From Synergistaceae bacterium (GTDB lineage: Bacteria > Synergistota > Synergistia > Synergistales > Aminobacteriaceae): a stretch of 64,000 nucleotides of DNA. Position numbers and translations under genes: made by a program. The notes under the pieces are model-generated. The model worked only from the letters and a program-made list of their open reading frames with translations, did not search any database and was not told the DNA's origin. Numbering within the stretch: position 1 is the first letter of the stretch; every line of letters begins with the position of its first letter. Where the stretch lies: the NCBI GenBank assembly GCA_018436785.1, contig JAHDKR010000004.1:1-64000 (forward strand), written 5' to 3'. Below are positions 1 through 64,000 of the stretch, piece after piece.

Positions 1-566
1 AGGACGTCGACGAGGAGGCAATAGGCCTTGCCCATCCGATGATGAGGGGCGCGCTGTTGCCCGTGCATCGCAACGTGCAGCTGAAAATGAGCGTAGAGGC
101 GGGAGGAGCTCTGTTTTTTTCAGTGGTGTCCATCTCGAAGGGGTTGGTACGCGATACCCTGCCGCTTCTCTGGGTAACGCCGGTCGGCGAGGCACGCAAG
201 ATTCAGCGGCGGCTTTTTGTCCGCGTTCCGTGTCTTTTAAAAATAGGTTTTTTCCCCCTTGAGGGCGAGAACTACAAACCCGAAAAAGAAGAGTGGATGT
301 ATGTCAACGCGAAGGATATCAGCCTGGGGGGGGTAGGTTTTACTGTTCCCCATGAGAAAGAGCGTCTTTTCCCCGAAAAGACACGCTTTCTGGTGGAGGT
401 CATGCTTCAGGAAAAGAAGTATCTGCTGGTTGGCAAATTAGTAAAAAAAATGCCCAAAAATGAATTGTTGGAGCTGGGAATAGCCTTTGAAGGGGTGCCA
501 GTTTTTGTGGAGAAACCGCTTGGAGGCTACATTCGTCAGCAAGAGCTGGCGGGACGCCAATCATAG
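1..566 (+). CDS. PilZ-domain (YcgR-like) flagellar brake protein, 5' truncated
   Basis: The reading frame is open from the window edge, so the true start lies upstream; an in-frame ATG at 39 is probably internal. About 188 codons are visible. The C-terminal half has the PilZ c-di-GMP-binding signature: an RRLFVR arginine motif followed by DISLGGVGF (D/NxSxxG). The preceding part resembles the YcgR N-terminal domain that contacts the flagellar motor. The family slows the flagellar motor or alters its bias when c-di-GMP is bound. The gene ends 17 bp before cheB, in the usual flhF-flhG-ycgR-che gene order, which supports a motility role. PilZ is clear from sequence; the brake function is inferred. 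Confidence 0.82.
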   Translation, partial: DVDEEAIGLAHPMMRGALLPVHRNVQLKMSVEAGGALFFSVVSISKGLVRDTLPLLWVTPVGEARKIQRRLFVRVPCLLKIGFFPLEGENYKPEKEEWMYVNAKDISLGGVGFTVPHEKERLFPEKTRFLVEVMLQEKKYLLVGKLVKKMPKNELLELGIAFEGVPVFVEKPLGGYIRQQELAGRQS

Positions 567-583
567 AGAGCGAAGGGAATGCT

Positions 584-1666
584 ATGACAGAGTCGAAGAT
601 TCGAGTGCTTGTAGTTGATGATTCCTCCTTTATGAGAAAAGTAATCAGCGACATACTGGGAACGGATCCGCGGATGGAGGTTGTCGGGACAGCTCGGGAC
701 GGAGAAGACGCTCTTCGCAAGATTGAGGAGCTTTCTCCGGCGGTTGTCACACTCGACGTCGAGATGCCCAAAAAAGACGGCTTGGCCACTCTCGAGGAGA
801 TCATGAAGCGCCGTCCTCTTCCTGTGATCATGGTGAGCAGCTTGACGCAGGAGGGCGCGCAGATTACGCTCAGGGCGCTTTCTGCCGGGGCGGTGGATTT
901 TGTCGCCAAGCCTTCGGGGCATGTTTCGCTGAACATGCGGGACGTCTCCGCCGATCTTATTTCAAAAGTACTGGCGGCAAGCACGGCGAAAATCGTCGCT
1001 CCGCGTGAACGGCGGGAACCGCGTGTACAGCCGGTGGCGCCGTCGCCGACGCGCTCAATGGAATCGTTTTCCTCGCGCTGGCGGAAAGGGCGCCCCGAGA
1101 TGGTTGCCATAGCCTCCTCAACCGGCGGTCCCAGAGCGTTGCAACAGGTGCTTTCTCAGATACCCGGGGATTTTCCGGTTCCCATTGTGATTGTGCAGCA
1201 CATGCCGAAGGATTTTACGCTCTCTTTCGCAAAACGACTTGATTCTCTGTCTGAACTTGACGTCGTCGAGGGGGCGGAAGGAACGGATTTGCGTCCGGGG
1301 CTAGCCGTAGTGGCTCCTGGAGGGTATCATATGGTAGTGCGGAAGAAAGCGCCGGGAAAATTCGCTTGCGCTCTTTCCGATGCGCCTCCCCTTCTTTCCG
1401 TCAAGCCGTCGGCGAACATCCTGTTTTTGAGCGTTGCCGACGAGATCGGAGGGAGTACGGTTGGCGTGATTCTCACTGGAATGGGACGGGACGGAGCCGA
1501 CGGTGCTGCCGCGCTCAAGATGAAAGGAGCGCGCATCATCGCAGAGTCTCAGGAGACGTGCGTTGTGTACGGAATGCCGAAGGCTGCGGTGGAACAGGGC
1601 GTTGTGGACGAGCTTCTTCCTTTGTACTCAATACCCGAGGCAATGATCCGAAGCGTGAGAGAATAA
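584..1666 (+). CDS. cheB: CheB chemotaxis methylesterase/glutamine deamidase response regulator
   Basis: This 360-residue protein has a full receiver plus methylesterase architecture. The receiver (about 1-120) has the acidic pair VVDDSS and phosphoacceptor Asp58 in VTLDVEMPKKDG. After a linker rich in basic residues, the CheB catalytic domain carries the triad Ser179 (SSTGGP), His206 (IVQHMP) and Asp303 (GMGRDG). It removes methyl groups from, and deamidates, chemoreceptors after phosphorylation by CheA. It sits 39 bp upstream of cheA in the same operon. Length and motifs are complete, with nothing unusual seen. Confidence 0.97.
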   Translation: MTESKIRVLVVDDSSFMRKVISDILGTDPRMEVVGTARDGEDALRKIEELSPAVVTLDVEMPKKDGLATLEEIMKRRPLPVIMVSSLTQEGAQITLRALSAGAVDFVAKPSGHVSLNMRDVSADLISKVLAASTAKIVAPRERREPRVQPVAPSPTRSMESFSSRWRKGRPEMVAIASSTGGPRALQQVLSQIPGDFPVPIVIVQHMPKDFTLSFAKRLDSLSELDVVEGAEGTDLRPGLAVVAPGGYHMVVRKKAPGKFACALSDAPPLLSVKPSANILFLSVADEIGGSTVGVILTGMGRDGADGAAALKMKGARIIAESQETCVVYGMPKAAVEQGVVDELLPLYSIPEAMIRSVRE

Positions 1667-1705
1667 CGACATGAAAAGACTTTACAAGGCTGGAGATGAT
1701 CTGCC

Positions 1706-3766
1706 ATGACGAATATGGATATGAGCCAGTATATGGGAGCTTTCCTCGACGAAGCGGGGGACAATCTGAAGCACCTCGACGATCTTACGCTCGTGATCGA
1801 AAAAGACCCGGGGAATTCGGAGGCTATCGCCGAGATCTTCCGGTCGGCGCACACCCTCAAAGGGATGTCCGCGACGATGGGGTTCGACAGGATGGCTTCC
1901 CTCACCCACGCCATGGAGGACATGCTCGACGCCGTCCGAAAAGGGGAATATTCATTAAGCGCGGGGGATATCGACCTGCTCTTCCGTTCGCTTGATACGC
2001 TGCAGTCAATGGTCGACGCCATACGGTCGGTTGGAAGCGACGCTTCGGTGGATACCGACGCTCTCGTAAAGTCTATACGAGCCGCGGGGGTTAACAGAGG
2101 AGCTGAACCGCCTGCGGCGGAAGAAAAAGCTCTGAACGACGAGCTCTCCGGCCAGGAGCAGAAGTGGGTGACCGAGGCCGCGGCAATGGGGTTCGGAGTG
2201 TTCGAAGCCTCCGTGACGCTCTCCTCGGACTGCCTTTTGAAGGCTGCCCGGGCATACATGGTTGTCAGCAGGCTTGACGAGATGGGGGATATCATCAAGA
2301 CGGTTCCCCCGGTGGAAGCCCTCGAAAATGAGGAGTTTGCCCATGATTTCCTCGTATACGTTTCTACTCATCACAAGGCGGAGGCATTGAAGGACGCCGT
2401 AAACAGGGTGAGCGAGGTCGCCTCGGTTGAAATACGCGAGCTGTCCGCCTCGCCGGCGGAAGCGGCTTCTGAAGAGGCCGTCACTGTGGCGGCTCAGGGA
2501 CCGACGCCACAGGAGGTTTCAGCCTCGTCGCCTGTCCATGAGGAAAAAACGGCCTCCCCGAAAATGCCTGCGGCAACGCCGCCCCAGCGAAAAACGGAAG
2601 CGGCGAAAAAACAGAGCCAGACGGTTCGAGTCGATATCGGCCGTCTCGATAAGCTCATGAATCTTGTCGGCGAGCTTGTCATCGGGCGCGCCCGCATCGA
2701 GCGCCTCGTGCAGGAGGCGCATCTCCGCGAATTCGACGATCCGCTCTCTCAGCTCGGCCGGATTTCCGGCGATATCCAGGAGCTCGTGACGAAACTGCGC
2801 ATGGTCCCCGTCTCCTTTATTTTCGAGCGTTTCCCCCGCCTTGTCCGCGATCTTTCAAAGACGCTCGGCAAGGAGATTGAACTGGTGATGGAAGGGCAGG
2901 AGACGGAGCTCGACCGGACGGTGATCGACGAGATCGGCGAGCCGATGGTGCATATCATCAGAAACTCCATCGACCACGGTATCGAGAAGACAGAGGACCG
3001 TAAAAAAGCTGGCAAGCCCTCCAAGGGTATCATCAAAATATCCGCATACCAGGAGGGGAGCGGCGTTATCATCGAGGTCACCGACGACGGCAAGGGAATC
3101 GACGCTGCCAAGGTCCGTGCGAAGGCGCTTGCGAACGGCGTCATCACCGAAGAAGAGTCTGCCGCCATGAGCGACGAGGAGGTTGTCCACCTTATCTTCC
3201 TTCCCGGTTTCAGCATGGCGGAGAAGATCACGGATGTCTCCGGCAGGGGCGTGGGAATGGACGCGGTCAAGACGAAGGTTGAATCGCTCGGCGGGCAGTT
3301 CGATATTTCGACCGAGCTGGGCGTCGGTACGCGCGTTTTCGTCAGACTGCCATTGACGCTTGCGATCGTCCTCGCGCTTTTGATCAAGGTTGGTGAGGAG
3401 ACGTACGCGCTGCCCCTGGAGAACGTCGAGGAGACCATCCTCGTGAAGAAGGAAAACGTCAAGACGGTCCACGGTACTCCTGCCACGCTGCTTCGGGGAG
3501 AAGTGCTCACACTCTGCGATCTTTCGAAAATGCTCCATACGCCGCGAGCCTCCGGCGAGGAGAACGACGAGTACCCCGTGGTCGTCGTCAAAACAGGGAA
3601 GACGCGAGTCGGCTTCATTGTCGACGAGCTGATCGGCCAGCAGGATATCGTCATCAAGTCGCTCGGCCGGTTCCTCTCGAAGATCAAGGGGATTGCGGGC
3701 GCCACCATTTTGGGCGACGGCAACGTGGCGCTCATTCTGGACGTGGCCGGTCTGCACGGCAGATAA
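1706..3766 (+). CDS. cheA: CheA chemotaxis sensor histidine kinase
   Basis: A 686-residue multidomain kinase. The N-terminal HPt domain carries the phosphorylated His49 in RSAHTLKG. A CheY-binding P2-like region spans roughly 155-250 and a Pro/Ala/Glu-rich linker follows. The dimerisation helix pair begins near LMNLVGELVIGRARI. The HATPase domain shows the N-box HIIRNSIDHG and the G boxes DDGKGID and GRGVGMD. The C-terminal P5 CheW-like domain contains ALPLENVEE. It phosphorylates CheY and CheB in response to receptor state. No cheW gene follows it, so the coupling protein must be encoded elsewhere. Confidence 0.97.
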   Translation: MTNMDMSQYMGAFLDEAGDNLKHLDDLTLVIEKDPGNSEAIAEIFRSAHTLKGMSATMGFDRMASLTHAMEDMLDAVRKGEYSLSAGDIDLLFRSLDTLQSMVDAIRSVGSDASVDTDALVKSIRAAGVNRGAEPPAAEEKALNDELSGQEQKWVTEAAAMGFGVFEASVTLSSDCLLKAARAYMVVSRLDEMGDIIKTVPPVEALENEEFAHDFLVYVSTHHKAEALKDAVNRVSEVASVEIRELSASPAEAASEEAVTVAAQGPTPQEVSASSPVHEEKTASPKMPAATPPQRKTEAAKKQSQTVRVDIGRLDKLMNLVGELVIGRARIERLVQEAHLREFDDPLSQLGRISGDIQELVTKLRMVPVSFIFERFPRLVRDLSKTLGKEIELVMEGQETELDRTVIDEIGEPMVHIIRNSIDHGIEKTEDRKKAGKPSKGIIKISAYQEGSGVIIEVTDDGKGIDAAKVRAKALANGVITEEESAAMSDEEVVHLIFLPGFSMAEKITDVSGRGVGMDAVKTKVESLGGQFDISTELGVGTRVFVRLPLTLAIVLALLIKVGEETYALPLENVEETILVKKENVKTVHGTPATLLRGEVLTLCDLSKMLHTPRASGEENDEYPVVVVKTGKTRVGFIVDELIGQQDIVIKSLGRFLSKIKGIAGATILGDGNVALILDVAGLHGR

Positions 3767-3794
3767 ATACAGAAGGAAGGACGCGGCATACCTC

Positions 3795-4421
3795 ATGGAT
3801 ATGGAAAATTTCAGCAACATGCAGCTGGATGCCATGCGCGAAGTCGGCAACATCGGTGCGGGAAACGCCGCGACCGCACTCTCCGTCATGCTCTCCCGCT
3901 TAGTGGATATGGATGTTCCAAAAGCGGAACTGGTCTCGATCTACGAACTGGCGGAGTATTACGGGGATCCCCTCAAGCCGGTTTCCGCCGTTTTTGTCCG
4001 CTCGGAAGGGGAGTTTACGTGCAGTCTTATTTTCTTTCAGGACGAGGAGGACGCGCAAAGCCTCGTGGATCTCTTAATAAGCCAGCAGATGGCCGGTATG
4101 GCGCTTGACGATATTCCGCCGGAGATGCGGGACAGCGCGCTCACCGAGGTCGGGAATATCATCCTGAGCTCTTTCCTGAACGCCATCAACGTCCTCATGG
4201 GGGGAACGCACAGCATTTCCGTTCCCGGAGTTGCCCACGACATGATGGGATCCATACTCCAGGTGATCGCCTCCATCTTCGGGCAGACTGGCGAGTACGC
4301 CCTTATCGTCGATACGACGCTCAAGGTCGGCGATATCGAAAAAAATGTCTCCGGAAAGGTTGTCATGCTTCCTGATCCAGGGTCGCTTGAAATCCTCTTC
4401 AGAAAGCTGCAGGTGCTCTGA
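3795..4421 (+). CDS. cheC: CheC, CheY-P phosphatase
   Basis: 208 residues from the ATG at 3795, preceded by AAGGAAGG about 14 bp upstream; a second ATG at 3801 is also possible. Both CheC active-site helices are present: Glu16/Asn19 in REVGNIGAGN and Glu118/Asn121 in TEVGNIILSS, the E-x2-N pattern that positions water for CheY-P hydrolysis. CheC dephosphorylates CheY-P and in Bacillus/Thermotoga is activated by CheD, whose gene follows 3 bp downstream. Two intact active sites suggest CheC rather than the CheX or FliY branches. Confidence 0.95.
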   Translation: MDMENFSNMQLDAMREVGNIGAGNAATALSVMLSRLVDMDVPKAELVSIYELAEYYGDPLKPVSAVFVRSEGEFTCSLIFFQDEEDAQSLVDLLISQQMAGMALDDIPPEMRDSALTEVGNIILSSFLNAINVLMGGTHSISVPGVAHDMMGSILQVIASIFGQTGEYALIVDTTLKVGDIEKNVSGKVVMLPDPGSLEILFRKLQVL

Positions 4422-4424
4422 GTC

Positions 4425-4919
4425 ATGGAAAAAGCCCATCATGTGGGAATGGCGGATCTCATCGTTGTCTCCTCCCCAGAGATGTTGATGACGCTTGGAC
4501 TGGGTTCGTGCATCGGTCTTGTTCTTTACGACCAGACGGCAAAGGTCGCCGGCATGGTGCATATCATGTTGCCCGACAGCCGGGGCGCCGGAGCGAAAGC
4601 AGCGGAAAAACCGGGGAAATTCGCCGATACGGCGGTGCCGGCGTTGATCAATGCGGTGTGCGCGAAGGGAGCGCTTCGCACACGGCTGAAGGCAAAACTT
4701 GCCGGAGGTTCGCAGATGTTTGCCCTTCCGGGCGCCGAGACGGATTTTCTCGCCGTCGGAAGCCGGAATGCAAAGGAGACGGTCGATCTGCTGAAAAAGA
4801 CGGGTATTCCTCTCGTGAACTCCGATGTGGGAGGGAACAAGGGGCGTACCGTTGAATTTTCCACGGTGACGTGGATGCTTACCGTCAAAGTGCTCGGAAA
4901 GGGGAAAACCGAGATTTGA
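4425..4919 (+). CDS. cheD: CheD chemoreceptor glutamine deamidase
   Basis: 164 residues, matching the family length. The papain-like catalytic residues are recognisable: Thr23 and Cys29 in MTLGLGSCIG and His46 in GMVHIMLP. CheD deamidates receptor glutamines and also binds CheC, with the partition depending on CheY-P, giving a feedback loop for adaptation. The start lies 3 bp after the cheC stop, so the two are translationally coupled. Complete, with no missing residues. Confidence 0.95.
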   Translation: MEKAHHVGMADLIVVSSPEMLMTLGLGSCIGLVLYDQTAKVAGMVHIMLPDSRGAGAKAAEKPGKFADTAVPALINAVCAKGALRTRLKAKLAGGSQMFALPGAETDFLAVGSRNAKETVDLLKKTGIPLVNSDVGGNKGRTVEFSTVTWMLTVKVLGKGKTEI

Positions 4920-4945
4920 CGGAGTTCTCGAAGGGAGAGGAGCGC

Positions 4946-6079
4946 ATGGAACAGGATTTAGAGGAAGCCCGGTCCCACGTGGAGCCTGACGTTCAGGTTT
5001 CTGAGGACTATTCTCCTTCTTTGCCGGAGCAGGAAGCGACGGAGCAAAAGCGTACGCTTTTCGATTCGCTTCCTTCAGAGTCGGTGCAGGAGCTGTGCGT
5101 CCTTTTCGGCTGTACCCGCGAGGCGCTCGAGGCGATTCTCTCCACTTCTTCGGGTGATCCGGCCCATATTATCTCCCTGGTGCAGTCACTCTCCCCCGCC
5201 TTTATCGCTATCAAGCTTCGTTTCGAGACCCGAAAAAGAGGTGAACTGGGCGGCGCGGCCTGCATCATCGCCAAAGGGAGTTCCGGGGAATTTCTGGACC
5301 AGACGTTATGGGTCAGTTCCAGGGAGCTGCCCTCCTCCTTCAGTATAAACGCCGACTGGGAAGCTGTTCGGAACGGCATCCAAAAGATGGGGAACAATCC
5401 GGACAGAGGTCTCTTCCCCAAGATTCTCAAGGTACTGCGGGATGTTTTCAGCCCGACCGCGGTAAACGCGCTTTTCTCCTCGCCGTCGGCGAAGGAGAAG
5501 ATTATCACCTCGCTTGAGAAGGCGTTTGTAGATCTCTACCACAATGAAGCCGTCATCGAAATGAAGATTGAGACGTTCAATTGGGCTCGTCTGGAAATGG
5601 CGGGTTTAGGAGAGTCCAGGGAGCCCGTTGCAGCGGAGAAGGCGCCGGAGCCGGCTCATTCTTCCCTCCCCGGGTCTGTCGGGACGATCCAGATACTCTG
5701 CAAACCCCTTCTCGACCCGGTAAAGGGGAAGGCTGTTTCTGATCTTGTGCCGGGGGACCTTCTTATGGTCGAAATCGAAAAGACCGGGGGCCTCTCGGGA
5801 ATAATTACCAAGATCCTTGACCGTGCCGGGGAACGGCCGATTTTTCCGGTGATATCGGTGGAAAAGCTGCCCAGCGGTCAGTCGCTTATCAAGCTTTCTG
5901 TAAGCAAAGGGATAGAGGGGGTTGCCAAAATAGGCGCGGATTTGCGCCTGAAGACGGCGCCGGCCTTTTCATTCAGCGGTGCGCAAGGAGAGATCCCGGG
6001 GATCGTGAAGAAGTTTTTCATGGCCTTGCTTTTCTTTTTCGGGGGCGTCGTGCTATTGTATTGGATATTCCGAAACTAG
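4946..6079 (+). CDS. Unknown C-terminally anchored protein of the che operon
   Basis: 377 residues from the ATG at 4946, chosen because GGGAGAGG lies 6-13 bp upstream; longer starts would overlap cheD. The N-terminus is acidic and probably disordered. Residues about 40-215 look alpha-helical. A beta-rich segment near 250-345 contains PVKGKAVSDLVPGDLLMVEI. A single transmembrane helix closes the protein (FFMALLFFFGGVVLLYWIF), so it is probably a tail-anchored protein with a cytoplasmic body. I do not recognise the family. Position between cheD and the flagellar sigma gene suggests a motility role, in the neighbourhood where Bacillus has swrB, though no similarity to SwrB is visible. Confidence 0.8.
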   Translation: MEQDLEEARSHVEPDVQVSEDYSPSLPEQEATEQKRTLFDSLPSESVQELCVLFGCTREALEAILSTSSGDPAHIISLVQSLSPAFIAIKLRFETRKRGELGGAACIIAKGSSGEFLDQTLWVSSRELPSSFSINADWEAVRNGIQKMGNNPDRGLFPKILKVLRDVFSPTAVNALFSSPSAKEKIITSLEKAFVDLYHNEAVIEMKIETFNWARLEMAGLGESREPVAAEKAPEPAHSSLPGSVGTIQILCKPLLDPVKGKAVSDLVPGDLLMVEIEKTGGLSGIITKILDRAGERPIFPVISVEKLPSGQSLIKLSVSKGIEGVAKIGADLRLKTAPAFSFSGAQGEIPGIVKKFFMALLFFFGGVVLLYWIFRN

Positions 6080-6091
6080 GGAGGCGTTCCG

Positions 6092-6844
6092 TTGGTTTTA
6101 AAATCCTCCGATGCCGAGCTTTGGACAGAGTACCTGGCCGCCAGGGACGAGCGAAACAAGGAAAAAATCGTCAAACGATACTTGCCTCTGGTAAAGTATG
6201 TTGTGGCGCGTATGGCTGTTTCTCCTCCTTCCGGGCTGGATTATGACGATCTCCTGAGTTTCGGCGTTTTTGGTCTTCTGGACGCGATCGACCGGTTTGA
6301 CATCTCCAAAGGTTTCTCCTTCCAGACATTTGCCGTTCCCCGGATACGAGGGGCGATTCTCGACGAACTGCGGAAGTATGACTGGATTTCCAGAACGGGG
6401 CGGGAGAAGCTGCAGAAGTTGGGGAGGGCTATGGAGACGGTGTTGCAGGAGAAGGGCTCTCTCTCCGACAGCGCGCTCATGGAGGCCATGGAAATGGAAG
6501 AGAAAGAGTATCGTGAAGCCTTGGAGCTGTCGAGCAGAAGCTATATCGTTTCTCTCGACGAAGTGCTTGCGTTGGACGACGGGGATGTAAGCCGCGAGGG
6601 AATCATCCCGGATGAAAGCGCGGGAGCGGGTGAACTTCTCGAAGACGAGGACGAGGTCGCCCGCGTTTCTGCGGCGCTGAAGTCTCTTCCCGAGAGGGAG
6701 ATGCAGGTAATTTCTCTGTACTACTACGAAGGGCTGACCCTGAAGGAGATCGGCAATATCCTCGGAGTAACCGAATCCAGGGTATCACAGATTCACGGCA
6801 AGGCGCTTGCTTCTCTTCGTACTTTTCTTGTTGTCCGGACGTAG
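6092..6844 (+). CDS. FliA/WhiG/SigD-family RNA polymerase sigma-28 factor
   Basis: 250 residues from a TTG start at 6092 with AGGGAGG ending about 7 bp upstream. Region 2 includes YDDLLSFGVFGLLDAIDRFD and the FliA-type stretch FQTFAVPRIRGAILDELR; region 3 begins DWISRTGREK; region 4 has the helix-turn-helix LTLKEIGNILGVTESRVSQ. This is the flagellar sigma-28 family, which transcribes late motility and chemotaxis genes. Placement after cheD matches the Bacillus fla/che operon, where sigD follows cheD. I found no convincing sigma-28 promoter in the window. Confidence 0.93.
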   Translation: MVLKSSDAELWTEYLAARDERNKEKIVKRYLPLVKYVVARMAVSPPSGLDYDDLLSFGVFGLLDAIDRFDISKGFSFQTFAVPRIRGAILDELRKYDWISRTGREKLQKLGRAMETVLQEKGSLSDSALMEAMEMEEKEYREALELSSRSYIVSLDEVLALDDGDVSREGIIPDESAGAGELLEDEDEVARVSAALKSLPEREMQVISLYYYEGLTLKEIGNILGVTESRVSQIHGKALASLRTFLVVRT

Positions 6845-6945
6845 GCTTCCGGCGAGGAAAGAGAGGGGTTTTTCGGATTTTTCCCGCAGAACTTTCGCTG
6901 TTACTGATTCATACTTAAAAAGCAACGCGTCGGGGAGGGGAGTTC

Positions 6946-8541
6946 ATGGCAATCGACAAGTTCCGAATGGAGGTCCGCGAGGATGGTATTTACCTTGCGG
7001 CGCAGGAGGATGCCGAATTTTCAGTACCCTCGATTGTCGGCTTTCTGAAATCCAAAGGAGTCGAGAATTTTAATGCGGCCGCCATTAGCTCTCTTGCTCA
7101 TGAGAGACTGACGAGCCCCGTAAAGGTTGCCGAGAGAGATCCTGCCCTGGAGAAGGACGCGGAGTTCGATGTGCGGGTGAGTTCGGACGGCCTGCTTGCA
7201 GAGCTTTGGATTGAGCCTCCATTTGCGGACAAACCATGGCCGACTCTGGACCAGGCGCTTTCCTTTCTGCAGGAAAAAGGGGTTGTCGAGGGGATCGACC
7301 GGGAAGTCATCGCTTCGATGCTCTCCGAGAAGAACGCCCGGACATGGGTTCCGGTTGCGAACGGCGTCTCTCCCGTCGACGGAGAGGATGCTGAGATAGA
7401 ATACATGGTAGAATTCGGCAGTGCAAAGCCGAAGGAGGAAGACGAGCAGGGCAGGGTGGACCTGAAGAACCTCAGCTCAGTAACGGTGATTTTAAAGGAC
7501 CAGTTACTTGCGACGAAGATCCCCCCTACGGAAGGCGCCCCGGGGGTCACGGTCAAAGGCGTTCCGCTCAAGGCGAAGAACGGAAAAGATCGCCCGCTTC
7601 CTGCCGGCGCAGGAACGTACGCATCGGAGGACGGCCTTTCGCTCCATTCCATGATCGACGGGAATCTTGTGCTTAAGGGGAATAAATTGAATGTTGTTCC
7701 CGTATTTCAGGTCGACGGCGACGTGGACTACAGCGTGGGGAATATCGACTTCATCGGCGCGGTGCTCGTCAACGGCGCGGTCCGGGAAGGTTTCGAGATC
7801 AAGACCTCTGGAAACATAGAGATTCGCGGCGTGGTCGAGGGAGCGCGCCTCGTCAGCAAGGGGAATATCCTGATCAGCGGCGGAGTCAGAGGGATGAACA
7901 AGGCCTTTCTGGATGCTACGGGCGATGTGACGGCAGGGTTCATCGACCAGGCAAAGGTGCGGAGCGGAAAGGATATTTCGGTGACGAACGCTGTGCTGCA
8001 TAGCGATCTGGCCGCTCACGGAAAGATCAGCGTTCTCGGCGGTAACAAGGCGCAGATCGCCGGCGGGAAGATCCAGGCCGGACTTGAGGTTGTCTGCCTT
8101 ACGCTCGGGAGCGAAATGGGGACCAAGACCGAGGTGATTGTAGGCGTGCTGCCGGAGATCACCGAACGAAAGAAAGAGATCCTCGCGCTCTTGGCCGAGA
8201 CGGAAGAGAAGGCGGCCAAGGTGGAGGCGAATCTGGGATTTTTAAAGAAGGCCGAAGCGATCGAACAGCTTGACGAGAATAAGCGGGCGCTTATGATCAG
8301 TCTCACAAAGGCGAAGTTCCAGATGCAGAGCCAGATCAATACAGCTCGCGATGAGCTGAAGATAATAGAGGAACAGATGGAGAGCAGCAAGACGAGAGGG
8401 TGTGTGCGAGTCAAGGGACACTGCTACCCAGGAACTACGGTCTCCATAAGAGGAATGACGTATATCGTCCGGGAAAAGCAGCAGTTCTGCGCTTTTGTCT
8501 ACGATGAGGGAGAGATCAGAGTAAAACCCTACGACTACTAA
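6946..8541 (+). CDS. FapA family (DUF342) flagellar-operon protein
   Basis: 531 residues from an ATG preceded by GGGGAGGGGAG. The central part has the DUF342 beta-helical repeats (for example GNIEIRGVVEGARLVSKGNI and GDVTAGFIDQAKVRSGKDI). A long coiled coil spans about 400-480, and a short C-terminal beta segment follows. FapA-type polymerisation/coiled-coil proteins are frequently encoded beside sigma-28 and che genes; a Vibrio homologue affects polar localisation of FlhF and flagellar number. Family assignment rests on the repeat pattern and position; the molecular role is inferred. Confidence 0.85.
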   Translation: MAIDKFRMEVREDGIYLAAQEDAEFSVPSIVGFLKSKGVENFNAAAISSLAHERLTSPVKVAERDPALEKDAEFDVRVSSDGLLAELWIEPPFADKPWPTLDQALSFLQEKGVVEGIDREVIASMLSEKNARTWVPVANGVSPVDGEDAEIEYMVEFGSAKPKEEDEQGRVDLKNLSSVTVILKDQLLATKIPPTEGAPGVTVKGVPLKAKNGKDRPLPAGAGTYASEDGLSLHSMIDGNLVLKGNKLNVVPVFQVDGDVDYSVGNIDFIGAVLVNGAVREGFEIKTSGNIEIRGVVEGARLVSKGNILISGGVRGMNKAFLDATGDVTAGFIDQAKVRSGKDISVTNAVLHSDLAAHGKISVLGGNKAQIAGGKIQAGLEVVCLTLGSEMGTKTEVIVGVLPEITERKKEILALLAETEEKAAKVEANLGFLKKAEAIEQLDENKRALMISLTKAKFQMQSQINTARDELKIIEEQMESSKTRGCVRVKGHCYPGTTVSIRGMTYIVREKQQFCAFVYDEGEIRVKPYDY

Positions 8542-8580
8542 ACCAAACGCCGACGACTTGCAGGAAGGAGGGGGAGATCT

Positions 8581-8907
8581 ATGGTTACGCCGGTGAATCT
8601 GCAACTGTCCCACTGGAATTTGGAACACACGGCCCAGCAGACGCGGGACCCTTCCGCGATGGCTGCGCAGGCCGGCAGACAGGGGGAGACGGTCGCTGCG
8701 GCCGAGCATAGAGATATCTCGGTGCAGGCGGCCGACTCCTCCGCCGAAGAAGAACGGCTCGGAAGGAAGAAACGGCGTGAAGACGAGGAACAAAGAGGCG
8801 GAGGTCAAGGAAGAGGACGGAAGGGAAAAAACACCCTGGAAGCAGAGGGTGAGGAAGCGCTTTCCTCTTCTCCCGCCGATACCGGTAAGTTTGATCTGTA
8901 CGCCTGA
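8581..8907 (+). CDS. Small hydrophilic protein of unknown function
   Basis: 108 residues with a strong ribosome-binding site (AAGGAGGGGG, 8564-8573) before the ATG. The sequence is very polar: a Gln/Ala/Glu-rich first half, then an Arg/Lys/Gly/Glu-rich stretch (about 60-83) and an acidic tail. No transmembrane segment or recognisable domain. Its stop at 8905-8907 abuts the TTG start of the next gene, so it is the middle gene of a fapA-linked operon. Low complexity suggests a disordered protein; position suggests, but does not prove, a flagellar link. Confidence 0.65.
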   Translation: MVTPVNLQLSHWNLEHTAQQTRDPSAMAAQAGRQGETVAAAEHRDISVQAADSSAEEERLGRKKRREDEEQRGGGQGRGRKGKNTLEAEGEEALSSSPADTGKFDLYA

Positions 8908-9495
8908 TTGGAGAGTGGCTTGAACGTGGCAGCGCATCCGGGAGCAAAGAATCTGGGGTATGTCCTTGTGGACGGTGCAGAAGGAGTTTTTCGGGGGGCC
9001 GTGCTGGTGACGGACTTTCGGGGAATTCCTGCGGATTTTCGATACACCGACCCCATCCGCCCTTCCCGCATAGAAAAAATACTGTACGGAAGCGCCCTCG
9101 ATGTCTACCTCAAAGAGGAGCTGATACTTGAGAGTATCGTTGGGGCCGTCGAAGTACAGCCTCTTTTGTGGATCTGCAGAGATGCGGATCTGCTCGAACC
9201 GCTTGCGCGGCTAGCCAAAGCCAAAGCGGTGCTGCTTGCCCCCACCAACAGAACTCCTCTTGATGCAACCGGGGATATGGAGAAGCAGAACGATCCCGGC
9301 TCCTACCTGATTCAGGCTGATTCAGTCAGCGCGCCTCTCCGTATATCGCTCCCCCTTCCCAAGTCGAAAGAGGAAGAGGCCAAGGCAGTTTCGGCGATGC
9401 TCGTCGAGGCCGCGGCGACAATGGATTTGCTCGAACCTTTCTCCAGGATGGGAAAGGCGCTTGCAGCCCTTGGCGAGGAACACGGTGAGCAGTGA
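8908..9495 (+). CDS. Conserved-looking protein of unknown function (paralogue A)
   Basis: 195 residues if translation starts at the TTG at 8908, directly after the preceding stop; a second in-frame TTG lies at 8920. No membrane segment. A compact motif, ILYGSALDVYLKEELILESIVG (written here only to locate residues about 58-79), is echoed in the next gene as LFGSAMDVLTKGF followed by ISEAAIGGI. The later part (LWICRDADLLEPLARLAKAK, then VLLAPT) looks like an alternating strand/helix fold. I cannot name a family. It overlaps the next gene by 11 bp, so the two are co-translated. Confidence 0.7.
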   Translation: MESGLNVAAHPGAKNLGYVLVDGAEGVFRGAVLVTDFRGIPADFRYTDPIRPSRIEKILYGSALDVYLKEELILESIVGAVEVQPLLWICRDADLLEPLARLAKAKAVLLAPTNRTPLDATGDMEKQNDPGSYLIQADSVSAPLRISLPLPKSKEEEAKAVSAMLVEAAATMDLLEPFSRMGKALAALGEEHGEQ

Positions 9496-10117
9496 GGATA
9501 TTCGCACGTATCTGGCAAGGCTCTTTCTCGGAAAAACGAAAGTACACTCTCTCCGTCCTCAAGGGAAAGAGGTTGTGCTTCGGACTACCGGGAGAGTTAT
9601 AGAGACGCATCCTCTCCGCTCTCCCGAACGCGTACTTGGTTCCGCCCTGTTCGGTTCTGCGATGGATGTGCTGACTAAGGGCTTTTGTATTTCAGAGGCG
9701 GCGATCGGAGGCATTCGGGACAATATCCGCGGCGGGAAGTTCTCTTTCGACAGGCGCCTCGTGGTGAACGGCGAAAGAGTTGTGCGCGATACGCGGGTTT
9801 TTTTGCACTCCATCGGTGGATTCACTGTACGTTGTAACAGGGCTGTAGGCAGGATTTCGCCCCTTCCGATTGAAGTGCGGAATCGGCTTCCCTGGTTTCG
9901 AGGAAGGTCGAATTCTCTCAAGAAGGGAGAAGTTTTGCTTGCGCTTTACTGCCCGATACTGGAAGACGGCGTGTTGAAAAGTGTTCTGAACAAGGAGAGA
10001 GGAACGCTTCTTGTTTGGTATAATCCTCGAAGGGCGTGGAAAGCCCGGAGTTTGTTTCTTGTTCGGGACTTCTCCTCCGGGGGGAGTCTCGAATGGAAAT
10101 GGATCGATATTCACTAG
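9485..10117 (+). CDS. Protein of unknown function (paralogue B)
   Basis: 210 residues from the GTG at 9485, chosen because GAGGA lies 6 bp upstream; a longer TTG start at 9461 has no such site. It overlaps the preceding gene by 11 bp. The motif LFGSAMDVLTKGF plus ISEAAIGGI aligns with the motif of the upstream protein, and the residues before it (HPLRSPERV against DPIRPSRIE) also correspond, so the two probably share a domain. The rest is basic with aromatic strands (GGSLEWKWIDIH at the end). No known family, signal peptide or membrane segment. Confidence 0.68.
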   Translation: MSSEDIRTYLARLFLGKTKVHSLRPQGKEVVLRTTGRVIETHPLRSPERVLGSALFGSAMDVLTKGFCISEAAIGGIRDNIRGGKFSFDRRLVVNGERVVRDTRVFLHSIGGFTVRCNRAVGRISPLPIEVRNRLPWFRGRSNSLKKGEVLLALYCPILEDGVLKSVLNKERGTLLVWYNPRRAWKARSLFLVRDFSSGGSLEWKWIDIH

Positions 10118-10232
10118 CGCATAATCGTAGCCTGCGGAGGTGGTTTTCACCGGAAACGAAACAGCGGCACAGCTTGTCGATGCAGTAAGGACTCAAAGTA
10201 TCAACAAATAATCGTGGAGGGTAGACAACCGC

Positions 10233-10676
10233 ATGGCAGATGAAAAAAAGGGAGACGTCACTCCCCTGGCACCGGGTGAAGTGGTAGTGTGCGTTGTAGA
10301 GCAGATTATGCCCTACGGCGCTTTTGTTCGGATTAAAAACGGACAGCGGGCGATGATCCATATCTCCGAGCTGTCCCACGGGTTCGTCAAGAAAGTCGAG
10401 GATATCCTCGCTCTTGGCCAGGAGGTCCAGGCCAGGGTAATAAAGATCGACGAGAAGGGCAGGATCGATCTCTCCCTGAAAAAAATGGAGGCCCCCCGGC
10501 CGGCTGCTTCCTTTGCTCCGCGAAGCGCTGCGGCGAACGTTCCTGAAGATCCCCGGGACTCCTTCGAGAAGAAGCTTTCGAACTATCTCAAGGCCAGCGA
10601 GGCGAAGATCGCCGATATCAACAGCAAACTCAACAGCAGCAAGGCTTCAAAGAAAAGAGGCAAACCTGCGAAGTGA
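10233..10676 (+). CDS. S1 RNA-binding domain protein
   Basis: 147 residues from an ATG preceded by GGAGGG. Residues about 10-85 form a single S1 OB-fold: PGEVVVCVVEQIMPYGAFVRI, then MIHISELSHGFV, then VQARVIKIDEKGRIDLSLK. The C-terminal 60 residues are a Ser/Ala/Lys-rich tail with a short helix. The architecture matches YabR/general stress protein 13-like proteins, which bind RNA and associate with ribosomes. Ribosome association is inferred. The next gene starts inside its stop codon (GTGA). Confidence 0.88.
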   Translation: MADEKKGDVTPLAPGEVVVCVVEQIMPYGAFVRIKNGQRAMIHISELSHGFVKKVEDILALGQEVQARVIKIDEKGRIDLSLKKMEAPRPAASFAPRSAAANVPEDPRDSFEKKLSNYLKASEAKIADINSKLNSSKASKKRGKPAK

Positions 10677-11278
10677 AGCGGACTCTTTCTTTTTTCTCCC
10701 GGGGGCGGATTCGCCCCCTTCTTTTTGGGGAGCCGCTGAATGGAAGGGATAGATCTGTTCTGCTGCGCCAGATGAAAGGGCGTGTTTTCGACCCTTCGCT
10801 GGTTTCAGCTGTTGTGCGCCGCTGTCCGAAAGGCTTCCCTGCGGTGATACAGTGCGCGCCCCTCAAAAAAGGCAAGCCGTTCCCCACATCGTTCTGGCTG
10901 ACCTGTCCTTGGCTCGTCAGGCTTTGCGGAATGAGAGAGTCCGAAGGAGCCGTTTCCGTTCTGGAAGAGACCCTGAAAATGAATCGCGCGCAGTGGACAT
11001 CGTATCACTGTGATGCGGCACGCATTCGGATCCTCTCGCTCACGCCTGCGGAGCGGCGATTTCTTCAGCGTTTCCGGGCGAAAACATGGCGTGCTCTTTC
11101 CAAGGGCGGCGTCGGGGGAATTGACTATCGAAGGGGGGGCGGCGTGAAGTGTCTGCATCTCCAGGTTGCTTCCTGGCTTGCCGTCGGCCGGCACCCTGCG
11201 AAAGAGCTCCTGCAGCGCATGATGCTTCCGCGTGTGTGTGATGCGTCCTCAAAATGGGAATGCATCTGTTCATTCTGA
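10673..11278 (+). CDS. DUF501 family protein
   Basis: 201 residues starting at a GTG that overlaps the previous stop by 4 bp. The DUF501 signature is present in order: CPKGFPAVIQCAPLKKGKPF, PTSFWLTCPWL, a central arginine/histidine helix, and the C-terminal VKCLHLQVASWLA with conserved Cys and His residues. DUF501 proteins are widespread and of unknown function; in other bacteria they lie near enolase and ppx-gppA genes. The conserved Cys/His residues could bind a metal, but that is speculation. Confidence 0.8.
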   Translation: MKRTLSFFSRGRIRPLLFGEPLNGRDRSVLLRQMKGRVFDPSLVSAVVRRCPKGFPAVIQCAPLKKGKPFPTSFWLTCPWLVRLCGMRESEGAVSVLEETLKMNRAQWTSYHCDAARIRILSLTPAERRFLQRFRAKTWRALSKGGVGGIDYRRGGGVKCLHLQVASWLAVGRHPAKELLQRMMLPRVCDASSKWECICSF

Positions 11279-11302
11279 ATACATCCGAAAGGAGCTGTGC
11301 CC

Positions 11303-12712
11303 ATGTGGAAAGGGCGTTTTACTGAATCGACCGCCGCAGTTGTGAGCGACTTTACCCAGTCTCTCGACCTCGACTGGGAGCTGGCGCCGTGGGATATCGC
11401 GGGCAGCGTCGCCCATGCAAAGATGTTGGAACGCATCGGTATTCTCACTTCCGCCGAGGCGGGGAAGATAGAGGAAGGCCTCGCCCGTATCCGGGCGGAG
11501 ATCGCCGAGAGCACGCTTGTTCCAACAAGAGAGCTCGAAGATGTGCACATGAATATTGAGAGCCGCCTGATCGAGCTTCTCGGGCCGGTCGGGGCCAAGC
11601 TGCACACGGGGAGGAGCCGCAATGATCAGGTGGCGACCACGATGCGCCTCTTTCTTCGGGACAGGCTCCTGAATATCGCCGAGGGTATGGAGCGCCTGCT
11701 CGCGGAGCTGCTGCGCAATGCCGCGAAACACAAGGACACTATCGTCGCGGGGTATACCCACTTGCAGCAAGCCCAGCCCGTGTCGATGGGGCATTACTGG
11801 ATGGCGCACTTCGCTGCGTTCTCCAGAGATGTCTCCCGCCTCTTCTTCGCGCTCGATTCGCTGAACGAGTGCCCGCTGGGGGCCGGAGCGCTCGCCGGGT
11901 CCACCCTTCCTCTCGACCGCTCCTACACCTCCTCTCTGCTGGGGTTCACCGGGCCGACGCGCAACAGCCTTGATACGGTTGCCCAAAGGGACTACATGGT
12001 CGACTATCACTCCTTTGCCGCGCTCTTTACCGTCCATTGCAGCCGGCTTGCCGAGGATTTCGTCATCTACTCCTCGAGGGAGTTCGGGTGGCTTTTGCTT
12101 CCAGACGCCTTCTGCACAGGATCCAGCATGATGCCTCAAAAGAAGAACCCTGATGTGATGGAGCTGATCCGCGGGAAGACGGGGCAGATCATCGGGCATC
12201 TGCTCGACCTCCTGATTACTCTGAAGGCGCTTCCGATGACCTACGACCGGGATTTACAGGAAGACAAGCGAGGACTGCGCGCCTCGCTGAATACGGTAGA
12301 CCAGATCCTCGCAGTGCTCCCCCCGCTCCTGGCCGCGGTGGACGTCGATGGGAAACACGCTGTCGAGGGGCTGGAGGACGGCTTTGCATTGGCAACCGAC
12401 GTGGCCGAGTATCTCGTCTTGAAGGGCGTTCCCTTCCGGGATGCCCATGCCATGACAGGGCGTCTGGTGAAAGAATGCATCGCCCGGAGTAAGGGGCTTT
12501 TTGATCTCTCCAGAGAGGAGTGGGACGAATTGCTCCCCGAGGCGGGAGACGATCTTTTCCCAATGCTCGCTTTGGAAAAGGCGGTCGAGAGACGGAAAAC
12601 GTACGGAGGCACATCCCCGACGGAAGTTGTACGGCAAATCGAGCATGGCGAGGCGCTTCTTTCCGCTCAGCGCGCAAGAAGAGCGGAGTTCGTCCGGACC
12701 GTAAAGCTTTGA
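11303..12712 (+). CDS. argH: Argininosuccinate lyase
   Basis: 469 residues from the ATG at 11303, chosen over the GTG at 11297 because AAAGGAGC is correctly spaced only for the ATG. Fumarase/aspartase-superfamily motifs are intact: DVHMNIESRL, HTGRSRNDQV, the catalytic His in GYTHLQQAQPVS, and the mobile loop GSSMMPQKKNPD with the catalytic serine near residue 275. It splits argininosuccinate into arginine and fumarate in the cytoplasm, the last step of arginine synthesis. No other arg gene is adjacent, so it stands apart from its pathway. Confidence 0.97.
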   Translation: MWKGRFTESTAAVVSDFTQSLDLDWELAPWDIAGSVAHAKMLERIGILTSAEAGKIEEGLARIRAEIAESTLVPTRELEDVHMNIESRLIELLGPVGAKLHTGRSRNDQVATTMRLFLRDRLLNIAEGMERLLAELLRNAAKHKDTIVAGYTHLQQAQPVSMGHYWMAHFAAFSRDVSRLFFALDSLNECPLGAGALAGSTLPLDRSYTSSLLGFTGPTRNSLDTVAQRDYMVDYHSFAALFTVHCSRLAEDFVIYSSREFGWLLLPDAFCTGSSMMPQKKNPDVMELIRGKTGQIIGHLLDLLITLKALPMTYDRDLQEDKRGLRASLNTVDQILAVLPPLLAAVDVDGKHAVEGLEDGFALATDVAEYLVLKGVPFRDAHAMTGRLVKECIARSKGLFDLSREEWDELLPEAGDDLFPMLALEKAVERRKTYGGTSPTEVVRQIEHGEALLSAQRARRAEFVRTVKL

Positions 12713-12827
12713 GAAGAGCGAGCAAACGCGACCGGACAGAGCTTCCGGCGGGGGCCAATGGTACTGAAGAGAGAAGGCCCTGAGTAAAAAAATTTAAAAT
12801 AAAGGGCGTAAAAAAACACCCGACCGC

Positions 12828-12855
12828 TTGACGTTCGCGTTTTTTTGTGTAAAAT
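12828..12855 (+). promoter_or_regulatory. Sigma-70-type promoter for the tRNA cluster
   Basis: TTGACG (12828-12833) and TAAAAT (12850-12855) are separated by 16 bp, upstream of tRNA-Lys. Five of six bases match consensus in each box. It lies in the 169-bp gap after argH, which holds nothing else recognisable. Confidence 0.72.
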
Positions 12856-12881
12856 AATCACTTGCGCACTCAGGAAGAGTC

Positions 12882-12957
12882 GAGCCGTTAGCTCAGATGG
12901 CAGAGCACCGGACTTTTAATCCGGGTGTCGTGGGTTCGACTCCCACACGGCTCACCA
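12882..12957 (+). tRNA. tRNA-Lys (anticodon TTT)
   Basis: A 76-nt cloverleaf including the encoded CCA. The acceptor stem GAGCCGT pairs with ACGGCTC. The anticodon stem CCGGA/TCCGG holds loop CTTTTAA with anticodon TTT at 12915-12917. The T loop is the canonical GGTTCGACTCC. First of three tandem tRNAs behind a shared promoter. Confidence 0.97.
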
Positions 12958-12971
12958 GTTTTCACTTTCGC

Positions 12972-13047
12972 GGTCCCATCGTCCAGTGGCCTAGGACACA
13001 GCCCTTTCAAGGCTGTGACACGGGTTCGAATCCCGTTGGGACCGCCA
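12972..13047 (+). tRNA. tRNA-Glu (anticodon TTC)
   Basis: 76 nt including CCA. The acceptor GGTCCCA pairs with TGGGACC and the discriminator is G. The anticodon stem CAGCC/GGCTG encloses CTTTCAA, giving anticodon TTC. T-arm GGGTTCGAATCCC. It lies 14 bp after tRNA-Lys, in the same presumed transcript. Confidence 0.97.
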
Positions 13048-13054
13048 TTTTACC

Positions 13055-13130
13055 GCCGGTGTAGCTCAGTTGGTAGAGCAGCGCACTCGTAATGCGCAGG
13101 TCTCCAGTTCAAGTCTGGACACCGGCTCCA
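13055..13130 (+). tRNA. tRNA-Thr (anticodon CGT)
   Basis: 76 nt including CCA. The acceptor GCCGGTG pairs with CACCGGC. The anticodon stem GCGCA/TGCGC encloses CTCGTAA, giving anticodon CGT, which reads ACG codons. It lies 7 bp after tRNA-Glu and 8 bp before a strong terminator. Confidence 0.96.
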
Positions 13131-13138
13131 CGAATAAC

Positions 13139-13172
13139 AAAGGTTCCCGAGTTTTTCGGGAACCTTTTTTTT
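13139..13172 (+). terminator. Rho-independent terminator of the tRNA cluster
   Basis: A 12-bp stem (AAAGGTTCCCGA pairing with TCGGGAACCTTT) with a short loop, running into an uninterrupted T tract. It directly follows tRNA-Thr. Confidence 0.93.
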
Positions 13173-13306
13173 CAGCCCGTAATGACTCCGCCACAAAAGA
13201 CACCCCCCGAAAATTAGCCCGGCGCAGGATGAATCGTTTTTTCCCCTCCTCTTTCCGATGTGATATTATCTACTCAACAAATGCTCACATCGTGGAGGCT
13301 TCGTAC

Positions 13307-13954
13307 GTGACTAAAAAACACCTTTATTTTGTTCGCCATGGAAAAACTGAATGGAACGGACAATATCGTTTCCAAGGGAAAAGCGACATCCCTCTGAACG
13401 AAGAGGGGCGTCTGCAGGCGCAAAGCCTTGCTTCGCGTCTCAGCGGCTGGAGCGGGGTGAGAATACTCACGAGTCCGCTCTCCAGGGCTCTTGAGACATC
13501 CGCCATCATCGCCGCGGCCTGCGGGGCGGTCGCTGAACCGCAGGAAGGGCTCTCGGAGATGGGATTCGGCGCATGGGAAGGGCGCTCGATCTTTGAAACG
13601 GAAACTTCGGATCCGCAGGCCTTCAGAGAGTGGAAGAACAATCCCTTCAAATTTGTCCCTCCGGGCGGGGAGGGGTTTCCGGAGATTCAAAATCGTCTTC
13701 TTCCGGTGCTCGATGAAGCCCTCTCCTCTGTTCAGGAGCGAATCTTTCTCATAAGCCACGGAGGGATCATCCGCGCCGCTCTTTCCCTCCTTCTCGATCT
13801 GAGTCAGGAGTCCGTGTGGAGGATGAAACTGTCCAACTGTTCGGTGACGGCTGTTGAATCGGGAAAGCGCGGCAAATCCCTTCTCTTTCTCAATGACGAC
13901 ATTCATACTGTTTTGCCCGCTGTATTTTTACCGAATCTCCCTTTCTCCTCTTAG
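13307..13954 (+). CDS. Histidine phosphatase superfamily protein (phosphoglycerate mutase/CobC-like)
   Basis: 215 residues from the GTG at 13307, which has GGAGG 8 bp upstream; longer in-frame starts would run into the tRNA-Thr gene. The RHG motif is at the N-terminus (LYFVRHGKTEWNG, catalytic His11) and the second catalytic His is in FLISHGGIIRAAL. Members include cofactor-dependent phosphoglycerate mutase and alpha-ribazole phosphatase; length and motifs suit the broad-specificity phosphatases better than glycolytic mutase. The substrate cannot be told from sequence and no cobalamin genes are nearby. TATTAT at 13264-13269 could be part of its promoter but lacks a good -35. Confidence 0.88.
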   Translation: MTKKHLYFVRHGKTEWNGQYRFQGKSDIPLNEEGRLQAQSLASRLSGWSGVRILTSPLSRALETSAIIAAACGAVAEPQEGLSEMGFGAWEGRSIFETETSDPQAFREWKNNPFKFVPPGGEGFPEIQNRLLPVLDEALSSVQERIFLISHGGIIRAALSLLLDLSQESVWRMKLSNCSVTAVESGKRGKSLLFLNDDIHTVLPAVFLPNLPFSS

Positions 13955-14014
13955 ACAAGAGGCGCTCTTGCTGGTAGAATTTACTGGAATTCGATACGAG
14001 GGAGTGTGCATGCC

Positions 14015-14659
14015 GTGACCGGGAAAGCAACATCTGCAGAAAAACGAGACGCAAGTCTCCCTCAAGAGAGCGCGATGGTTCTTCCCGATACAGCCGGAGG
14101 CTCCCCTGAAGCAATGGATGAAGCGACGTTGTGGAGGAGATGTGCGGAAGAGCACGATGAAGATGCGAGGGATTCCCTGATCGTTTCCTATCGTCCTCTG
14201 GTATTCTGGCTCGCAAAGAAATTTCACGTTCACCCCTCGTCGTACCAGGATCTGATTCAGGAGGGGATGCTTGCCCTCATTCGTGCGGTGGACAAGTTCG
14301 AGCCGGAACGTCATCTCAAATTTACCACCTATGCGTTTTACCGGATTAAAGGACAGATGATCAACTTTCTGCAGCGCTCCGAAAAAAAGGCTCCTCTTCC
14401 TGTGGACGATGAGTTCCTTATGCCGGAGGACCCTTTCCTTCCTGAAACATTCGAGACTATGCTTGCTCTTTCGGAAGAGTTACGACGGCTCCCGGCAAAG
14501 GAGGGGGAGGTGCTGCAGGCAATTCTTATGGATGGACGGGAGGCAAGAGAGGTAGCGCAGGAGCGCGGAATCGATATCAGTCACGTCTATCGTCTGAAGA
14601 GGAATGCGCTGGCGAAACTTCGCAAATGGCTTGGCGCCGAAGCCACAAACGAGGTCTAA
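14015..14659 (+). CDS. Sigma-70 family RNA polymerase sigma factor (regions 2 and 4 only)
   Basis: 214 residues from the GTG at 14015; GAGGGAG at 13998-14004 is well placed for it and too close for the earlier GTG at 14006. Region 2 contains YQDLIQEGMLALIRAVDKFE and LKFTTYAFYRIKGQMINFL. A short linker replaces region 3. Region 4 ends in the helix-turn-helix EVAQERGIDISHVYRLKRNAL. This resembles the SigH-like alternative factors. The next gene encodes a single-pass membrane protein with anti-sigma-like topology, and bamA follows, so an envelope-stress role is possible but inferred. Confidence 0.87.
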   Translation: MTGKATSAEKRDASLPQESAMVLPDTAGGSPEAMDEATLWRRCAEEHDEDARDSLIVSYRPLVFWLAKKFHVHPSSYQDLIQEGMLALIRAVDKFEPERHLKFTTYAFYRIKGQMINFLQRSEKKAPLPVDDEFLMPEDPFLPETFETMLALSEELRRLPAKEGEVLQAILMDGREAREVAQERGIDISHVYRLKRNALAKLRKWLGAEATNEV

Positions 14660-14681
14660 AACGGGATAAGAGAATACAGTG

Positions 14682-14702
14682 AACGCCCACGCGCGTTTTT
14701 TT
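14682..14702 (+). terminator. Weak putative terminator after the sigma gene
   Basis: A 5-bp stem (AACGC/GCGTT) with a 6-nt loop merges into seven consecutive T. The stem is short, so termination would be partial at best. Confidence 0.35.
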
Positions 14703-14741
14703 GCTTGAAAGCGTGGAGAACCTTCCCGGGAGGACTTTTCT

Positions 14742-15500
14742 ATGGAGAAGAAGATCGCTCGAATTTATAGATGGCTTGAACGGTGCGCGAAGGCATGTTC
14801 CGCAGGTTCTTGGAACAGCGCGCTGCTTGATATGGAGTGCGCGAAAGCCGAGCTGGAAGATGTCCGGACGGAGATCTGGTCGAAGACCGAGGGGGCTTTC
14901 GGGGTGCGGCCGACCAGGAGAGGCGCTCTCGCCCTGAAGGCGTCTTTTTTGAGCGTCGTCCTTCTTTTTTCCCTTGCCGCGCCGCTTGCGATACAGAGTT
15001 CGAGACCGGCGTCTTCTGTGTATCAGGCGAGCGGAAATGTTCACTCGGGAGAGCATGTCCTTGAATGGGTGACTGGCGACGAGCAGGCTGTTCTTGCCGC
15101 TCTTCGTAAAAGCCTGAGCGATGCGAATCGAGCGTGGAGTGCGGCTGCGTTTCGAGGTGAAACCGACGCGGTCGCTGGTGAATCGGCGAGCGCCCCCGCA
15201 ATGGACGAAGACCCTGTTGCGGAGGAGAAAACCTATGTCGCCCGCGCTCCGTCTGCGTCGGAAGGAAGCGGAGCTTCCCGTGAGTCCGGAGCCGAAACTG
15301 TTTCCCGCCGGGTGCGTCCGAAAGCTCAGGGAGAACCTGCGGCAGGCTCAGCTGGACTGAAGAACGAAGTCGTCGCCGGTGAAGACGCTATCCGCCCTTC
15401 CTCAGTGGCAAATGAACTCGATTCAATAATCTCCCTTGTGCAGATAGGACAAAAAGCCTTGCGCGAGAGGGAGTCTCCGATACAGTTTCAACGTCCGTGA
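14742..15500 (+). CDS. Single-pass membrane protein of unknown function; candidate anti-sigma factor
   Basis: 252 residues from an ATG with GGGAGGA upstream. The first 60 residues are soluble, helical and contain cysteines (RWLERCAKACSAG). One transmembrane helix follows (about 66-84, ALKASFLSVVLLFSLAAPLA). The remaining 165 residues are Ala/Ser/Glu-rich and mostly disordered, presumably periplasmic. There is no signal-peptidase pattern. This in-TM-out layout directly downstream of a sigma-70 gene is typical of transmembrane anti-sigma factors, but I see no known anti-sigma domain such as a ZAS motif. Function remains unassigned. Confidence 0.7.
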   Translation: MEKKIARIYRWLERCAKACSAGSWNSALLDMECAKAELEDVRTEIWSKTEGAFGVRPTRRGALALKASFLSVVLLFSLAAPLAIQSSRPASSVYQASGNVHSGEHVLEWVTGDEQAVLAALRKSLSDANRAWSAAAFRGETDAVAGESASAPAMDEDPVAEEKTYVARAPSASEGSGASRESGAETVSRRVRPKAQGEPAAGSAGLKNEVVAGEDAIRPSSVANELDSIISLVQIGQKALRERESPIQFQRP

Positions 15501-15542
15501 AGCAAACGGCCGGTTATTTTTTGGACTTCTGATTTTGCTTTG

Positions 15543-15573
15543 TTGATGGCGTGCGTTTTACAGAGTGTATATT
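15543..15573 (+). promoter_or_regulatory. Putative promoter upstream of bamA
   Basis: TTGATG (15543-15548) is followed after 17 bp by TGTATA, or after 19 bp by TATATT. The region is AT-rich compared with its surroundings. It would give a leader of about 50 nt and could drive the whole envelope cluster. Confidence 0.45.
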
Positions 15574-15628
15574 TTTTCGTCCCGTTCAGGACGAATTCAT
15601 TTTTGTTTTTTGGAAGGAGAGAGCGTGC

Positions 15629-17368
15629 GTGAAAGGAATATTTGGAAGGTCCTGGCCGGCGGCGTGCATCTTTTTATTAATGGCGGCGATTCTGTTCGGA
15701 GCGTATCCCGCCGCAGCTGCAGACCCTCTGGTCGCAGCGCTGGATGTGGAGGGGAACGACCATGTCGTCTCCGAACACATTCTTGGAGTGATCCGAACGG
15801 CCGTAGGAGAGCCGCTCAGCCGTGAGCAGCTCCAGAGCGACGTTGAGGCCATCTATGCCTTGGGTTTCTTCTCGTTCGTCGATATCAACCTCGCCAGTAT
15901 TGGCGGAGGGGTTGGCGTCACCTTTAGTGTACGTGAGAACCCTGTCGTTGAGACCGTTACCTTCTCGGGCAACGAGATTTACAACGACGAGGAGCTCCTG
16001 AAGCTTGTCTTCACGACTCCGGGCAACGTGTTCAACAGGGTCTTCTTCCGCCACGACCTCGACCGGATCCAGGAGAAGTATCACAAGGACGGCTACGTGA
16101 TGGTGAAGATAGCGGACGTCCAGGTGCTTGACGGAAACGTCACTGTACAGGTAGTGGAGCCCAAGGTGGGGAACATCATCATCCAGGGGAATCGCAAAAC
16201 GAAGACGAACGTCATCGCCCGCGAGATCAAGATGCAGCGGGGAGATCCATTCAATGCGACCATTCTCAGACACTCGATTAATAAACTGCAGGCCAAAGGT
16301 TTTTTCGAGGATGTCAACGTGGGGTTCGAGCCTGGGGAAACTCCCGAGGAGACCGATATTATTCTCACTGTAATCGAACAGAAGACCGGAAAAATCGGAC
16401 TCTCTGTCAGCCACGGTACTGAAAGCGGCTGGTCCGGAGGACTTACCTACACCGATACCAACTGGAAAGGGCTCGGTCACGTAGGAGAAGTTGGTTTCGA
16501 GACTGGAGACAACGAACAGTACTGGATTTCATATTCGGAACCGTACATGGATTCCAAGCATTACGCATGGAAGGTCGGCCTCGCGAGACGCAAGTGGGAG
16601 GACCGGTACTACTACAGGCGTGGTGTAAAGCAACTTCGGTATGACGAAGAGTTGAAGAATATCTATATTGGCGCGGGAAAGAAATTTGGCAAAGACGAGA
16701 AGTTCAGCTGGTTTCTGACCTTGGATTGGCGCGATATAGACGCCTACAACATCAGAGAACAAGTCGGAGTTGACGATCTGACGCGCGGAAAGATATTCTC
16801 CGTTCTGGGTACTGTAACTCGAAATAATACGGATCCCTATCTTAGTTATCTCAAGGGCGACGTCATCGACCTGAATGTAGAGCAGGCGATGGAAGTTTTA
16901 GGCGGGGAGCATAACTTTACGAAGTACTGGCTGCAAGCCAGATATTATACGCCGATAAAGGGGCTCGAAGATCTCTTGAACCGCCAAATCGGCGGAGATC
17001 CCGATAATCCTGCTATCTTCGCCGCGAGGATGCGTATCGGTTTTTCTTCCGGAACCTTGCCGACCGCCAGTCTTTATTCGCTCGGCGGTTCGAGTACGCT
17101 CAGAGGGTATGACGGCGGGGAGTACGAGGGAACGAAGATGTTCCTGGCCAACCTTGAACTGCGTGTTCCTATCGAGAAGGCGTTTGGCCTTGTTCTCTTC
17201 TACGATACGGGGAACGCATGGCTTGAAGAGAGCATGAATTTTTCCGATCTTCATGATGCGTGGGGAGTCGGCGTCAGGGTAAAGACTCCTCTGGGGAACT
17301 TCCGGCTCGACCATGCCACGGGAGAGAATGAAACACGAACGCATTTCGGTTTTGGAGAAATGTTCTAG
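15629..17368 (+). CDS. bamA: BamA/Omp85 outer-membrane assembly protein with three POTRA domains
   Basis: 579 residues from the GTG at 15629, preceded by GGAAGGAGAG. A signal peptide ends around YPAAAA. Three POTRA domains follow (about 33-105, 106-178 and 179-255, each with the pattern strand, GNxx, helix, helix, strand), then a 16-strand-type beta-barrel ending in aromatic residues (HFGFGEMF). The conserved barrel motif LGGSSTLRGYDGGEY corresponds to the Omp85 L6 VRGY/F element. It inserts beta-barrel proteins into the outer membrane. Proteobacterial BamA has five POTRAs and about 800 residues; the shorter form is seen in other diderm phyla. It heads the lipid A cluster. Confidence 0.93.
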   Translation: MKGIFGRSWPAACIFLLMAAILFGAYPAAAADPLVAALDVEGNDHVVSEHILGVIRTAVGEPLSREQLQSDVEAIYALGFFSFVDINLASIGGGVGVTFSVRENPVVETVTFSGNEIYNDEELLKLVFTTPGNVFNRVFFRHDLDRIQEKYHKDGYVMVKIADVQVLDGNVTVQVVEPKVGNIIIQGNRKTKTNVIAREIKMQRGDPFNATILRHSINKLQAKGFFEDVNVGFEPGETPEETDIILTVIEQKTGKIGLSVSHGTESGWSGGLTYTDTNWKGLGHVGEVGFETGDNEQYWISYSEPYMDSKHYAWKVGLARRKWEDRYYYRRGVKQLRYDEELKNIYIGAGKKFGKDEKFSWFLTLDWRDIDAYNIREQVGVDDLTRGKIFSVLGTVTRNNTDPYLSYLKGDVIDLNVEQAMEVLGGEHNFTKYWLQARYYTPIKGLEDLLNRQIGGDPDNPAIFAARMRIGFSSGTLPTASLYSLGGSSTLRGYDGGEYEGTKMFLANLELRVPIEKAFGLVLFYDTGNAWLEESMNFSDLHDAWGVGVRVKTPLGNFRLDHATGENETRTHFGFGEMF

Positions 17369-17390
17369 AGCGCCCGAAGGAGGCGCCGAT

Positions 17391-18704
17391 GTGCATCCTT
17401 CTGCGCACAAGGGAGTATTGAACGGATTCTTCAAGGGCTGTGTGCTGTTTTTCCTTGCCGCAGCCCTTGGCTTCGTTATCCCCTCCCGAGCGTGCGCATA
17501 CGCCGGGGATATCCGGGTCGAAGGCGTCCCGTTCTGGCTTCGTCCAAGCGTCGAGAGGAGTCTGCGTTCTGTATGGAACGAGATTGCGCAGCGCTCCGGA
17601 TTTTCCGGAGAAGATCGCCGTGCGCTCCTCTCGGTCGTTGCGGAGAGGCTTTTCGTTGGCTACTCCTCCTCGGTTTTGCTCTCCGAGTCCGGTGTGATTG
17701 TCACCCTTTTCCCGGTTTCGCCCGTCGCGTGGACGGTGGAGATAAAAACGCCGTCGCTTTCCTCCCCGGTTGAGGAGTGGTTTGCTGAAAATGTCGCGGA
17801 GCTCGGCGGGACGCTGGAACGGATGCTTGCACTGCTCCCGCTCGAGGCGCTTTCTTGGGCCGATATAGCATTGAATGAAGCGATTGAAGACGTATGCGCG
17901 CCTCTCCTTCCCGGCTGGAACCCGTCCCTCATCGTGCGCCTTGAAGGGAGGGGAATTGCAAGCGGACCGCCTCCAGCGGACGAAAAACGTATTCTGCAGA
18001 TCTCTTTTTCTCCCAAACCTCCCTTGGTGCTGGCTATCGTTCCGTCCATCTCTTCCTCCACGCTGCCCGTAGCCTTTCGCTCCGACCTGAGGGAGAAGAT
18101 ATTGAGGACGCTTGCTCCGGTTGTCGGTCTGCCAATAGAGTGGGCGGCAAAAAACAAGCTCCGTATAGAAGCTCTTGCCGCAGAGGCGCTGTTCGATACC
18201 AATACGGTGTCGAACGCCCGGGCGACCGTTGACGTTTCCTTCTCCCCCGAGCAACTCTCCCCCGTGCAAGCAGAAGTGGAGAGCCCGAGATATACTATCC
18301 GGGCGTGGATAGCCGCGTATGCCGGAGCGGACGGGAAGTACCCTGAGATCGGCCTTCACCTGGGAAGAAACGCGCTGCCGCTCTCCGGGTGGGATGTAGA
18401 GCTCTACGGCGAATGGATACTCGCAGCCAACGATTTTTCATTGGAAAGCAGATGGGGAGCACGCTGGAGTCCGTGGAAGCACATCCTCATCGGAGCGGAA
18501 GCGGCCTTTCCGGGAAATGTTCTCTGGTATCGGCTCTCGGTTGCAGGCGGTTCCCGTTCTCCGTATTTCTGGTGGCGTCTGAGCGAGGATGGCGATTCAA
18601 TGGTTGGTTTCGGATACCGCCTCGACGAGAGGATCTCCCTTGAGCTTCACTATGATGAACGTTCGGAAGATACGCTGACGCTGAAGGCGATCAGCGATCT
18701 GTAA
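17391..18704 (+). CDS. Unknown exported, probably outer-membrane, protein in the skp position
   Basis: 437 residues from the GTG at 17391, with AAGGAGG 7 bp upstream. A signal peptide (hydrophobic VLFFLAAALGFVIPS, cleavage near ACAYA) is followed by DIRVEGVPFWLRPSVERSL, which resembles the opening of a POTRA domain. The last 110 residues alternate aromatic and polar residues (WDVELYGEWI, WGARWSPWKH, SRSPYFWWRL, LELHYDERS) as in a small beta-barrel. I recognise no family. In enterobacteria skp lies between bamA and lpxD; here this protein occupies that slot, so a role in outer-membrane biogenesis is a reasonable inference. Confidence 0.75.
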   Translation: MHPSAHKGVLNGFFKGCVLFFLAAALGFVIPSRACAYAGDIRVEGVPFWLRPSVERSLRSVWNEIAQRSGFSGEDRRALLSVVAERLFVGYSSSVLLSESGVIVTLFPVSPVAWTVEIKTPSLSSPVEEWFAENVAELGGTLERMLALLPLEALSWADIALNEAIEDVCAPLLPGWNPSLIVRLEGRGIASGPPPADEKRILQISFSPKPPLVLAIVPSISSSTLPVAFRSDLREKILRTLAPVVGLPIEWAAKNKLRIEALAAEALFDTNTVSNARATVDVSFSPEQLSPVQAEVESPRYTIRAWIAAYAGADGKYPEIGLHLGRNALPLSGWDVELYGEWILAANDFSLESRWGARWSPWKHILIGAEAAFPGNVLWYRLSVAGGSRSPYFWWRLSEDGDSMVGFGYRLDERISLELHYDERSEDTLTLKAISDL

Positions 18705-18737
18705 ACCGAGAAATTTGCTTTGAACGGAGGACATGGA

Positions 18738-19850
18738 ATGGAAGGAGTATGGACTCTCCGATCTCTAGCGGAGAGGGTCGAAGGCAGGGTGATAGGAGAT
18801 GCGGCGCTTCTTGTGGAAGGCGTGGCCTCTCCTTCGAAGGCTCGCAGGGGAGAGATCGTCTGTCTGTGGAATGCATTCGATACGGCTTCCGGACAAAAAA
18901 CGGACTCTCCGGAGCCTTCGCCTGAAGCGGTCAATTCCTCCGAGGGCGTTCTTTTCCTGGCAGCGCCGGAGTTTTTTGCCCGCCACGCCGATGCGTCCGG
19001 AGTAGCCGTTGAGCATCCGAAGAAAGTATTCCCTCTTGTGCTTGCTCTTTTTTCTCGCGCGCTTCGTTCCGGCGCTCAGTGCGGAATCCATCCGACGGCG
19101 GTTGTGTCTCCGAAGGCGAGTGTTGCTCCATCCGCCTGGATAGGTCCTCTCTGTATAATTGACGAAGGCGCCGTCATCGAGGAACGCGCTTTTTTACATG
19201 GCCGGGTTTTTATCGGCAGAGACTGCTGTGTGGGGGCGGAGACCACAGTCGAACCGGGGGCGGTCCTCTTTGAAAGCGTGCGAACAGGACGCCGCTGCCT
19301 TATTCACTCCAATGCGGTTCTCGGGTGCGACGGATTCGGTATTACTCCCTCCGCAGGCGAGGCGCCGCCGGAGAAAATTCCTCAGATAGGCGGCGTCGTC
19401 CTCGGAGACGATGTGGAGCTGGGCGTCTGCTCAACGGTGGACAGGGGAACGCTTGACGATACTGTGATCGCGAATGGTACGAAGGTGGATAATCATGTGC
19501 ACATCGCGCACAATGTCCGCATAGGCAGGAACTGTATTCTCGTCGCCATGACGGGAATCGCCGGCAGCGCCATCCTTGAGGACAACGTGATCATGGCGGC
19601 CGGCAGCGGGGTGAAAGAGCATACGCGGATAGGGAAGGGCGCTACGGTCGCGGCGAAAGGCGGAGCGATCAAGGATGTTCCTCCGGGGGAGGTCGTCTCG
19701 GGTTTTCCGGCTCGTCCTCACAGAGAGAACTTCAGGGTACAGGCGGCGTTGCAGCGCCTTCCGGAAACGCTCTCCCGTGTAAAGAAGCTCGAAAAACGCC
19801 TTGACGCGCTGCTCCCCGATGGGAGAGGCGGGAGCGGAGCAGGAGAATGA
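18738..19850 (+). CDS. lpxD: UDP-3-O-acylglucosamine N-acyltransferase
   Basis: 370 residues from the ATG at 18738 (GGAGG 7 bp upstream). The N-terminal uridine-binding domain (1-110) precedes a left-handed beta-helix of hexapeptide repeats (IHPTAVVSPKASVAPSAWIG onward). The signature GCDGFGITPS and the catalytic His region DNHVHIAHNVRIGRNC are present. It adds the N-linked acyl chain to UDP-3-O-acyl-GlcN, the third step of lipid A synthesis. An insert near 45-75 makes it slightly long for the family. It overlaps lpxC by 4 bp (ATGA). Confidence 0.96.
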   Translation: MEGVWTLRSLAERVEGRVIGDAALLVEGVASPSKARRGEIVCLWNAFDTASGQKTDSPEPSPEAVNSSEGVLFLAAPEFFARHADASGVAVEHPKKVFPLVLALFSRALRSGAQCGIHPTAVVSPKASVAPSAWIGPLCIIDEGAVIEERAFLHGRVFIGRDCCVGAETTVEPGAVLFESVRTGRRCLIHSNAVLGCDGFGITPSAGEAPPEKIPQIGGVVLGDDVELGVCSTVDRGTLDDTVIANGTKVDNHVHIAHNVRIGRNCILVAMTGIAGSAILEDNVIMAAGSGVKEHTRIGKGATVAAKGGAIKDVPPGEVVSGFPARPHRENFRVQAALQRLPETLSRVKKLEKRLDALLPDGRGGSGAGE

Positions 19851-20716
19851 CCGCGATCCGCCGTCTGCTTCATCCTGTCTACTTCTTCGGACAAGGGCTC
19901 CATACAGGAGAAACGTCGGAGGTCGTCATCTCTCCCTTACCCTACGGTTCCGGACCTGAACTGGAGATAGAAGGAGCAAGGGCTCCTTTGGAGCGCTGCC
20001 CCGTTTCCGGCGCGGGACGTGGAACGACAGTTTTCCTTCCGCACAGTGATCTACGGGCTCGTACGACCGAGCATCTCTTTGCAGCGCTGGCCGTGTTGGG
20101 GCTCTGGTCGGTGCGGATATCGCTCAAGGGGCCGGAGATTCCGGCAGCCGACGGATGCTCCGCCCTCTTCGCCGAGTCGCTCTACGGAGCGTCGGCCCCG
20201 GATAAACCGGAAGAGGATTCGTCCATGCGAACGGACGCCTTTTCTCCGGCGTTTCCTGTGACAATAGTTGACGGCGAGAAGGAGAGCTCTCTCTCTCTCT
20301 TCCCTTGGGGAGCGCTTTCGATCACGTATGTCATACAGTACGCCGAACGGCTGATCGGAACCCAGATGGCGACGTTTGACGCAGAAAAAGACGACTTCCG
20401 AAAATGCATCGCAGGAGCGCGGACCTTCGCGCTTGATACGGAAATAGAACGCTTGCGCGCCGCCGGGCTTGCCCGCGGAGGGAGTCTTGACAACGCGGTC
20501 GTCGTGGGAGATGAAACTGTTCAGGCTTTGGGAGGCTTGCGTTTTTCCGACGAGTTTGTCCGGCATAAGATTCTCGACCTGTTGGGCGACCTTTATCTGC
20601 TCGGACGGCCTTTGAACGCCCGTATCACGGCTATCCGTGCAGGACACGCAATGCACTGTGTTCTTGTGGACAGGGTTCGCAGACTCTGCCGGGGCGGAAG
20701 CAGAGTACATCAATGA
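19847..20716 (+). CDS. lpxC: UDP-3-O-acyl-N-acetylglucosamine deacetylase
   Basis: 289 residues. The zinc-site motif TTEHL (His76) is present, with the second site HKILDLLGDLYLLG supplying His and Asp and the catalytic His in RAGHAMH. GGSLDNAVVV matches the conserved active-site loop. LpxC carries out the committed, zinc-dependent deacetylation of lipid A synthesis. It starts inside the lpxD stop and is followed by fabZ. It is a stand-alone LpxC, not the LpxC-FabZ fusion found in some phyla. Confidence 0.96.
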   Translation: MTAIRRLLHPVYFFGQGLHTGETSEVVISPLPYGSGPELEIEGARAPLERCPVSGAGRGTTVFLPHSDLRARTTEHLFAALAVLGLWSVRISLKGPEIPAADGCSALFAESLYGASAPDKPEEDSSMRTDAFSPAFPVTIVDGEKESSLSLFPWGALSITYVIQYAERLIGTQMATFDAEKDDFRKCIAGARTFALDTEIERLRAAGLARGGSLDNAVVVGDETVQALGGLRFSDEFVRHKILDLLGDLYLLGRPLNARITAIRAGHAMHCVLVDRVRRLCRGGSRVHQ

Positions 20717-20740
20717 TATTTTATGAAAAGGAGACGAACT

Positions 20741-21223
20741 ATGCTTGATATCCAGAAGATAATGAAGTTTTTGCCGCACCGTTTCCCCTTTCTTCTCGTC
20801 GACCGTATCCTCGAAATCGACGAGGCTCATGCAGTGGGTATTAAAAACGTCACGATCAACGAGCCCTTTTTCCAGGGGCATTTCCCCTCCGAGCCTGTTA
20901 TGCCTGGAGTTCTCGTTCTGGAGGCGATGGGACAGGTTGCGGCGATGATGCTCTCCGCCCGTCCCGGAAGCGAGAATCTCATTACGTTCCTCACTGGAGT
21001 GGAAAAAGCGAAATTCCGGAGGCCCGTAAAGCCGGGAGACCAGCTTGTGACGACTGCGGAGATGCTCAAACTCAGGGGGAAGATGGGGAAGGTTCGCACC
21101 GTAGGTCGTGTGGACGGAGCAGTTGCGGCGGAGGCGGAATTCAGTTTTGTGGCTGCCGAGACCCTCGCCGCCTCGGAAGAGAAAGCCGCCCCCTCGCGAA
21201 GCGGGGAGGAGGCGGCTCGTTAG
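20741..21223 (+). CDS. fabZ: 3-hydroxyacyl-ACP dehydratase FabZ
   Basis: 160 residues from the ATG at 20741, with AAAAGGAGAC upstream; an earlier ATG at 20723 lies before that site. The hot-dog fold motifs are intact: LPHRFPFLLVDR, catalytic His47 in QGHFPSEPVMPGVL and Glu61 in LEAMGQ. FabZ dehydrates 3-hydroxyacyl-ACP in fatty acid elongation and so competes with LpxA and LpxD for substrate, which explains its usual place between lpxC/lpxD and lpxA. The C-terminus carries a short Ala/Glu-rich extension. Confidence 0.96.
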   Translation: MLDIQKIMKFLPHRFPFLLVDRILEIDEAHAVGIKNVTINEPFFQGHFPSEPVMPGVLVLEAMGQVAAMMLSARPGSENLITFLTGVEKAKFRRPVKPGDQLVTTAEMLKLRGKMGKVRTVGRVDGAVAAEAEFSFVAAETLAASEEKAAPSRSGEEAAR

Positions 21224-22045
21224 ATGCCGTTCATCCATCCGACGGCTCTCGTCTCATCGAAGGCCGAACTGGCAGACGACGTTTTCGTCGGGCCCTACTG
21301 CATAGTGCATGATCGCGTCCGGATCGGGTCGGGGACAGTGCTCTCATCTTTCGTCACCCTGCTCGATTTCGTTGAGACGGGGAAAAACTGCCGTTTTGAA
21401 CAGCACGTCGTCCTCGGCGGCGAGCCGCAGGATCATGCGTTCAATGGAGAGGAGTCGTGGGTTCGCATAGGCGACGCCGTGACGCTCCGTGAAAACGTCA
21501 CGGTGCATCGCGCTACGGGCGAAGGCGCCTGCACCGTCGTCGGCGACGAATCGCTGCTGATGGAAGGAGTCCACGTCGGACACAATGCCGTCGTCGGGAA
21601 GCGCGCTACCCTGGCGAACAAGGTCGGCCTCTCCGGATTCTCCTCCGTCGGCGACGGCGCCGTCATGGGCGGTATGTCCGGTATCCATCAGTTCGTCCGT
21701 GTCGGGGCTCTCTGCATGATCGGAGGGTTGTCGAAGATTGTCAAGGATATTCCTCCCTACCTCATGGCGGACGGACACCCTGCCGACATCTACGGTCTGA
21801 ACAAGGTGGGGATGCGGCGGGCGGGCTTCGACGCGTCCGCACGTTCGGCAGTCCGCTCCCTCTACGATGAACTCTTCAGAGGAGGCCTTCCCTTCCGCCA
21901 AGCCGTCGAACGCCTCGCCGCTTCCGAAAAGGGAAGCGATCCTGTTGCCAGGGAGATTCTCTCCTTCTGCGGGGAATCCAAGCGGGGGGTTGCGCTCTGG
22001 ACAAAGGGACATGCCTTCCGGGGGAAGGACCATGAAGAGGATTAA
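21224..22045 (+). CDS. lpxA: UDP-N-acetylglucosamine acyltransferase
   Basis: 273 residues starting immediately after the fabZ stop. Left-handed beta-helix hexapeptide repeats (IHPTALVSSKAELADDVFVG) run through about residue 185, then the helical C-terminal domain. The catalytic histidine motif is in EGVHVGHNAVVGKRATLANK, and GGMSGIHQFVRVGA is characteristic of LpxA. It transfers the first 3-hydroxyacyl chain to UDP-GlcNAc. It overlaps kdsC by 14 bp. Confidence 0.96.
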   Translation: MPFIHPTALVSSKAELADDVFVGPYCIVHDRVRIGSGTVLSSFVTLLDFVETGKNCRFEQHVVLGGEPQDHAFNGEESWVRIGDAVTLRENVTVHRATGEGACTVVGDESLLMEGVHVGHNAVVGKRATLANKVGLSGFSSVGDGAVMGGMSGIHQFVRVGALCMIGGLSKIVKDIPPYLMADGHPADIYGLNKVGMRRAGFDASARSAVRSLYDELFRGGLPFRQAVERLAASEKGSDPVAREILSFCGESKRGVALWTKGHAFRGKDHEED

Positions 22046-22541
22046 GTTGCTTGTTCTCGATGTCGACGGCACGCTCACCGACGGGGGAGTGTATATGGAC
22101 GGCCGCGGCGGAGAGTTCAAGCGGTTCGACATCCATGACGGAATGGGGATTGTTCGTCTGCGCGCAGCGGGAGTCCGGACGGCTTTCCTCAGCGGACGCC
22201 GTTCGGAAGCGACGGCGCAGCGCGCCGCCGATCTCGGCGTGGAGCTCCTTTTTAATGGAGTAAGGGAGAAACTTCCCGTACTATGTTCGCTGCTGTCGGA
22301 TCTTTCACTTTCCGCAGAGGAGGCGGCCTACATGGGGGACGATGTGAACGACGTCGACTGTCTCCGGGCTGCCGGTCTTGCTTTTGCTCCTGCTGATGCA
22401 GTCCCGGAGGCGAAGTCCGCGGCGGATTTCGTGACGTCCGCCAAGGGCGGAGGCGGGGCTGTCCGCGAGGCGGCGGAGCATATCATTTCGCTGAATGCAC
22501 GCTGCGAGGGGCGTTCTTCCGGAGCTGAAGAGAGACCGTGA
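22032..22541 (+). CDS. kdsC: 3-deoxy-D-manno-octulosonate 8-phosphate phosphatase
   Basis: 169 residues from the ATG at 22032 (GGGGAAGGA upstream), matching the family. HAD class C0 motifs: the nucleophile in LVLDVDGTLTDGG (Asp10, Asp12), the Thr/Ser motif in AFLSGRRS, and the metal motif YMGDDVNDVDCL. There is no cap domain, as expected for a tetrameric KdsC. It hydrolyses Kdo-8-phosphate to Kdo. A minimal phosphatase of this type could act on another sugar phosphate, but the kds genes nearby support Kdo. Confidence 0.92.
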   Translation: MKRIKLLVLDVDGTLTDGGVYMDGRGGEFKRFDIHDGMGIVRLRAAGVRTAFLSGRRSEATAQRAADLGVELLFNGVREKLPVLCSLLSDLSLSAEEAAYMGDDVNDVDCLRAAGLAFAPADAVPEAKSAADFVTSAKGGGGAVREAAEHIISLNARCEGRSSGAEERP

Positions 22542-23647
22542 TGAGAAAAAGGGCCGGGGTCGGTATTCTTGATCGTTTTATCCTGAAGGAGCTTTCCGGC
22601 TCCTTCCTTTTCGGCGTGACCTCTTTCACGATGGTCTTTGTCGCCGGAGATCTGCTCTTCCAGGCGGCGAACCTGATCATCGAGCAGGGCGTTTCGCTCG
22701 GCGTAGTTGCCCGCCTCTTCATCTACCGGCTTCCCGAGGTGGTGATGCTCACGCTCCCCATGGCCTCTCTGCTCTCGTCGCTGCTGACGTTCAGCAGGCT
22801 TTCCACCAACAGCGAACTGGTCGCCTTGAAGTCGGCGGGGATACCGTTTCACAGGATTCTTCGTCCAGTCTTCCTTGCCTCCATCCTCGTGAGTCTTGCC
22901 TCGACGATCGGGGCGGAGACTGTCGTTCCGTTTGCCAACAGGGCGGCGGAGAACCTGATGAAATTCGAGATCCTGCAGGAGAAACCGTCGCTGCTGAAAG
23001 AAAAAGTCTTTCTTCGGGAAGAAAAGGACGGTGTGCTCCAGCGGGTGCTCTATCTCGGAGAGCTCAAGCCGAAAGACGGTCTCATGAAAGACATCATTAT
23101 CCAGGAGTTCGAGGAGGGGCGTTTGCGGAGGATCTCCCTGGCCGGCGAGGGGTTGTGGGCAGGGGGCGAATGGTGGATAGAGAACGGTCAGGTGTTCGAG
23201 GTAACGCCTGCCGGCAAAGTGCAGACGCTCTTCCGCTTTGAACGGCAGCGCCTTCATCTCAATCTGAGTCCCGTGCAGATAGAGCAGGCGTCGAGACGCC
23301 CTTCGGAAATGAGCTCTCTGGAGCTTCTGGCGCAGATCGCGCTTATGGAGCAGCAGGGGCAGAACCTTGCGCCGCTGAAGGTGATGTTTCACCTCCGGCT
23401 GGCGCTGCCCTGGGCGAGCGTCGTGCTTGCGGTGCTGGGGTCGTCGCTCGGCGTCCGCTCCACGCGCGCAGGTCCCGGAATCGGGTTCGGACTCAGCGTG
23501 CTCATTGTTTTCGCCTACTACGTCGTGATGTCCTTCAGCCGGGCTCTCGGCGAGGCCGGGTACCTTCCGGCGTTCATCGCCTCGTGGTTTCCGAACATGT
23601 CGTTTCTTCTCGTCGGCGGATACTTTGCCAGGAGAGCGAACGGCTGA
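22541..23647 (+). CDS. LptF/LptG family lipopolysaccharide export permease
   Basis: 368 residues from the ATG at 22541, overlapping the kdsC stop by one base; a GTG at 22538 is an alternative. The topology is six-helix: three N-terminal helices (from FILKELSGSFLFGVTSFTM), a large periplasmic beta-jellyroll (about 130-265), and three C-terminal helices including LPWASVVLAVLGSSLGVRS. LptF/G with LptB lift LPS from the inner membrane to the Lpt bridge. Only one copy is in the window, and I cannot tell LptF from LptG. Confidence 0.9.
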   Translation: MRKRAGVGILDRFILKELSGSFLFGVTSFTMVFVAGDLLFQAANLIIEQGVSLGVVARLFIYRLPEVVMLTLPMASLLSSLLTFSRLSTNSELVALKSAGIPFHRILRPVFLASILVSLASTIGAETVVPFANRAAENLMKFEILQEKPSLLKEKVFLREEKDGVLQRVLYLGELKPKDGLMKDIIIQEFEEGRLRRISLAGEGLWAGGEWWIENGQVFEVTPAGKVQTLFRFERQRLHLNLSPVQIEQASRRPSEMSSLELLAQIALMEQQGQNLAPLKVMFHLRLALPWASVVLAVLGSSLGVRSTRAGPGIGFGLSVLIVFAYYVVMSFSRALGEAGYLPAFIASWFPNMSFLLVGGYFARRANG

Positions 23648-23731
23648 TTCCGAGCGCGTCCCGCCACGGACTGCTCGTTGTTACGGAGCGTTCCGGCAGG
23701 AACGAATGATATCGTGAAAGGGTTGGAATAT

Positions 23732-24676
23732 ATGACACAGGACGTTTCGCCGTGTTCTCCTTCCGGGAAATCCGCCGGGGCGCTTATTGCGGGAGAAGGC
23801 GCTCTGCCGCTTCTCGTCGCTGAATACGCGTCGCGCTCCGGTATGCAGCTCACAGTCTACTGCCTGGGCGACCGGTCCGCATACGTTGGTCTGTGCGGAG
23901 TCGAAACCGTCCCGTTGCCTTCGTATGGGGGAAATGATTCGGACCCCCGCGGAGGACTCGACCTGAGAGCGACGATACAGGATATGCTCCGTCGCGGCGT
24001 CGGCGTCGTGACGCTTGCAGGCACTGTGCCGAAACGAATGATGTACGAAGCGCGCCTCGACCCTTCGCTCCGCGCCCTTCTCGCAGGCGGGAAGAACGAC
24101 GATCACAGCCTGCTCGGAAGAATAGTCGGCGCCTTTGAAAGCGCGGGATTGCGCGTGCTTCCGTACACGTCGTACCTTGCAGACAGCCTTGCCCCGGAGG
24201 GGCATGTCGCCGGGCGGGATCCGTCGGATGCCGAGGCTGCGGATATCGAGTACGGCCGCGGCGTGCTCTCCGTCACCCTGCCGCTCTCTTTCGGTCAGTC
24301 CGTCGTGGTTGCCGGGGGAGCTGTGGTTGCGGCGGAGGCGATGGAGGGGACGGACGCCATGATCCGCAGGGCCGGGGAGCTTTTAGGCGGCCGGTGTGCG
24401 AAGGCGGGGGCCGACGTATCTGCTCCGTCTTCCGTGGGAGGCGTCGTGGTGAAGATGATGCGGTGCGATCAGGACGAACGCTACGATGTGCCTGTCGTCG
24501 GCGTCTCCACGCTGGAGACGATGCGCGACGCCGGAGTGTCCTGCCTTGCCGTGGAGGCAGGGAGGACGCTGTTGCTCCATCCTGAGACGTTCAGGGAGCG
24601 TGCGGCGATGTGGGGCATAGCGGTCGTCGGGATATCGGGCGGTTCGACGCCGCTTTCCGGAGGTCCTCGTTCTTGA
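23732..24676 (+). CDS. lpxI: UDP-2,3-diacylglucosamine pyrophosphatase LpxI
   Basis: 314 residues from the ATG at 23732 (GAAAGGG upstream); a GTG at 23714 is possible. LpxI features: GALIAGEGALPLLVAEYAS at the start, RGVGVVTLAGTVPK, and the C-terminal domain with VVVAGGAVVAAEAMEGTDAM, VVKMMRCDQDERYDVPVVG and CLAVEAGRTLLL. LpxI hydrolyses UDP-2,3-diacyl-GlcN to lipid X, and replaces the unrelated LpxH of gamma-proteobacteria. It precedes lpxB, the next step in the pathway, with a 4-bp overlap. Confidence 0.93.
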   Translation: MTQDVSPCSPSGKSAGALIAGEGALPLLVAEYASRSGMQLTVYCLGDRSAYVGLCGVETVPLPSYGGNDSDPRGGLDLRATIQDMLRRGVGVVTLAGTVPKRMMYEARLDPSLRALLAGGKNDDHSLLGRIVGAFESAGLRVLPYTSYLADSLAPEGHVAGRDPSDAEAADIEYGRGVLSVTLPLSFGQSVVVAGGAVVAAEAMEGTDAMIRRAGELLGGRCAKAGADVSAPSSVGGVVVKMMRCDQDERYDVPVVGVSTLETMRDAGVSCLAVEAGRTLLLHPETFRERAAMWGIAVVGISGGSTPLSGGPRS

Positions 24677-25842
24677 CCGCGGAGCTGGCCGCCGGAGGGC
24701 TTTTCATCAGTTGCGGCGAGCTTTCCGGCGACGGATATGCTTCCGCTGTCGTGCGGACGCTGCGCTCCAAGGGGGTTGGCGGAAGGATCTTTGGAATGGG
24801 CGGGACGCGAAGCGCCGCTGCAGGTGTGGAAATCCTCTGGGACTCCCGTATGCTCCACCTCATGGGTATCGGCGAGGTGCTTCCCTCGATCCCTCGCCTG
24901 CTCCGTCTGAAGTCCAGGATGATCGATACCGTTATGTTCAGCGGAGTGCCAACAGTTCTCGTGATCGACAGCCCGGATTTTCATCTTCCGTTCGTTGCTT
25001 CTCTTCGTGCCCGCGGGTGGCGCGGACGCGTCGTGTACGCGGTTCCTCCCACGGTATGGGCGTGGAGGAGCGGCCGGGTGAAGGCGCTTGCCCGCGACGT
25101 GGATCTCTGCCTTCCTCTCTTTCGCTTTGAACACGAATTTCTGCAAGCGCACGGCGTCGTCTCCGCATGGCGAGGGCACCCGTTGGCGGATGATTTTGCC
25201 TCTGTCGCTCCGTCGTTCCCCCCTCTGGAGGCGCGTCGCATAGCTCTTCTTCCCGGAAGCAGGCGATCGGAGATTCGCCGTCTCCTTCCGACGCTGCGGG
25301 GGAGCGCCTCTCAGCTACGGGCCGAGGGGTTCTCCCCGGTCTTCTCCGTCGCCCCCGGACTCTCCGACGACCTGAAGGAGTGGATGAAGCGAGAGCTTCG
25401 AGGCATGGAGATTTTCGAGGGGGAGGGGCGCGAGCTCCTCTCCGGGAGCGCCGCGGCCGCGGGAGCCAGCGGCACTGTCGCCGTCGAGGCGATGCTGCTC
25501 GACCGGTTTATGGTCGTGCTGTATAAAACGGGTTTCCTCTCGGAATGCGTCTGGAGGATGCTGGCGAAGACGGAGAGGATCTCTCTGCCCAATATCCTCG
25601 CCGGGAGGGATGTCTACCCCGAGCTGCTGCAGCGGCATGCGACGCCGAAAAACGCGATGGAAGCGCTGCTCCGCTACCTCCGCGACCCTGAGTATCGCGA
25701 CGCCGTTCACAGCGGCCTTCGAATCGCCAGGGAGGGGATGGGAGAGCCCGGAGCGCTTGCATTCTGGGCGGAGAGCATTCTGTCCGGCGAGGTTGAAACG
25801 CGGCGTCCGGAGCGGCAGCGTACCGAGGAGACATCTCCGTGA
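24673..25842 (+). CDS. lpxB: Lipid-A-disaccharide synthase
   Basis: 389 residues from a TTG at 24673 that overlaps the lpxI stop and has GGAGG 9 bp upstream. GT19 motifs are complete: GLFISCGELSGDGYA near the start, FGMGGTRSAAAGVE, LVIDSPDFHLP, PPTVWAWRSGRVK, the nucleotide-binding LLPGSRRSEIRRLLP, AGASGTVAVEAMLLD, and ISLPNILAGRDVYPELLQ. It joins lipid X with UDP-diacyl-GlcN to form the tetraacyl disaccharide. This is the canonical LpxB of three LpxB-related proteins in this cluster. Confidence 0.95.
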   Translation: MTAELAAGGLFISCGELSGDGYASAVVRTLRSKGVGGRIFGMGGTRSAAAGVEILWDSRMLHLMGIGEVLPSIPRLLRLKSRMIDTVMFSGVPTVLVIDSPDFHLPFVASLRARGWRGRVVYAVPPTVWAWRSGRVKALARDVDLCLPLFRFEHEFLQAHGVVSAWRGHPLADDFASVAPSFPPLEARRIALLPGSRRSEIRRLLPTLRGSASQLRAEGFSPVFSVAPGLSDDLKEWMKRELRGMEIFEGEGRELLSGSAAAAGASGTVAVEAMLLDRFMVVLYKTGFLSECVWRMLAKTERISLPNILAGRDVYPELLQRHATPKNAMEALLRYLRDPEYRDAVHSGLRIAREGMGEPGALAFWAESILSGEVETRRPERQRTEETSP

Positions 25843-27011
25843 GCAGGAAGATCGCTTTGCTGACCAACGGCCCCGGAGAGCTCTGGGGGTGGGTTCGCCC
25901 CTTTGCTGCGGAGCTGCTTCGCCGCTGCTGGGACGTGTCGCTCAGGATTCTTCCCTGTCAGTTCGCGTCGGGGGAAGAGCGCCGCATCGCGCTCGCTCTC
26001 GGTATTCCGGATGTGTCCGGACCGGAATCGTCTCTCCGGACGGCGCTCTCCCTGCGGAAATTCGGGAAAGGGGCGAACGGAACCCCTCCCGACGCGGTGG
26101 TGCAGCTCGGCGGCGACCTGCTCTGGGGGCGGATGCTTGCCGCGAGCGCCCGGGCGCCGCTCTTCTGTTACTCGTACGGGCGAAAAAACGGGATAGAACG
26201 CTGCGCCGCCCTCTTTACCGCCTACAGAGAGATGGCGGAGTCGATCGCCTCCTCCGGCGAGGGGCAATCGCTGCAACGGACAGGACGAATTCTCCTGGCG
26301 GGCGATCTTGCCGCCGAGCTGCCGGATACTTTCGTGCACGCGCCCGACGGCGAAGACCGCATACCTGAGGGACGTCCAAGAGTTGCCTTCTTCCCCGGAA
26401 GCCGGGAACACATCAGGGAGTACGCTGTGCCGCTGATACGCGAGCTTGCTGCGGCGCTGCGAGAGTCGTTCCCTGCGCTTGACGCCCGCATTATTCTTTC
26501 TCCCTTCGCTTCGGCCGGGGAGGAGGAAGCGTTCCGTCGCTCCGGAGACCTGATCCCGGTGCGAGGAGGAAGCAAAGAGTCGCTCCGGGGCCTTGATTTC
26601 GCTGTGACGCAGCCGGGAACGAACACGCTCGAACTGATGCACTGTGCCGTTCCCTTTCTCGTCGCGGTTCCGTTTTCTTCACTTCGCCATATTCCGCTGC
26701 CCGGCGTCGCCGGAGCGCTGGCCAACATTCCGCTGATCGGCCCTGCGCTGCGCGAAGCCGCGCTCAAGGCGAAAGGGCGCCGGACGGGGTTTGTGGCCTG
26801 GCCGAACCGCCTCGCAGGGCGCCAAGTTGTTGATGAACTGATCGGCGATATCTCTGCGCGGGATGTTGCCCGGGTCGTCGGGGGGCATCTTCTGGACGGC
26901 GAGTACCTCGCCCGGACGAGGAAGTCGCTCGCCGCGCTCTCTTCCTCCGCGCCCCGGAACGCCGCCGTATTCATGGCCGATCATATTGAAAGGATGCTTG
27001 CTGAACGATGA
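25839..27011 (+). CDS. LpxB-related glycosyltransferase paralogue of unknown specificity
   Basis: 390 residues from a GTG overlapping the lpxB stop (GTGA). The fold and C-terminal motifs follow LpxB: VAFFPGSREHIREYAVPLIR, VTQPGTNTLELMHCAVPFL, and FVAWPNRLAGRQVVDELIGD, which aligns with ISLPNILAGRDVYPELLQ of lpxB next door. The N-terminal GELSGD motif of true LpxB is replaced by LLTNGPGELWGW, so it is probably not a second lipid-A-disaccharide synthase. It lies between lpxB and msbA with 4-bp overlaps on both sides, which points to lipid A or a related glycolipid. Confidence 0.8.
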   Translation: MSRKIALLTNGPGELWGWVRPFAAELLRRCWDVSLRILPCQFASGEERRIALALGIPDVSGPESSLRTALSLRKFGKGANGTPPDAVVQLGGDLLWGRMLAASARAPLFCYSYGRKNGIERCAALFTAYREMAESIASSGEGQSLQRTGRILLAGDLAAELPDTFVHAPDGEDRIPEGRPRVAFFPGSREHIREYAVPLIRELAAALRESFPALDARIILSPFASAGEEEAFRRSGDLIPVRGGSKESLRGLDFAVTQPGTNTLELMHCAVPFLVAVPFSSLRHIPLPGVAGALANIPLIGPALREAALKAKGRRTGFVAWPNRLAGRQVVDELIGDISARDVARVVGGHLLDGEYLARTRKSLAALSSSAPRNAAVFMADHIERMLAER

Positions 27012-28762
27012 CCTCCGAAGAGAAAACCGCTTCCCCTTCTCCGTATCTTCGGCTGCTCGCCTACGCCCGCCCCTACTCGCGCAGGTTCTTCCTTGCGCTG
27101 GGGTGCATGGTTGCGGCCTCGGCCTGCAACGTCGTGCCGCCGTGGCTGCTCAAGAACGTCGTGGACGACGTCCTGATCGCCAAGAACCTTGCCATGCTCA
27201 ACGCGCTTCCTTTCATCCTCGTGGCGCTCTTCGCCGGGAAAGGGATCGCCTCGTACGGGCACCAGTACCTGATGAACTGGGTAGGGCAAAACGTCGTGAT
27301 GGATTTACGCCTTCGGCTCTACGACCATCTCCAGCGGATGTCGCTGAAGTACCTCTACGGCAAGCGCCTCGGAGAGCTGATGTCGCGTATCACGAACGAC
27401 GTGACCATCCTCCAGAATCTGGTCACGTCCGTACTGGTCAATCTTGTCGTGCAGGCGGCGACCTTCCTGGGAATGATCGGCTTTCTCCTGTACATCAACT
27501 GGAAGCTCACGCTTATCACCTTCGCTATTCTCCCGCTTACCGTGCTCATCCTGGACCGTGCCGCGAAGAAGCTCCGCGGGGTGGGGCACGCCATACAGAG
27601 CGAGCTGGCGACGCTCTCCTCGGTCGTGCAGGAGGCATTCGGCGCGATCAGGATTGTGCGCTCCTTCGCGACCGAGGATCTGGAGCTCGCCCGGTTCAGG
27701 AACAGCAACCGCGACAACTTCCGCGCAGTGATGCACGGCGTCCAGGTGCAGTCGGCCCTCGCCGGAATCATAGAGGTCGTCCTCATCGCGGCGCTTGCGC
27801 TCATCCTCTGGCTCGGAGGCAAGGACGTCGTCGGGGGCGAGCTCACTCCCGGCGAACTGATCGCCTTTCTCGGTTATCTGGGGTTCCTTGTGCAGCCCAT
27901 TCGTGTGTTCACCTCGGTGGTCAGTTCCATGCAGATAGGGCTTGCCGCCACGGACAGGATCTTCGCCCTGCTCGATGCGCCGGAGGACATCGTCTCCCCG
28001 GACAACCCGACGCCGCTCGGGGCGATCGAGGGAAGCGTCACCTTCAGGCACGTCTGTTTTTCGTACGTCAAGGGGCAGGAGGTTCTCAGGGGGATCAACC
28101 TCGACGTCCGTCCCGGGGAGAAGATCGCCATCGTCGGCCCGACAGGCTCGGGCAAATCCACGCTGGCCGATCTCATTCCCCGCTTCTACGATCCCGACAG
28201 CGGGACGGTCTCCGTCGACGGCACGGATGTGCGCACCGTCAATCTTCGGGAACTTCGAAAGCAGATCGGCGTGGTGCACCAGGATTCGCTGCTGCTGCGC
28301 GGCTCAATCGCCTTCAACATATCGTACGGCCTGCCCGGACTCTCCCTGGAGGAAATCGTCAAAGCCGCGGAGATAGCGGGTATTCACTCCTTCATAGAAT
28401 CGCTCCCTAAAGGGTACGACACCGAAGTCGGCGAACGCGGGGTTACTCTCAGCGGCGGACAGCGGCAGCGCATCGCCATAGCCCGGGCCGTGGTACGGAA
28501 TCCGAGGATCCTCATCCTTGACGAGGCGACGTCCTCTCTCGACATGGAGGTCGAGCGTCTGGTCCAGAAGGCGATGAACAAGGCCATGGAGGGACGCACC
28601 TCCTTTGTCATCGCGCATCGCCTCTCCACGGTCCGGAACGCGGACAGGATCGTCGTGCTTGACGAGGGGCGCATCGCCGAGCAGGGGACGCATGAAGAGC
28701 TGCTCGCGCGCAACGGTCTCTATCACCGCCTGTGCGCCCTCGGGGAGACAGCTGCTCCATGA
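27008..28762 (+). CDS. msbA: MsbA-type ABC exporter (lipid A flippase)
   Basis: 584 residues: a transmembrane domain of six helices (about 20-320) fused to an ATPase domain. Walker A is GPTGSGKSTL near residue 375, the signature LSGGQRQRIA, Walker B ILILDEATSSLD, and the H-loop FVIAHRLST. This half-transporter dimerises and, in the MsbA family, flips Kdo2-lipid A across the inner membrane. Position between two lipid A genes, with ATGA overlaps at each end, supports that substrate over drugs. Confidence 0.93.
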   Translation: MTSEEKTASPSPYLRLLAYARPYSRRFFLALGCMVAASACNVVPPWLLKNVVDDVLIAKNLAMLNALPFILVALFAGKGIASYGHQYLMNWVGQNVVMDLRLRLYDHLQRMSLKYLYGKRLGELMSRITNDVTILQNLVTSVLVNLVVQAATFLGMIGFLLYINWKLTLITFAILPLTVLILDRAAKKLRGVGHAIQSELATLSSVVQEAFGAIRIVRSFATEDLELARFRNSNRDNFRAVMHGVQVQSALAGIIEVVLIAALALILWLGGKDVVGGELTPGELIAFLGYLGFLVQPIRVFTSVVSSMQIGLAATDRIFALLDAPEDIVSPDNPTPLGAIEGSVTFRHVCFSYVKGQEVLRGINLDVRPGEKIAIVGPTGSGKSTLADLIPRFYDPDSGTVSVDGTDVRTVNLRELRKQIGVVHQDSLLLRGSIAFNISYGLPGLSLEEIVKAAEIAGIHSFIESLPKGYDTEVGERGVTLSGGQRQRIAIARAVVRNPRILILDEATSSLDMEVERLVQKAMNKAMEGRTSFVIAHRLSTVRNADRIVVLDEGRIAEQGTHEELLARNGLYHRLCALGETAAP

Positions 28763-31155
28763 ACGGCGCGGGAGGCGTGCGAAGGCGTTTCTCTCCGGCG
28801 AATGTGATCCAAAGCATCCGCTCTTCGGTCGGCGTCGCCCTCGGAAGCTACCTCTCCTTCGCCCGTGGAGAGACGCGCTTTTCCCCGTGGATTCTTGTTT
28901 ATCCGTTCGGCCTGATTGCCAGGATGGTTGTCGCCGGTCGAAATTTCGCTTTCGATCACGGCCTGATCCGCTCGGAGGAACCTCCGCTTCCTGTGGTGAG
29001 CGTCGGGAACATCACGCTGGGAGGGACGAACAAGACGCCGTTCGTTGAGATGCTCTGCCGTATGTTCCAGGAGGCGGGCGTGACGCCCGGTATCATCAGC
29101 AGAGGGTACGGGGGGCGAACCGTCGATCCTGTGGTAATCAGTGCGGAGGAGATATCCTCTGGAGCTGCTTCCGAAAAGACGCTCTCCCGATACAGAGATC
29201 TTGTCGGCGACGAACCGCTTCTTCTGGCTTCGCGCCTCCCGGAGGTTTCCGTTGCGGTCTCCAAAGATCGTCTGCGCGACGTCGACGTCCTTTCCGAGCG
29301 GAACGTACAGCTTATCGTGGCCGACGACGCCTTTCAGCACCGAAGGATGGGGCGCGACGCGGACATCGTGCTTGTCGACGCGTGCTGCCCGTTCGGCAAC
29401 GGATGGATTGCGCCGGCCGGTATTCTCAGAGAATCGCCGTCGGTGCTTGCGAGGGCGTCCGCCGTCGTCGTCACCAAGTCGGACCAGGTCGAGCCCGAGC
29501 GCCTGGAGCGTCTTGTCGGGGAACTTTCTCGCTTCGTCCCGAAGGAACGGCTGTTCTTCTCACGCATCTCGCTGCTCAACTGGAGGCGTTGGAACGGGGG
29601 GTGGAAAGACGCGGCCGGAGAACGACCGGACTCGGTGCTCGCGTTCTCGGCCATCGGCAGTCCGGAGAGCTTTCGCCGTTCTTTGGAAGCCGGAGGCGTC
29701 GACATTCTGAAGGAACACCGCTTTAAAGATCACTACCGCTACCGGATGGAGGACATGGCCGCGCTGGAGGCTTCTTTGGAGGAGTGCGGCGCGTCGTGCA
29801 TGGTCTGTACCGAAAAGGACGTCTACAATCTCCCTCAGGAGTGGCGCCCAACACGTGATATTCTGGTTCCGTTCATCTCCACCGTGCTCGACGAGGAGGC
29901 GCGATTCAGGGAGTGCCTTCTGGAAGCCCTGCGCCCCCGGATGGTGGTCGCGTCCAACGGGTACGGCGAGGACTCGATGGGCGTGCTGCTCGCCAGGAAG
30001 CTCAAGGAGCGTTTTCCGTCCGCGTCGGTTTCGGCGTTCCCCATCGTCGGAAGGGGCGAGCACTACATGAAGGAGGGAATCCCGATCGACTCCGTTCCCT
30101 CCGACTCGCCGAGTGGCGGAGTGATCAAGTACCGGTTTGCCGACCTCTGGCGGGATCTGCGTTCCGGCCTTCTTCGTTCGATAGCCCGCCAGATGGGGGC
30201 GTGGAAGCTGCTCCGCGGGCGCATCAGGACCCCGTTGTGCGTCGGCGACGTCTACCTTTTGCTCCACGCGCTCTTCGGACAGGGGCAGCTCCCCGTCCTC
30301 ATCGCGACGGCGAAGACGGTCTACCTCAGCGGTCACTGGAGGCTCGAACGATTCCTCATCAAACGCAGGAGCCGGATGGCGTGGACCCGCGACCGGGATA
30401 CGGCCGAGGAGCTGCGGCACTCAGGCGTTCAGGCTCGCTTCGACGGTAATCCCATAATGGACATTACGTGTGATAATACTATCGAGCCGGTCTCCTGGGG
30501 AAGTGAGAACGCGCCGCGTATCCTGCTTCTTCCCGGGAGCAGGCGACGGGCGTATGACGATCTTGTTCTCCTGTTGCAGGCCGTAGAGCGCATACACGCT
30601 ATGCTTTCGGAAGGAGCGTCCTACCTTATGGTCGTCGCGCCCACTCTCGACACGGAAAAACTGCTGAAAGCCTGCGAGCGCGTTCCCGCGACGGAGGAAG
30701 GACAGTGGACTTCTTTCGGCGGAGAACACGCGCCGGGAGTACGGAAAGGAACCTGTGAAATTCGCTTTTTCTTCGGTCCCCTTCCGGCGGTGGCCGGCAG
30801 AGCGCACCTTCTTGTCGGGCTCGGAGGGACCGCAAATCAGGTATGCGCAGGGATGGGGGTTCCCGTGGTCTCCATCGAGGAGAAGGGGAAGTTCGTCCAG
30901 AAGAAGCTCCTCGGCGATTCCGAGGTGCTTGTCCCCCCGCAGTCGCAGGCGCTTGCGGAAGCCGCGGTGCGCATTCTCTCCGACGAGCCGCTCCGGCTGC
31001 GTATGGCCGCCGAAGGCATGGCGCGGCTGGGGGGGCCGGGAGCTCTGGACAAGGTTGTGGAGTACGCGGCCTCCAGGATGGGGTGGGACCTTCGCGTCCG
31101 CCTGTATGAAACGCTCGCGGGGTGCTGGGGCGCGTTCGACGGAAGACGTCCTTGA
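28759..31155 (+). CDS. lpxK: Fusion: tetraacyldisaccharide 4'-kinase (LpxK) + C-terminal LpxB-related domain
   Basis: 798 residues from the ATG at 28759, which overlaps the msbA stop. Residues 1 to about 390 are LpxK: an N-terminal membrane-associated helix (FSPWILVYPFGLIARMVVAG), the nucleotide loop GNITLGGTNKTP (83-94), IISRGYGGR, VADDAFQHRRMGRD and MVCTEKDVYNLP. From about residue 395 a second domain begins, MVVASNGYGEDSMGVLLARK, with LLPGSRRRAYDDLVLLLQ and LVGLGGTANQVCAGMG, which resembles LpxB-related (GT-B) proteins found stand-alone in other phyla. LpxK is normally about 330 residues and separate. The P-loop has Asn where Gly normally precedes Lys. No stop codon or frame break separates the two halves. 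Confidence 0.88.
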   Translation: MNGAGGVRRRFSPANVIQSIRSSVGVALGSYLSFARGETRFSPWILVYPFGLIARMVVAGRNFAFDHGLIRSEEPPLPVVSVGNITLGGTNKTPFVEMLCRMFQEAGVTPGIISRGYGGRTVDPVVISAEEISSGAASEKTLSRYRDLVGDEPLLLASRLPEVSVAVSKDRLRDVDVLSERNVQLIVADDAFQHRRMGRDADIVLVDACCPFGNGWIAPAGILRESPSVLARASAVVVTKSDQVEPERLERLVGELSRFVPKERLFFSRISLLNWRRWNGGWKDAAGERPDSVLAFSAIGSPESFRRSLEAGGVDILKEHRFKDHYRYRMEDMAALEASLEECGASCMVCTEKDVYNLPQEWRPTRDILVPFISTVLDEEARFRECLLEALRPRMVVASNGYGEDSMGVLLARKLKERFPSASVSAFPIVGRGEHYMKEGIPIDSVPSDSPSGGVIKYRFADLWRDLRSGLLRSIARQMGAWKLLRGRIRTPLCVGDVYLLLHALFGQGQLPVLIATAKTVYLSGHWRLERFLIKRRSRMAWTRDRDTAEELRHSGVQARFDGNPIMDITCDNTIEPVSWGSENAPRILLLPGSRRRAYDDLVLLLQAVERIHAMLSEGASYLMVVAPTLDTEKLLKACERVPATEEGQWTSFGGEHAPGVRKGTCEIRFFFGPLPAVAGRAHLLVGLGGTANQVCAGMGVPVVSIEEKGKFVQKKLLGDSEVLVPPQSQALAEAAVRILSDEPLRLRMAAEGMARLGGPGALDKVVEYAASRMGWDLRVRLYETLAGCWGAFDGRRP

Positions 31156-31199
31156 CCGCTGTTCGAAATGATTATTGAGAATCAGGAGATGATGCAGCA

Positions 31200-32165
31200 G
31201 TGAATACTTCCTCATGCGCCTCGGAGCGCATCTCTGTTCCGGAGGGAACGGGTGTTTGTTCGGAGCCGGTTGTCCGCATAGCGGATACCTCGCCCGAGAA
31301 ACTGTGGGATTTTTCGATAGGGAGAGGAGAACTCACACTCATCGCAGGTCCGTGCTCCCTGGAGACGCCGGAACTGGGACTCGAGATCGCCGAGACGGTG
31401 CGGGACATCTGCGCGTCCCTCGGGGTGCGCTATATCTTCAAGGCCTCTTTCGACAAGGCGAACCGCACCTCCCTGTCCGGTTTCCGCGGTCCGGGGCTCG
31501 ACGCCGGGCTCGAACAGCTCGCGGAGATACGCCGCAAGGCGTCGGTTCCGGTGCTCACGGATATTCACGAATCGTGGCAGGCCGAGCCCGCGGCGCGCGC
31601 CGTCGACGTCCTGCAGATTCCGGCGTTTCTCTGCCGCCAGACAGACCTCCTGCTCGCCGCTGCCGGAACCGGGAAGCCGCTCAACGTCAAGAAGGCGCAG
31701 TTTTTGGCGCCGGGCGACATGAAGCACGTGGTGGAGAAGTGCCGCAGCGGAGGCTGCTCCGGCCTGATGCTCTGCGAACGCGGCACCTTTATGGGGTACG
31801 GCCAGCTCGTGGTCGATATGCGCTCCCTGCCCCTCATGCGCGCGCTTGGATGCCCTGTCGTCTTCGACGCCACGCACAGCGTCCAGATGCCCGGCGCCGC
31901 GGGCGGCGCGAGCGGGGGCGACAGACGTTTTGTCCTCCCTCTTGCCCGGAGCGCCGTGGCTGCCGGTATCGACGCGCTCTTTCTGGAGACGCACCCCCGC
32001 CCCGAGAAGGCGAAGAGCGACGGTCCGAACCTCGTCCCCCTGGGGAAGATGCGCTTTCTCCTTGAACAGCTCGCCGAACTGCACGCCTTTGTTCGCGAAC
32101 GATTCGGCCGTCTCTCCCTGGAGTGGGCGGACGAACACGCAGCCGAAAACAAAGGGGGACGCTGA
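31200..32165 (+). CDS. kdsA: 3-deoxy-8-phosphooctulonate synthase
   Basis: 321 residues from a GTG at 31200 with AGGAG upstream. The DAHP/KDOPS barrel begins LIAGPCSLETPELGLEIAE; YIFKASFDKANRTS, GLEQLAEIRRKASVPVLTDIHE, FLCRQTDLLLAAA, VNVKKAQFLAP-like LNVKKAQFLAP, LCERGTFMGYG, VFDATHSVQ and LFLETHPRPEKAKSDGPN are all KdsA motifs. It condenses PEP with arabinose-5-phosphate. Asn is absent and Cys present (GPCS) at the site typical of the metal-dependent class. The N-terminus carries about 40 extra residues, so a later start is possible. Confidence 0.95.
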   Translation: MNTSSCASERISVPEGTGVCSEPVVRIADTSPEKLWDFSIGRGELTLIAGPCSLETPELGLEIAETVRDICASLGVRYIFKASFDKANRTSLSGFRGPGLDAGLEQLAEIRRKASVPVLTDIHESWQAEPAARAVDVLQIPAFLCRQTDLLLAAAGTGKPLNVKKAQFLAPGDMKHVVEKCRSGGCSGLMLCERGTFMGYGQLVVDMRSLPLMRALGCPVVFDATHSVQMPGAAGGASGGDRRFVLPLARSAVAAGIDALFLETHPRPEKAKSDGPNLVPLGKMRFLLEQLAELHAFVRERFGRLSLEWADEHAAENKGGR

Positions 32166-32166
32166 G

Positions 32167-33222
32167 ATGTTCTGCCTTCCGTGGGAGCGCGAGGGACGAT
32201 GTCTCTCCGACGTTGAACTCCTGGAAACGGGGAGGGGAATTCTGCACGCCGAGGCGGCCGAGATAGAAAGGGCCGCGCAGCGAACGGACATGGAGCTGGT
32301 GAAGGCCGCGCGTATCGTACACTCCTGTACCGGCAGGCTCGTGGTAGTGGGCATGGGCAAGTCGGGGATCATCGGGAGGAAGATAGCGGCGACGCTCGCC
32401 TCCCTGGGTACTCCCTCCTTCTTCCTCCACGCCGCCGAAGGATCGCATGGCGATCTCGGCATGGTCTGCCGCGACGACGCGGCGCTCTTCATCAGCAACA
32501 GCGGAACCACGGCGGAGGTCGTCTCGCTGCTCCCGCACTTCAAACGCCTCGGCGCGCCGATCATCGCCATCACCGGAGGACTGAACTCCCCTCTGGCGAA
32601 AAACGCCGACGCCGTGCTCGACTCCTCGGTGCGTTCCGAGGCTGGCATCACCGCGTGCGCGACGCCCCTCGAACCGGGAGAACGCGATCAGGACGCGCTC
32701 AACCTCGCCCCCTTGTGCAGCACGACGTTGCAGCTCGCACTCGGCGACGCGCTCGCAGGGATGGTGACGGAGCTTCGGGGCCTCCGGCCGGAGGACTTCG
32801 CCCTCTTCCATCCGGGGGGGGCCCTGGGCCGCAGGTTGCTCACCAGAGTGGGCGACGTCATGGGGACGGGGGAGAAACTGCCGCTTGTCGGCATGAACGT
32901 CTCGGTGAGCGACGCGCTCTTCGAGATGACGAGCAAAGGGTACGGCGCGACGGTCATCGTCGACGAACAGGGCGAGATCGCGGGCGTCTTCACCGACGGC
33001 GACCTGCGGCGGCTCATCGGTTCAAGAGGCGTGGAGTGTCTCTCGCTGGAAGTGGGGAGCGTCATGACCAGAAATCCGCTGATTATCCAGCCGGACAAGC
33101 TGGCCGTCGAAGCGGTGCGCGTGATGGAGCGGCGGGAGATCTCCGCGATCATCGTAGTGGAGGGAAAGCGCCCCGTCGGCATTCTGCATCTTCACGAACT
33201 GCTTCAGGCGGGGGTGGCCTGA
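32167..33222 (+). CDS. kdsD: Arabinose-5-phosphate isomerase (SIS + two CBS domains)
   Basis: 351 residues from the ATG at 32167, one base after the kdsA stop. The SIS domain (about 35-185) has VVGMGKSGIIGRKIAATLAS, SHGDLGMVCRDDAALFISNSGTT and ALFHPGGALGRRL, all typical of KdsD/KpsF. Two CBS domains follow (about 220-345), ending in VMERREISAIIVVEGKRPVG. It converts ribulose-5-phosphate to arabinose-5-phosphate, the Kdo precursor used by the preceding kdsA. Complete and canonical. Confidence 0.95.
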   Translation: MFCLPWEREGRCLSDVELLETGRGILHAEAAEIERAAQRTDMELVKAARIVHSCTGRLVVVGMGKSGIIGRKIAATLASLGTPSFFLHAAEGSHGDLGMVCRDDAALFISNSGTTAEVVSLLPHFKRLGAPIIAITGGLNSPLAKNADAVLDSSVRSEAGITACATPLEPGERDQDALNLAPLCSTTLQLALGDALAGMVTELRGLRPEDFALFHPGGALGRRLLTRVGDVMGTGEKLPLVGMNVSVSDALFEMTSKGYGATVIVDEQGEIAGVFTDGDLRRLIGSRGVECLSLEVGSVMTRNPLIIQPDKLAVEAVRVMERREISAIIVVEGKRPVGILHLHELLQAGVA

Positions 33223-33223
33223 G

Positions 33224-34564
33224 CTGGGTACGGACTCGCTCACCCGGAGAGCGGGAAAAGGGTTCTACAGAGTCTGTACCTCCGCAGCCTACCCTCTCCT
33301 GCTCCCGTGGCTTCTCAGGAAGTACACGGAGGGGCTGGACGAGCGCAGAGGCGTCTATCCGGAGGAGAAACGTCAGGCGTTCTCCGGAGGCCTGCTCTGG
33401 ATTCACGCAGTCTCGGTGGGGGAGGCCCAGTCCGCATGGCCTCTGTTGGACGCGTTGCGCCCCGCAGGAGGGGAGAAGAATCTCTTCCCCGTCCTCCTCT
33501 CCACGACGACGACGACCGGCAAGGAGATGGCCTTCCGCCTTGCGGACGGTCTTTTCGAGCGGCATATCTACTATCCGTGGGATATCCCGCGCATCGTGAA
33601 CCGCGCCCTCGACGCGATCAGGCCGAGGGGGTACGCGACCATGGAGACCGAGATCTGGCCGAACATGCTCTTTTCGCTCGCCCGCAGAGGCGTCCCGGCG
33701 TTTCTCGTAAACGGCCGCTTTTCGGAGCGTACCGCACGCACCATGCGGAAGCATCCATCTTTCTGGAGAATGGTGTATGATTGTTTCACGCTGCTCCTCG
33801 TCCGTTCGGAGACCGACAAAGAGATGCTTCTTTCACTCGGCGTTCCCGCAGAGAGGGTTCGTGTCACCGGAGACTGCAAGGTGGATGCGCTCTTGCTTCG
33901 CAGGAGAAATGCATGTCTCGGGCCTCTCGAAGCTCTTTTCGGCGTTCGGGATCTTGCGCACGACGACGCGAAGAGACACTCGGAGCGTGATCCGCTCTTT
34001 CTCGCCGGAAGCACCCATGAAGGCGAGGAGGCGATCGTGCTCGACGCCTTTATGCACGTTCGGCGCGTCTTTCCCTCTGCACGCCTGGTGATTGCGCCGA
34101 GACATCCGGAGCGGGCGGACGGCGTGCGCGCACTGGCTTCGGAGGTTGCGCCGAGCGCTTTGCTTTCGGATGTGGAGCGGCAGACGGCATCCTCAAGACC
34201 TGATATCGTGGTGGTGGACCGTATCGGCGTGCTCTTCGACCTGTACGGCGTCGTGGACGCCGCGTTCATCGGCGGAAGCCTTGTGGACAAGGGCGGACAG
34301 AACATCCTCGAACCGGCGGCCTTCGGGACGCCGCTCTCCCACGGGCCCTACATGAGGGATTTCGTCGAGGCGGCGAAGGATCTGGGAGCTCTGGGTATAG
34401 CAACCCGTGTCGGGGACGCCTCGGAGATTGCCGCGCACTGGGAAGCAAGTATGAAACCGGAGCGCCGGGCAGCAGTCCGTGAGAGTGCGGAGCGTTACTT
34501 CCGCGCTTCCGGAGGAGCTGCCCGGCTCTCGGCAGACGAGATAAACGGAGTGATACTGCGATGA
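33224..34564 (+). CDS. waaA: Kdo transferase WaaA (KdtA), apparently CTG start
   Basis: The WaaA frame has conserved N-terminal sequence well before its first ATG/GTG/TTG: residues encoded from 33224 read as a hydrophobic anchor segment (SAAYPLLLPWLLRKYTEG) then LLWIHAVSVGEAQ. The first standard start, GTG at 33416, lies inside HAVSVGE, which is part of the fold. The only plausible start is CTG at 33224, one base after the kdsD stop, with GGGGGTGG about 6 bp upstream, giving 446 residues, normal for the family. Further motifs: ATMETEIWPNML, AFLVNGRFSER, FLAGSTHEGEEAIVL, APRHPERA and FIGGSLVDKGGQNILEPAAFG. It adds Kdo to lipid A at the inner membrane. Confidence 0.88.
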   Translation: MGTDSLTRRAGKGFYRVCTSAAYPLLLPWLLRKYTEGLDERRGVYPEEKRQAFSGGLLWIHAVSVGEAQSAWPLLDALRPAGGEKNLFPVLLSTTTTTGKEMAFRLADGLFERHIYYPWDIPRIVNRALDAIRPRGYATMETEIWPNMLFSLARRGVPAFLVNGRFSERTARTMRKHPSFWRMVYDCFTLLLVRSETDKEMLLSLGVPAERVRVTGDCKVDALLLRRRNACLGPLEALFGVRDLAHDDAKRHSERDPLFLAGSTHEGEEAIVLDAFMHVRRVFPSARLVIAPRHPERADGVRALASEVAPSALLSDVERQTASSRPDIVVVDRIGVLFDLYGVVDAAFIGGSLVDKGGQNILEPAAFGTPLSHGPYMRDFVEAAKDLGALGIATRVGDASEIAAHWEASMKPERRAAVRESAERYFRASGGAARLSADEINGVILR

Positions 34565-35808
34565 CAATGAACGAACAGCTTCTGAAGGAGTTTTACAGCG
34601 GACTTGACGACCGCTCCAAGGAGAGCCTCGACGCGGCGACGGAAAAGATCGTCGAGGCGAAGCGGCGCGGCGGAAAGGTCGTCGTGGCGACGGGCAGCGG
34701 CCCGAACATCCACGAAGGGGTAACGACGCTCATCGCCGAACTGATGGAGAAGGGGCTCGTCGACGGCGTGACCACGAGTTCTGCGGTCGTCGGCCACGAG
34801 ATGGGCGGCGCGCTCGACCTTGTGAAGATGTGCAGCGCCTCGGCCCTCGGGTTCGAGGAGCGTTTCATGCCCCGCGGCGACGTCTTTGAATTCACGCAGC
34901 TCGACGAGGAGCGGATGAACGCGCTTCGCGCCGAGATGGTTCTCGACGAGGAGCTGCTGGCGGAGGGGGAGCGCGCCGAGGGACGCCTCGTGATCAAGGC
35001 GGCGGGGAACATGGCATACCCCATGGGGCTGCGGAACGAGAACCTTGCCGGAGAAATTCTGGTGCTCTGCAAGGCGCTGGGACTTCCCTTCGAGACCGTC
35101 GCGGGGTGGGGCGCCGACCGGCGGACCATGCTCGGCGCAGGGGCGGCTTTGGGCCTTCCCGTACTTGTGAGCATCCCGCAGATGGTCGGAAGCGGCCACA
35201 TCGGCATGGCCATCGGGGACAGCATCTCGGTCTTCGAGCGTTCCCGCCGCATCGCGGCGATGCTCGAATCCGCGGACGTCATCATTGAATCGGCGGTCGC
35301 CCTCACGCAGGAGATTCACGACGGTCCCTTCGAGTGCTACACCGGCCACGGCATCTGGTCGTGGTGGAAAGGGCTCCCCGTCTACTCTTTGCGCGACAAG
35401 ACGCTCATCCGTATCGACCTCGACGAGAACCTCCGTAAGGCGCGCGACCTGGAGACGGGCGGCTCGCTGATACAGGAGGCGATCAACCAGGGGTTGCCAA
35501 AGACGAAGATCTCCAAGATTCCTTTCAGGATGGAGATGTCCGCCTTCGCGCGCCACGAGGGGAGCATCCCCGTCATCGGCGACATCGGGCAGGTCTGGCC
35601 GGTCCTCGCGTGGAAAGTTGCGGGCGCTCTCGGCATCTCGCTCGATTTCATGAGCTATGCCCAGCACACCACGGAGGGGAAGGCGATGCGCGAATGGATC
35701 GTACGGGAAGTGCAGCCCGTCGACCGGGAGAAGATTCTTGCCCGCGCGCGGAAGTGCGGCATTTCCGCCGCGCCGTTCGGGAACGTGGAGACTGTCGCCA
35801 AGCCATGA
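34561..35808 (+). CDS. Cytosolic protein of unknown function inside the Kdo operon
   Basis: 415 residues from an ATG overlapping the waaA stop (ATGA). No signal or membrane segment. The N-terminal half looks Rossmann-like: VVVATGSGPNIHEGVTTLIA, then GLVDGVTTSSAVVGHEMGGA. The middle (LPVLVSIPQMVGSGHIGMAI, then AMLESADVIIESAVALTQEI) recalls deoxyhypusine synthase-like proteins, but the catalytic lysine motif of that enzyme is not seen. The resemblance is weak and I do not assign a function. It lies between waaA and kdsB with 4-bp overlaps on both sides, so co-translation with Kdo genes is strongly suggested. Confidence 0.75.
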   Translation: MTMNEQLLKEFYSGLDDRSKESLDAATEKIVEAKRRGGKVVVATGSGPNIHEGVTTLIAELMEKGLVDGVTTSSAVVGHEMGGALDLVKMCSASALGFEERFMPRGDVFEFTQLDEERMNALRAEMVLDEELLAEGERAEGRLVIKAAGNMAYPMGLRNENLAGEILVLCKALGLPFETVAGWGADRRTMLGAGAALGLPVLVSIPQMVGSGHIGMAIGDSISVFERSRRIAAMLESADVIIESAVALTQEIHDGPFECYTGHGIWSWWKGLPVYSLRDKTLIRIDLDENLRKARDLETGGSLIQEAINQGLPKTKISKIPFRMEMSAFARHEGSIPVIGDIGQVWPVLAWKVAGALGISLDFMSYAQHTTEGKAMREWIVREVQPVDREKILARARKCGISAAPFGNVETVAKP

Positions 35809-36686
35809 ACATTCTCGGCGTGATCCCCGCCCGCTACGCCTCGACGCGCCTTCCCGGCAAACCGCTGGCGGATATATGCGGGAAGACGCTCATCCGGAGA
35901 GTCTACGAACGCGCCGCGCTTTCGCCGCTGCTCGACCGTCTTGTCGTGGCCACAGACGACGAACGGATCCTCGAAGAGGTCCGCTCGTTCGGCGGGGAGG
36001 CCGTGCTCACCTCGTCCGACCACCCCAACGGGACATGCCGGGTCGCCGAGGCGGCGGAGAAGTACGAGGGCGATATCGTACTGAACATCCAGGGGGACGA
36101 GCCGCTGCTCGATCCGCTTATGGTGGATGAAGTCGCGCAAGCGCTTCTGGACGACGATTCGGCGCTCTCCTCGACGCTCTGCGTTCCTATAACGGAACGC
36201 TCGATGCTGGACGATCCATCCGTAGTGAAGGTGGTGCGGGATCTTCGCGGATTCGCGCTCTACTTCAGCAGGTATCCCATCCCGTATATTCGTTCGGACG
36301 CGGACGCCGTGACGGTGTACGAACATATCGGCATCTACGGCTTCCGGCGGGACTTTTTAAACATCTACGTCTCCCTCCCTCCGACGCCGCTCTCGTTGGC
36401 CGAGTCTTTGGAGCAGCTCAAAATCATGGAGCACGGCTATTCCATGAAGGTTTCGGTCTCCGGGGCGGAGCGAAAGGGTACAAGCGTGGATACGCCGGAG
36501 GACCTTGAGGCCGTCCGCCGTACCGTGTGCTCGAACGAAGTGAAGAGTATCTTGTGCTCGAACGAAGTGAAGAGTACCGTGTGCTCGAACGAAGTGAAGA
36601 GTACCGTGTGCTCGAACGAAGTGAAGAGTACCGTGTGCTCGAACGAAGCGAAAGGCCCCGCGCGGCCGGCCGTGAAAGGAGTCTAG
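35805..36686 (+). CDS. kdsB: CMP-Kdo synthetase with repeat-encoded C-terminal tail
   Basis: 293 residues from the ATG at 35805. The first 245 are a complete KdsB: ILGVIPARYASTRLPGKPLA, VVATDDERI, SSDHPNGTCRVAEAA, VLNIQGDEPLLDP, YFSRYPIPY, and EHIGIYGFRR. It activates Kdo as CMP-Kdo for waaA. The family normally ends about there. Here the frame continues through five tandem 27-bp units encoding near-identical CSNEVKSTV nonapeptides, then AKGPARPAVKGV. The tail is unlikely to be catalytic. The ribosome-binding site of the next gene lies in its last codons. Confidence 0.94.
   Translation: MNILGVIPARYASTRLPGKPLADICGKTLIRRVYERAALSPLLDRLVVATDDERILEEVRSFGGEAVLTSSDHPNGTCRVAEAAEKYEGDIVLNIQGDEPLLDPLMVDEVAQALLDDDSALSSTLCVPITERSMLDDPSVVKVVRDLRGFALYFSRYPIPYIRSDADAVTVYEHIGIYGFRRDFLNIYVSLPPTPLSLAESLEQLKIMEHGYSMKVSVSGAERKGTSVDTPEDLEAVRRTVCSNEVKSILCSNEVKSTVCSNEVKSTVCSNEVKSTVCSNEAKGPARPAVKGV
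36525..36659 (+). repeat. Five tandem 27-bp in-frame repeats in the kdsB 3' end
   Basis: Units start at 36525, 36552, 36579, 36606 and 36633. The core TGCTCGAACGAAGTGAAGAG is identical in units 1-4. Units 3 and 4 are identical in full, unit 1 ends ATC, unit 2 begins TTG, and unit 5 diverges at its end (GAAGCGAAAGGCCCC). Each unit is nine codons, so copy-number change keeps the kdsB frame. No spacers, so not a CRISPR array. Confidence 0.97.
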
Positions 36687-36690
36687 CGTC

Positions 36691-37956
36691 ATGTCCCCCG
36701 GCGAAGCAAAGGAAGCGTTTTCCCACGATACCCAGGATGTCCCGCAGCAGCGCCCGGCGCATGGGCGGGCGTCCGGGCCTCTGCTCGTCTTCATTCTGAG
36801 CGACTTGATACGCGGACACCTCTCGCAGAGCCGGGGTATCGCAGGATGGCTCTCACGCTTCACCGGCGCCGACATCGTCGAGATCGACGTTCCGAGGATC
36901 ACCGGAAAACGGCGGGTGGAGCTGCTCAAGGTGAAGGGGCGCCGTCTGCCGAAGATGAACTCGTGCGATATCCTCGTCTGGCTCGACGAGACGGGAGGCT
37001 CCGTGCTCTTCGACACGATGAAAAACGAACTCGCCGCCCGCAAGCTCACCGGCAAGGACGCGCTCTTCCTTGCTGCGGGAGGGAGCGCGGCGCCGTTTGC
37101 CCTCGCGCTCGCGAAGATGACGCGGGGCAAGTCGTGCGTTCTGATGACCCCCTCGGCGCTCGGTACGGCGCCCTTCGATTTCGCGGTGGTGCCCGCACAC
37201 GACCGCCCGCGGTTCACGCCCAACTTGCTGGCGACCCTGGGAGCGCCCAATGCGATCTTTCCCGACGAACTGGAGCGGAAAGGGTGGGAACTTGCGGAGC
37301 TCTACCCTCCCGTGGAGAGCGCTGAGCAGCGATGGGGTCTCCTCGTCGGAGGGGACGACGCCAACTACGCCGTCACGGCGGACTGGGTGCGGCGCGTGAT
37401 CTCCCCGATTCTCTCGGCCGCAGGAAAAGAAGGCGCGGATCTTTACATCACTACGTCGCGGCGGACCGCCCCCGAGGCGGAAGAAGCGCTGACGCGGCTT
37501 GCTGCCGGACGCTCGCACGTACGCATGCTTCTTCTCGCGTCGCGGGACGAGTTCAACCCGGTCGCCGGAATGCTCGGGCTCTGCTCGCGACTCTTCGTCA
37601 CCGAGGATTCCGTCTCGATGGTCTCCGAGGCTATCACCGCCGGGAGAGAGGTCTTTCTTCTGCGGACCGACAGGAAGGGGAAGCTCCGCGTCGCGTTGCA
37701 GGATCTCACGGCGTGGCTCGTGCGAAGGAAACTGCTGCCGCCGGGGTTGCTCTGGGGAAAACCGCGTTTCGACGCCCTCTTCGACGTCCTGGAACGCCGT
37801 GGATTTCTGAAGGAGATGCAGCCTCGCGCGTTGCGGCGCTCATCCGCAGGGGGCGCGTCGCTCCACGCCGACGGCCCCGTTCTCAACGAGGCGCGGCGGG
37901 CGGCGGAGTGGATCGTCGAACGGTGGGGAGAATCGGGAAAAGACAACGGAAAATAA
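36691..37956 (+). CDS. ELM1-like (mitochondrial fission ELM1 family) putative glycosyltransferase
   Basis: 421 residues from the ATG at 36691 with AAAGGAG upstream. Family motifs: the opening VFILSDLIRGHLSQSRGIAG, a GT-B-like second domain WGLLVGGDDANYAVTADWV, LYITTSRRTAPEAEEAL, FNPVAGMLGLCSRLFVTEDS and SVSMVSEAITAGREVFLL. Bacterial members occur in LPS and lipid A gene neighbourhoods and are thought to be glycosyltransferases, though the reaction is not established. About 30 disordered residues precede the domain. It is the first gene after the Kdo operon. Confidence 0.83.
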   Translation: MSPGEAKEAFSHDTQDVPQQRPAHGRASGPLLVFILSDLIRGHLSQSRGIAGWLSRFTGADIVEIDVPRITGKRRVELLKVKGRRLPKMNSCDILVWLDETGGSVLFDTMKNELAARKLTGKDALFLAAGGSAAPFALALAKMTRGKSCVLMTPSALGTAPFDFAVVPAHDRPRFTPNLLATLGAPNAIFPDELERKGWELAELYPPVESAEQRWGLLVGGDDANYAVTADWVRRVISPILSAAGKEGADLYITTSRRTAPEAEEALTRLAAGRSHVRMLLLASRDEFNPVAGMLGLCSRLFVTEDSVSMVSEAITAGREVFLLRTDRKGKLRVALQDLTAWLVRRKLLPPGLLWGKPRFDALFDVLERRGFLKEMQPRALRRSSAGGASLHADGPVLNEARRAAEWIVERWGESGKDNGK

Positions 37957-37999
37957 ACGCGCGGCGCCTTCGCGCCGATAGAAGGAGCTCCTTTCTCGG

Positions 38000-39079
38000 A
38001 TGAACATACTTTTTTGCTCGGACGCCATGATCGTCGACGGCGTCACGTCGTTTGTGTTTCACCTTGCTTCCGCTCTCAGTGAAGGAGGGCATCGGGTCGC
38101 CGTCCTCGGACGGTGGGGCGGCAAGGGATTTCAATCCCGCCTTCGCGCTTTCGGCGTCGAGGTGATCTCCGTTCCCTCCCCGACGGTCGGAAACTTCTGG
38201 TTCGACAGGAAGGCGCGGGAGTTCGCGCCGGACGTCCTGGTCACCGATTCCAGGCGATCCTTCCCCCTTGCGGTGCGACTCAAACGAGCGACGGGGGCGA
38301 AAATTTTCACCTTCTTTCTGGACAACCTGGAAAAAACGGACAAGAAGGGGCGCGACGTCGATTCGCTGGTACGCTGGAGCGACGCGTGGCTCTCCGCCGA
38401 GCCGCCGCTTCTGGAGAAGCTGGAGGAGATACCGACGCCGTTCCCAAAATTTCTCTTCCAGCGTCCTCTCACCGGTTTGCTTACCCCGACGCCGATTCTT
38501 CCTCGCGACCCGTTCAGGATTCTCTGCTTCGGCAGGATCAGCGGGTACAAGTCGGCCGGGCCCTTGAAGCTGCTGCAGGAGGCGCCGATGCTGAAAAAGA
38601 GCATCCCGTCGCTCGAGATCGCCTTCGTCGGCGGTGGGTGGAGGACGTGGAAGTTCCGCTTGATGGCTGCGAAGGCCAACGCTGCGGCAGGAGAGCGGTA
38701 CCTTCGGATCATCGGGACGCAGACCGATCCTCGGCGCTGGTTCGAATGGGCGACGCTCGTCTGCGCCGGGTCCACGTCGGCGGTCGAAGCAGTGCTGGCG
38801 CATCGCCCGACCGTGGTCTTCTCCGGATACTGGATAGGATTGCTCACGCCGGAAACGCTCGACGAAGCGTTTGCGTCCTACTTCGGGGAGCGGAGCGGTC
38901 CGTACTATGTCCGTCGGTATTTGGAACTGATTCCTGCGGAAATACTGAGGGTCTACGATGAGTGGGAGAGCGAGAGGATCGAAAACTATGTCGCCGCGGC
39001 GCGCACCGCGGTGGAGCCCCGTTTCGGACGGGAGGGCGCGGCCGTGGAATTTGAACGAATTTTCCGGAGTATTGCCTGA
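38000..39079 (+). CDS. GT-B glycosyltransferase (GT4-like)
   Basis: 359 residues from an ATG with GAAGGAG upstream. The N-terminal domain starts MNILFCSDAMIVDGVTSFVF followed by HLASALSEGGHRVAVLG, the usual acceptor-domain opening. The donor domain contains ILCFGRISGYKSAGPLKLLQ and CAGSTSAVEAVLAHRPTVVF, though the canonical E-x7-E motif is degenerate. No membrane span. Donor and acceptor sugars cannot be inferred. The 43-bp gap before it holds a small GC-rich hairpin (GGCGCCTTCGCGCC). Confidence 0.82.
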   Translation: MNILFCSDAMIVDGVTSFVFHLASALSEGGHRVAVLGRWGGKGFQSRLRAFGVEVISVPSPTVGNFWFDRKAREFAPDVLVTDSRRSFPLAVRLKRATGAKIFTFFLDNLEKTDKKGRDVDSLVRWSDAWLSAEPPLLEKLEEIPTPFPKFLFQRPLTGLLTPTPILPRDPFRILCFGRISGYKSAGPLKLLQEAPMLKKSIPSLEIAFVGGGWRTWKFRLMAAKANAAAGERYLRIIGTQTDPRRWFEWATLVCAGSTSAVEAVLAHRPTVVFSGYWIGLLTPETLDEAFASYFGERSGPYYVRRYLELIPAEILRVYDEWESERIENYVAAARTAVEPRFGREGAAVEFERIFRSIA

Positions 39080-39127
39080 TTTTGCGTTCTCGAACGCGTT
39101 CTGCGAGGGAGGTGAACGGTTATCGGA

Positions 39128-40222
39128 TTGAAGGATTTTCGAAAGCGGTTGCGCGCAGCAAAAAACAGGGTATGGCCTTCCTGGAGCGATGAAGAGTACG
39201 TCCACCGCATGCTCGACGTCAGGAATCAAGGAAATGCCCGCCCGCTGATCCTCTACGCCGGTCTCGGCTCGGACTACGGACGTCCGGGGCTCGGCCTGGG
39301 GTACGACACCGTGCACTTCTACTACTCGCTGGTCGGCGGAGGGTACCCGGTCCTCCATTTTCCGTACGACAGGGTGCGGGCGGACCTCGGGCACGAACGC
39401 ATGCAGTCGGCGCTTCGGCTTGCCTGCATGCTCTTCAGGCCGTCGATACTCCTCCATGCGATTCTCGACGACGAATTCAGCGCGGAGACCATTCGTGCGA
39501 TTTCATCGGAGCTTGGGATTCCGACGGTGGCCTTCTTCAGCGACGATCACTGGCGCTTCGACGATTTTTCCCGTTTCGCCGCGCGCCCGTACGACTGGGT
39601 ATGCACCACCAGCGCGGATGCCGCCGGTCGGTACGAGGAGCTCGGGTTCACGAACGTCATCCGTAGCCAGTGGGGGGCGAACCACTTTTTCTTCCGCCCG
39701 ATGTCGTGCGGATACGAGTACGACGTTTCCTTCATCGGGCAGCCTCACGGGTGCAGGCGGGAGGTCGTCCGGCGGCTTCGCGAACGAGGCGTCCGGATCG
39801 CCGTGCGCGGCCGCGGGTGGGAAGAGGGACGAATTGGCCTGAGCGAGATGATCCGCATGTTCAGCGCAAGCCGCATCAACCTGAACCTGAGCAACGCCTC
39901 CGTCTCGGAATCGCTCGAAAAGGACGGCGAACGGCCGCTGCTGCAGATCAAGGGGAGGGATTTCGAAGTGCCCGCGTGCGGAGGTTTCCTGCTGACGCAG
40001 GAGAATCCGGAGCTGAACGATTACTTCGAACCGGGGAAGGAGATCGCAGTCTACCGCGATACCGACGACCTTCTCGAAAAGATAGAGTACTATCTCGCGC
40101 ACAACGAGGAGCGCGAGCGCGTGCGGAAAGCGGGGTACGATCGCTTTTTGAAGGAGCACACCATGCTTTCCCGCCTTGAAACCATCTTCTCCAGGGTGCT
40201 CTCGGGGGAGCGGGCAGAGTGA
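39128..40222 (+). CDS. CgeB-like glycosyltransferase
   Basis: 364 residues from a TTG at 39128; GAGGGAGG lies about 15 bp upstream, rather far, and no better start exists nearby. The C-terminal half matches the CgeB/glycosyltransferase-family-1 type: YDVSFIGQPHGCRREVVRRL, SRINLNLSNAS, QIKGRDFEVPACGGFLLTQ and YFEPGKEIAVYRDTDDLLEK followed by YYLAHNEERERVRKAGYDRF. The N-terminal half (IPTVAFFSDDHWRFDDFSRF) fits the matching domain. The sugar is unknown. It overlaps the next gene by 4 bp. Confidence 0.83.
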   Translation: MKDFRKRLRAAKNRVWPSWSDEEYVHRMLDVRNQGNARPLILYAGLGSDYGRPGLGLGYDTVHFYYSLVGGGYPVLHFPYDRVRADLGHERMQSALRLACMLFRPSILLHAILDDEFSAETIRAISSELGIPTVAFFSDDHWRFDDFSRFAARPYDWVCTTSADAAGRYEELGFTNVIRSQWGANHFFFRPMSCGYEYDVSFIGQPHGCRREVVRRLRERGVRIAVRGRGWEEGRIGLSEMIRMFSASRINLNLSNASVSESLEKDGERPLLQIKGRDFEVPACGGFLLTQENPELNDYFEPGKEIAVYRDTDDLLEKIEYYLAHNEERERVRKAGYDRFLKEHTMLSRLETIFSRVLSGERAE

Positions 40223-41172
40223 ACGGACCGCTTCTCTCGGTGGCGATCTATACATATAACCAGGAGCGCTTTGTGACGGAGACGCTCGACAGCCTCCTTG
40301 AGTCCGGCGGGCTCGACGCCCTTCCGGGAGGGACGGAGCTGATCGTGTCGGACGACTGTTCCGCCGACGGGACGGTCGACGCTGTCTCCTCGTGGATGGA
40401 GCGGCGGGGGAAGGGTTTTCGTTCGTGCCGTCTTCTTCGGGGCGAACGGAACGAAGGCCCGGTGCGCAACTATGTGCGAGCGGTGCGCGCATGCTCCGGC
40501 GAGATCGTCAAACCGCTGGCGGGGGACGATCTCTTCTGCCCGGAGGCGCTGCGCAACGCCGTCTTGCAAATGGCCTCGCAGCAGGAAACGGCGATCGCGT
40601 TCGGCAGGGTGGCGACGTTTTCGACGGGAACGAACGCCGTCGAAAGAGAGTGGACCGCGGAGCAGCGGCGTTTTTTCGCGGAGGATGCGTCCGGGCAGTT
40701 CCGTATGCTGGCGTCGTTCGACCCTCTGCCGGCGCCGGGAGTTCTCTTCCGCCGTTCCCTGTTCGAGCGCCTTCGACTCTGGGAGCACGATTTCTTCTGG
40801 ATGGAAGACTGGCCCTTCTGGCTTCTGGCGACGGCGAACGGGTATCGTATCCACGGGCTCGATCATGCGGTGGTCCGGTACAGACTGCACACGGAGTCTC
40901 TCAGTCAGAGAATGAACGCGAAGGGGAAAGAGCGCGTGCGCATGGGAATCAACGCGGACCGGCGGCGAATGTACGACGAAATCGTCCTCCCGCGTATGGC
41001 GGAACAGCCGCTCTTGCTGCGGCATCATGTTCTTTTGCGCCGTTTCTTCTTCTCCTGGCTGGAGAGGACGGAACGCCCCGCGCTGGTCCACTGGGCGCGT
41101 TCCCTCTCCCTGCTGATTGACCCGTACAGGATATGGCGAAAAATCGGAGGCGTCTTCGGACGGAGCGCCTGA
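40219..41172 (+). CDS. Family 2 glycosyltransferase
   Basis: 317 residues from a GTG overlapping the preceding stop. GT-A fold: LLSVAIYTYNQERFVTETLD, the nucleotide-binding LIVSDDCSADGT, then RNEGPVRNYVRAVRACSGEI with AGDDLF as the metal-binding DxD-like element. The acceptor part contains PGVLFRRSLFER and FFWMEDWPFWLLATANGYR. Soluble or peripheral. The sequence resembles O-antigen/rhamnosyl-type transferases but specificity is open. Confidence 0.88.
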   Translation: MNGPLLSVAIYTYNQERFVTETLDSLLESGGLDALPGGTELIVSDDCSADGTVDAVSSWMERRGKGFRSCRLLRGERNEGPVRNYVRAVRACSGEIVKPLAGDDLFCPEALRNAVLQMASQQETAIAFGRVATFSTGTNAVEREWTAEQRRFFAEDASGQFRMLASFDPLPAPGVLFRRSLFERLRLWEHDFFWMEDWPFWLLATANGYRIHGLDHAVVRYRLHTESLSQRMNAKGKERVRMGINADRRRMYDEIVLPRMAEQPLLLRHHVLLRRFFFSWLERTERPALVHWARSLSLLIDPYRIWRKIGGVFGRSA

Positions 41173-41226
41173 ACGATATCGAACGTACCGAAGGAACACA
41201 GCGCTGGAGAATGAAGGGGGAAGACC

Positions 41227-41643
41227 ATGCGTTTTTTTGAATTTCCCGTCCGGAGGACGGATATACCCGAGGAGGGACAGCTTCAATTCATCGAGGCGGA
41301 GCGCCAGGTTCCCTTTCCCGTGCGCCGCGTCTACTATTCGACGGGCGTGCGCGCAGGATACGTGCGGGGGAAACACGCGCACCGCTCGTTGGAACAGGCG
41401 CTCGTCTGCGTTCATGGCGCAGTCCGCGTGAATCTGGACACGGGGACCGAGAGGACGACCTGTATTCTCGACAACCCCGCGCTCGGTCTCTACGTCGGGC
41501 CGATGCTCTGGCATACGATGACGTGGATACACGACGACAGCGTCCTCCTCGTTCTGGCTTCCGATTACTACAACGAGGCTGACTATATCCGAAGCTACGA
41601 GGACTTTCTCCTCCTGGCCGGGCAGAGGGGCGGCGCACGATGA
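41227..41643 (+). CDS. dTDP-6-deoxy-3,4-keto-hexulose isomerase (FdtA/QdtA family)
   Basis: 138 residues, family length, with GGGGGAAG before the ATG. It is a single cupin (WxcM-like): [20 protein letters not shown] carries the catalytic His pair, then [28 protein letters not shown] and [20 protein letters not shown]. Such enzymes turn dTDP-4-keto-6-deoxyglucose into the 3-keto isomer before transamination. The adjacent aminotransferase, 4-bp overlap, supports this. FdtA and QdtA differ in product stereochemistry, which I cannot decide here. rmlA and rmlB are not in the window. Confidence 0.9.
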
Positions 41644-42740
41644 AGAAGATCCCCTTCAACGTCCTTGCGCCCGCTTTTGAAGCTCATGCGGCGGAGTACG
41701 AGGAAGCCGCGCTTCGCGTCCTTCGCTCCGGATGGTATGTCCTCGGCGCGGAGGTCGAGGCGTTCGAGCGCGAATTCGCGGACTATCTCGGCGCCTCGTA
41801 CTGCGTCGGGCTCAACTCCGGACTCGACGCGCTGATTCTGGCGGTGCGCGCGCTCGATATCGGCCCGGGGGACGAGGTGATCGTCCAGGCGAACACGTAC
41901 ATCGCGACGGTGCTTGCGATTACAGCCTGCGGGGCGGCGCCGGTCTTCGTGGAGCCGGATGAGTATCACGGCCTGGACGCGGTGCGCGTGGAGGCCGCCG
42001 TGACGCCGAGAACGAAGGCGATTCTGCCGGTGCATCTCTACGGGCAGCCGTGCGGCATGGAGGAGCTGCTCGGCATCGCGGCGCGCCGAGGACTTGCCGT
42101 GATTGAGGACTGCGCGCAGAGCCACGGGGCGATGTGGAGAGGACGCAAAACGGGGACGCTGGGGACGGTCGGCTGCTTCAGTTTCTTCCCGACGAAGAAT
42201 CTGGGAGCCTTCGGCGACGCCGGGGCGCTCGTCACGGAGAACGAATCCCTTGCGGAGCGGGTACGCGCACTGAGGAACTACGGCTCGAAGAAGAAGTACG
42301 TCAACGAGATCGAGGGCGTCAACTCCCGTCTGGATGAGATACAGGCGGCTCTGCTCCGCGTCAGGCTGCGCTTCCTCGACGCGATCAACGCCGAACGGGC
42401 TGCCATCGCGGCCCGGTACTCTGAGCTTATTCGTTCGCCCTTTGTGGTGAAGCCTCGTCTGCGCCCGGAGGCGACGCATATCTTTCACCTGTATGTTGTC
42501 GAATGCGACCACAGGGACCGTTTGCAGGAACATCTCTCCGCGCACGGCATAGGGACGCAGATACACTACCCGATACCGCCGCACCTTTCGGGAGCGTACG
42601 CCCGCCTCGGATACGGGCAGGGGGCCTTCCCCGAAACGGAACGTCTGGCGGAGCGCGTCTTGAGCCTGCCGCTCTACAGCGGTATGAGCGAGGACGACGT
42701 TCGAGCCGTCTGCGACGCTGTCAACTCCTTCCGGCCATGA
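41640..42740 (+). CDS. DegT/DnrJ/EryC1 sugar aminotransferase (FdtB/QdtB-like)
   Basis: 366 residues. PLP-dependent fold type [77 protein letters not shown], and the Schiff-base lysine in [20 protein letters not shown]. Context with the upstream 3,4-ketoisomerase makes it the 3-aminotransferase giving a dTDP-3-amino-3,6-dideoxyhexose. It overlaps both neighbours by 4 bp. Confidence 0.92.
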
Positions 42741-43429
42741 AGACGCCTCCTTTTCTCCTGATGCGCCGCCACATTTTCAAGTTTCTCCGAAGCCTCTCGG
42801 CGCGTCTGCATCTGCTCCAGACGCGCATGGGCGCATGGTGGGGCGGAACGAGCCTGACCGTAGGGCGCGGCGTGCGCTTCTATCAACGGACGAGAGTCTC
42901 GGGCGAGGGATCTGTCCGGATAGGTCGGCGTGTGACGCTCGGGTATCCGATTGGAGGCGGCTTCCATGGCTCCTGCTGCGAGCTGCAGGCGCGCTCTCCG
43001 GACGCGGAGATCGCGCTGGGGGATTTCGTCGCCGTCAACAACGGCTTTTTGGTCATCTCGGTGAAACGGGTGGAGATCGGGGACGGCTGTCTCATCGGGA
43101 AGGGAGTGCAGATTCTGGACTTCGACGCCCACGGCGTCGCTCCCGAGGAGCGCAGAACCTCCATCGGCCGGATTGCGCCCGTCGTTCTCGGAAAAAACGT
43201 CTGGGTCGGGAACGGCGCGATACTCCTCAAGGGAACACACATCGGAGACAATTCAATAGTTGCCGCGGGAGCAGTAGTCCCCGGAGGCGACTTCCCCGCG
43301 GACGTCATCATCGGGGGCAATCCCGCGCGGATCATAGGAGATGTGCGTAGGGAGCGAAAAGAAACCACCCATAATGCCAACACATTTGCTCAAGAAGGCG
43401 CAGTTAAAAAAACGGAGAAAAAAAGATGA
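42737..43429 (+). CDS. Hexapeptide-repeat acyltransferase
   Basis: 230 residues from the ATG at 42737 within the previous stop. A left-handed beta-helix of the maltose/galactoside O-acetyltransferase kind: [20 protein letters not shown], then [40 protein letters not shown] and [13 protein letters not shown]. The N-terminal 35 residues are basic and amphipathic. It probably O-acetylates a glycan; it looks less like the N-acetyltransferases (QdtC/FdtC) of the 3-amino-sugar pathways, so I leave the substrate open. Confidence 0.86.
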
Positions 43430-44265
43430 AGACATTTGTTATAGCTGGAAAATCTGATATAGCTGTTGAAGCTCTGCTATATCTCATTTTCTTTGACGGC
43501 GGGTATGCCAGAGACTTTGAACTTGCAGTTCTGCCGTCCTCGTCCGACTTGAAAGAGCACGGGTGGCAGAAGAGTCTTCAGAAAGCAGCGGGAGAACTGG
43601 GGATACCGGTTCACGCATCGTTCCATTCCTTGGAGGAGTGTTACGATAGAGACAACACGTACATTTTTTCACTTGAATACGACAGACTTATCAAATCAGG
43701 TTCTTTTCCGAAAAAAAACCTGTTTAATATCCACTTTTCGGCTCTTCCCATGTATAGAGGAGTCTACACTTCGATTTTCCCTATCCTCCAGGGCGAGCGC
43801 ACAAGCGGAGTTACCTTGCACTATATCGACGATGGCATCGATACAGGTCCGATTATCTCGCAGAGACTGTTCTCCATCGAGGGGATGACTGCATGGGATC
43901 TCTATAAAAAGTATAACAGCGAAGGCATCAGACTCTTTATAGAGAACTATAAATACGTGACGTCCGCCAAGGAAGTGTCTTCGTCCGATCAAAACGGCGG
44001 ATGGAGTTGTTTTTATAGAAAGGACTTGGATTTCGAACTTAGGAGACTAGATGCGATCTACCCATATATGAGCGCTTTGGAGATAGATCGCAACTTTCGC
44101 GGGTTCTTTTTTCCCGTCTATCAGATGCCCTTGTACAGGGGGAAGTCCGTCACTAGTCTGTCGATAATAGACGAGGAGAGGCTAGATTCGCCACGGGAAC
44201 TTTTTGGTTGCAATGACTATGTCCTGTTGGCATGTAAAAGGGGCGTCGTGCTTCTGTCGTTTTAA
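43426..44265 (+). CDS. Sugar N-formyltransferase (methionyl-tRNA formyltransferase fold)
   Basis: 279 residues from an ATG overlapping the preceding stop. The formyl_transf_N core has NIHFSALPMYRG (catalytic Asn/His) and VTLHYIDDGIDTGPIISQ (catalytic Asp). It lacks the long C-terminal domain of tRNA enzymes, and is the size of sugar formyltransferases such as QdtF/VioF-type enzymes that use N10-formyl-tetrahydrofolate. With the ketoisomerase and aminotransferase upstream, the predicted product is a 3-formamido-3,6-dideoxyhexose. Its bases are visibly more AT-rich than its neighbours', with more AGA and ATA codons, suggesting separate acquisition. Confidence 0.86.
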   Translation: MKTFVIAGKSDIAVEALLYLIFFDGGYARDFELAVLPSSSDLKEHGWQKSLQKAAGELGIPVHASFHSLEECYDRDNTYIFSLEYDRLIKSGSFPKKNLFNIHFSALPMYRGVYTSIFPILQGERTSGVTLHYIDDGIDTGPIISQRLFSIEGMTAWDLYKKYNSEGIRLFIENYKYVTSAKEVSSSDQNGGWSCFYRKDLDFELRRLDAIYPYMSALEIDRNFRGFFFPVYQMPLYRGKSVTSLSIIDEERLDSPRELFGCNDYVLLACKRGVVLLSF

Positions 44266-44295
44266 GTTCTGAACTTTCGGGCCCACCACCCATAT

Positions 44296-45303
44296 TCAAG
44301 CGTATGGGCCTAGCCCCCGCGCACGTCTGTACAAAGCCTTGACTCCAAGCCGCGCTCGCCTGATTCTCCCTCGCAGCGTGAAACTCTCCTCCGGACGGAG
44401 CGTCACCGCCGCGGGAGGTTCGTACGGAAGCGCCCGAAGGAGGGAGACGATCGCGGGAAACAGGTTGTACCCGTCGAGCACACGGTCGCGCGCCTCCCTT
44501 AAAAGCGGAATCGACCGTTCGTAGGTTCCCTGCTCGATAGTCGCCATGATCGTCCGGACGGCCTCCTCGGGACGTTCGATGTCGATGCGGGCGAAAGCCC
44601 CTTCCGGAAAGTACTTTTCGATGTTGGGACACCCCCAGTAGAACGGAAACGCCCCGCCGAGGTAGGCGTCCGCCAGCTTTTCCGTCCAGTAGTCGGCGCA
44701 CTCCGAGTTTTCGAGGACGATGTGGTACTTGTAGGGCGCGATCGCGTCGCGTTTGCACGCCGCTTCCTTGGCCCTTCCTTTGCCGAAGATGTCGAGCCCC
44801 GGAAGAGACGTCTGCTCCAGGGAGGAGACGAACTCGTGCCGCTTCCTGTGCCCGTCGCGCTTCCGCTTCGTCGAGCAGATGATGGAGAGAAGGCGGCTCT
44901 TCGCTGCGAAGGGATCGCTTCGGACGAGGGAATCGTAGCTTTCGGTGAACCGCTCGTTCCCCGATTGGTCGAACTCGCGCCCGTAGTGCCACGGAAGCGC
45001 CTGCTGTTCGGAAATAACTCCTCCATGCCGCATCGCGTGGCAGGTGAGCACCCTGGCGAACTGCGCCGCGAACGCCTCCGGGTAGCTCTTGATCATCGGC
45101 GGCTCGCCGGTGATCAGAATCGTTCGCGACGGCGGGCAAACCGTCGTCATCCTCCCGGGGAGTTTTTCGTAGACAACCCACGCGTCGGCGTGGGCGCAGT
45201 CCCGGTCGATCACGAACTGTACGTCCCCCCACTTTCCCGATGCACCCGGCGTCTGCAGGGCAAGCGGCCACGACGCCGAGGGGGTGGTGAGTTTGACGAT
45301 CAT
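44296..45303 (-). CDS. Family GT10 fucosyltransferase-like protein
   Basis: 335 residues from the ATG whose complement is 45301-45303, overlapping the next upstream gene by 4 bp. The GT10 signature is in the second half: KYHIVLENSECADYWTEKL then ADAYLGGAFPFYWGCPNIE and FPEGAFARIDI, equivalent to the alpha-1,3-fucosyltransferase motif ENSxxxDYxTEKLxxAxxxG. It would transfer L-fucose from GDP-fucose to a surface glycan. The GDP-fucose genes gmd and fcl lie 5 kb away. The C-terminus is basic (RRARLGVKALYRRARG), as in bacterial GT10 enzymes that bind the membrane peripherally. Confidence 0.86.
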   Translation of the reverse strand: MIVKLTTPSASWPLALQTPGASGKWGDVQFVIDRDCAHADAWVVYEKLPGRMTTVCPPSRTILITGEPPMIKSYPEAFAAQFARVLTCHAMRHGGVISEQQALPWHYGREFDQSGNERFTESYDSLVRSDPFAAKSRLLSIICSTKRKRDGHRKRHEFVSSLEQTSLPGLDIFGKGRAKEAACKRDAIAPYKYHIVLENSECADYWTEKLADAYLGGAFPFYWGCPNIEKYFPEGAFARIDIERPEEAVRTIMATIEQGTYERSIPLLREARDRVLDGYNLFPAIVSLLRALPYEPPAAVTLRPEESFTLRGRIRRARLGVKALYRRARGLGPYA

Positions 45304-45914
45304 CTGCCGTCGTTGCCGGTTCGGGGAACGATGCGGATGATGTCGTCCGCGACGGCGAAGGTGGAATCCGGAAAGAGCCGCCGGGCCATCTCCTCGACCT
45401 GCGGGATGTCCGGGTATCCCGAGTCCGCGCCGAAGCATCTGGCGTCGTCGATCAGAATCACGTGGTCTTTCACAGGATGCCGTCCGATGCGTTCGAGCTC
45501 CGTGCAGACGGGAGTCTCCTCATCTCCTCTCGCCGTGTCTCCGCGGGAGTAGTGCGCGTCGAGCCAGAAGAGGCAGCGTCTCTCCCTCTCAAGCGCAAGA
45601 ATGTCCTCAATTCTCTTGCCGCTGTCCCCCTGGAAGAGGCGCACCTTGGGTACGGAGGCGAAACGAGCGCAAGCCCGTTCATACAGAGCTTCTCCCAGCT
45701 CGACGGAGTAGAGACGGTCAAAGCAGGGGACCATGGCGGCGAGCGTTTTCCCCTCGTAGGTCCCCGTCTCAACGAACACGCGGATGCCGTGCGTTCGGGC
45801 GTGCTCCAGAAGTATTGCCTGTTTGAGGGCGTTCGGCAGGGGAATCGGCCTGCCCTTCATTTCCCATTGAATACGTGCCGCGAACTCGCGGATGCGCCGA
45901 TGCAATTCAAACAT
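45300..45914 (-). CDS. Class I methyltransferase-like protein
   Basis: 204 residues from the ATG at 45914, chosen because AAGGAGA lies 8 bp upstream on this strand; an in-frame ATG at 45941 has no such site. RVFVETGTYEGKTLAAMVPC is an SAM-type motif I, followed by LYSVELGEALYERA (motif II) and LFWLDAHYSRGDT. The last part, HVILIDDARCFG, fits the Methyltransf_24/cephalosporin-hydroxylase-like proteins of O-antigen clusters. Substrate unknown. It is co-oriented and overlaps the GT10 gene. Confidence 0.75.
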   Translation of the reverse strand: MFELHRRIREFAARIQWEMKGRPIPLPNALKQAILLEHARTHGIRVFVETGTYEGKTLAAMVPCFDRLYSVELGEALYERACARFASVPKVRLFQGDSGKRIEDILALERERRCLFWLDAHYSRGDTARGDEETPVCTELERIGRHPVKDHVILIDDARCFGADSGYPDIPQVEEMARRLFPDSTFAVADDIIRIVPRTGNDGR

Positions 45915-45927
45915 ACCGAAAGTCTCC

Positions 45928-46944
45928 TTATCTTTGCTCATGGATGTGCCCGTGAAATCTCGTGCCTGGTGTCTCTTCGTATTCTCCGGCCTTTCCGAAG
46001 AGACGCTCCTCCAAAAAGATCGGCGAAGCCGAGCGTATCGATGCGATGTCCTCGAAAAGCGAGGCGGTCAGCTTCTTCGCGCCGGAGAGCGACAGGTGCG
46101 AATTGTCCAGGAAGTCCGTATACTCCAGCCCGTAGGCGTCCCGCTTCCAGCTTCCTATGAGCCTGACGGGTCCAAGCGTTTCGTCGAGAGCACGGGCTGC
46201 GATGCGCGTCCGTTCGAAGAAATCGTCGCCGAGCAGACGTATGTCCCAAAAAGGCGTGAGCACGAACACCAGAGTCCCGCCGTTCTTTTCGCATGTTTCC
46301 TTTAACTGTACCATACTTTTCAGCTGGAAATCGGAGAGGGGAAAGTGCTCTAGGTTATTTTTATATCGGGCGCTCCTGTCCTCCATGACGATGTTCAGAA
46401 AGTCCAAGTGCGGCAGCCCCTCGAACCCCATCTCCGCCCCCGTCTTGCGCGGCGATCCTCTGACCGCGTTCGCGAAGAGGACAACGGGAAGGTGATAGAA
46501 GTTGCCGTGTTCGTCCGCGATGATCTCCCACTGCCTTCTGCTCAGCAGAATCTTTTCGTAGGGCTTGTCGATGTGCAAGGACTCGAAGAAAAAGTCGGCG
46601 TCGAGGACGTAGAAGATGAACTCCACGTTGCCGAATACGTCGATGTGTTGTGTGTAGGTGTGCAGCATCTCGAACGGCCCCGCCGCGACCTGCCCCGCGT
46701 TGACGACGTCCGTTATTTTCAGCCCGTTCTGCTCCGCGATGACGGAGGGGACGAGCTGGTGGAAACAGCGGCTGCTTCCCATCAGCAGCACGCGCGGGGG
46801 TTCCTTTACCCATGAAGCGTTGTCGTACAGGTATGATTTCAGGGCCAGGTCGTAGACGCCGGAAGCGCGAAAGAGCAGGAACTGTCCGGCGAAGACCAGG
46901 AGAGAGGAGCAGAGAATAAGACGGACCAGACGTTTGTATTTCAT
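45928..46944 (-). CDS. Membrane-anchored SGNH-like protein, partner of the MBOAT gene
   Basis: 338 residues. An N-terminal signal anchor (LVRLILCSSLLVFAGQFLLF) precedes a periplasmic domain with VLLMGSSRCFHQLVPS (GxSR block I serine region), VVNAGQVAAGPFEM and, near the end, TDFLDNSHLSLSGAKKLTAS, the DxxH block V. This matches AlgX/DltD/AlgJ-type SGNH proteins that complete O-acetylation with an MBOAT protein. The MBOAT gene lies 14 bp upstream on the same strand. Annotated by motif; direct hydrolase or transferase activity is inferred. Confidence 0.82.
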   Translation of the reverse strand: MKYKRLVRLILCSSLLVFAGQFLLFRASGVYDLALKSYLYDNASWVKEPPRVLLMGSSRCFHQLVPSVIAEQNGLKITDVVNAGQVAAGPFEMLHTYTQHIDVFGNVEFIFYVLDADFFFESLHIDKPYEKILLSRRQWEIIADEHGNFYHLPVVLFANAVRGSPRKTGAEMGFEGLPHLDFLNIVMEDRSARYKNNLEHFPLSDFQLKSMVQLKETCEKNGGTLVFVLTPFWDIRLLGDDFFERTRIAARALDETLGPVRLIGSWKRDAYGLEYTDFLDNSHLSLSGAKKLTASLFEDIASIRSASPIFLEERLFGKAGEYEETPGTRFHGHIHEQR

Positions 46945-46958
46945 GGGAACCCTCTCTT

Positions 46959-48377
46959 CTAGAATTGGAAATAGAGAAACTCGGAGACCCGGTTCAGGAA
47001 ACAGACGCTAATGAGCAGCACGCCTCCGACCGCGACGGCCCAGCGGGCGGTGAAGGTCCCCTCCCGGAAGCGTGTGAAGGTCCATTCCTGGCTGTTCGGC
47101 GCCGCAACAACCAGTAAAAAACAGGCCCCGAGGACGACGAGCCGGTCGGTCCCCGGCGATCCCGGGAGCACACACCCTCCGTTCAGGCCGAACATGCCGC
47201 TGAAGAGCTCCAACGCTCTTCCGAGCGTGTGCGCCCGGAAGAAGACCCATGCGACGACAACGGAAAAAAAGGTGACGAGCCATCCGAGAAAGCGTTGCAG
47301 ACGCGGAAACGCTCTCATCGGCGCCACTGCCGCGAGCGCGTGGTTCGCGCAGAGGTACAGACCGTGCAGCCCTCCCCAAATGACGAAGTTCCACGAAGCG
47401 CCGTGCCAGAGCCCCCCGAGCAGCATCGTCGTCATCAGGTTGCCGTAGCGCCGGAGCGTTCCCTTCCGGTTCCCCCCCAGCGGGATATACAGGTAGTCCC
47501 TCAGAAACGTGGAGAGCGAGATGTGCCATCTGCGCCAGAATTGGGCCATCGAGCAAGCTTTGTAGGGCGAGGCGAAGTTGACGGGGAGTTCGATATTGAA
47601 CAGCCGTCCGAGCCCGAGCGCCATATCCGAGTAGCCCGAGAAGTCGAAGTAGATCTGGAACGTGTAGCAGAGCACCCCGACCCAGGTCTCAAGGACCGGG
47701 GGAACGCCGGTCGTGTCGAAGACGGCCGCCGCCCACGGCGCAAGCGTGTCCGCGACGACCAGCTTCTTGAAGAGCCCGAGCGAGAGTAGCGTGAGTCCTA
47801 TCGCGATGTTCCGGTAGCTCAGCGCAAACGTGCGGAGCCGGGAGAACTGCGGAATGATCTGATCGTAGCGGACGATCGGCCCGGCGATGAGCTGCGGGAA
47901 GAAGGAGACGAAAAGGGCGTAGTGCGTGAAGGAGTGTCCTCCAACCAGCCCCTTCGAGCAGTCGACAAGGTAGGCCATCTGCTGAAAGGTGAAAAAGGAG
48001 ATGCCCAGGGGGAGAAAAATTTCGCGGGGCAGCCACTCGGCGCCCCAAAGGAGCGCCAGGTTGGCCATGAAGAAGTTCGCGTACTTGAAATAGGCGATCA
48101 GCGCCAGGTTGACGCTCAAACCGCTGAAGAGCCATCCCTTTACATTCCCGCCTTGTAATACGGCCCGTTCAATGCCGCGTCCCCAGGCGTAATTGAAGAG
48201 GATCGAAAAGAGAATGAGGAGGATGAACGGAGGGTTCCAGTACGAATAAAAAAGCAGCGACGCAACAAGAAGCACGGCCAGGGCGGCGTTCGTCGCTCTC
48301 CTGGAGCATGCGAGGCGGAAACTAAACCAGGTCGCGGGCAGGAAGAGAAACAGGAAAACATAGGAATTAAAGAGCAT
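46959..48377 (-). CDS. MBOAT family membrane O-acyltransferase (AlgI/DltB-like)
   Basis: 472 residues from the ATG at 48377 (GGAGAA 7 bp upstream on this strand). About ten or more membrane spans. The MBOAT hallmark includes the catalytic His in LLGGLWHGASWNFVIWGGLH, with FWRRWHISLSTFLRDYLYIP and LGISFFTFQQMAYLVDC upstream. It carries an acyl group, usually acetyl, across the inner membrane for a periplasmic SGNH partner encoded next. Likely modifies the O-antigen or another exopolysaccharide made by this cluster. Confidence 0.93.
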   Translation of the reverse strand: MLFNSYVFLFLFLPATWFSFRLACSRRATNAALAVLLVASLLFYSYWNPPFILLILFSILFNYAWGRGIERAVLQGGNVKGWLFSGLSVNLALIAYFKYANFFMANLALLWGAEWLPREIFLPLGISFFTFQQMAYLVDCSKGLVGGHSFTHYALFVSFFPQLIAGPIVRYDQIIPQFSRLRTFALSYRNIAIGLTLLSLGLFKKLVVADTLAPWAAAVFDTTGVPPVLETWVGVLCYTFQIYFDFSGYSDMALGLGRLFNIELPVNFASPYKACSMAQFWRRWHISLSTFLRDYLYIPLGGNRKGTLRRYGNLMTTMLLGGLWHGASWNFVIWGGLHGLYLCANHALAAVAPMRAFPRLQRFLGWLVTFFSVVVAWVFFRAHTLGRALELFSGMFGLNGGCVLPGSPGTDRLVVLGACFLLVVAAPNSQEWTFTRFREGTFTARWAVAVGGVLLISVCFLNRVSEFLYFQF

Positions 48378-48513
48378 GCTTCTTCTCCATATCGACATGC
48401 GGCCCGTTCTTCCGATTCTGTTCTGGAGAGCCGCATCGGATGTTGCGTATTATATCCGATACTTTCCGATTTGTAATTCGGCGCTCCGGTCTTTTGGACA
48501 AGGAGAGGGAAAT
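48378..48513. promoter_or_regulatory. Divergent intergenic region between MBOAT and glycosyltransferase genes
   Basis: 136 bp between two genes transcribed away from each other, so it must carry at least the start signals of both. It is AT-rich around 48441-48480 (TTGCGT, TATTATAT, TTGTAATT), but no pair of boxes has good spacing. AAGGAGAGG at 48500-48508 is the ribosome-binding site of the plus-strand gene. Confidence 0.5.
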
Positions 48514-49650
48514 ATGATAGGCTTCCATCGGAAAAAACAGGAGCGCTACCGGCGCTTCCATGAGCGTGGAAAGGCGGCGGTCCTCTTGAAGATTCTCCAG
48601 ATTCTTCCCGAACTGCATGAAGGCGGCGTCGAGCGGCACGTGCTGTGGCTCTCCAACGGCCTTGCAGCCGGGGGGCATGAGGTTGTCGTTGTCTCGGCCG
48701 GTGGAAAGATGGAGAGGGAGCTGCGGGGCGTAGAGCATGTCCGCCTTCCGGTGCACAGGAAAAACCCGGTAACGGCGGCGTGGGCGGCTCTTCGGATAGC
48801 GCGGATCGCAAAGGCGCGCGGAGTACAGCTTCTGCATGCCCACTCCCGCGTCCCGGCGTGGATCGCGTGGTGGGCGTCCTGTCTTTCCGGAATACCGTGG
48901 GTTGCTACGTGCCATGCCTTTTACAGCAGGAACGCGGGAATCCTTCCGTACCGGAGAGCGCGTCTGCTGCTCTGCGTCAGCGAGGCGGTGCGTTCGTATT
49001 TTGCCGAGATCTTCCCCGAGGCCAAATTCCGGGTGGTGTATAACGGCCTGCCGCCGACGGAGCGAGTATGGCGTCCGAATGAAGGAGAAGCCCCTCGCCT
49101 TCTTTTCGTGGGAAGGCTCGTGCCGAAAAAAGGCGTCGATACTCTTCTCCACGCGCTCTCCTGTCTGCGAGACATTCCGTGGAGCCTCGACATCGTCGGC
49201 GACGGCCCTTCGATGGAGCCGTTACGTCAGATGGCCGCGCAGCTCGGGATAGCGGACAGAGTCTTCTTCCGCGGTTTTCAAGAGGAGCCGGAGCGCTGGA
49301 TGGCCGAATGCTCCTGTTTTCTCTTCCCTTCGCATCAGGAGGGGATGGGTCTGGTGCTCATGAGGGCGGTTCAAATGGGAATTCCCGTGCTGGCCTCGGA
49401 TATTCCGGCGGTGCGGGAGCTCGCGTCGTCACCGGAAGGGTTGTTGCAGGCCGGGAACGCGGAAGGTTGGCGTATTGCTCTTGAGGACTTTCTGCGAACA
49501 GGTACGGTAGGAGCACGTTTTATTGCGGAAAAGATTCCGTCGATCGACGCGATGGTGCGATCGATCGAGGATGTGTACGCGGGCATAGTTCGAAACGGCA
49601 TGGAGAAAGCGACGGAAGCGCACAGAGCGCGTTTCCGTCGGAAAAAATAA
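48514..49650 (+). CDS. GT4-family glycosyltransferase
   Basis: 378 residues from the ATG at 48514. Acceptor domain: [20 protein letters not shown] and [17 protein letters not shown]. Donor domain: [53 protein letters not shown] and the E-x7-E region [20 protein letters not shown]. Retaining GT-B enzyme, cytoplasmic face. The first 25 residues are strongly basic and may bind the membrane. Donor unknown; it directly precedes gmd and fcl. Confidence 0.9.
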
Positions 49651-49663
49651 ACGAGGTGCGTCC

Positions 49664-50761
49664 ATGAAGAAAAAAGCATTGTTGACCGGCATCACAGGAC
49701 AGGACGGAGCCTACCTGGCCGAGTTTCTGCTGAACAAGGGGTACGAGGTGCACGGAATGAAGCGCCGGTCGTCCCTCTTTAACACGGGGAGGATCGACCA
49801 CCTGTACGAGGATCCGCACCAGACGGAACGGCGCCTTATCCTTCACTACGGGGATCTCACCGACTCGTCGAACATTATACGGATAATCCAGGAGGTGCAG
49901 CCCGACGAGATCTACAACCTCGCGGCGCAGAGCCATGTGAAGGTCTCGTTCGAGACGCCGGAGTACACTGCCAACGGCGATGGACTCGGGGTGCTGCGTA
50001 TTCTTGAAGCCATACGGATTCTCGGTTTGGAGAAGCGTACGCGCTTCTACCAGGCCTCCACCAGCGAACTCTACGGCAAGGTGCAGGAGATTCCGCAGAG
50101 CGAGAAGACGCCGTTCTATCCGCGCAGCCCCTACGCCGCGGCGAAGCTGTACGGATACTGGATCACCGTGAACTACCGCGAGGCATACGGGATGTTCGCC
50201 TGTAACGGTATTTTGTTTAACCACGAATCGCCCCTGCGCGGGGAGACGTTCGTCACCCGCAAGATCACACGGGCAGCGGCGCGCATTGCCCTCGGCTTGC
50301 AGGAGAAGCTGCACCTGGGCAACCTTGACGCGAAGCGCGACTGGGGCCACGCGCGCGACTATGTCGAGGCGATGTGGCTGATGCTTCAGCAGGACGAGCC
50401 GGACGACTACGTTGTGGCGACCGGCGAGACGCACACGGTCCGCGAATTCGCCGAAAGAGCCTTCGCGGAGGCGGGCATTCCGCTCGCATGGAAGGGAAGC
50501 GGCGTCGACGAACAAGGGGTGCACGCCGAAAGCGGAGCCGTGCTTGTCGAGGTCGACCCGAGGTACTTCCGCCCGACCGAGGTCGAGCTGCTGCTCGGCG
50601 ATCCGTCCAAGGCGCGGGAGCGACTGGGGTGGAAGCCCCGCGTCACATTTCGGGAGCTTGTCGCCGAGATGGTGCGCGCCGATCTTGATCTCTTCCGGAG
50701 AGACCTTATTTGCCGCGACGCAGGGTACAGCGTCTGCGCGGCGGCGGAAGACCGCTGTTGA
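49664..50761 (+). CDS. gmd: GDP-mannose 4,6-dehydratase
   Basis: 365 residues, 13 bp after the preceding gene. SDR-extended motifs: [60 protein letters not shown], the catalytic Thr/Ser with [13 protein letters not shown], and [19 protein letters not shown]. Specific for Gmd rather than general epimerases. It converts GDP-D-mannose to GDP-4-keto-6-deoxymannose, first of two steps to GDP-L-fucose. The second enzyme follows immediately. Confidence 0.97.
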
Positions 50762-50776
50762 ACGGAGGCGAACGCG

Positions 50777-51751
50777 ATGTCGACTCTTCACCATGAGGAT
50801 ATGATCTTTGTTGCTGGGCACAGGGGCCTCGTCGGCTCGGCGATTGTCAGGAAGCTGCGTGAAAAGGGGTATGGCAACCTCCTGCTTAAAACCCGCAGCG
50901 AACTCGACCTGACCGACCAGGCGGCGGTGCGCGCCTTCTTCATGTCGGAACGCCCCGATCACGTGGTGCTGGCGGCCGCGAAGGTCGGGGGGATACTGGC
51001 CAATTCGACGTATCCTGCGGATTTCATCTACCAGAACCTCGCGATCGAGATCAACATCATCCACGAGGCGTGGCTCGCGGGCGTGAAGAAGCTTCTCTTC
51101 CTCGGCAGCTCGTGTATCTATCCGAAGCTGGCGCCGCAGCCTTTAAAAGAGGAATACCTTCTGACCTCGTCGCTTGAGCCGACGAACGAAGCGTACGCCA
51201 TCGCGAAGATCGCCGGACTCAAGATGTGCGAGTTTTATAACCGGCAGTACGGCGCCCGTTTTATCTCCGTTATGCCCACCAACCTCTACGGCCCGGGGGA
51301 TAACTTCGATTTGAATACGTCGCACGTGCTGCCCGCGATGATCAGGAAATTTCACGAGGCGAAGCTAAGGGGAGACGATGCGGTGACGCTGTGGGGGACG
51401 GGAACGCCCCGCAGGGAGTTCCTTCACGTGGACGATCTGGCGGACGCCTGCGTCTTTTTGCTCGAGCGCTACGATGGTCCAGGTTTCCTCAATATCGGCT
51501 GCGGCGAGGACGTGACGATACGCGAACTTGCGGAGCTGGTTCGGCGGATCGTCGGTTTCGGCGGAGATATCCTCTGGGACTCCGCGAAGCCGGACGGGAC
51601 GCCGCGGAAGCTGCTCGACGTGTCGAAACTGAAGGCGCTCGGCTGGAAACCGGCCATTTCTCTCGAAGAAGGCATTGAAGATACGTGGCGGTGGTACCTC
51701 CGGAACGAAGCCGAACCCGCTCTTCGTCCCGGCGTTATCGGCACGACTTGA
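50777..51751 (+). CDS. fcl: GDP-L-fucose synthase
   Basis: 324 residues with GGAGG 8 bp upstream. Motifs: [57 protein letters not shown], catalytic YAIAKIAG with Tyr and Lys, and [20 protein letters not shown]. An NADPH-dependent 3,5-epimerase/4-reductase finishing GDP-L-fucose, presumably for the GT10 transferase encoded at 44.3-45.3 kb. Its 3' end overlaps the convergent hldE by 17 bp. Confidence 0.97.
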
Positions 51752-53165
51752 TGATATTCGTCGTGCTTCGCCCTTCAAGAAGCGGAGCCAGCACCACGCG
51801 GCCTCCCGCTTCTTCCACGACATCTCTTCCCACGACCTGCGGCAGTGTATAGTCCGCACCTTTGACCAGGACGGACGGCCGGAGCGCCTGGATAAGACGA
51901 AGGGGCGTGTCCTCCTCGAAGAGGACGACAAGATCGACGCACTCCAGAGCGGAAAGAACGGAGAGGCGATCTTCCTGGGAGGCCACGGGACGGGAAGGCC
52001 CTTTGAGCCGCTGCACGGACGCGTCCGAATTGACGCCGACGACAAGGCGATCGCCTTCGCGCGCGGCATGCCGGAGCAGATGGACATGTCCCGAGTGCAA
52101 CAGGTCGAAGCAGCCGTTCGTAAACACCACGGTTTTCCCCTCTCGCTTCCAATCCTCGACTCTGGCGGTCGCTTCTTCGAAGGTGACGACCTTACCGCTT
52201 CTTTCCACTTGATTGAGCGAAAGCAAATCCTCCAGGGAAACGGGGGACGTCCCGGCGCGCGTGACCACGACGCCGGCGGCCTTGTTCGCCCAATCGGCGG
52301 CCTTCTTCCAGTTCGCCCCCGCGATCAGCAATGCAGCAAGAACCGCGATGACCGTATCGCCCGCTCCGGAAACGTCGAACACCTCGCGTACGCAAAACGC
52401 GGGAAGGAAGAACTCTTCTCCATCCTCGAGGAACAGTGCCATTCCTTTGGCTCCTCGCGTCACCAGCAGATTTCGGAGCCCGTAGCGTTTCCGTGCCGAA
52501 TGCGCATGAAGCGAGAGCGTCTCTTCGTCGATCTCCGCTCCCTCGGAGACCAAGGCCAGTTCCGCCTCGTTCGGCGTGGCGCAGGCGGCGCCCCGATAGC
52601 GGTTCCAGTTGTTCCCCCTGGGGTCGACGAAGACGGGCGTTCCCTTTGTCGCCGCCGTCCCGATGATTCTTGAGCAGAGAGAACCTTTCAAAACGCCGTT
52701 CCCGTAATCGGAGAGGATAATGGCGTCGAGACCGTCCATTTCTTCCAGCAGGGATGAAAAGAGCAGGTCTTCGTCGTGTTTCGAGAGCGCCGAGGACTCT
52801 TCGATATCATAGCGTGCGATCTGCTGATTTCCGGCAACGATGCGGGTTTTGATCGTCGTGGGGCGGCCGTCGATCTGCAGCAGCTTGTTCTCTATCTTTT
52901 TTTCATAGAGGATCGCGCCCAGCAGGACACTGTTCCCGTCGTTGCCGACAGCGCCGTACACGGAGACCGAACACCCGATCCCCGACAGGTTCGCCGCGAC
53001 GTTCGCCGCTCCGCCCGCGACATGACCTATTCTTTGAGCGAGAAGCACCGGAATGGCGGCCTCGGAGGATATACGCCGCGCGATTCCGCTGACGTACTTA
53101 TCGAGAACAACGTCTCCCACGACGGCGATACGAATGTCCTTGAACTTTTCACTATGGAGTATCAT
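51735..53165 (-). CDS. hldE: Bifunctional heptose-7-phosphate kinase/heptose-1-phosphate adenylyltransferase
   Basis: 476 residues from the ATG at 53165, with AAGGAGCGAG upstream on this strand. The N-terminal ribokinase-like domain (about 1-315) has [29 protein letters not shown] and [19 protein letters not shown]. The C-terminal nucleotidyltransferase (about 335-476) has [20 protein letters not shown] and [12 protein letters not shown]. Both halves match HldE, which supplies ADP-heptose for the LPS inner core. gmhA, gmhB and hldD are not in the window. The heptosyltransferase gene is divergent from it, 174 bp away. Confidence 0.96.
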
Positions 53166-53334
53166 TGCGACTCGCTCCTTGAAGTATCGAAAGATGGGCA
53201 AATTCACGTTCGGTTTTTCAGGCTCCATTTTACAATATCTTTGATAGAATACGAAGCGGTGTGCATTTTTCCCGCCGGTTCTTTCTACGTGGCGTTATCG
53301 AAGGAGTGACTGTTCCGTGGCGGTTCTTCATTTG

Positions 53335-53389
53335 TTTTTTTGTTCCTGGTTCTGTGCATGATCCGTTCTTGCAGGACCTACCCCCCCCC
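53335..53389 (+). repeat. Poly-T (7) and poly-C (9) tracts at the 5' end of the heptosyltransferase gene
   Basis: T7 at 53335-53341 and C9 at 53381-53389. The C tract lies in the coding frame (Tyr-Pro-Pro-Pro-Ser). The T tract separates the only strong ribosome-binding site and its GTG from the coding frame. I noticed no C run of this length elsewhere while reading. Confidence 0.85.
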
Positions 53390-54371
53390 TTCGAAAGACG
53401 GCGAAGGGGAACGCATTCTCTTTCTGAGATACAGTGCGCTCGGCGATATTCTGATAGTTACGCCTTATTGCAGGGCGCTCAAGGAGAGCTACCCCCGAAG
53501 CCATGTAACATGGTTGGCGTATGAGCAGTATGTTCCGTTTCTCCGGGAACAGCCGTATATCGATAGCGTACTGCCTTGGGACACGTCTGCGGGAGAGCGG
53601 GAGTTTTTCTCCCTTCTGCGGCGCGTCGGAAGAGAGCGCTTCACCCGGCTTGTTTCTTTCCATTCCAGCGACCGGGGGGCGCTCATCGCTCTCTTTTCGA
53701 AGACTCGGCTGCGTTTTTGCAACGCGAGCAAATGGGGCGCGCTCTATGATACGCCGCGCGATCTCTCGTTCTGGGTGGCGCACGATCTTCGGATACCTGA
53801 GGGGAGCGGCGTCGGGTACGTGGTAACGCCGGATATGCGGAAGCGGGCAGCCTCCCTGCTGGGGGAGCATGCCTCCCGTCCGTTCATACTCGGGGCTATC
53901 GGCGCAAGCAAGGAGATCAAGCGATGGCCCGTGGGACGTTGGAAGGAATTCACCGCGTATGCGGTGCGCGCCGGCCTTCAGGTCGTTTTGGCGGGGGAAG
54001 GCGAGGAGGAGAAAACCGCCGCGTCCGTGATCGAAACCGCCGTGTGTTCTCCTCTGGTCCGCAACGTGGTCGGGAAAATTCCGCTCGCGGACCTTGGGGG
54101 AGCGATCTCGCTCTCCAGCGCCGTCGTAGCCGGCGATACCGGTATCCTTCACATCGCCCGAATGCTGGATGTCCCCTCCTTTGCGCTTTTGGGGCCGACG
54201 CCGCTTCCCGAAGGACTTGGCCTTGCAAGCCCTGAACGGATGTTCTGGACGCGGTGTCCTCAGAAAGCATGCAACAACTGGCGATGCACGCAGGAGTGCC
54301 TGGGAACGATCTCCTCTTCGGACGTGTGGAATGTCGTTTCCGCTTTTCTGGAGAGGCGGTCTTCAAAGTGA
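53340..54371 (+). CDS. ADP-heptose:LPS heptosyltransferase (GT9), start uncertain
   Basis: 343 residues from a TTG at 53340 or 337 from the ATG at 53358; neither has a ribosome-binding site. GT9 motifs: RILFLRYSALGDILIVTPYC, LGAIGASKEIKRWPVGRWKE, and VVAGDTGILHIARMLDVPSF with FALLGPTPL. It adds L-glycero-D-manno-heptose to the core, with ADP-heptose from hldE next door. A well-placed AAGGAG/GTG start (53301/53317) exists one frame out; a seven-T run (53335-53341) and a nine-C run (53381-53389) lie between it and the conserved domain. Reading could switch on or off by slippage, or the start may simply be weak. Confidence 0.87.
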   Translation: MFLVLCMIRSCRTYPPPSKDGEGERILFLRYSALGDILIVTPYCRALKESYPRSHVTWLAYEQYVPFLREQPYIDSVLPWDTSAGEREFFSLLRRVGRERFTRLVSFHSSDRGALIALFSKTRLRFCNASKWGALYDTPRDLSFWVAHDLRIPEGSGVGYVVTPDMRKRAASLLGEHASRPFILGAIGASKEIKRWPVGRWKEFTAYAVRAGLQVVLAGEGEEEKTAASVIETAVCSPLVRNVVGKIPLADLGGAISLSSAVVAGDTGILHIARMLDVPSFALLGPTPLPEGLGLASPERMFWTRCPQKACNNWRCTQECLGTISSSDVWNVVSAFLERRSSK

Positions 54372-54420
54372 AAAGCGAGACTTTTTTACGTACTTTCCGC
54401 AAGATGAGTCTTAAGTCCTA

Positions 54421-54449
54421 TTCTCAAAGAAGGTGCGTTCGGCTACAAT
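54421..54449 (+). promoter_or_regulatory. Putative promoter of the SLH porin gene
   Basis: TTCTCA (54421-54426), a 17-bp spacer and TACAAT (54444-54449). The -10 matches five of six consensus bases. The gap from 54372 to 54718 (347 bp) has no gene of its own and would form a leader of about 265 nt. The leader contains an AGGAGGT-like motif near 54541 with no ORF behind it. I see no clear hairpin. Confidence 0.5.
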
Positions 54450-54718
54450 CGCTCTCAGCAGTCGAATTGAAGCACTTTGACAATTTGACCTTGGATGAAA
54501 CAGCTTCTGTTCTTTCGTGTAGAAATCCCGACGGCGTGAAAGGAGGTGCGACGACCCCCTGCCAACAAGGACGAGCGAAAGATGAAGGCGGATACATTCC
54601 GGACCAAGGCATAGGGGAGAAGAAAAAGGAAACGAGGAAACTTCATTCGGACCCCCGAAGCGGAGCAAGGAATACCCGCGTTATACAAAACACACTAAAC
54701 CAAGGGGGTTACATAACA

Positions 54719-56227
54719 ATGAAAAAGATTCTTGCACTTGTTGCAGTAGTCGCGCTTGTTGCGTTCGCCGCTCCTGCGTTCGCCAACGTCAACCCGTTCA
54801 TGGATGTTCCCATGAACCACTGGGCATATGATGCCATCGGCCAGCTTGCCGCTCGGGGAGTTCTTTCCGGCTATCCCGATGGCACCTACAAGGGCAACCA
54901 GCCCATGACCCGTTACGAAGCCGCTTCCGCAGTCGCTCGTGCTCTTGCCGTGGTCGACATGACCAAGGCCAGCAAGCAGGATGTCGAAATGCTGAAGAGA
55001 CTTGTTGTCGAGTTCAAGGACGAGCTTGATGCGCTTGGCGTCAAGGTCGACAAGATCGACAGCAGACTCGCCGTAATCGAGGAGCGCCTCGGCGGATGGA
55101 AGCTTTGGGGCGAATTCCGCTTCGACGCGAAGTTCGGCGGCAACGACAATATGACGGATCCCGCGCTTTACGGAACGAGCGGCGCGAATCAGTTCAACAT
55201 CAGCCGCTACCGTATCTGGATGCGGAAGTATATCGACGACAAGGTGACCTTCACCGCTCGTATTCGTGAAAACAGAAGAGACAATGCCACCCGTACCGAG
55301 AGAGGGCTTGCATTCGATCGTTACTATATCGATGTGAAGTTCCCTTGGGACATCACCGCGACGATCGGTATGAGTCTGCATGACTGGGAAGGCGACGATG
55401 GGCTCTACACCGACAACGACGCCATGTTCACCGACAGAAGCTATCGTGGCTTCTACTTCGACAAGCCGTTCGCCATGGGCAACTTCGCGTTCTACGTGTC
55501 CCGCCCGGACGAAATCGGAGCTGCCGACGGCACTACCGAGCCCGGCTTCCGTTCGCCGATCGAGCACTATGAAATCGGCGCGCGTGCGAAGTTCAATTTC
55601 AACGAGCAGCTGTGGCTCTCGCTCAACGGCATCATGAGAAAGTACGACTCCAACGTGCTTACATCGCTTAACGGCGCCGGCGTCGAAAAAGAAGACGAGC
55701 ATGTGTACTGGGCTGCCGCCGGTGTCAACTTTACTCCTTCCATCGCCCTTAAGGCTGCGTACTATGGACAGGAAGTACAGGTCGGCGACACCGTCGGAAC
55801 CGAGACGCCGAAGTCTTTCCAGGCTATCGTCGACGTCAAACAGGACGCTCTGAAGTTCACCTCTCTGTGGGCGGAGTACAGATCCTTCGACGAGAACTTC
55901 AAGGCATGGACCGACGGCCCGTGGGACAACTACGGTGCTGCGGTTACCGGGACGAATCTCGGCGCTCTGTACGACAATGCGATCTTCTTCAAGCTCAATC
56001 AGAAGTGGACCGATCAGTGGAGCACCTTCCAGCGCTATTTGATCGCCAACGCCCGCAACGAAATCGCCGGCGTGAGCGACAACACGACCAACTGGACCTT
56101 CGGCGTGAAATACAACTATACGCCGGGCCTCTCCTTCGAGCTTGTGTACGACAAGATCGAGAACGCGCAGACAGTGGTCAACAACGACGATAGCCTGATC
56201 CGCTTCAGAACGCACATCGCTTTCTAA
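54719..56227 (+). CDS. SLH-domain outer-membrane porin (OmpM-like)
   Basis: 502 residues from the ATG at 54719; the open frame upstream overlaps the previous gene and is not used. Signal peptide 1-23 (cleavage AFA/NVN). One SLH domain (about 26-78: MDVPMNHWAYDAIGQLAARG, then GYPDGTYKGNQPMTRYEAAS), a coiled coil (about 87-124), then a beta-barrel rich in aromatic strands to the terminal RFRTHIAF. This is the OmpM layout of Negativicutes and related diderms, where the SLH domain binds modified peptidoglycan and ties the outer membrane to the wall. Regular codon use and a strong terminator suggest high expression. Confidence 0.92.
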   Translation: MKKILALVAVVALVAFAAPAFANVNPFMDVPMNHWAYDAIGQLAARGVLSGYPDGTYKGNQPMTRYEAASAVARALAVVDMTKASKQDVEMLKRLVVEFKDELDALGVKVDKIDSRLAVIEERLGGWKLWGEFRFDAKFGGNDNMTDPALYGTSGANQFNISRYRIWMRKYIDDKVTFTARIRENRRDNATRTERGLAFDRYYIDVKFPWDITATIGMSLHDWEGDDGLYTDNDAMFTDRSYRGFYFDKPFAMGNFAFYVSRPDEIGAADGTTEPGFRSPIEHYEIGARAKFNFNEQLWLSLNGIMRKYDSNVLTSLNGAGVEKEDEHVYWAAAGVNFTPSIALKAAYYGQEVQVGDTVGTETPKSFQAIVDVKQDALKFTSLWAEYRSFDENFKAWTDGPWDNYGAAVTGTNLGALYDNAIFFKLNQKWTDQWSTFQRYLIANARNEIAGVSDNTTNWTFGVKYNYTPGLSFELVYDKIENAQTVVNNDDSLIRFRTHIAF

Positions 56228-56272
56228 ACAAACCAAGTCGTCGGGTTCAGAAGCATTGTACCAGACACGATA

Positions 56273-56303
56273 AAAGAGGAGCCCGAAAGGGTTCCTCTTT
56301 TTT
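56273..56303 (+). terminator. Rho-independent terminator of the porin gene
   Basis: AAAGAGGAGCCC, loop GAAA, GGGTTCCTCTTT with a near-perfect stem (one G-T pair) followed by T residues. Confidence 0.92.
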
Positions 56304-56354
56304 TATATCTCCTGTATAATTGCCGGGAAGCTTATTCAAGAGGGGGCGTTATGT

Positions 56355-57110
56355 GTGGCGTTCAACAGAAAACAAATAATTCGGGGGCTCCTTGTGTGTG
56401 TGCTTTTCTTCTCCTTGTCCGCCGCGGCTTTCGCCGACGCGAAGGTGTTGGCGCGTTGGAGCCAGACGAAGTCTTTTAAGAGCGATTTGGGAAGCGAACT
56501 GGACGTTCGCGCCACTTACTACTCGGCGGAGTACATTGAGGCGCTCGTCAAACAGGAGGCGGAGAAAAACCTCTGGACCGAAAACGAGACTGAGCAGTAC
56601 AAGTATCAGCTGTTGAGCGGGCTCAGCCTCGATGAGTATATTCCCATTCATATCGAGTTCGACAACAGAGGCCCGTCGATGCACCTCGCTCCTTTCGATT
56701 CGTTCCTTACTCTGTGGGCCGGTAAGAATAAGCTGACGCCGGCTGACTTCGATAAGCGTTTCAACTTCGGTTTCCAGGGTAAGCGCGACGGCCTTGTGTT
56801 TTTTCCGCGCTATGACAAGAAAGGGAAGTCCTATCTTGAAGGGGTAAAAACTATTCGATTCGCCATGGCGGGAGCTATCAGCAGCGTGACGATCAATCTT
56901 TCGACGATAGATTTTGTTTGGGACGTCGCCCGCGACAATCCCGAAGCGCTCTACAAAGGCCGCGCAGCAGCCCGCCTCGAACTCGACCGTCTCATCAAGC
57001 GCATCGAGAAGCTCAACGCCGAGAAGCGGGATCTTGAGGGCAAGCTGAGCGAGCTGAACGCCGAGCTCGATACCATCACCCATCGCGTCGAGGAACTTCA
57101 GCGCCAGTAA
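56355..57110 (+). CDS. Secreted coiled-coil protein of unknown function
   Basis: 251 residues from a GTG preceded by AGAGGGGG. Signal peptide about 1-28 (GLLVCVLFFSLSAAAFADAK). The middle is a mixed, aromatic-containing domain without a known motif (FDNRGPSMHLAPFDSFLTLW). The last 50 residues form a strong heptad coiled coil (LDRLIKRIEKLNAEKRDLEG followed by KLSELNAELD). Predicted periplasmic or outer-membrane associated. It directly follows the SLH porin but after a terminator, so it is its own unit. I do not recognise the family. Confidence 0.72.
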   Translation: MAFNRKQIIRGLLVCVLFFSLSAAAFADAKVLARWSQTKSFKSDLGSELDVRATYYSAEYIEALVKQEAEKNLWTENETEQYKYQLLSGLSLDEYIPIHIEFDNRGPSMHLAPFDSFLTLWAGKNKLTPADFDKRFNFGFQGKRDGLVFFPRYDKKGKSYLEGVKTIRFAMAGAISSVTINLSTIDFVWDVARDNPEALYKGRAAARLELDRLIKRIEKLNAEKRDLEGKLSELNAELDTITHRVEELQRQ

Positions 57111-57134
57111 CGCGCCGGAAACGACACTACGCAC

Positions 57135-57178
57135 GCCTTTTCGCTCGCCCTTCCGTCGAACGGAATGGGGCAAAAGGC
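57135..57178. other. Long two-part intergenic hairpin
   Basis: An outer stem GCCTTTT (57135-57141) pairs with AAAAGGC (57172-57178). An inner stem GCCCTTCCGT pairs with ACGGAA and GGGC (57160-57171, two-base bulge) around a 3-nt CGA loop. No T tract follows. It could be a structured RNA or an mRNA 3' end stabiliser. Confidence 0.55.
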
Positions 57179-57207
57179 TTATTGAACGCCGAACACCGAG
57201 CGAACCA

Positions 57208-57256
57208 AAAAGGGAAGGAGCGCGGACATCCCGATCCGCGCTCCTTCCCTTTTCTC
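57208..57256. terminator. Strong hairpin with 19-bp perfect stem
   Basis: AAAGGGAAGGAGCGCGGA-type arm at 57208-57226 pairs perfectly with 57235-57253 around an 8-nt loop. A-rich on the left and T-rich on the right, so it can act as a bidirectional terminator. It sits between the coiled-coil gene and the toxin-antitoxin pair. Confidence 0.8.
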
Positions 57257-57321
57257 CGTGCTATACTTTGAGGGTAGAGGAAATTCTTAAGTCGAGACCG
57301 GGAGCAGGAGTGTGATCGACT

Positions 57322-57546
57322 ATGCAACCCAGTCTGCAAGAACGCAAACAGTTGTACAGAAGAATTCGCGGGCTCTCAGAAGACAAGTACGCGAAAGTAG
57401 TGAAATTCGTTCTCTCCATGGAAAATGAAGAACCTCCTCTTTCCGCCGAGGAGGAGGAGGATCTTCGTCTTGCGTACGCTCAAATGAAGTCGGGAGATTA
57501 TCGCTCTTTCGATGAAGCGATGAAGGAGCTTTGGGAGAGTGAATGA
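57322..57546 (+). CDS. Small antitoxin-like protein
   Basis: 74 residues. Acidic and helical, with a Glu run (PPLSAEEEEDLRLAY) in the second half. It lies directly upstream of, and overlaps by 8 bp, a RelE/ParE-like gene, the standard antitoxin-first order. Basic residues at the N-terminus (QERKQLYRRIRGL) do not form an obvious ribbon-helix-helix or helix-turn-helix. Assignment rests mainly on context. A TATACT-like box at 57262-57267 lacks a good -35. Confidence 0.72.
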   Translation: MQPSLQERKQLYRRIRGLSEDKYAKVVKFVLSMENEEPPLSAEEEEDLRLAYAQMKSGDYRSFDEAMKELWESE

Positions 57547-57799
57547 GTGGACGCTGCGAATTATGGCTATCGCGGAGAAGCGGATCTCAAGGATTCCGAA
57601 TCCGGAGAAGAAGCGCATTCTCATGGCGATCGACGAACTTCGTTACGATCCTTTTGCGCACGATGTGATTTCGCTTTCGGGGCGTCGCGAGCATCGTCTG
57701 AGAGTGGGCGGGTGGAGAGTGCTTCTGCTGATCGATGAAAATGACCGTTCCGTTACGGTACTTTCAGTAAATGCTCGCGGAGATGCGTACAAAAAGTAG
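57539..57799 (+). CDS. RelE/ParE superfamily toxin
   Basis: 86 residues from a GTG at 57539 with AAGGAG 9 bp upstream. RelE-like elements: the helix KRISRIPNPEKKRILMAIDE, then AHDVISLSGRREHRLRVGGW followed by RVLLLIDENDRSVTVLSVNA RGDAYKK. The basic residues in strands 2-3 and the Arg near the end are those used for mRNA cleavage in RelE enzymes. Whether it is a ribosome-dependent RNase or a ParE-type gyrase poison is not decidable from this sequence. Confidence 0.87.
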   Translation: MNEWTLRIMAIAEKRISRIPNPEKKRILMAIDELRYDPFAHDVISLSGRREHRLRVGGWRVLLLIDENDRSVTVLSVNARGDAYKK

Positions 57800-57858
57800 C
57801 GTGCTCTGTGGTACTATTTCTGTGTCTGTATTTTAGTGTCGGGAGGAACGAACAGTTT

Positions 57859-58821
57859 ATGATGAAACGAATCGCGGTGTTGACGAGCGGGGGAGACGCG
57901 CCGGGGATGAACGCGGCCATCCGTGCGGTGGTGCGCACGGCGCTCTATCACGGCATGGAGACCATAGGCGTGATGAAGGGGTACGAGGGACTGATGGACG
58001 GCGAGTGCATCACGCTCGACCGGGCCGCGGTCGGCGGGATTATCCACAGGGGCGGGACGATCCTGCGTACGGCGCGGAGCGAGCGGTTCAAGACGGAAGC
58101 CGGGCTTCGCGCTGCGCTTGTGCAGATGGAGAACCGCAAGGTGGATGCGCTTGTTGTGATCGGCGGCGACGGTTCCTTCAGGGGAGCGGAAAAACTGTGC
58201 GCGATGGGGCTGCCGGTGATCGGCATCCCCGGAACCATCGACAACGATATTGCGGGCACCGATGTGACCATAGGGTACGATACGGCGTTGAACACGGCGC
58301 TCTCCGCCGTGCAGAAGCTCAGGGACACGGCGAGCAGCCACGACAGGCTCTTCATCGTCGAGGTCATGGGGCGAGACGCGGGATTCCTCGCGCTCGACGT
58401 CGCCGTTTCCACCGGGGCGGAGTACGTCGTCGTCCCGGAGATTCCTCTGGATATCAAAAAGATGTGCGATCATCTGCACTACTCGAGGAAGCGCGGAAAG
58501 ACGCACTCGCTGATCATCCTTGCCGAGGGCGTGATGTCTGCGCTGGATCTGCGCAATCAGCTTCAGGACACCGGGGGCTACGACGCCCGCGTGACGGTGC
58601 TGGGGTATATTCAGCGAGGAGGAAGCCCGTCGTCGTTGGACACGATTCTGGCCTCCAGAATGGGTTCCTTCGCGGTGGAGTCGCTGCTCGAGGGAAAGAC
58701 CGGAGTCATGGTCGGCTCGGTGTGCGGCGCCATGTCGCTCTGCCCTCTGGAGGACGCCTGGAAGGCCGCTAAAGAGCTGAATCCCGAGCTGCTGGCGCTT
58801 GTCGACAAGCTGAGCGTGTGA
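57859..58821 (+). CDS. pfkA: ATP-dependent 6-phosphofructokinase
   Basis: 320 residues from the ATG at 57859 (GGGAGG upstream; a second ATG follows at 57862), exactly the bacterial PfkA length. Motifs: IAVLTSGGDAPGMNAAIRAV, GGTILRTARSERF, VVIGGDGSFRGA, IGIPGTIDNDIAGTDVTIGY, MGRDAGFLAL and YIQRGGSPSSLD. The Gly in GGDGS and PGTIDND marks ATP rather than pyrophosphate as donor. Converts fructose-6-phosphate to fructose-1,6-bisphosphate. Confidence 0.97.
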   Translation: MMKRIAVLTSGGDAPGMNAAIRAVVRTALYHGMETIGVMKGYEGLMDGECITLDRAAVGGIIHRGGTILRTARSERFKTEAGLRAALVQMENRKVDALVVIGGDGSFRGAEKLCAMGLPVIGIPGTIDNDIAGTDVTIGYDTALNTALSAVQKLRDTASSHDRLFIVEVMGRDAGFLALDVAVSTGAEYVVVPEIPLDIKKMCDHLHYSRKRGKTHSLIILAEGVMSALDLRNQLQDTGGYDARVTVLGYIQRGGSPSSLDTILASRMGSFAVESLLEGKTGVMVGSVCGAMSLCPLEDAWKAAKELNPELLALVDKLSV

Positions 58822-58822
58822 T

Positions 58823-59686
58823 ATGGAGAGTTTCGGCCGCATTTGTTCCGTAATAGGTTCCGACCGGCCCGGACGAAAGGTCGGAGGGCTTCTTCGTCCG
58901 GAGCATCTCAGTCGGGCTTTGGAGCTGTTGATAAAAGCGTCCTCCGTGGCTGTGGTGACGGGGTTTTTTGTCCCCGCGTGCGGAGCTCCGGAAACGGACG
59001 GTCCGGGCGGAGCGGTGATGCTCGGCAGGGCGTTGGAACGATGCGGACGAAGCGTGACGCTCTACACGGATGCACGGTGTTTTTCAGTTCTGGAGAGTTG
59101 CTCCCTGGCTGTGGAGGGGCCTGCTGTCCGTTCCGTCGAAACGGGAGAAGAGATTCTTGAATCTTCGCCCTCGCTTCTTGTTTTCATTGAACGGCTTGGG
59201 CGGGCCGCCGACGGGCGGTACTACAACATGCGCGCCGAGGATATCTCCTCTGTGACTGCGCCGTTGGACGATGCCGCGCCTCTTGCGCTCATAGCGGGGA
59301 TCCCCGTGCTTGCTGTAGGCGACGGGGGGAATGAAGCAGGCATGGGGAACTTTCGCGGGGATCTTTCGTCGATTCTTCCGGAATACGCGCATTGCCTCTC
59401 GGTGACGCAGGCTTCGGTTACTCTTACGGCCGACGTGTCGGATTGGGGCGGGTATGCGCTTGCCGCCATGCTTTCACTTGCCGCCGGCGAGTGGGTTGGA
59501 CCGGAAGAAGAGGAGATTGACCGGATGCTCGCTTCCCTTGTCGGTGCTGGCGCCGTGGACGGTGTGACCCGCAGGGGCGAACCGACGGTGGACAGTTTCA
59601 GCGTCTCCGTCCACCGCGCTGTCGTTCGCTCTCTGCAAGAGATTATGAGTTCTGCGATCCTGAATACGAAAAGAGCGCCTTTGTAA
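58823..59686 (+). CDS. D-glutamate cyclase-like (DUF4392) protein
   Basis: 287 residues starting one base after the pfkA stop. DUF4392 motifs: VVTGFFVPACGAPETDGPGG, LVFIERLGRAADGRYYNMRA, and IPVLAVGDGGNEAGMGNFRG. The same domain forms the C-terminal part of vertebrate D-glutamate cyclase, which converts D-glutamate to 5-oxo-D-proline. Bacterial copies are uncharacterised; a role in D-glutamate turnover would fit peptidoglycan recycling but is inference. Its 3' end overlaps the convergent ECF gene by 44 bp. Confidence 0.85.
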   Translation: MESFGRICSVIGSDRPGRKVGGLLRPEHLSRALELLIKASSVAVVTGFFVPACGAPETDGPGGAVMLGRALERCGRSVTLYTDARCFSVLESCSLAVEGPAVRSVETGEEILESSPSLLVFIERLGRAADGRYYNMRAEDISSVTAPLDDAAPLALIAGIPVLAVGDGGNEAGMGNFRGDLSSILPEYAHCLSVTQASVTLTADVSDWGGYALAAMLSLAAGEWVGPEEEEIDRMLASLVGAGAVDGVTRRGEPTVDSFSVSVHRAVVRSLQEIMSSAILNTKRAPL

Positions 59687-60137
59687 GCACTGGCCGTGCG
59701 GCAAGGGCCGCCGCCGCGCCGATACCGCACTGAACGACGTCGGTTGCCGCCTCGACAGGGACTGCAGGCCATCCGTAAAGGATTCCCGCGACGGTGGAGT
59801 ACCCCGCGATCATGACTGCCGCTCCGGCGGTGATTCCAAGCACCGGATGCTGTTTCCCGATCCGGCCGACGATATACCCTTCAGTTCCTTTGATCAGGAG
59901 TGTAAAGGGGGCCCAGAGCGGGTAGCCGAGCAGCAGGTCGGCCATCGCGGCGCCGATTCCCCCTGCCGCCGCACCCCATACGGGACCGAGAAGAAGCGCT
60001 GCAAGATAGATAATGCCCTCTCCGAAATTGAAGTAGAGCCGGAATCCGGGTACGGGCATGCTGAGCATTGTCGCAAGGGTGACCGCGGCGATGAGGAGCC
60101 CTTTGAGGGCGACTTCTTTTGAGCGTGTTGTATTCAT
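59643..60137 (-). CDS. ECF transporter substrate-binding S-component
   Basis: 164 residues from the ATG at 60137 with AAGGAGG 9 bp upstream on this strand. Five to six hydrophobic helices. The motif FRLYFNFGEGIIYLAALLLG followed by PVWGAAAGGIGAAMADLLLG and YPLWAPFTLLIKGTEGYIVG matches the ECF S-component family with riboflavin/YpaA-like and HmpT-like members. It needs the shared EcfAA'T module, not in this window. The vitamin cannot be told from sequence. Confidence 0.85.
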   Translation of the reverse strand: MNTTRSKEVALKGLLIAAVTLATMLSMPVPGFRLYFNFGEGIIYLAALLLGPVWGAAAGGIGAAMADLLLGYPLWAPFTLLIKGTEGYIVGRIGKQHPVLGITAGAAVMIAGYSTVAGILYGWPAVPVEAATDVVQCGIGAAAALAARPVLTKALFSYSGSQNS

Positions 60138-60377
60138 CCGATTGAACCTCCTTGGGGATACATTGCTTTCCGCCGGGAGCGGGATTTTTGCCGGTCCGGA
60201 GATACACCCGACATTTCCTGCTTGCCTCCCCATTCTATTCGTGGTAGAGTTCTTTCGGAAAGAGCCAGCTGGACGCCGTTTCCATCTGATTCTGGACTGT
60301 TCAAACGATCGGGGAAGTCGAAACCCGGCGATGTTTTTTTTCTCTGCACTTGTTTTTTTTCTGGGGCGGTGGGTATA
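60138..60377. promoter_or_regulatory. Divergent leader region between the ECF S-component and a small membrane protein
   Basis: 240 bp separates the two divergent starts. On the minus strand the leader is about 100-200 nt and could house a riboswitch, as is common for ECF genes, but I match no known aptamer. On the plus strand it holds TTGTTT (60350-60355) and TATAAT (60374-60379), 18 bp apart, overlapping the ATG of the next gene. Confidence 0.4.
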
Positions 60378-60812
60378 ATGTCCAGGGACGGGAAATTTTT
60401 TCTTCTTCTGGTTGGTTTCGCTATTTTCTCCCTGATCGCCGTCTCGTTCGGGGCGATTCGTTCAAAGAAGGCCGCGGGTTCTTTCGAAATCCATAATATC
60501 GTTTTATGCGACGAGGTGGACGGCGGAATAAAGCCTGTCGGTGTAGGGTCTGCTTTTTCTTATGGCACGCGCCAATTATGTTTATGGTTTGAGTACTCCA
60601 GAGCCGGCGACGACGAGAATATCCGGGTGCGCTGGTATTACAGGGGGCGGCCGATTCATTCGCAGGAGGTCGTGCTCGATCCAGGAAGCGGAGCCAAGGC
60701 CTTCTGCCTGCTTCTTGAGGATGGCTCTCCTCTCCCCAAAGGATCATATTCGGTCCGGATTTCTCTGTTCGACAGAGTGTTTTCCGATACGTTCTTCGAA
60801 ATTTCCGAGTAG
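60378..60812 (+). CDS. Small exported or anchored protein of unknown function
   Basis: 144 residues from the ATG at 60378, with GGTGGG shortly upstream. A signal anchor (FFLLLVGFAIFSLIAVSFGA) precedes a beta-rich domain: LCLWFEYSRAGDDENIRVRW then YYRGRPIHSQEVVLDPGSG and GSYSVRISLFDRVFSDTFFE. The pattern resembles small Ig-like periplasmic domains, but I know no family. It stands between the ECF gene and rho. Confidence 0.65.
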   Translation: MSRDGKFFLLLVGFAIFSLIAVSFGAIRSKKAAGSFEIHNIVLCDEVDGGIKPVGVGSAFSYGTRQLCLWFEYSRAGDDENIRVRWYYRGRPIHSQEVVLDPGSGAKAFCLLLEDGSPLPKGSYSVRISLFDRVFSDTFFEISE

Positions 60813-61003
60813 CTGCAACTGTTCACAAGTTCAAACTTGGTCCGTTTTCGTCGGTTCATGTGTTCTTTTCCGCGTGAAGCTTTTGAAACGGGGCAATTCA
60901 GGAAGGGGATGTCCAGGTTCGTGTTTTTCTCTGATCATTTATCCCGAAGTGTGTCAAAAAGCCCTCCTGGCTTTATAAAAGAAATACGCTCAGGACTGCG
61001 TTC

Positions 61004-62371
61004 ATGATGTCCGATAATCTCATCGCGAACGACGCGGCGGACACTGCCTCCGAGACCGCTGTTGTGGAAACGGCGCTTGCTCCTGCGGAGACTGATGACG
61101 CGTCGAAGACTCCTCCGAAACCGAGGCACACATACGGCCATCTGGCCGCTCTTCTCAATCCAGATCTTCGCAGGATAGCGAAGGAGCTGGGCATAGTCGG
61201 TTTTTCCTCCCTACGCAAGGATGATCTTGTCATCGCCATCCTGAAGGCCCAAGCTGAAGAGCTCAACTACCGTTTTGGCGGAGGAACCCTTGAAATTCTG
61301 CAGGAAGGGTACGGTTTCCTTCGTCCGAAAGGCCTGCTGCCCAGCGATCACGACGTGTACGTTTCGGCGTCGCAGGTTCGGCGTTTTGGCTTGCGGAATG
61401 GAGACGTCATCTGGGGGCTCGTGCGTCCTCCCCGTGATTCGGAGCACTATGAGGCGTTGCTCAGAGTGGAGATGGTCAACTTCTCCGACCCGGAGGCGGC
61501 AAGAAAAAGACCGCATTTCGGCGCCATCACGCCGATTTTCCCGGATGAAAAACTTTCCCTTGAGACGGATCCGAAAGAGATATCCACGCGGCTTGTCGAC
61601 CTCTTCGCTCCTATTGGAAAGGGGCAGAGAGCGCTGCTGGTTTCTCCTCCCAAAGCGGGGAAGACCACGCTGCTCAAGAAAATTGCCAACGCCGTCACGG
61701 TGAACTATCCGGATATCATTCTGATGGTGCTGCTTATCGACGAACGTCCGGAAGAAGTGACGGATATGGCACGTTCAGTCGACGGGGAGATCATCGCCTC
61801 GACCTTCGACCGTCCGGCGGACGAGCATCTCAGGGTGGCGAATCTCGCTCTCGAGAAGGCCAAGCGCCTTGTCGAGGTGGGCAAGGATGTCGTTCTCCTT
61901 CTGGATTCGATCACACGCCTCGCCCGCGCATCCAACCTTGTTGTTCCTCCTTCCGGACGAACGCTCTCAGGCGGTATGGATCCTGCGGCGCTCTACTTTC
62001 CGAAGCGCTTCTTCGGAGCAGCCAGGAATATTGAAGAAGGCGGAAGCCTCACCATCATCGGCACTGCTTTGGTGGATACCGGCAGCCGAATGGACGAGGT
62101 GATCTACGAGGAGTTTAAAGGCACGGGAAATATGGAGCTTCACCTTTCGAGGAAGCTCTCGGAACAGCGGATTTTCCCTGCGATCGACATTGTGAAGTCG
62201 GGAACGCGCCGCGAGGAGCTGCTCTTCACCGAAGACGAACTGAGCCGTCTCTGGCTGCTCCGCCGGCGGATTGTGAACGTCGACGAGTCGGGCGCGCTGA
62301 ATCTGATCATCGATAAACTGAAACAGTCCTCCACAAATAAGGAATTTTTACTGACCATCAAAAAAGGGTAG
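61004..62371 (+). CDS. rho: Transcription termination factor Rho
   Basis: 455 residues; AGGA 8 bp upstream, ATG at 61004 or 61007. An acidic/Ala/Thr-rich N-terminal extension (about 1-45) precedes the Rho_N domain ([20 protein letters not shown]), the RNA-binding CSD ([31 protein letters not shown]) and the RecA-like ATPase: Walker [19 protein letters not shown], Walker [19 protein letters not shown]-loop and R-loop [20 protein letters not shown]. Hexameric RNA-DNA helicase ending transcription. The 191-bp leader contains an inverted repeat (CAAGTT-CA-AACTTG, 60826-60839) but no clear terminator. Confidence 0.97.
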
Positions 62372-62456
62372 GGGCTGTCTGTGCCCTTCCCGCCGAGGGT
62401 CTGCGGCGACGGGTGGAAGGACGATACTTTATACAAAGCAGAGGAGGTTGAGGAGA

Positions 62457-64000
62457 TTGAAGAAAAGGAACTCTCCTTCGCCGTTTGAGGTACGGAACAA
62501 AAAGGCGCCGAGAAAAAAAAGGGCGGGGTTTCTGCCTTTCGCGGAATCGCCAAAAGGGGTGCGGCTTGGCCGGATTAGTTGTTTTCTTGTAATTATTGTC
62601 ATGCTGGCTACCGCCGCCTTTCTGACGTTGAGCACCGCGGATCGAACTGTTGGCGCGGCGTGGGGGAATCTATCGGATTCAAAGGACTCAGGAGAATTCA
62701 TTCTCCCTTCCTCGGGCTTTATCGTCGTCGAAATGTCGAACGTCCTGCTTGATGAGGACGGCTACGAGCTTGGAATGGAAACCGATTCGCTCTTTGCTCT
62801 CCGGGGCAGAAGAGGAGAACCCGGACTACTTCCTCTGGGAAACGAAGTCCCCGCAAGTGCGAAAAAAACAAAGGATGTCGCGGAGAATTCCGTGCAGAAG
62901 CTCGACATCGATACGTCGCAGCCGAAAGAAGTATCCTCAGGTTCGGAAGCTTCTCTGCCGATGACGGATTTCAGCTGGTCGATTTCGGAGCAGTTCAACA
63001 GAGGGTTTGCGTCTTCATCAATGACGTTGGGAGAAGAGGAATCGGCCTCCTCGGAGGGCGCTTTCCGCTTCCCCGACCGCCTGGTAGAGCGAAAAGGGCA
63101 GCTTGGCGGCAACAGTCTGTTCACAACATTCGGCGTTTCCCGGATGACGGAGTTTCACCCGCGGATTTCCCATGGATTTGTTCCCGGCGAGAGCTCGTTC
63201 TCAACTGCCAACGGCGCTCTTTTTGCTGATTCTCCCATCTCTCGTCTTGTTTCTTTCAAAGGCTCGTCTGAAAATGGGGCGGAGGGGGCCCCTTCCGGTG
63301 ATAGCGACGCTTCGGATTTCGAATCCGTAGTGCTGAGCGTCGGGGATGACGGAAAAAAACTTGCGCTTGAAGAGGGCGACGATGCGGAGGAAGCTGAAGA
63401 TGTGACGCTTGCTCAGGTCTCCGAACTTTGGAAGGAGCATATCGTCAAAGCGGGGCAGACGCTTTCCGATATAGCGGTTGCCCACGGCGTTGCGGTGAGC
63501 GATATCGTCAAGGCGAACGAACTGAAAAATGCAAACCGTCTCTCCGAGAAACAGCTTCTCCTGATTCCGAATAGCAGCGCGGCGGTAGAAGCGACGTTGG
63601 AGGAAGTGCTCACAAGAAAAGCTCGTCTGGTGGCCGCCCGGGAAAAGGTCCTTCCCATCAAAATCACCGCGTATGTTGTCGCGGAAGGCGACAGCCTCTG
63701 GTCGATCGCGAACTCGCAGAACATAGAGATTGACACGCTTTTCGGCTGCAACGATCTGCGGAACCCCAACGTAATACGTCCCGGGGCGACCTTGCGAATT
63801 CCGAATCAGGACGGCATCTTTCATAAAATCAAGAGCGGCGAAACGCTCGCAGGCGTTGCGAAAAAGTACGAGATAGCCGCGGACAGAATCAGGCAGGCAA
63901 ACGGCGAAGCTGCGCTGAACCCTTTCCCCGTGGGCAAGGAGATCTTCCTCCCCGGAGCCCGGCCCGAAGCGGTGGAATCTTCACCCTCTTCGAGCTCCTC
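62457..64000 (+). CDS. Membrane-anchored triple-LysM protein, 3' truncated (possible M23 endopeptidase)
   Basis: Open from a TTG at 62457, with GAGGAGG 9 bp upstream, to the window end; 514 codons visible. The basic cytoplasmic N-terminus (about 1-38) and one membrane helix (about 40-60) are followed by a long Ser/Glu-rich, disordered stretch to residue 325. Three LysM domains follow: about 328-372 (HIVKAGQTLSDIAVAHGVAV), 406-450 (YVVAEGDSLWSIANSQNIEI) and 456-500 (HKIKSGETLAGVAKKYEIAA). LysM binds peptidoglycan. Such tandem arrays often precede a C-terminal M23 metallopeptidase; whether one follows cannot be seen. The gene starts 85 bp after rho. Confidence 0.88.
   Translation, partial: MKKRNSPSPFEVRNKKAPRKKRAGFLPFAESPKGVRLGRISCFLVIIVMLATAAFLTLSTADRTVGAAWGNLSDSKDSGEFILPSSGFIVVEMSNVLLDEDGYELGMETDSLFALRGRRGEPGLLPLGNEVPASAKKTKDVAENSVQKLDIDTSQPKEVSSGSEASLPMTDFSWSISEQFNRGFASSSMTLGEEESASSEGAFRFPDRLVERKGQLGGNSLFTTFGVSRMTEFHPRISHGFVPGESSFSTANGALFADSPISRLVSFKGSSENGAEGAPSGDSDASDFESVVLSVGDDGKKLALEEGDDAEEAEDVTLAQVSELWKEHIVKAGQTLSDIAVAHGVAVSDIVKANELKNANRLSEKQLLLIPNSSAAVEATLEEVLTRKARLVAAREKVLPIKITAYVVAEGDSLWSIANSQNIEIDTLFGCNDLRNPNVIRPGATLRIPNQDGIFHKIKSGETLAGVAKKYEIAADRIRQANGEAALNPFPVGKEIFLPGARPEAVESSPSSSS

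Follow-up and report, generated by a model that had tools for sequence, protein, structure and literature searches.

In the Synergistota, a gene directly downstream of bamA encodes a protein that, according to structure prediction, very probably consists of three POTRA-like domains and a closed 10-strand outer-membrane beta-barrel. We refer to the gene and its product as gene X and protein X; the copy studied here lies in a 64,000-nucleotide stretch from a Synergistaceae bacterium (contig JAHDKR010000004.1 of assembly GCA_018436785.1), which we call the window. Membership of protein X in the Omp85 superfamily is not supported. Our best guess, held at slightly less than even confidence, is that it is a Synergistota-specific outer-membrane partner of BamA, because it combines linkage to bamA and skp with periplasm-facing POTRA-like domains and a membrane anchor. 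The explanation as a whole, i.e., a POTRA-like 10-strand-barrel protein that is made from the bamA gene run and works as a BamA partner, is evenly balanced in our judgement. That it represents both a new architecture and a phylum-wide BAM subunit in Synergistota, the first known BAM accessory subunit in Terrabacteria, is a more tentative proposal that we lean against.

Table 1. Gene X, the predicted parts of its product and the flanking genes (positions in the window).
Feature	Positions	Strand	Basis and remarks
gene X	17391..18704	+	437 aa; GTG start, TAA stop; open reading frame with homologues in 157/188 Synergistota genomes
Shine-Dalgarno sequence AAGGAGG	17377..17383	+	7 nt 5' of the gene X GTG; read from the sequence
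signal peptide of protein X	17391..17498	+	likely cut ACA^YAG; judged from sequence make-up
POTRA-like domain D1	17499..17723	+	mature residues 1-75; AlphaFold2 strand-helix-helix-strand-strand
POTRA-like domain D2	17724..18017	+	mature residues 76-173; AlphaFold2 strand-helix-helix-strand-strand; in-register match to D1
POTRA-like domain D3	18018..18284	+	mature residues 174-262; AlphaFold2 strand-helix-helix-strand-strand; weak in-register match to D2
transmembrane beta-barrel, C-terminal, 10 strands	18285..18701	+	AlphaFold2, inside/outside pattern and Foldseek; turns short on both sides
bamA	15551..17368	+	three POTRA stretches and Omp85 barrel (Pfam, NCBIfam); start codon provisional
lpxD	18720..19850	+	Pfam Hexapep; named by order before lpxC-fabZ-lpxA; start codon provisional; same gene run

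The position between bamA and lpxD, as originally predicted, is borne out by the annotation of both flanking genes. Gene X begins after a gap of 22 bp from the end of bamA, in which no terminator-like site was found; one such site is present at 17177-17191, inside the end of bamA, and sites of this kind are weakly more frequent than chance in the region. Downstream, gene X is followed by lpxD, lpxC, fabZ, lpxA, kdsC, lptF/G, lpxI, lpxB and msbA, some of these names having been assigned from gene order together with sequence. A second LpxB-like gene (25839-27011) directly follows lpxB; most of the neighbourhoods that were compared have retained it. On the other side, a gene for a sigma-70-type factor (14006-14659) and a gene at 14742-15500, whose product has one likely membrane segment and no Pfam match, lie directly 5' of bamA. 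Both are found at this position in most of the Synergistota neighbourhoods examined and might be a sigma factor/regulator pair for the outer membrane.

Protein X matched no family in Pfam or NCBIfam. A single homologue out of 29 matched DUF7840 (E 0.005), which we discounted as noise, and the only matches of the family profile to PDB sequences, acyl carrier proteins at E 0.023, were discarded. Within the phylum the gene is widespread: an initial set of the source genome and 60 relatives yielded gene X in 53 of 61 genomes, and in a profile search 157 of 188 Synergistota genomes and 55 of 63 genera were positive, nearly always with a single copy. Since gene X is conserved across the phylum, a chance open reading frame is ruled out. 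In the deepest lineages, sequence identity is as low as about 20-25%. A scan across 84,980 species, which reaches close relatives only, yielded 18 loci, all from Synergistota by their titles, and gene X is likely confined to this phylum; there was no match on plasmids.

Five genomes that are 97-100% complete (G038, G079, G105, G113 and G114) have no match to gene X anywhere, even at E up to 1. In all five, bamA is followed directly by lpxD, showing that gene X is cleanly absent there. These genomes are spread over two families, pointing to at least two losses. Gene X is dispensable for BamA in some species and is not universally essential: at least five genomes have bamA and no gene X, so BamA can work without protein X. 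In a further genome (G010; L087, 6747-8831), the stretch from bamA to fabZ is partly masked, so gene X and lpxD/lpxC cannot be judged there. A same-genus copy (L005; G003 contig C37, about 1988-3242) is represented by two overlapping matches with an internal stop, reflecting a gene that is broken or an error in the assembly.

The N-terminus of protein X is basic and then hydrophobic, ending in the likely cleavage site given in Table 1, and the N-termini of the homologues are hydrophobic too, in keeping with the signal peptide of the original prediction. For the mature protein, AlphaFold2 gave a model with a mean pLDDT of 87 and a pTM of 0.68, on an alignment of 19 sequences only. The modelled elements follow the order beta-alpha-alpha-beta-beta three times, as in POTRA domains, and then form 10 strands; the IRVEGVP segment, which overlaps the DIRVEGV stretch anticipated to be a POTRA-like opening, makes up the first beta-strand and is succeeded by two helices. 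A soluble fold devoid of barrel and POTRA-like elements was not obtained. Comparison of the domains with each other by hhalign shows that D1 and D2 match in register (E 4e-4 to 7.5e-4 as a single comparison), and D2 and D3 match weakly in register (E 0.0075, in one direction).

When modelled alone, the barrel segment again has 10 strands, with a pLDDT of 91 and a pTM of 0.81. With the parity of each strand chosen by inspection, hydrophobic residues account for 80% of outward and 25% of inward positions, charged or polar residues for 6% and 50%, respectively, and conservation is 0.72 for inward versus 0.45 for outward barrel positions. In a parity-free test, the strand alternation exceeded that of all 20,000 shuffles. 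The strands are thus amphipathic and present a lipid-facing hydrophobic exterior, as outer-membrane barrels do. Conserved inward-facing Glu and Arg residues on most strands of the model suggest a closed, salt-bridged barrel lacking a pore. The anticipated barrel-like aromatic C-terminus holds up in part: the model does contain a barrel, but protein X and most of its homologues end in Leu, in contrast to the Phe at the end of all 14 neighbouring BamA proteins, and the C-terminal aromatic residue of the beta-signal is lacking. This residue is not present in every barrel protein.

A closed barrel with a charged interior and short turns is reminiscent of OmpA-type proteins. Protein X could be an ordinary small structural barrel with a periplasmic stalk, contributing to envelope stability in the manner of OmpA and having a function unrelated to BamA, and the absence of gene X is indeed tolerated in some genomes. 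However, no peptidoglycan-binding domain was recognised in protein X, and POTRA-like domains together with a bamA linkage that is fixed across the phylum would be unusual for a structural barrel. We consider this explanation improbable.

In a Foldseek search with the whole model, the top 50 PDB matches were all Omp85 proteins (BamA, TamA, Toc75 and CdiB), with a best E of 3.5e-8. The TM-scores are low, at about 0.2, which makes the domain arrangement uncertain: the local pattern of elements agrees, but the overall layout is not superposable. With the barrel alone, the best match was the designed 10-strand barrel TMB10_163 (PDB 8uzl; TM 0.51-0.57), and no Omp85 protein was present among the top 50. 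The resemblance of the model to Omp85 proteins is therefore probably driven by the POTRA-like part.

Members of the Omp85 superfamily have between one and seven POTRAs and a barrel of 16 strands (PMC13067283). Both AlphaFold2 models of protein X have 10 strands, and PF01103 and the Omp85 models of NCBIfam left protein X unmatched; in each of 20 Synergistota genomes, BamA alone reached the PF01103 cut-off. Profile-profile comparison of the whole protein with BamA gave a non-significant probability of 11%, and no similarity was seen domain by domain, either for D1-D3 against the BamA POTRAs or for barrel against barrel, under conditions in which the BamA POTRAs matched one another at 92-96%. For the three domains modelled in POTRA order, the exclusively Omp85 fold matches of the whole model contrast with the lack of a Pfam POTRA match and of a profile match to BamA POTRAs. 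The RGY/RGF motif is absent from protein X, and the string occurs, at any position in the row, in 3 of the 24 sequences in the family alignment, versus 14 of 14 BamA rows. Because strand number, motif and sequence match all fail, we do not file protein X as an Omp85 protein. The original suggestion of a small Omp85-related protein survives for the overall architecture and fails for the sequence relationship, the strand number (10 versus 16) and the barrel fold, which has no Omp85 matches.

The domain plan of POTRA-like domains followed by a barrel, the exclusively Omp85 fold matches of the whole model and the location beside bamA, like that of a tandem duplicate, would also fit a reduced Omp85 protein, in which the barrel has shrunk to 10 strands and the sequence has diverged past recognition while the insertase mechanism was kept. 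Such a descent is quite unlikely in our view. The barrel on its own resembles a designed barrel rather than any Omp85 member, the motif carried by every BamA examined is missing, profile similarity is lacking for the barrels as well as for the N-terminal parts, and the barrel interior is full of conserved charges, unlike that of Omp85 insertases. The barrel of the latter is larger and has a lateral seam.

Gene X lies between bamA and lpxD in all 12 neighbourhoods that were laid out, which represent seven families and include the source window, and directly 3' of bamA in four deep-branching genomes as well. The conserved linkage to bamA that would be expected of a BAM subunit was thus found in both sets. 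In the deep-branching Synergistota the order is bamA, gene X, skp, lpxD, with skp encoding a member of the OmpH family, while skp of the source genome is on another contig. The original prediction had put gene X exactly in the slot of skp; this is right insofar as deep lineages have skp between gene X and lpxD, and wrong for the source genome, from whose bamA cluster skp probably departed, judging by the deep-lineage order. The position of skp varies within the phylum, from the gap between gene X and lpxD (deep lineages) to 5' of bamA (G105) or far from bamA (source genome); the skp-position loci are L055 3122-3565 (G000 contig C152), L092 4363-4839 and L089 11005-11511.

In the source lineage, gene X occupies the space between bamA and lpxD, as it would if protein X had replaced Skp. 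This notion is contradicted by the presence of skp in all 20 genomes tested, the source genome included, and by the side-by-side order in deep lineages, which together argue that gene X did not displace skp. In addition, protein X has no Pfam match to OmpH, and its modelled fold is unrelated to Skp, making replacement extremely unlikely.

Since lipid A genes directly follow gene X, the main rival to the BamA partner role is one in the delivery of lipid A/LPS or phospholipid, in which the POTRA-like domains would dock a periplasmic bridge and the barrel would act as the anchor, with TamA-TamB as the nearest model. TamA structures rank high in the fold matches of protein X, and TamA itself appears to be absent, with BamA the only protein above the Omp85 cut-off in each of the 20 genomes. 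LptD was not recognised in these 20 genomes either, but the Pfam LptD model was positive in only two control genomes, making its silence uninformative. The co-occurrence with TamB that characterises TamA was not found for gene X: TamB is present in four of the five genomes without gene X and undetected in three deep lineages with gene X, the TamB model being weak here, and the two therefore do not travel together. Moreover, bamA and lipid A genes are commonly mixed in outer-membrane gene clusters. On balance, we regard a lipid delivery role as unlikely.

The preferred role as a BamA partner agrees with the original suggestion of a lineage-specific BamA accessory. In this role, protein X would be made from the bamA gene run, and its barrel, hydrophobic outside and charge-filled inside, would serve as the outer-membrane anchor. 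All three POTRA-like domains would then be located in the periplasm beside the three POTRAs of BamA itself, where they could take part in accepting precursors of outer-membrane proteins, perhaps handed over by Skp, or could brace BamA. Contact with BamA, precursor handling and, more generally, the function proposed for protein X are derived from location and fold. The lipid A synthesis encoded by the adjoining genes and the genomes that keep bamA without gene X weigh against a partner role. For the source BamA, Pfam identifies three POTRA stretches, compared with five POTRAs in E. coli BamA. No BamD was found above the cut-off in the 20 Synergistota genomes. In Terrabacteria, BamA functions without known lipoprotein subunits, though soluble factors yet to be discovered might be involved (PMC13067283). 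In diderm Firmicutes, BamB-E are missing, and tamB, bamA and skp are kept together (PMC5007114). Bacteroidota have phylum-specific BAM subunits, one of which, BamG, is a membrane barrel (PMC12611786). Protein X provides a concrete candidate for testing: it is conserved, has BamA-like predicted periplasmic domains and is encoded beside bamA throughout a phylum of Terrabacteria.

Compared with known systems, protein X shares with Omp85 proteins such as BamA, TamA and Toc75 a signal peptide, domains in POTRA order, a C-terminal membrane barrel and the fold matches of the whole model, and differs in strand number, C-terminal residue, motif, sequence and the fold of the barrel; it would exemplify POTRA-like domains combined with a non-Omp85 barrel. 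TamA, whose crystal structure shows three POTRA domains, is among the highest-scoring of the top matches (query TM-score 0.22), but its barrel is of the 16-strand Omp85 type and its partner is TamB, the presence of which does not track gene X. TMB10_163 matches the barrel of protein X over its full length with the same number of strands, but is artificial and has no periplasmic domains. Skp/OmpH is similar in its neighbouring position in the bamA-lpxD region and different in fold, and the true skp is elsewhere in the source genome. The role proposed for protein X is similar to that of BamG (PMC12611786), likewise a phylum-specific outer-membrane barrel protein; BamG, however, is a FadL-family barrel of 14 strands and seems to be essential, whereas protein X is modelled with POTRA-like domains and some genomes lack it.
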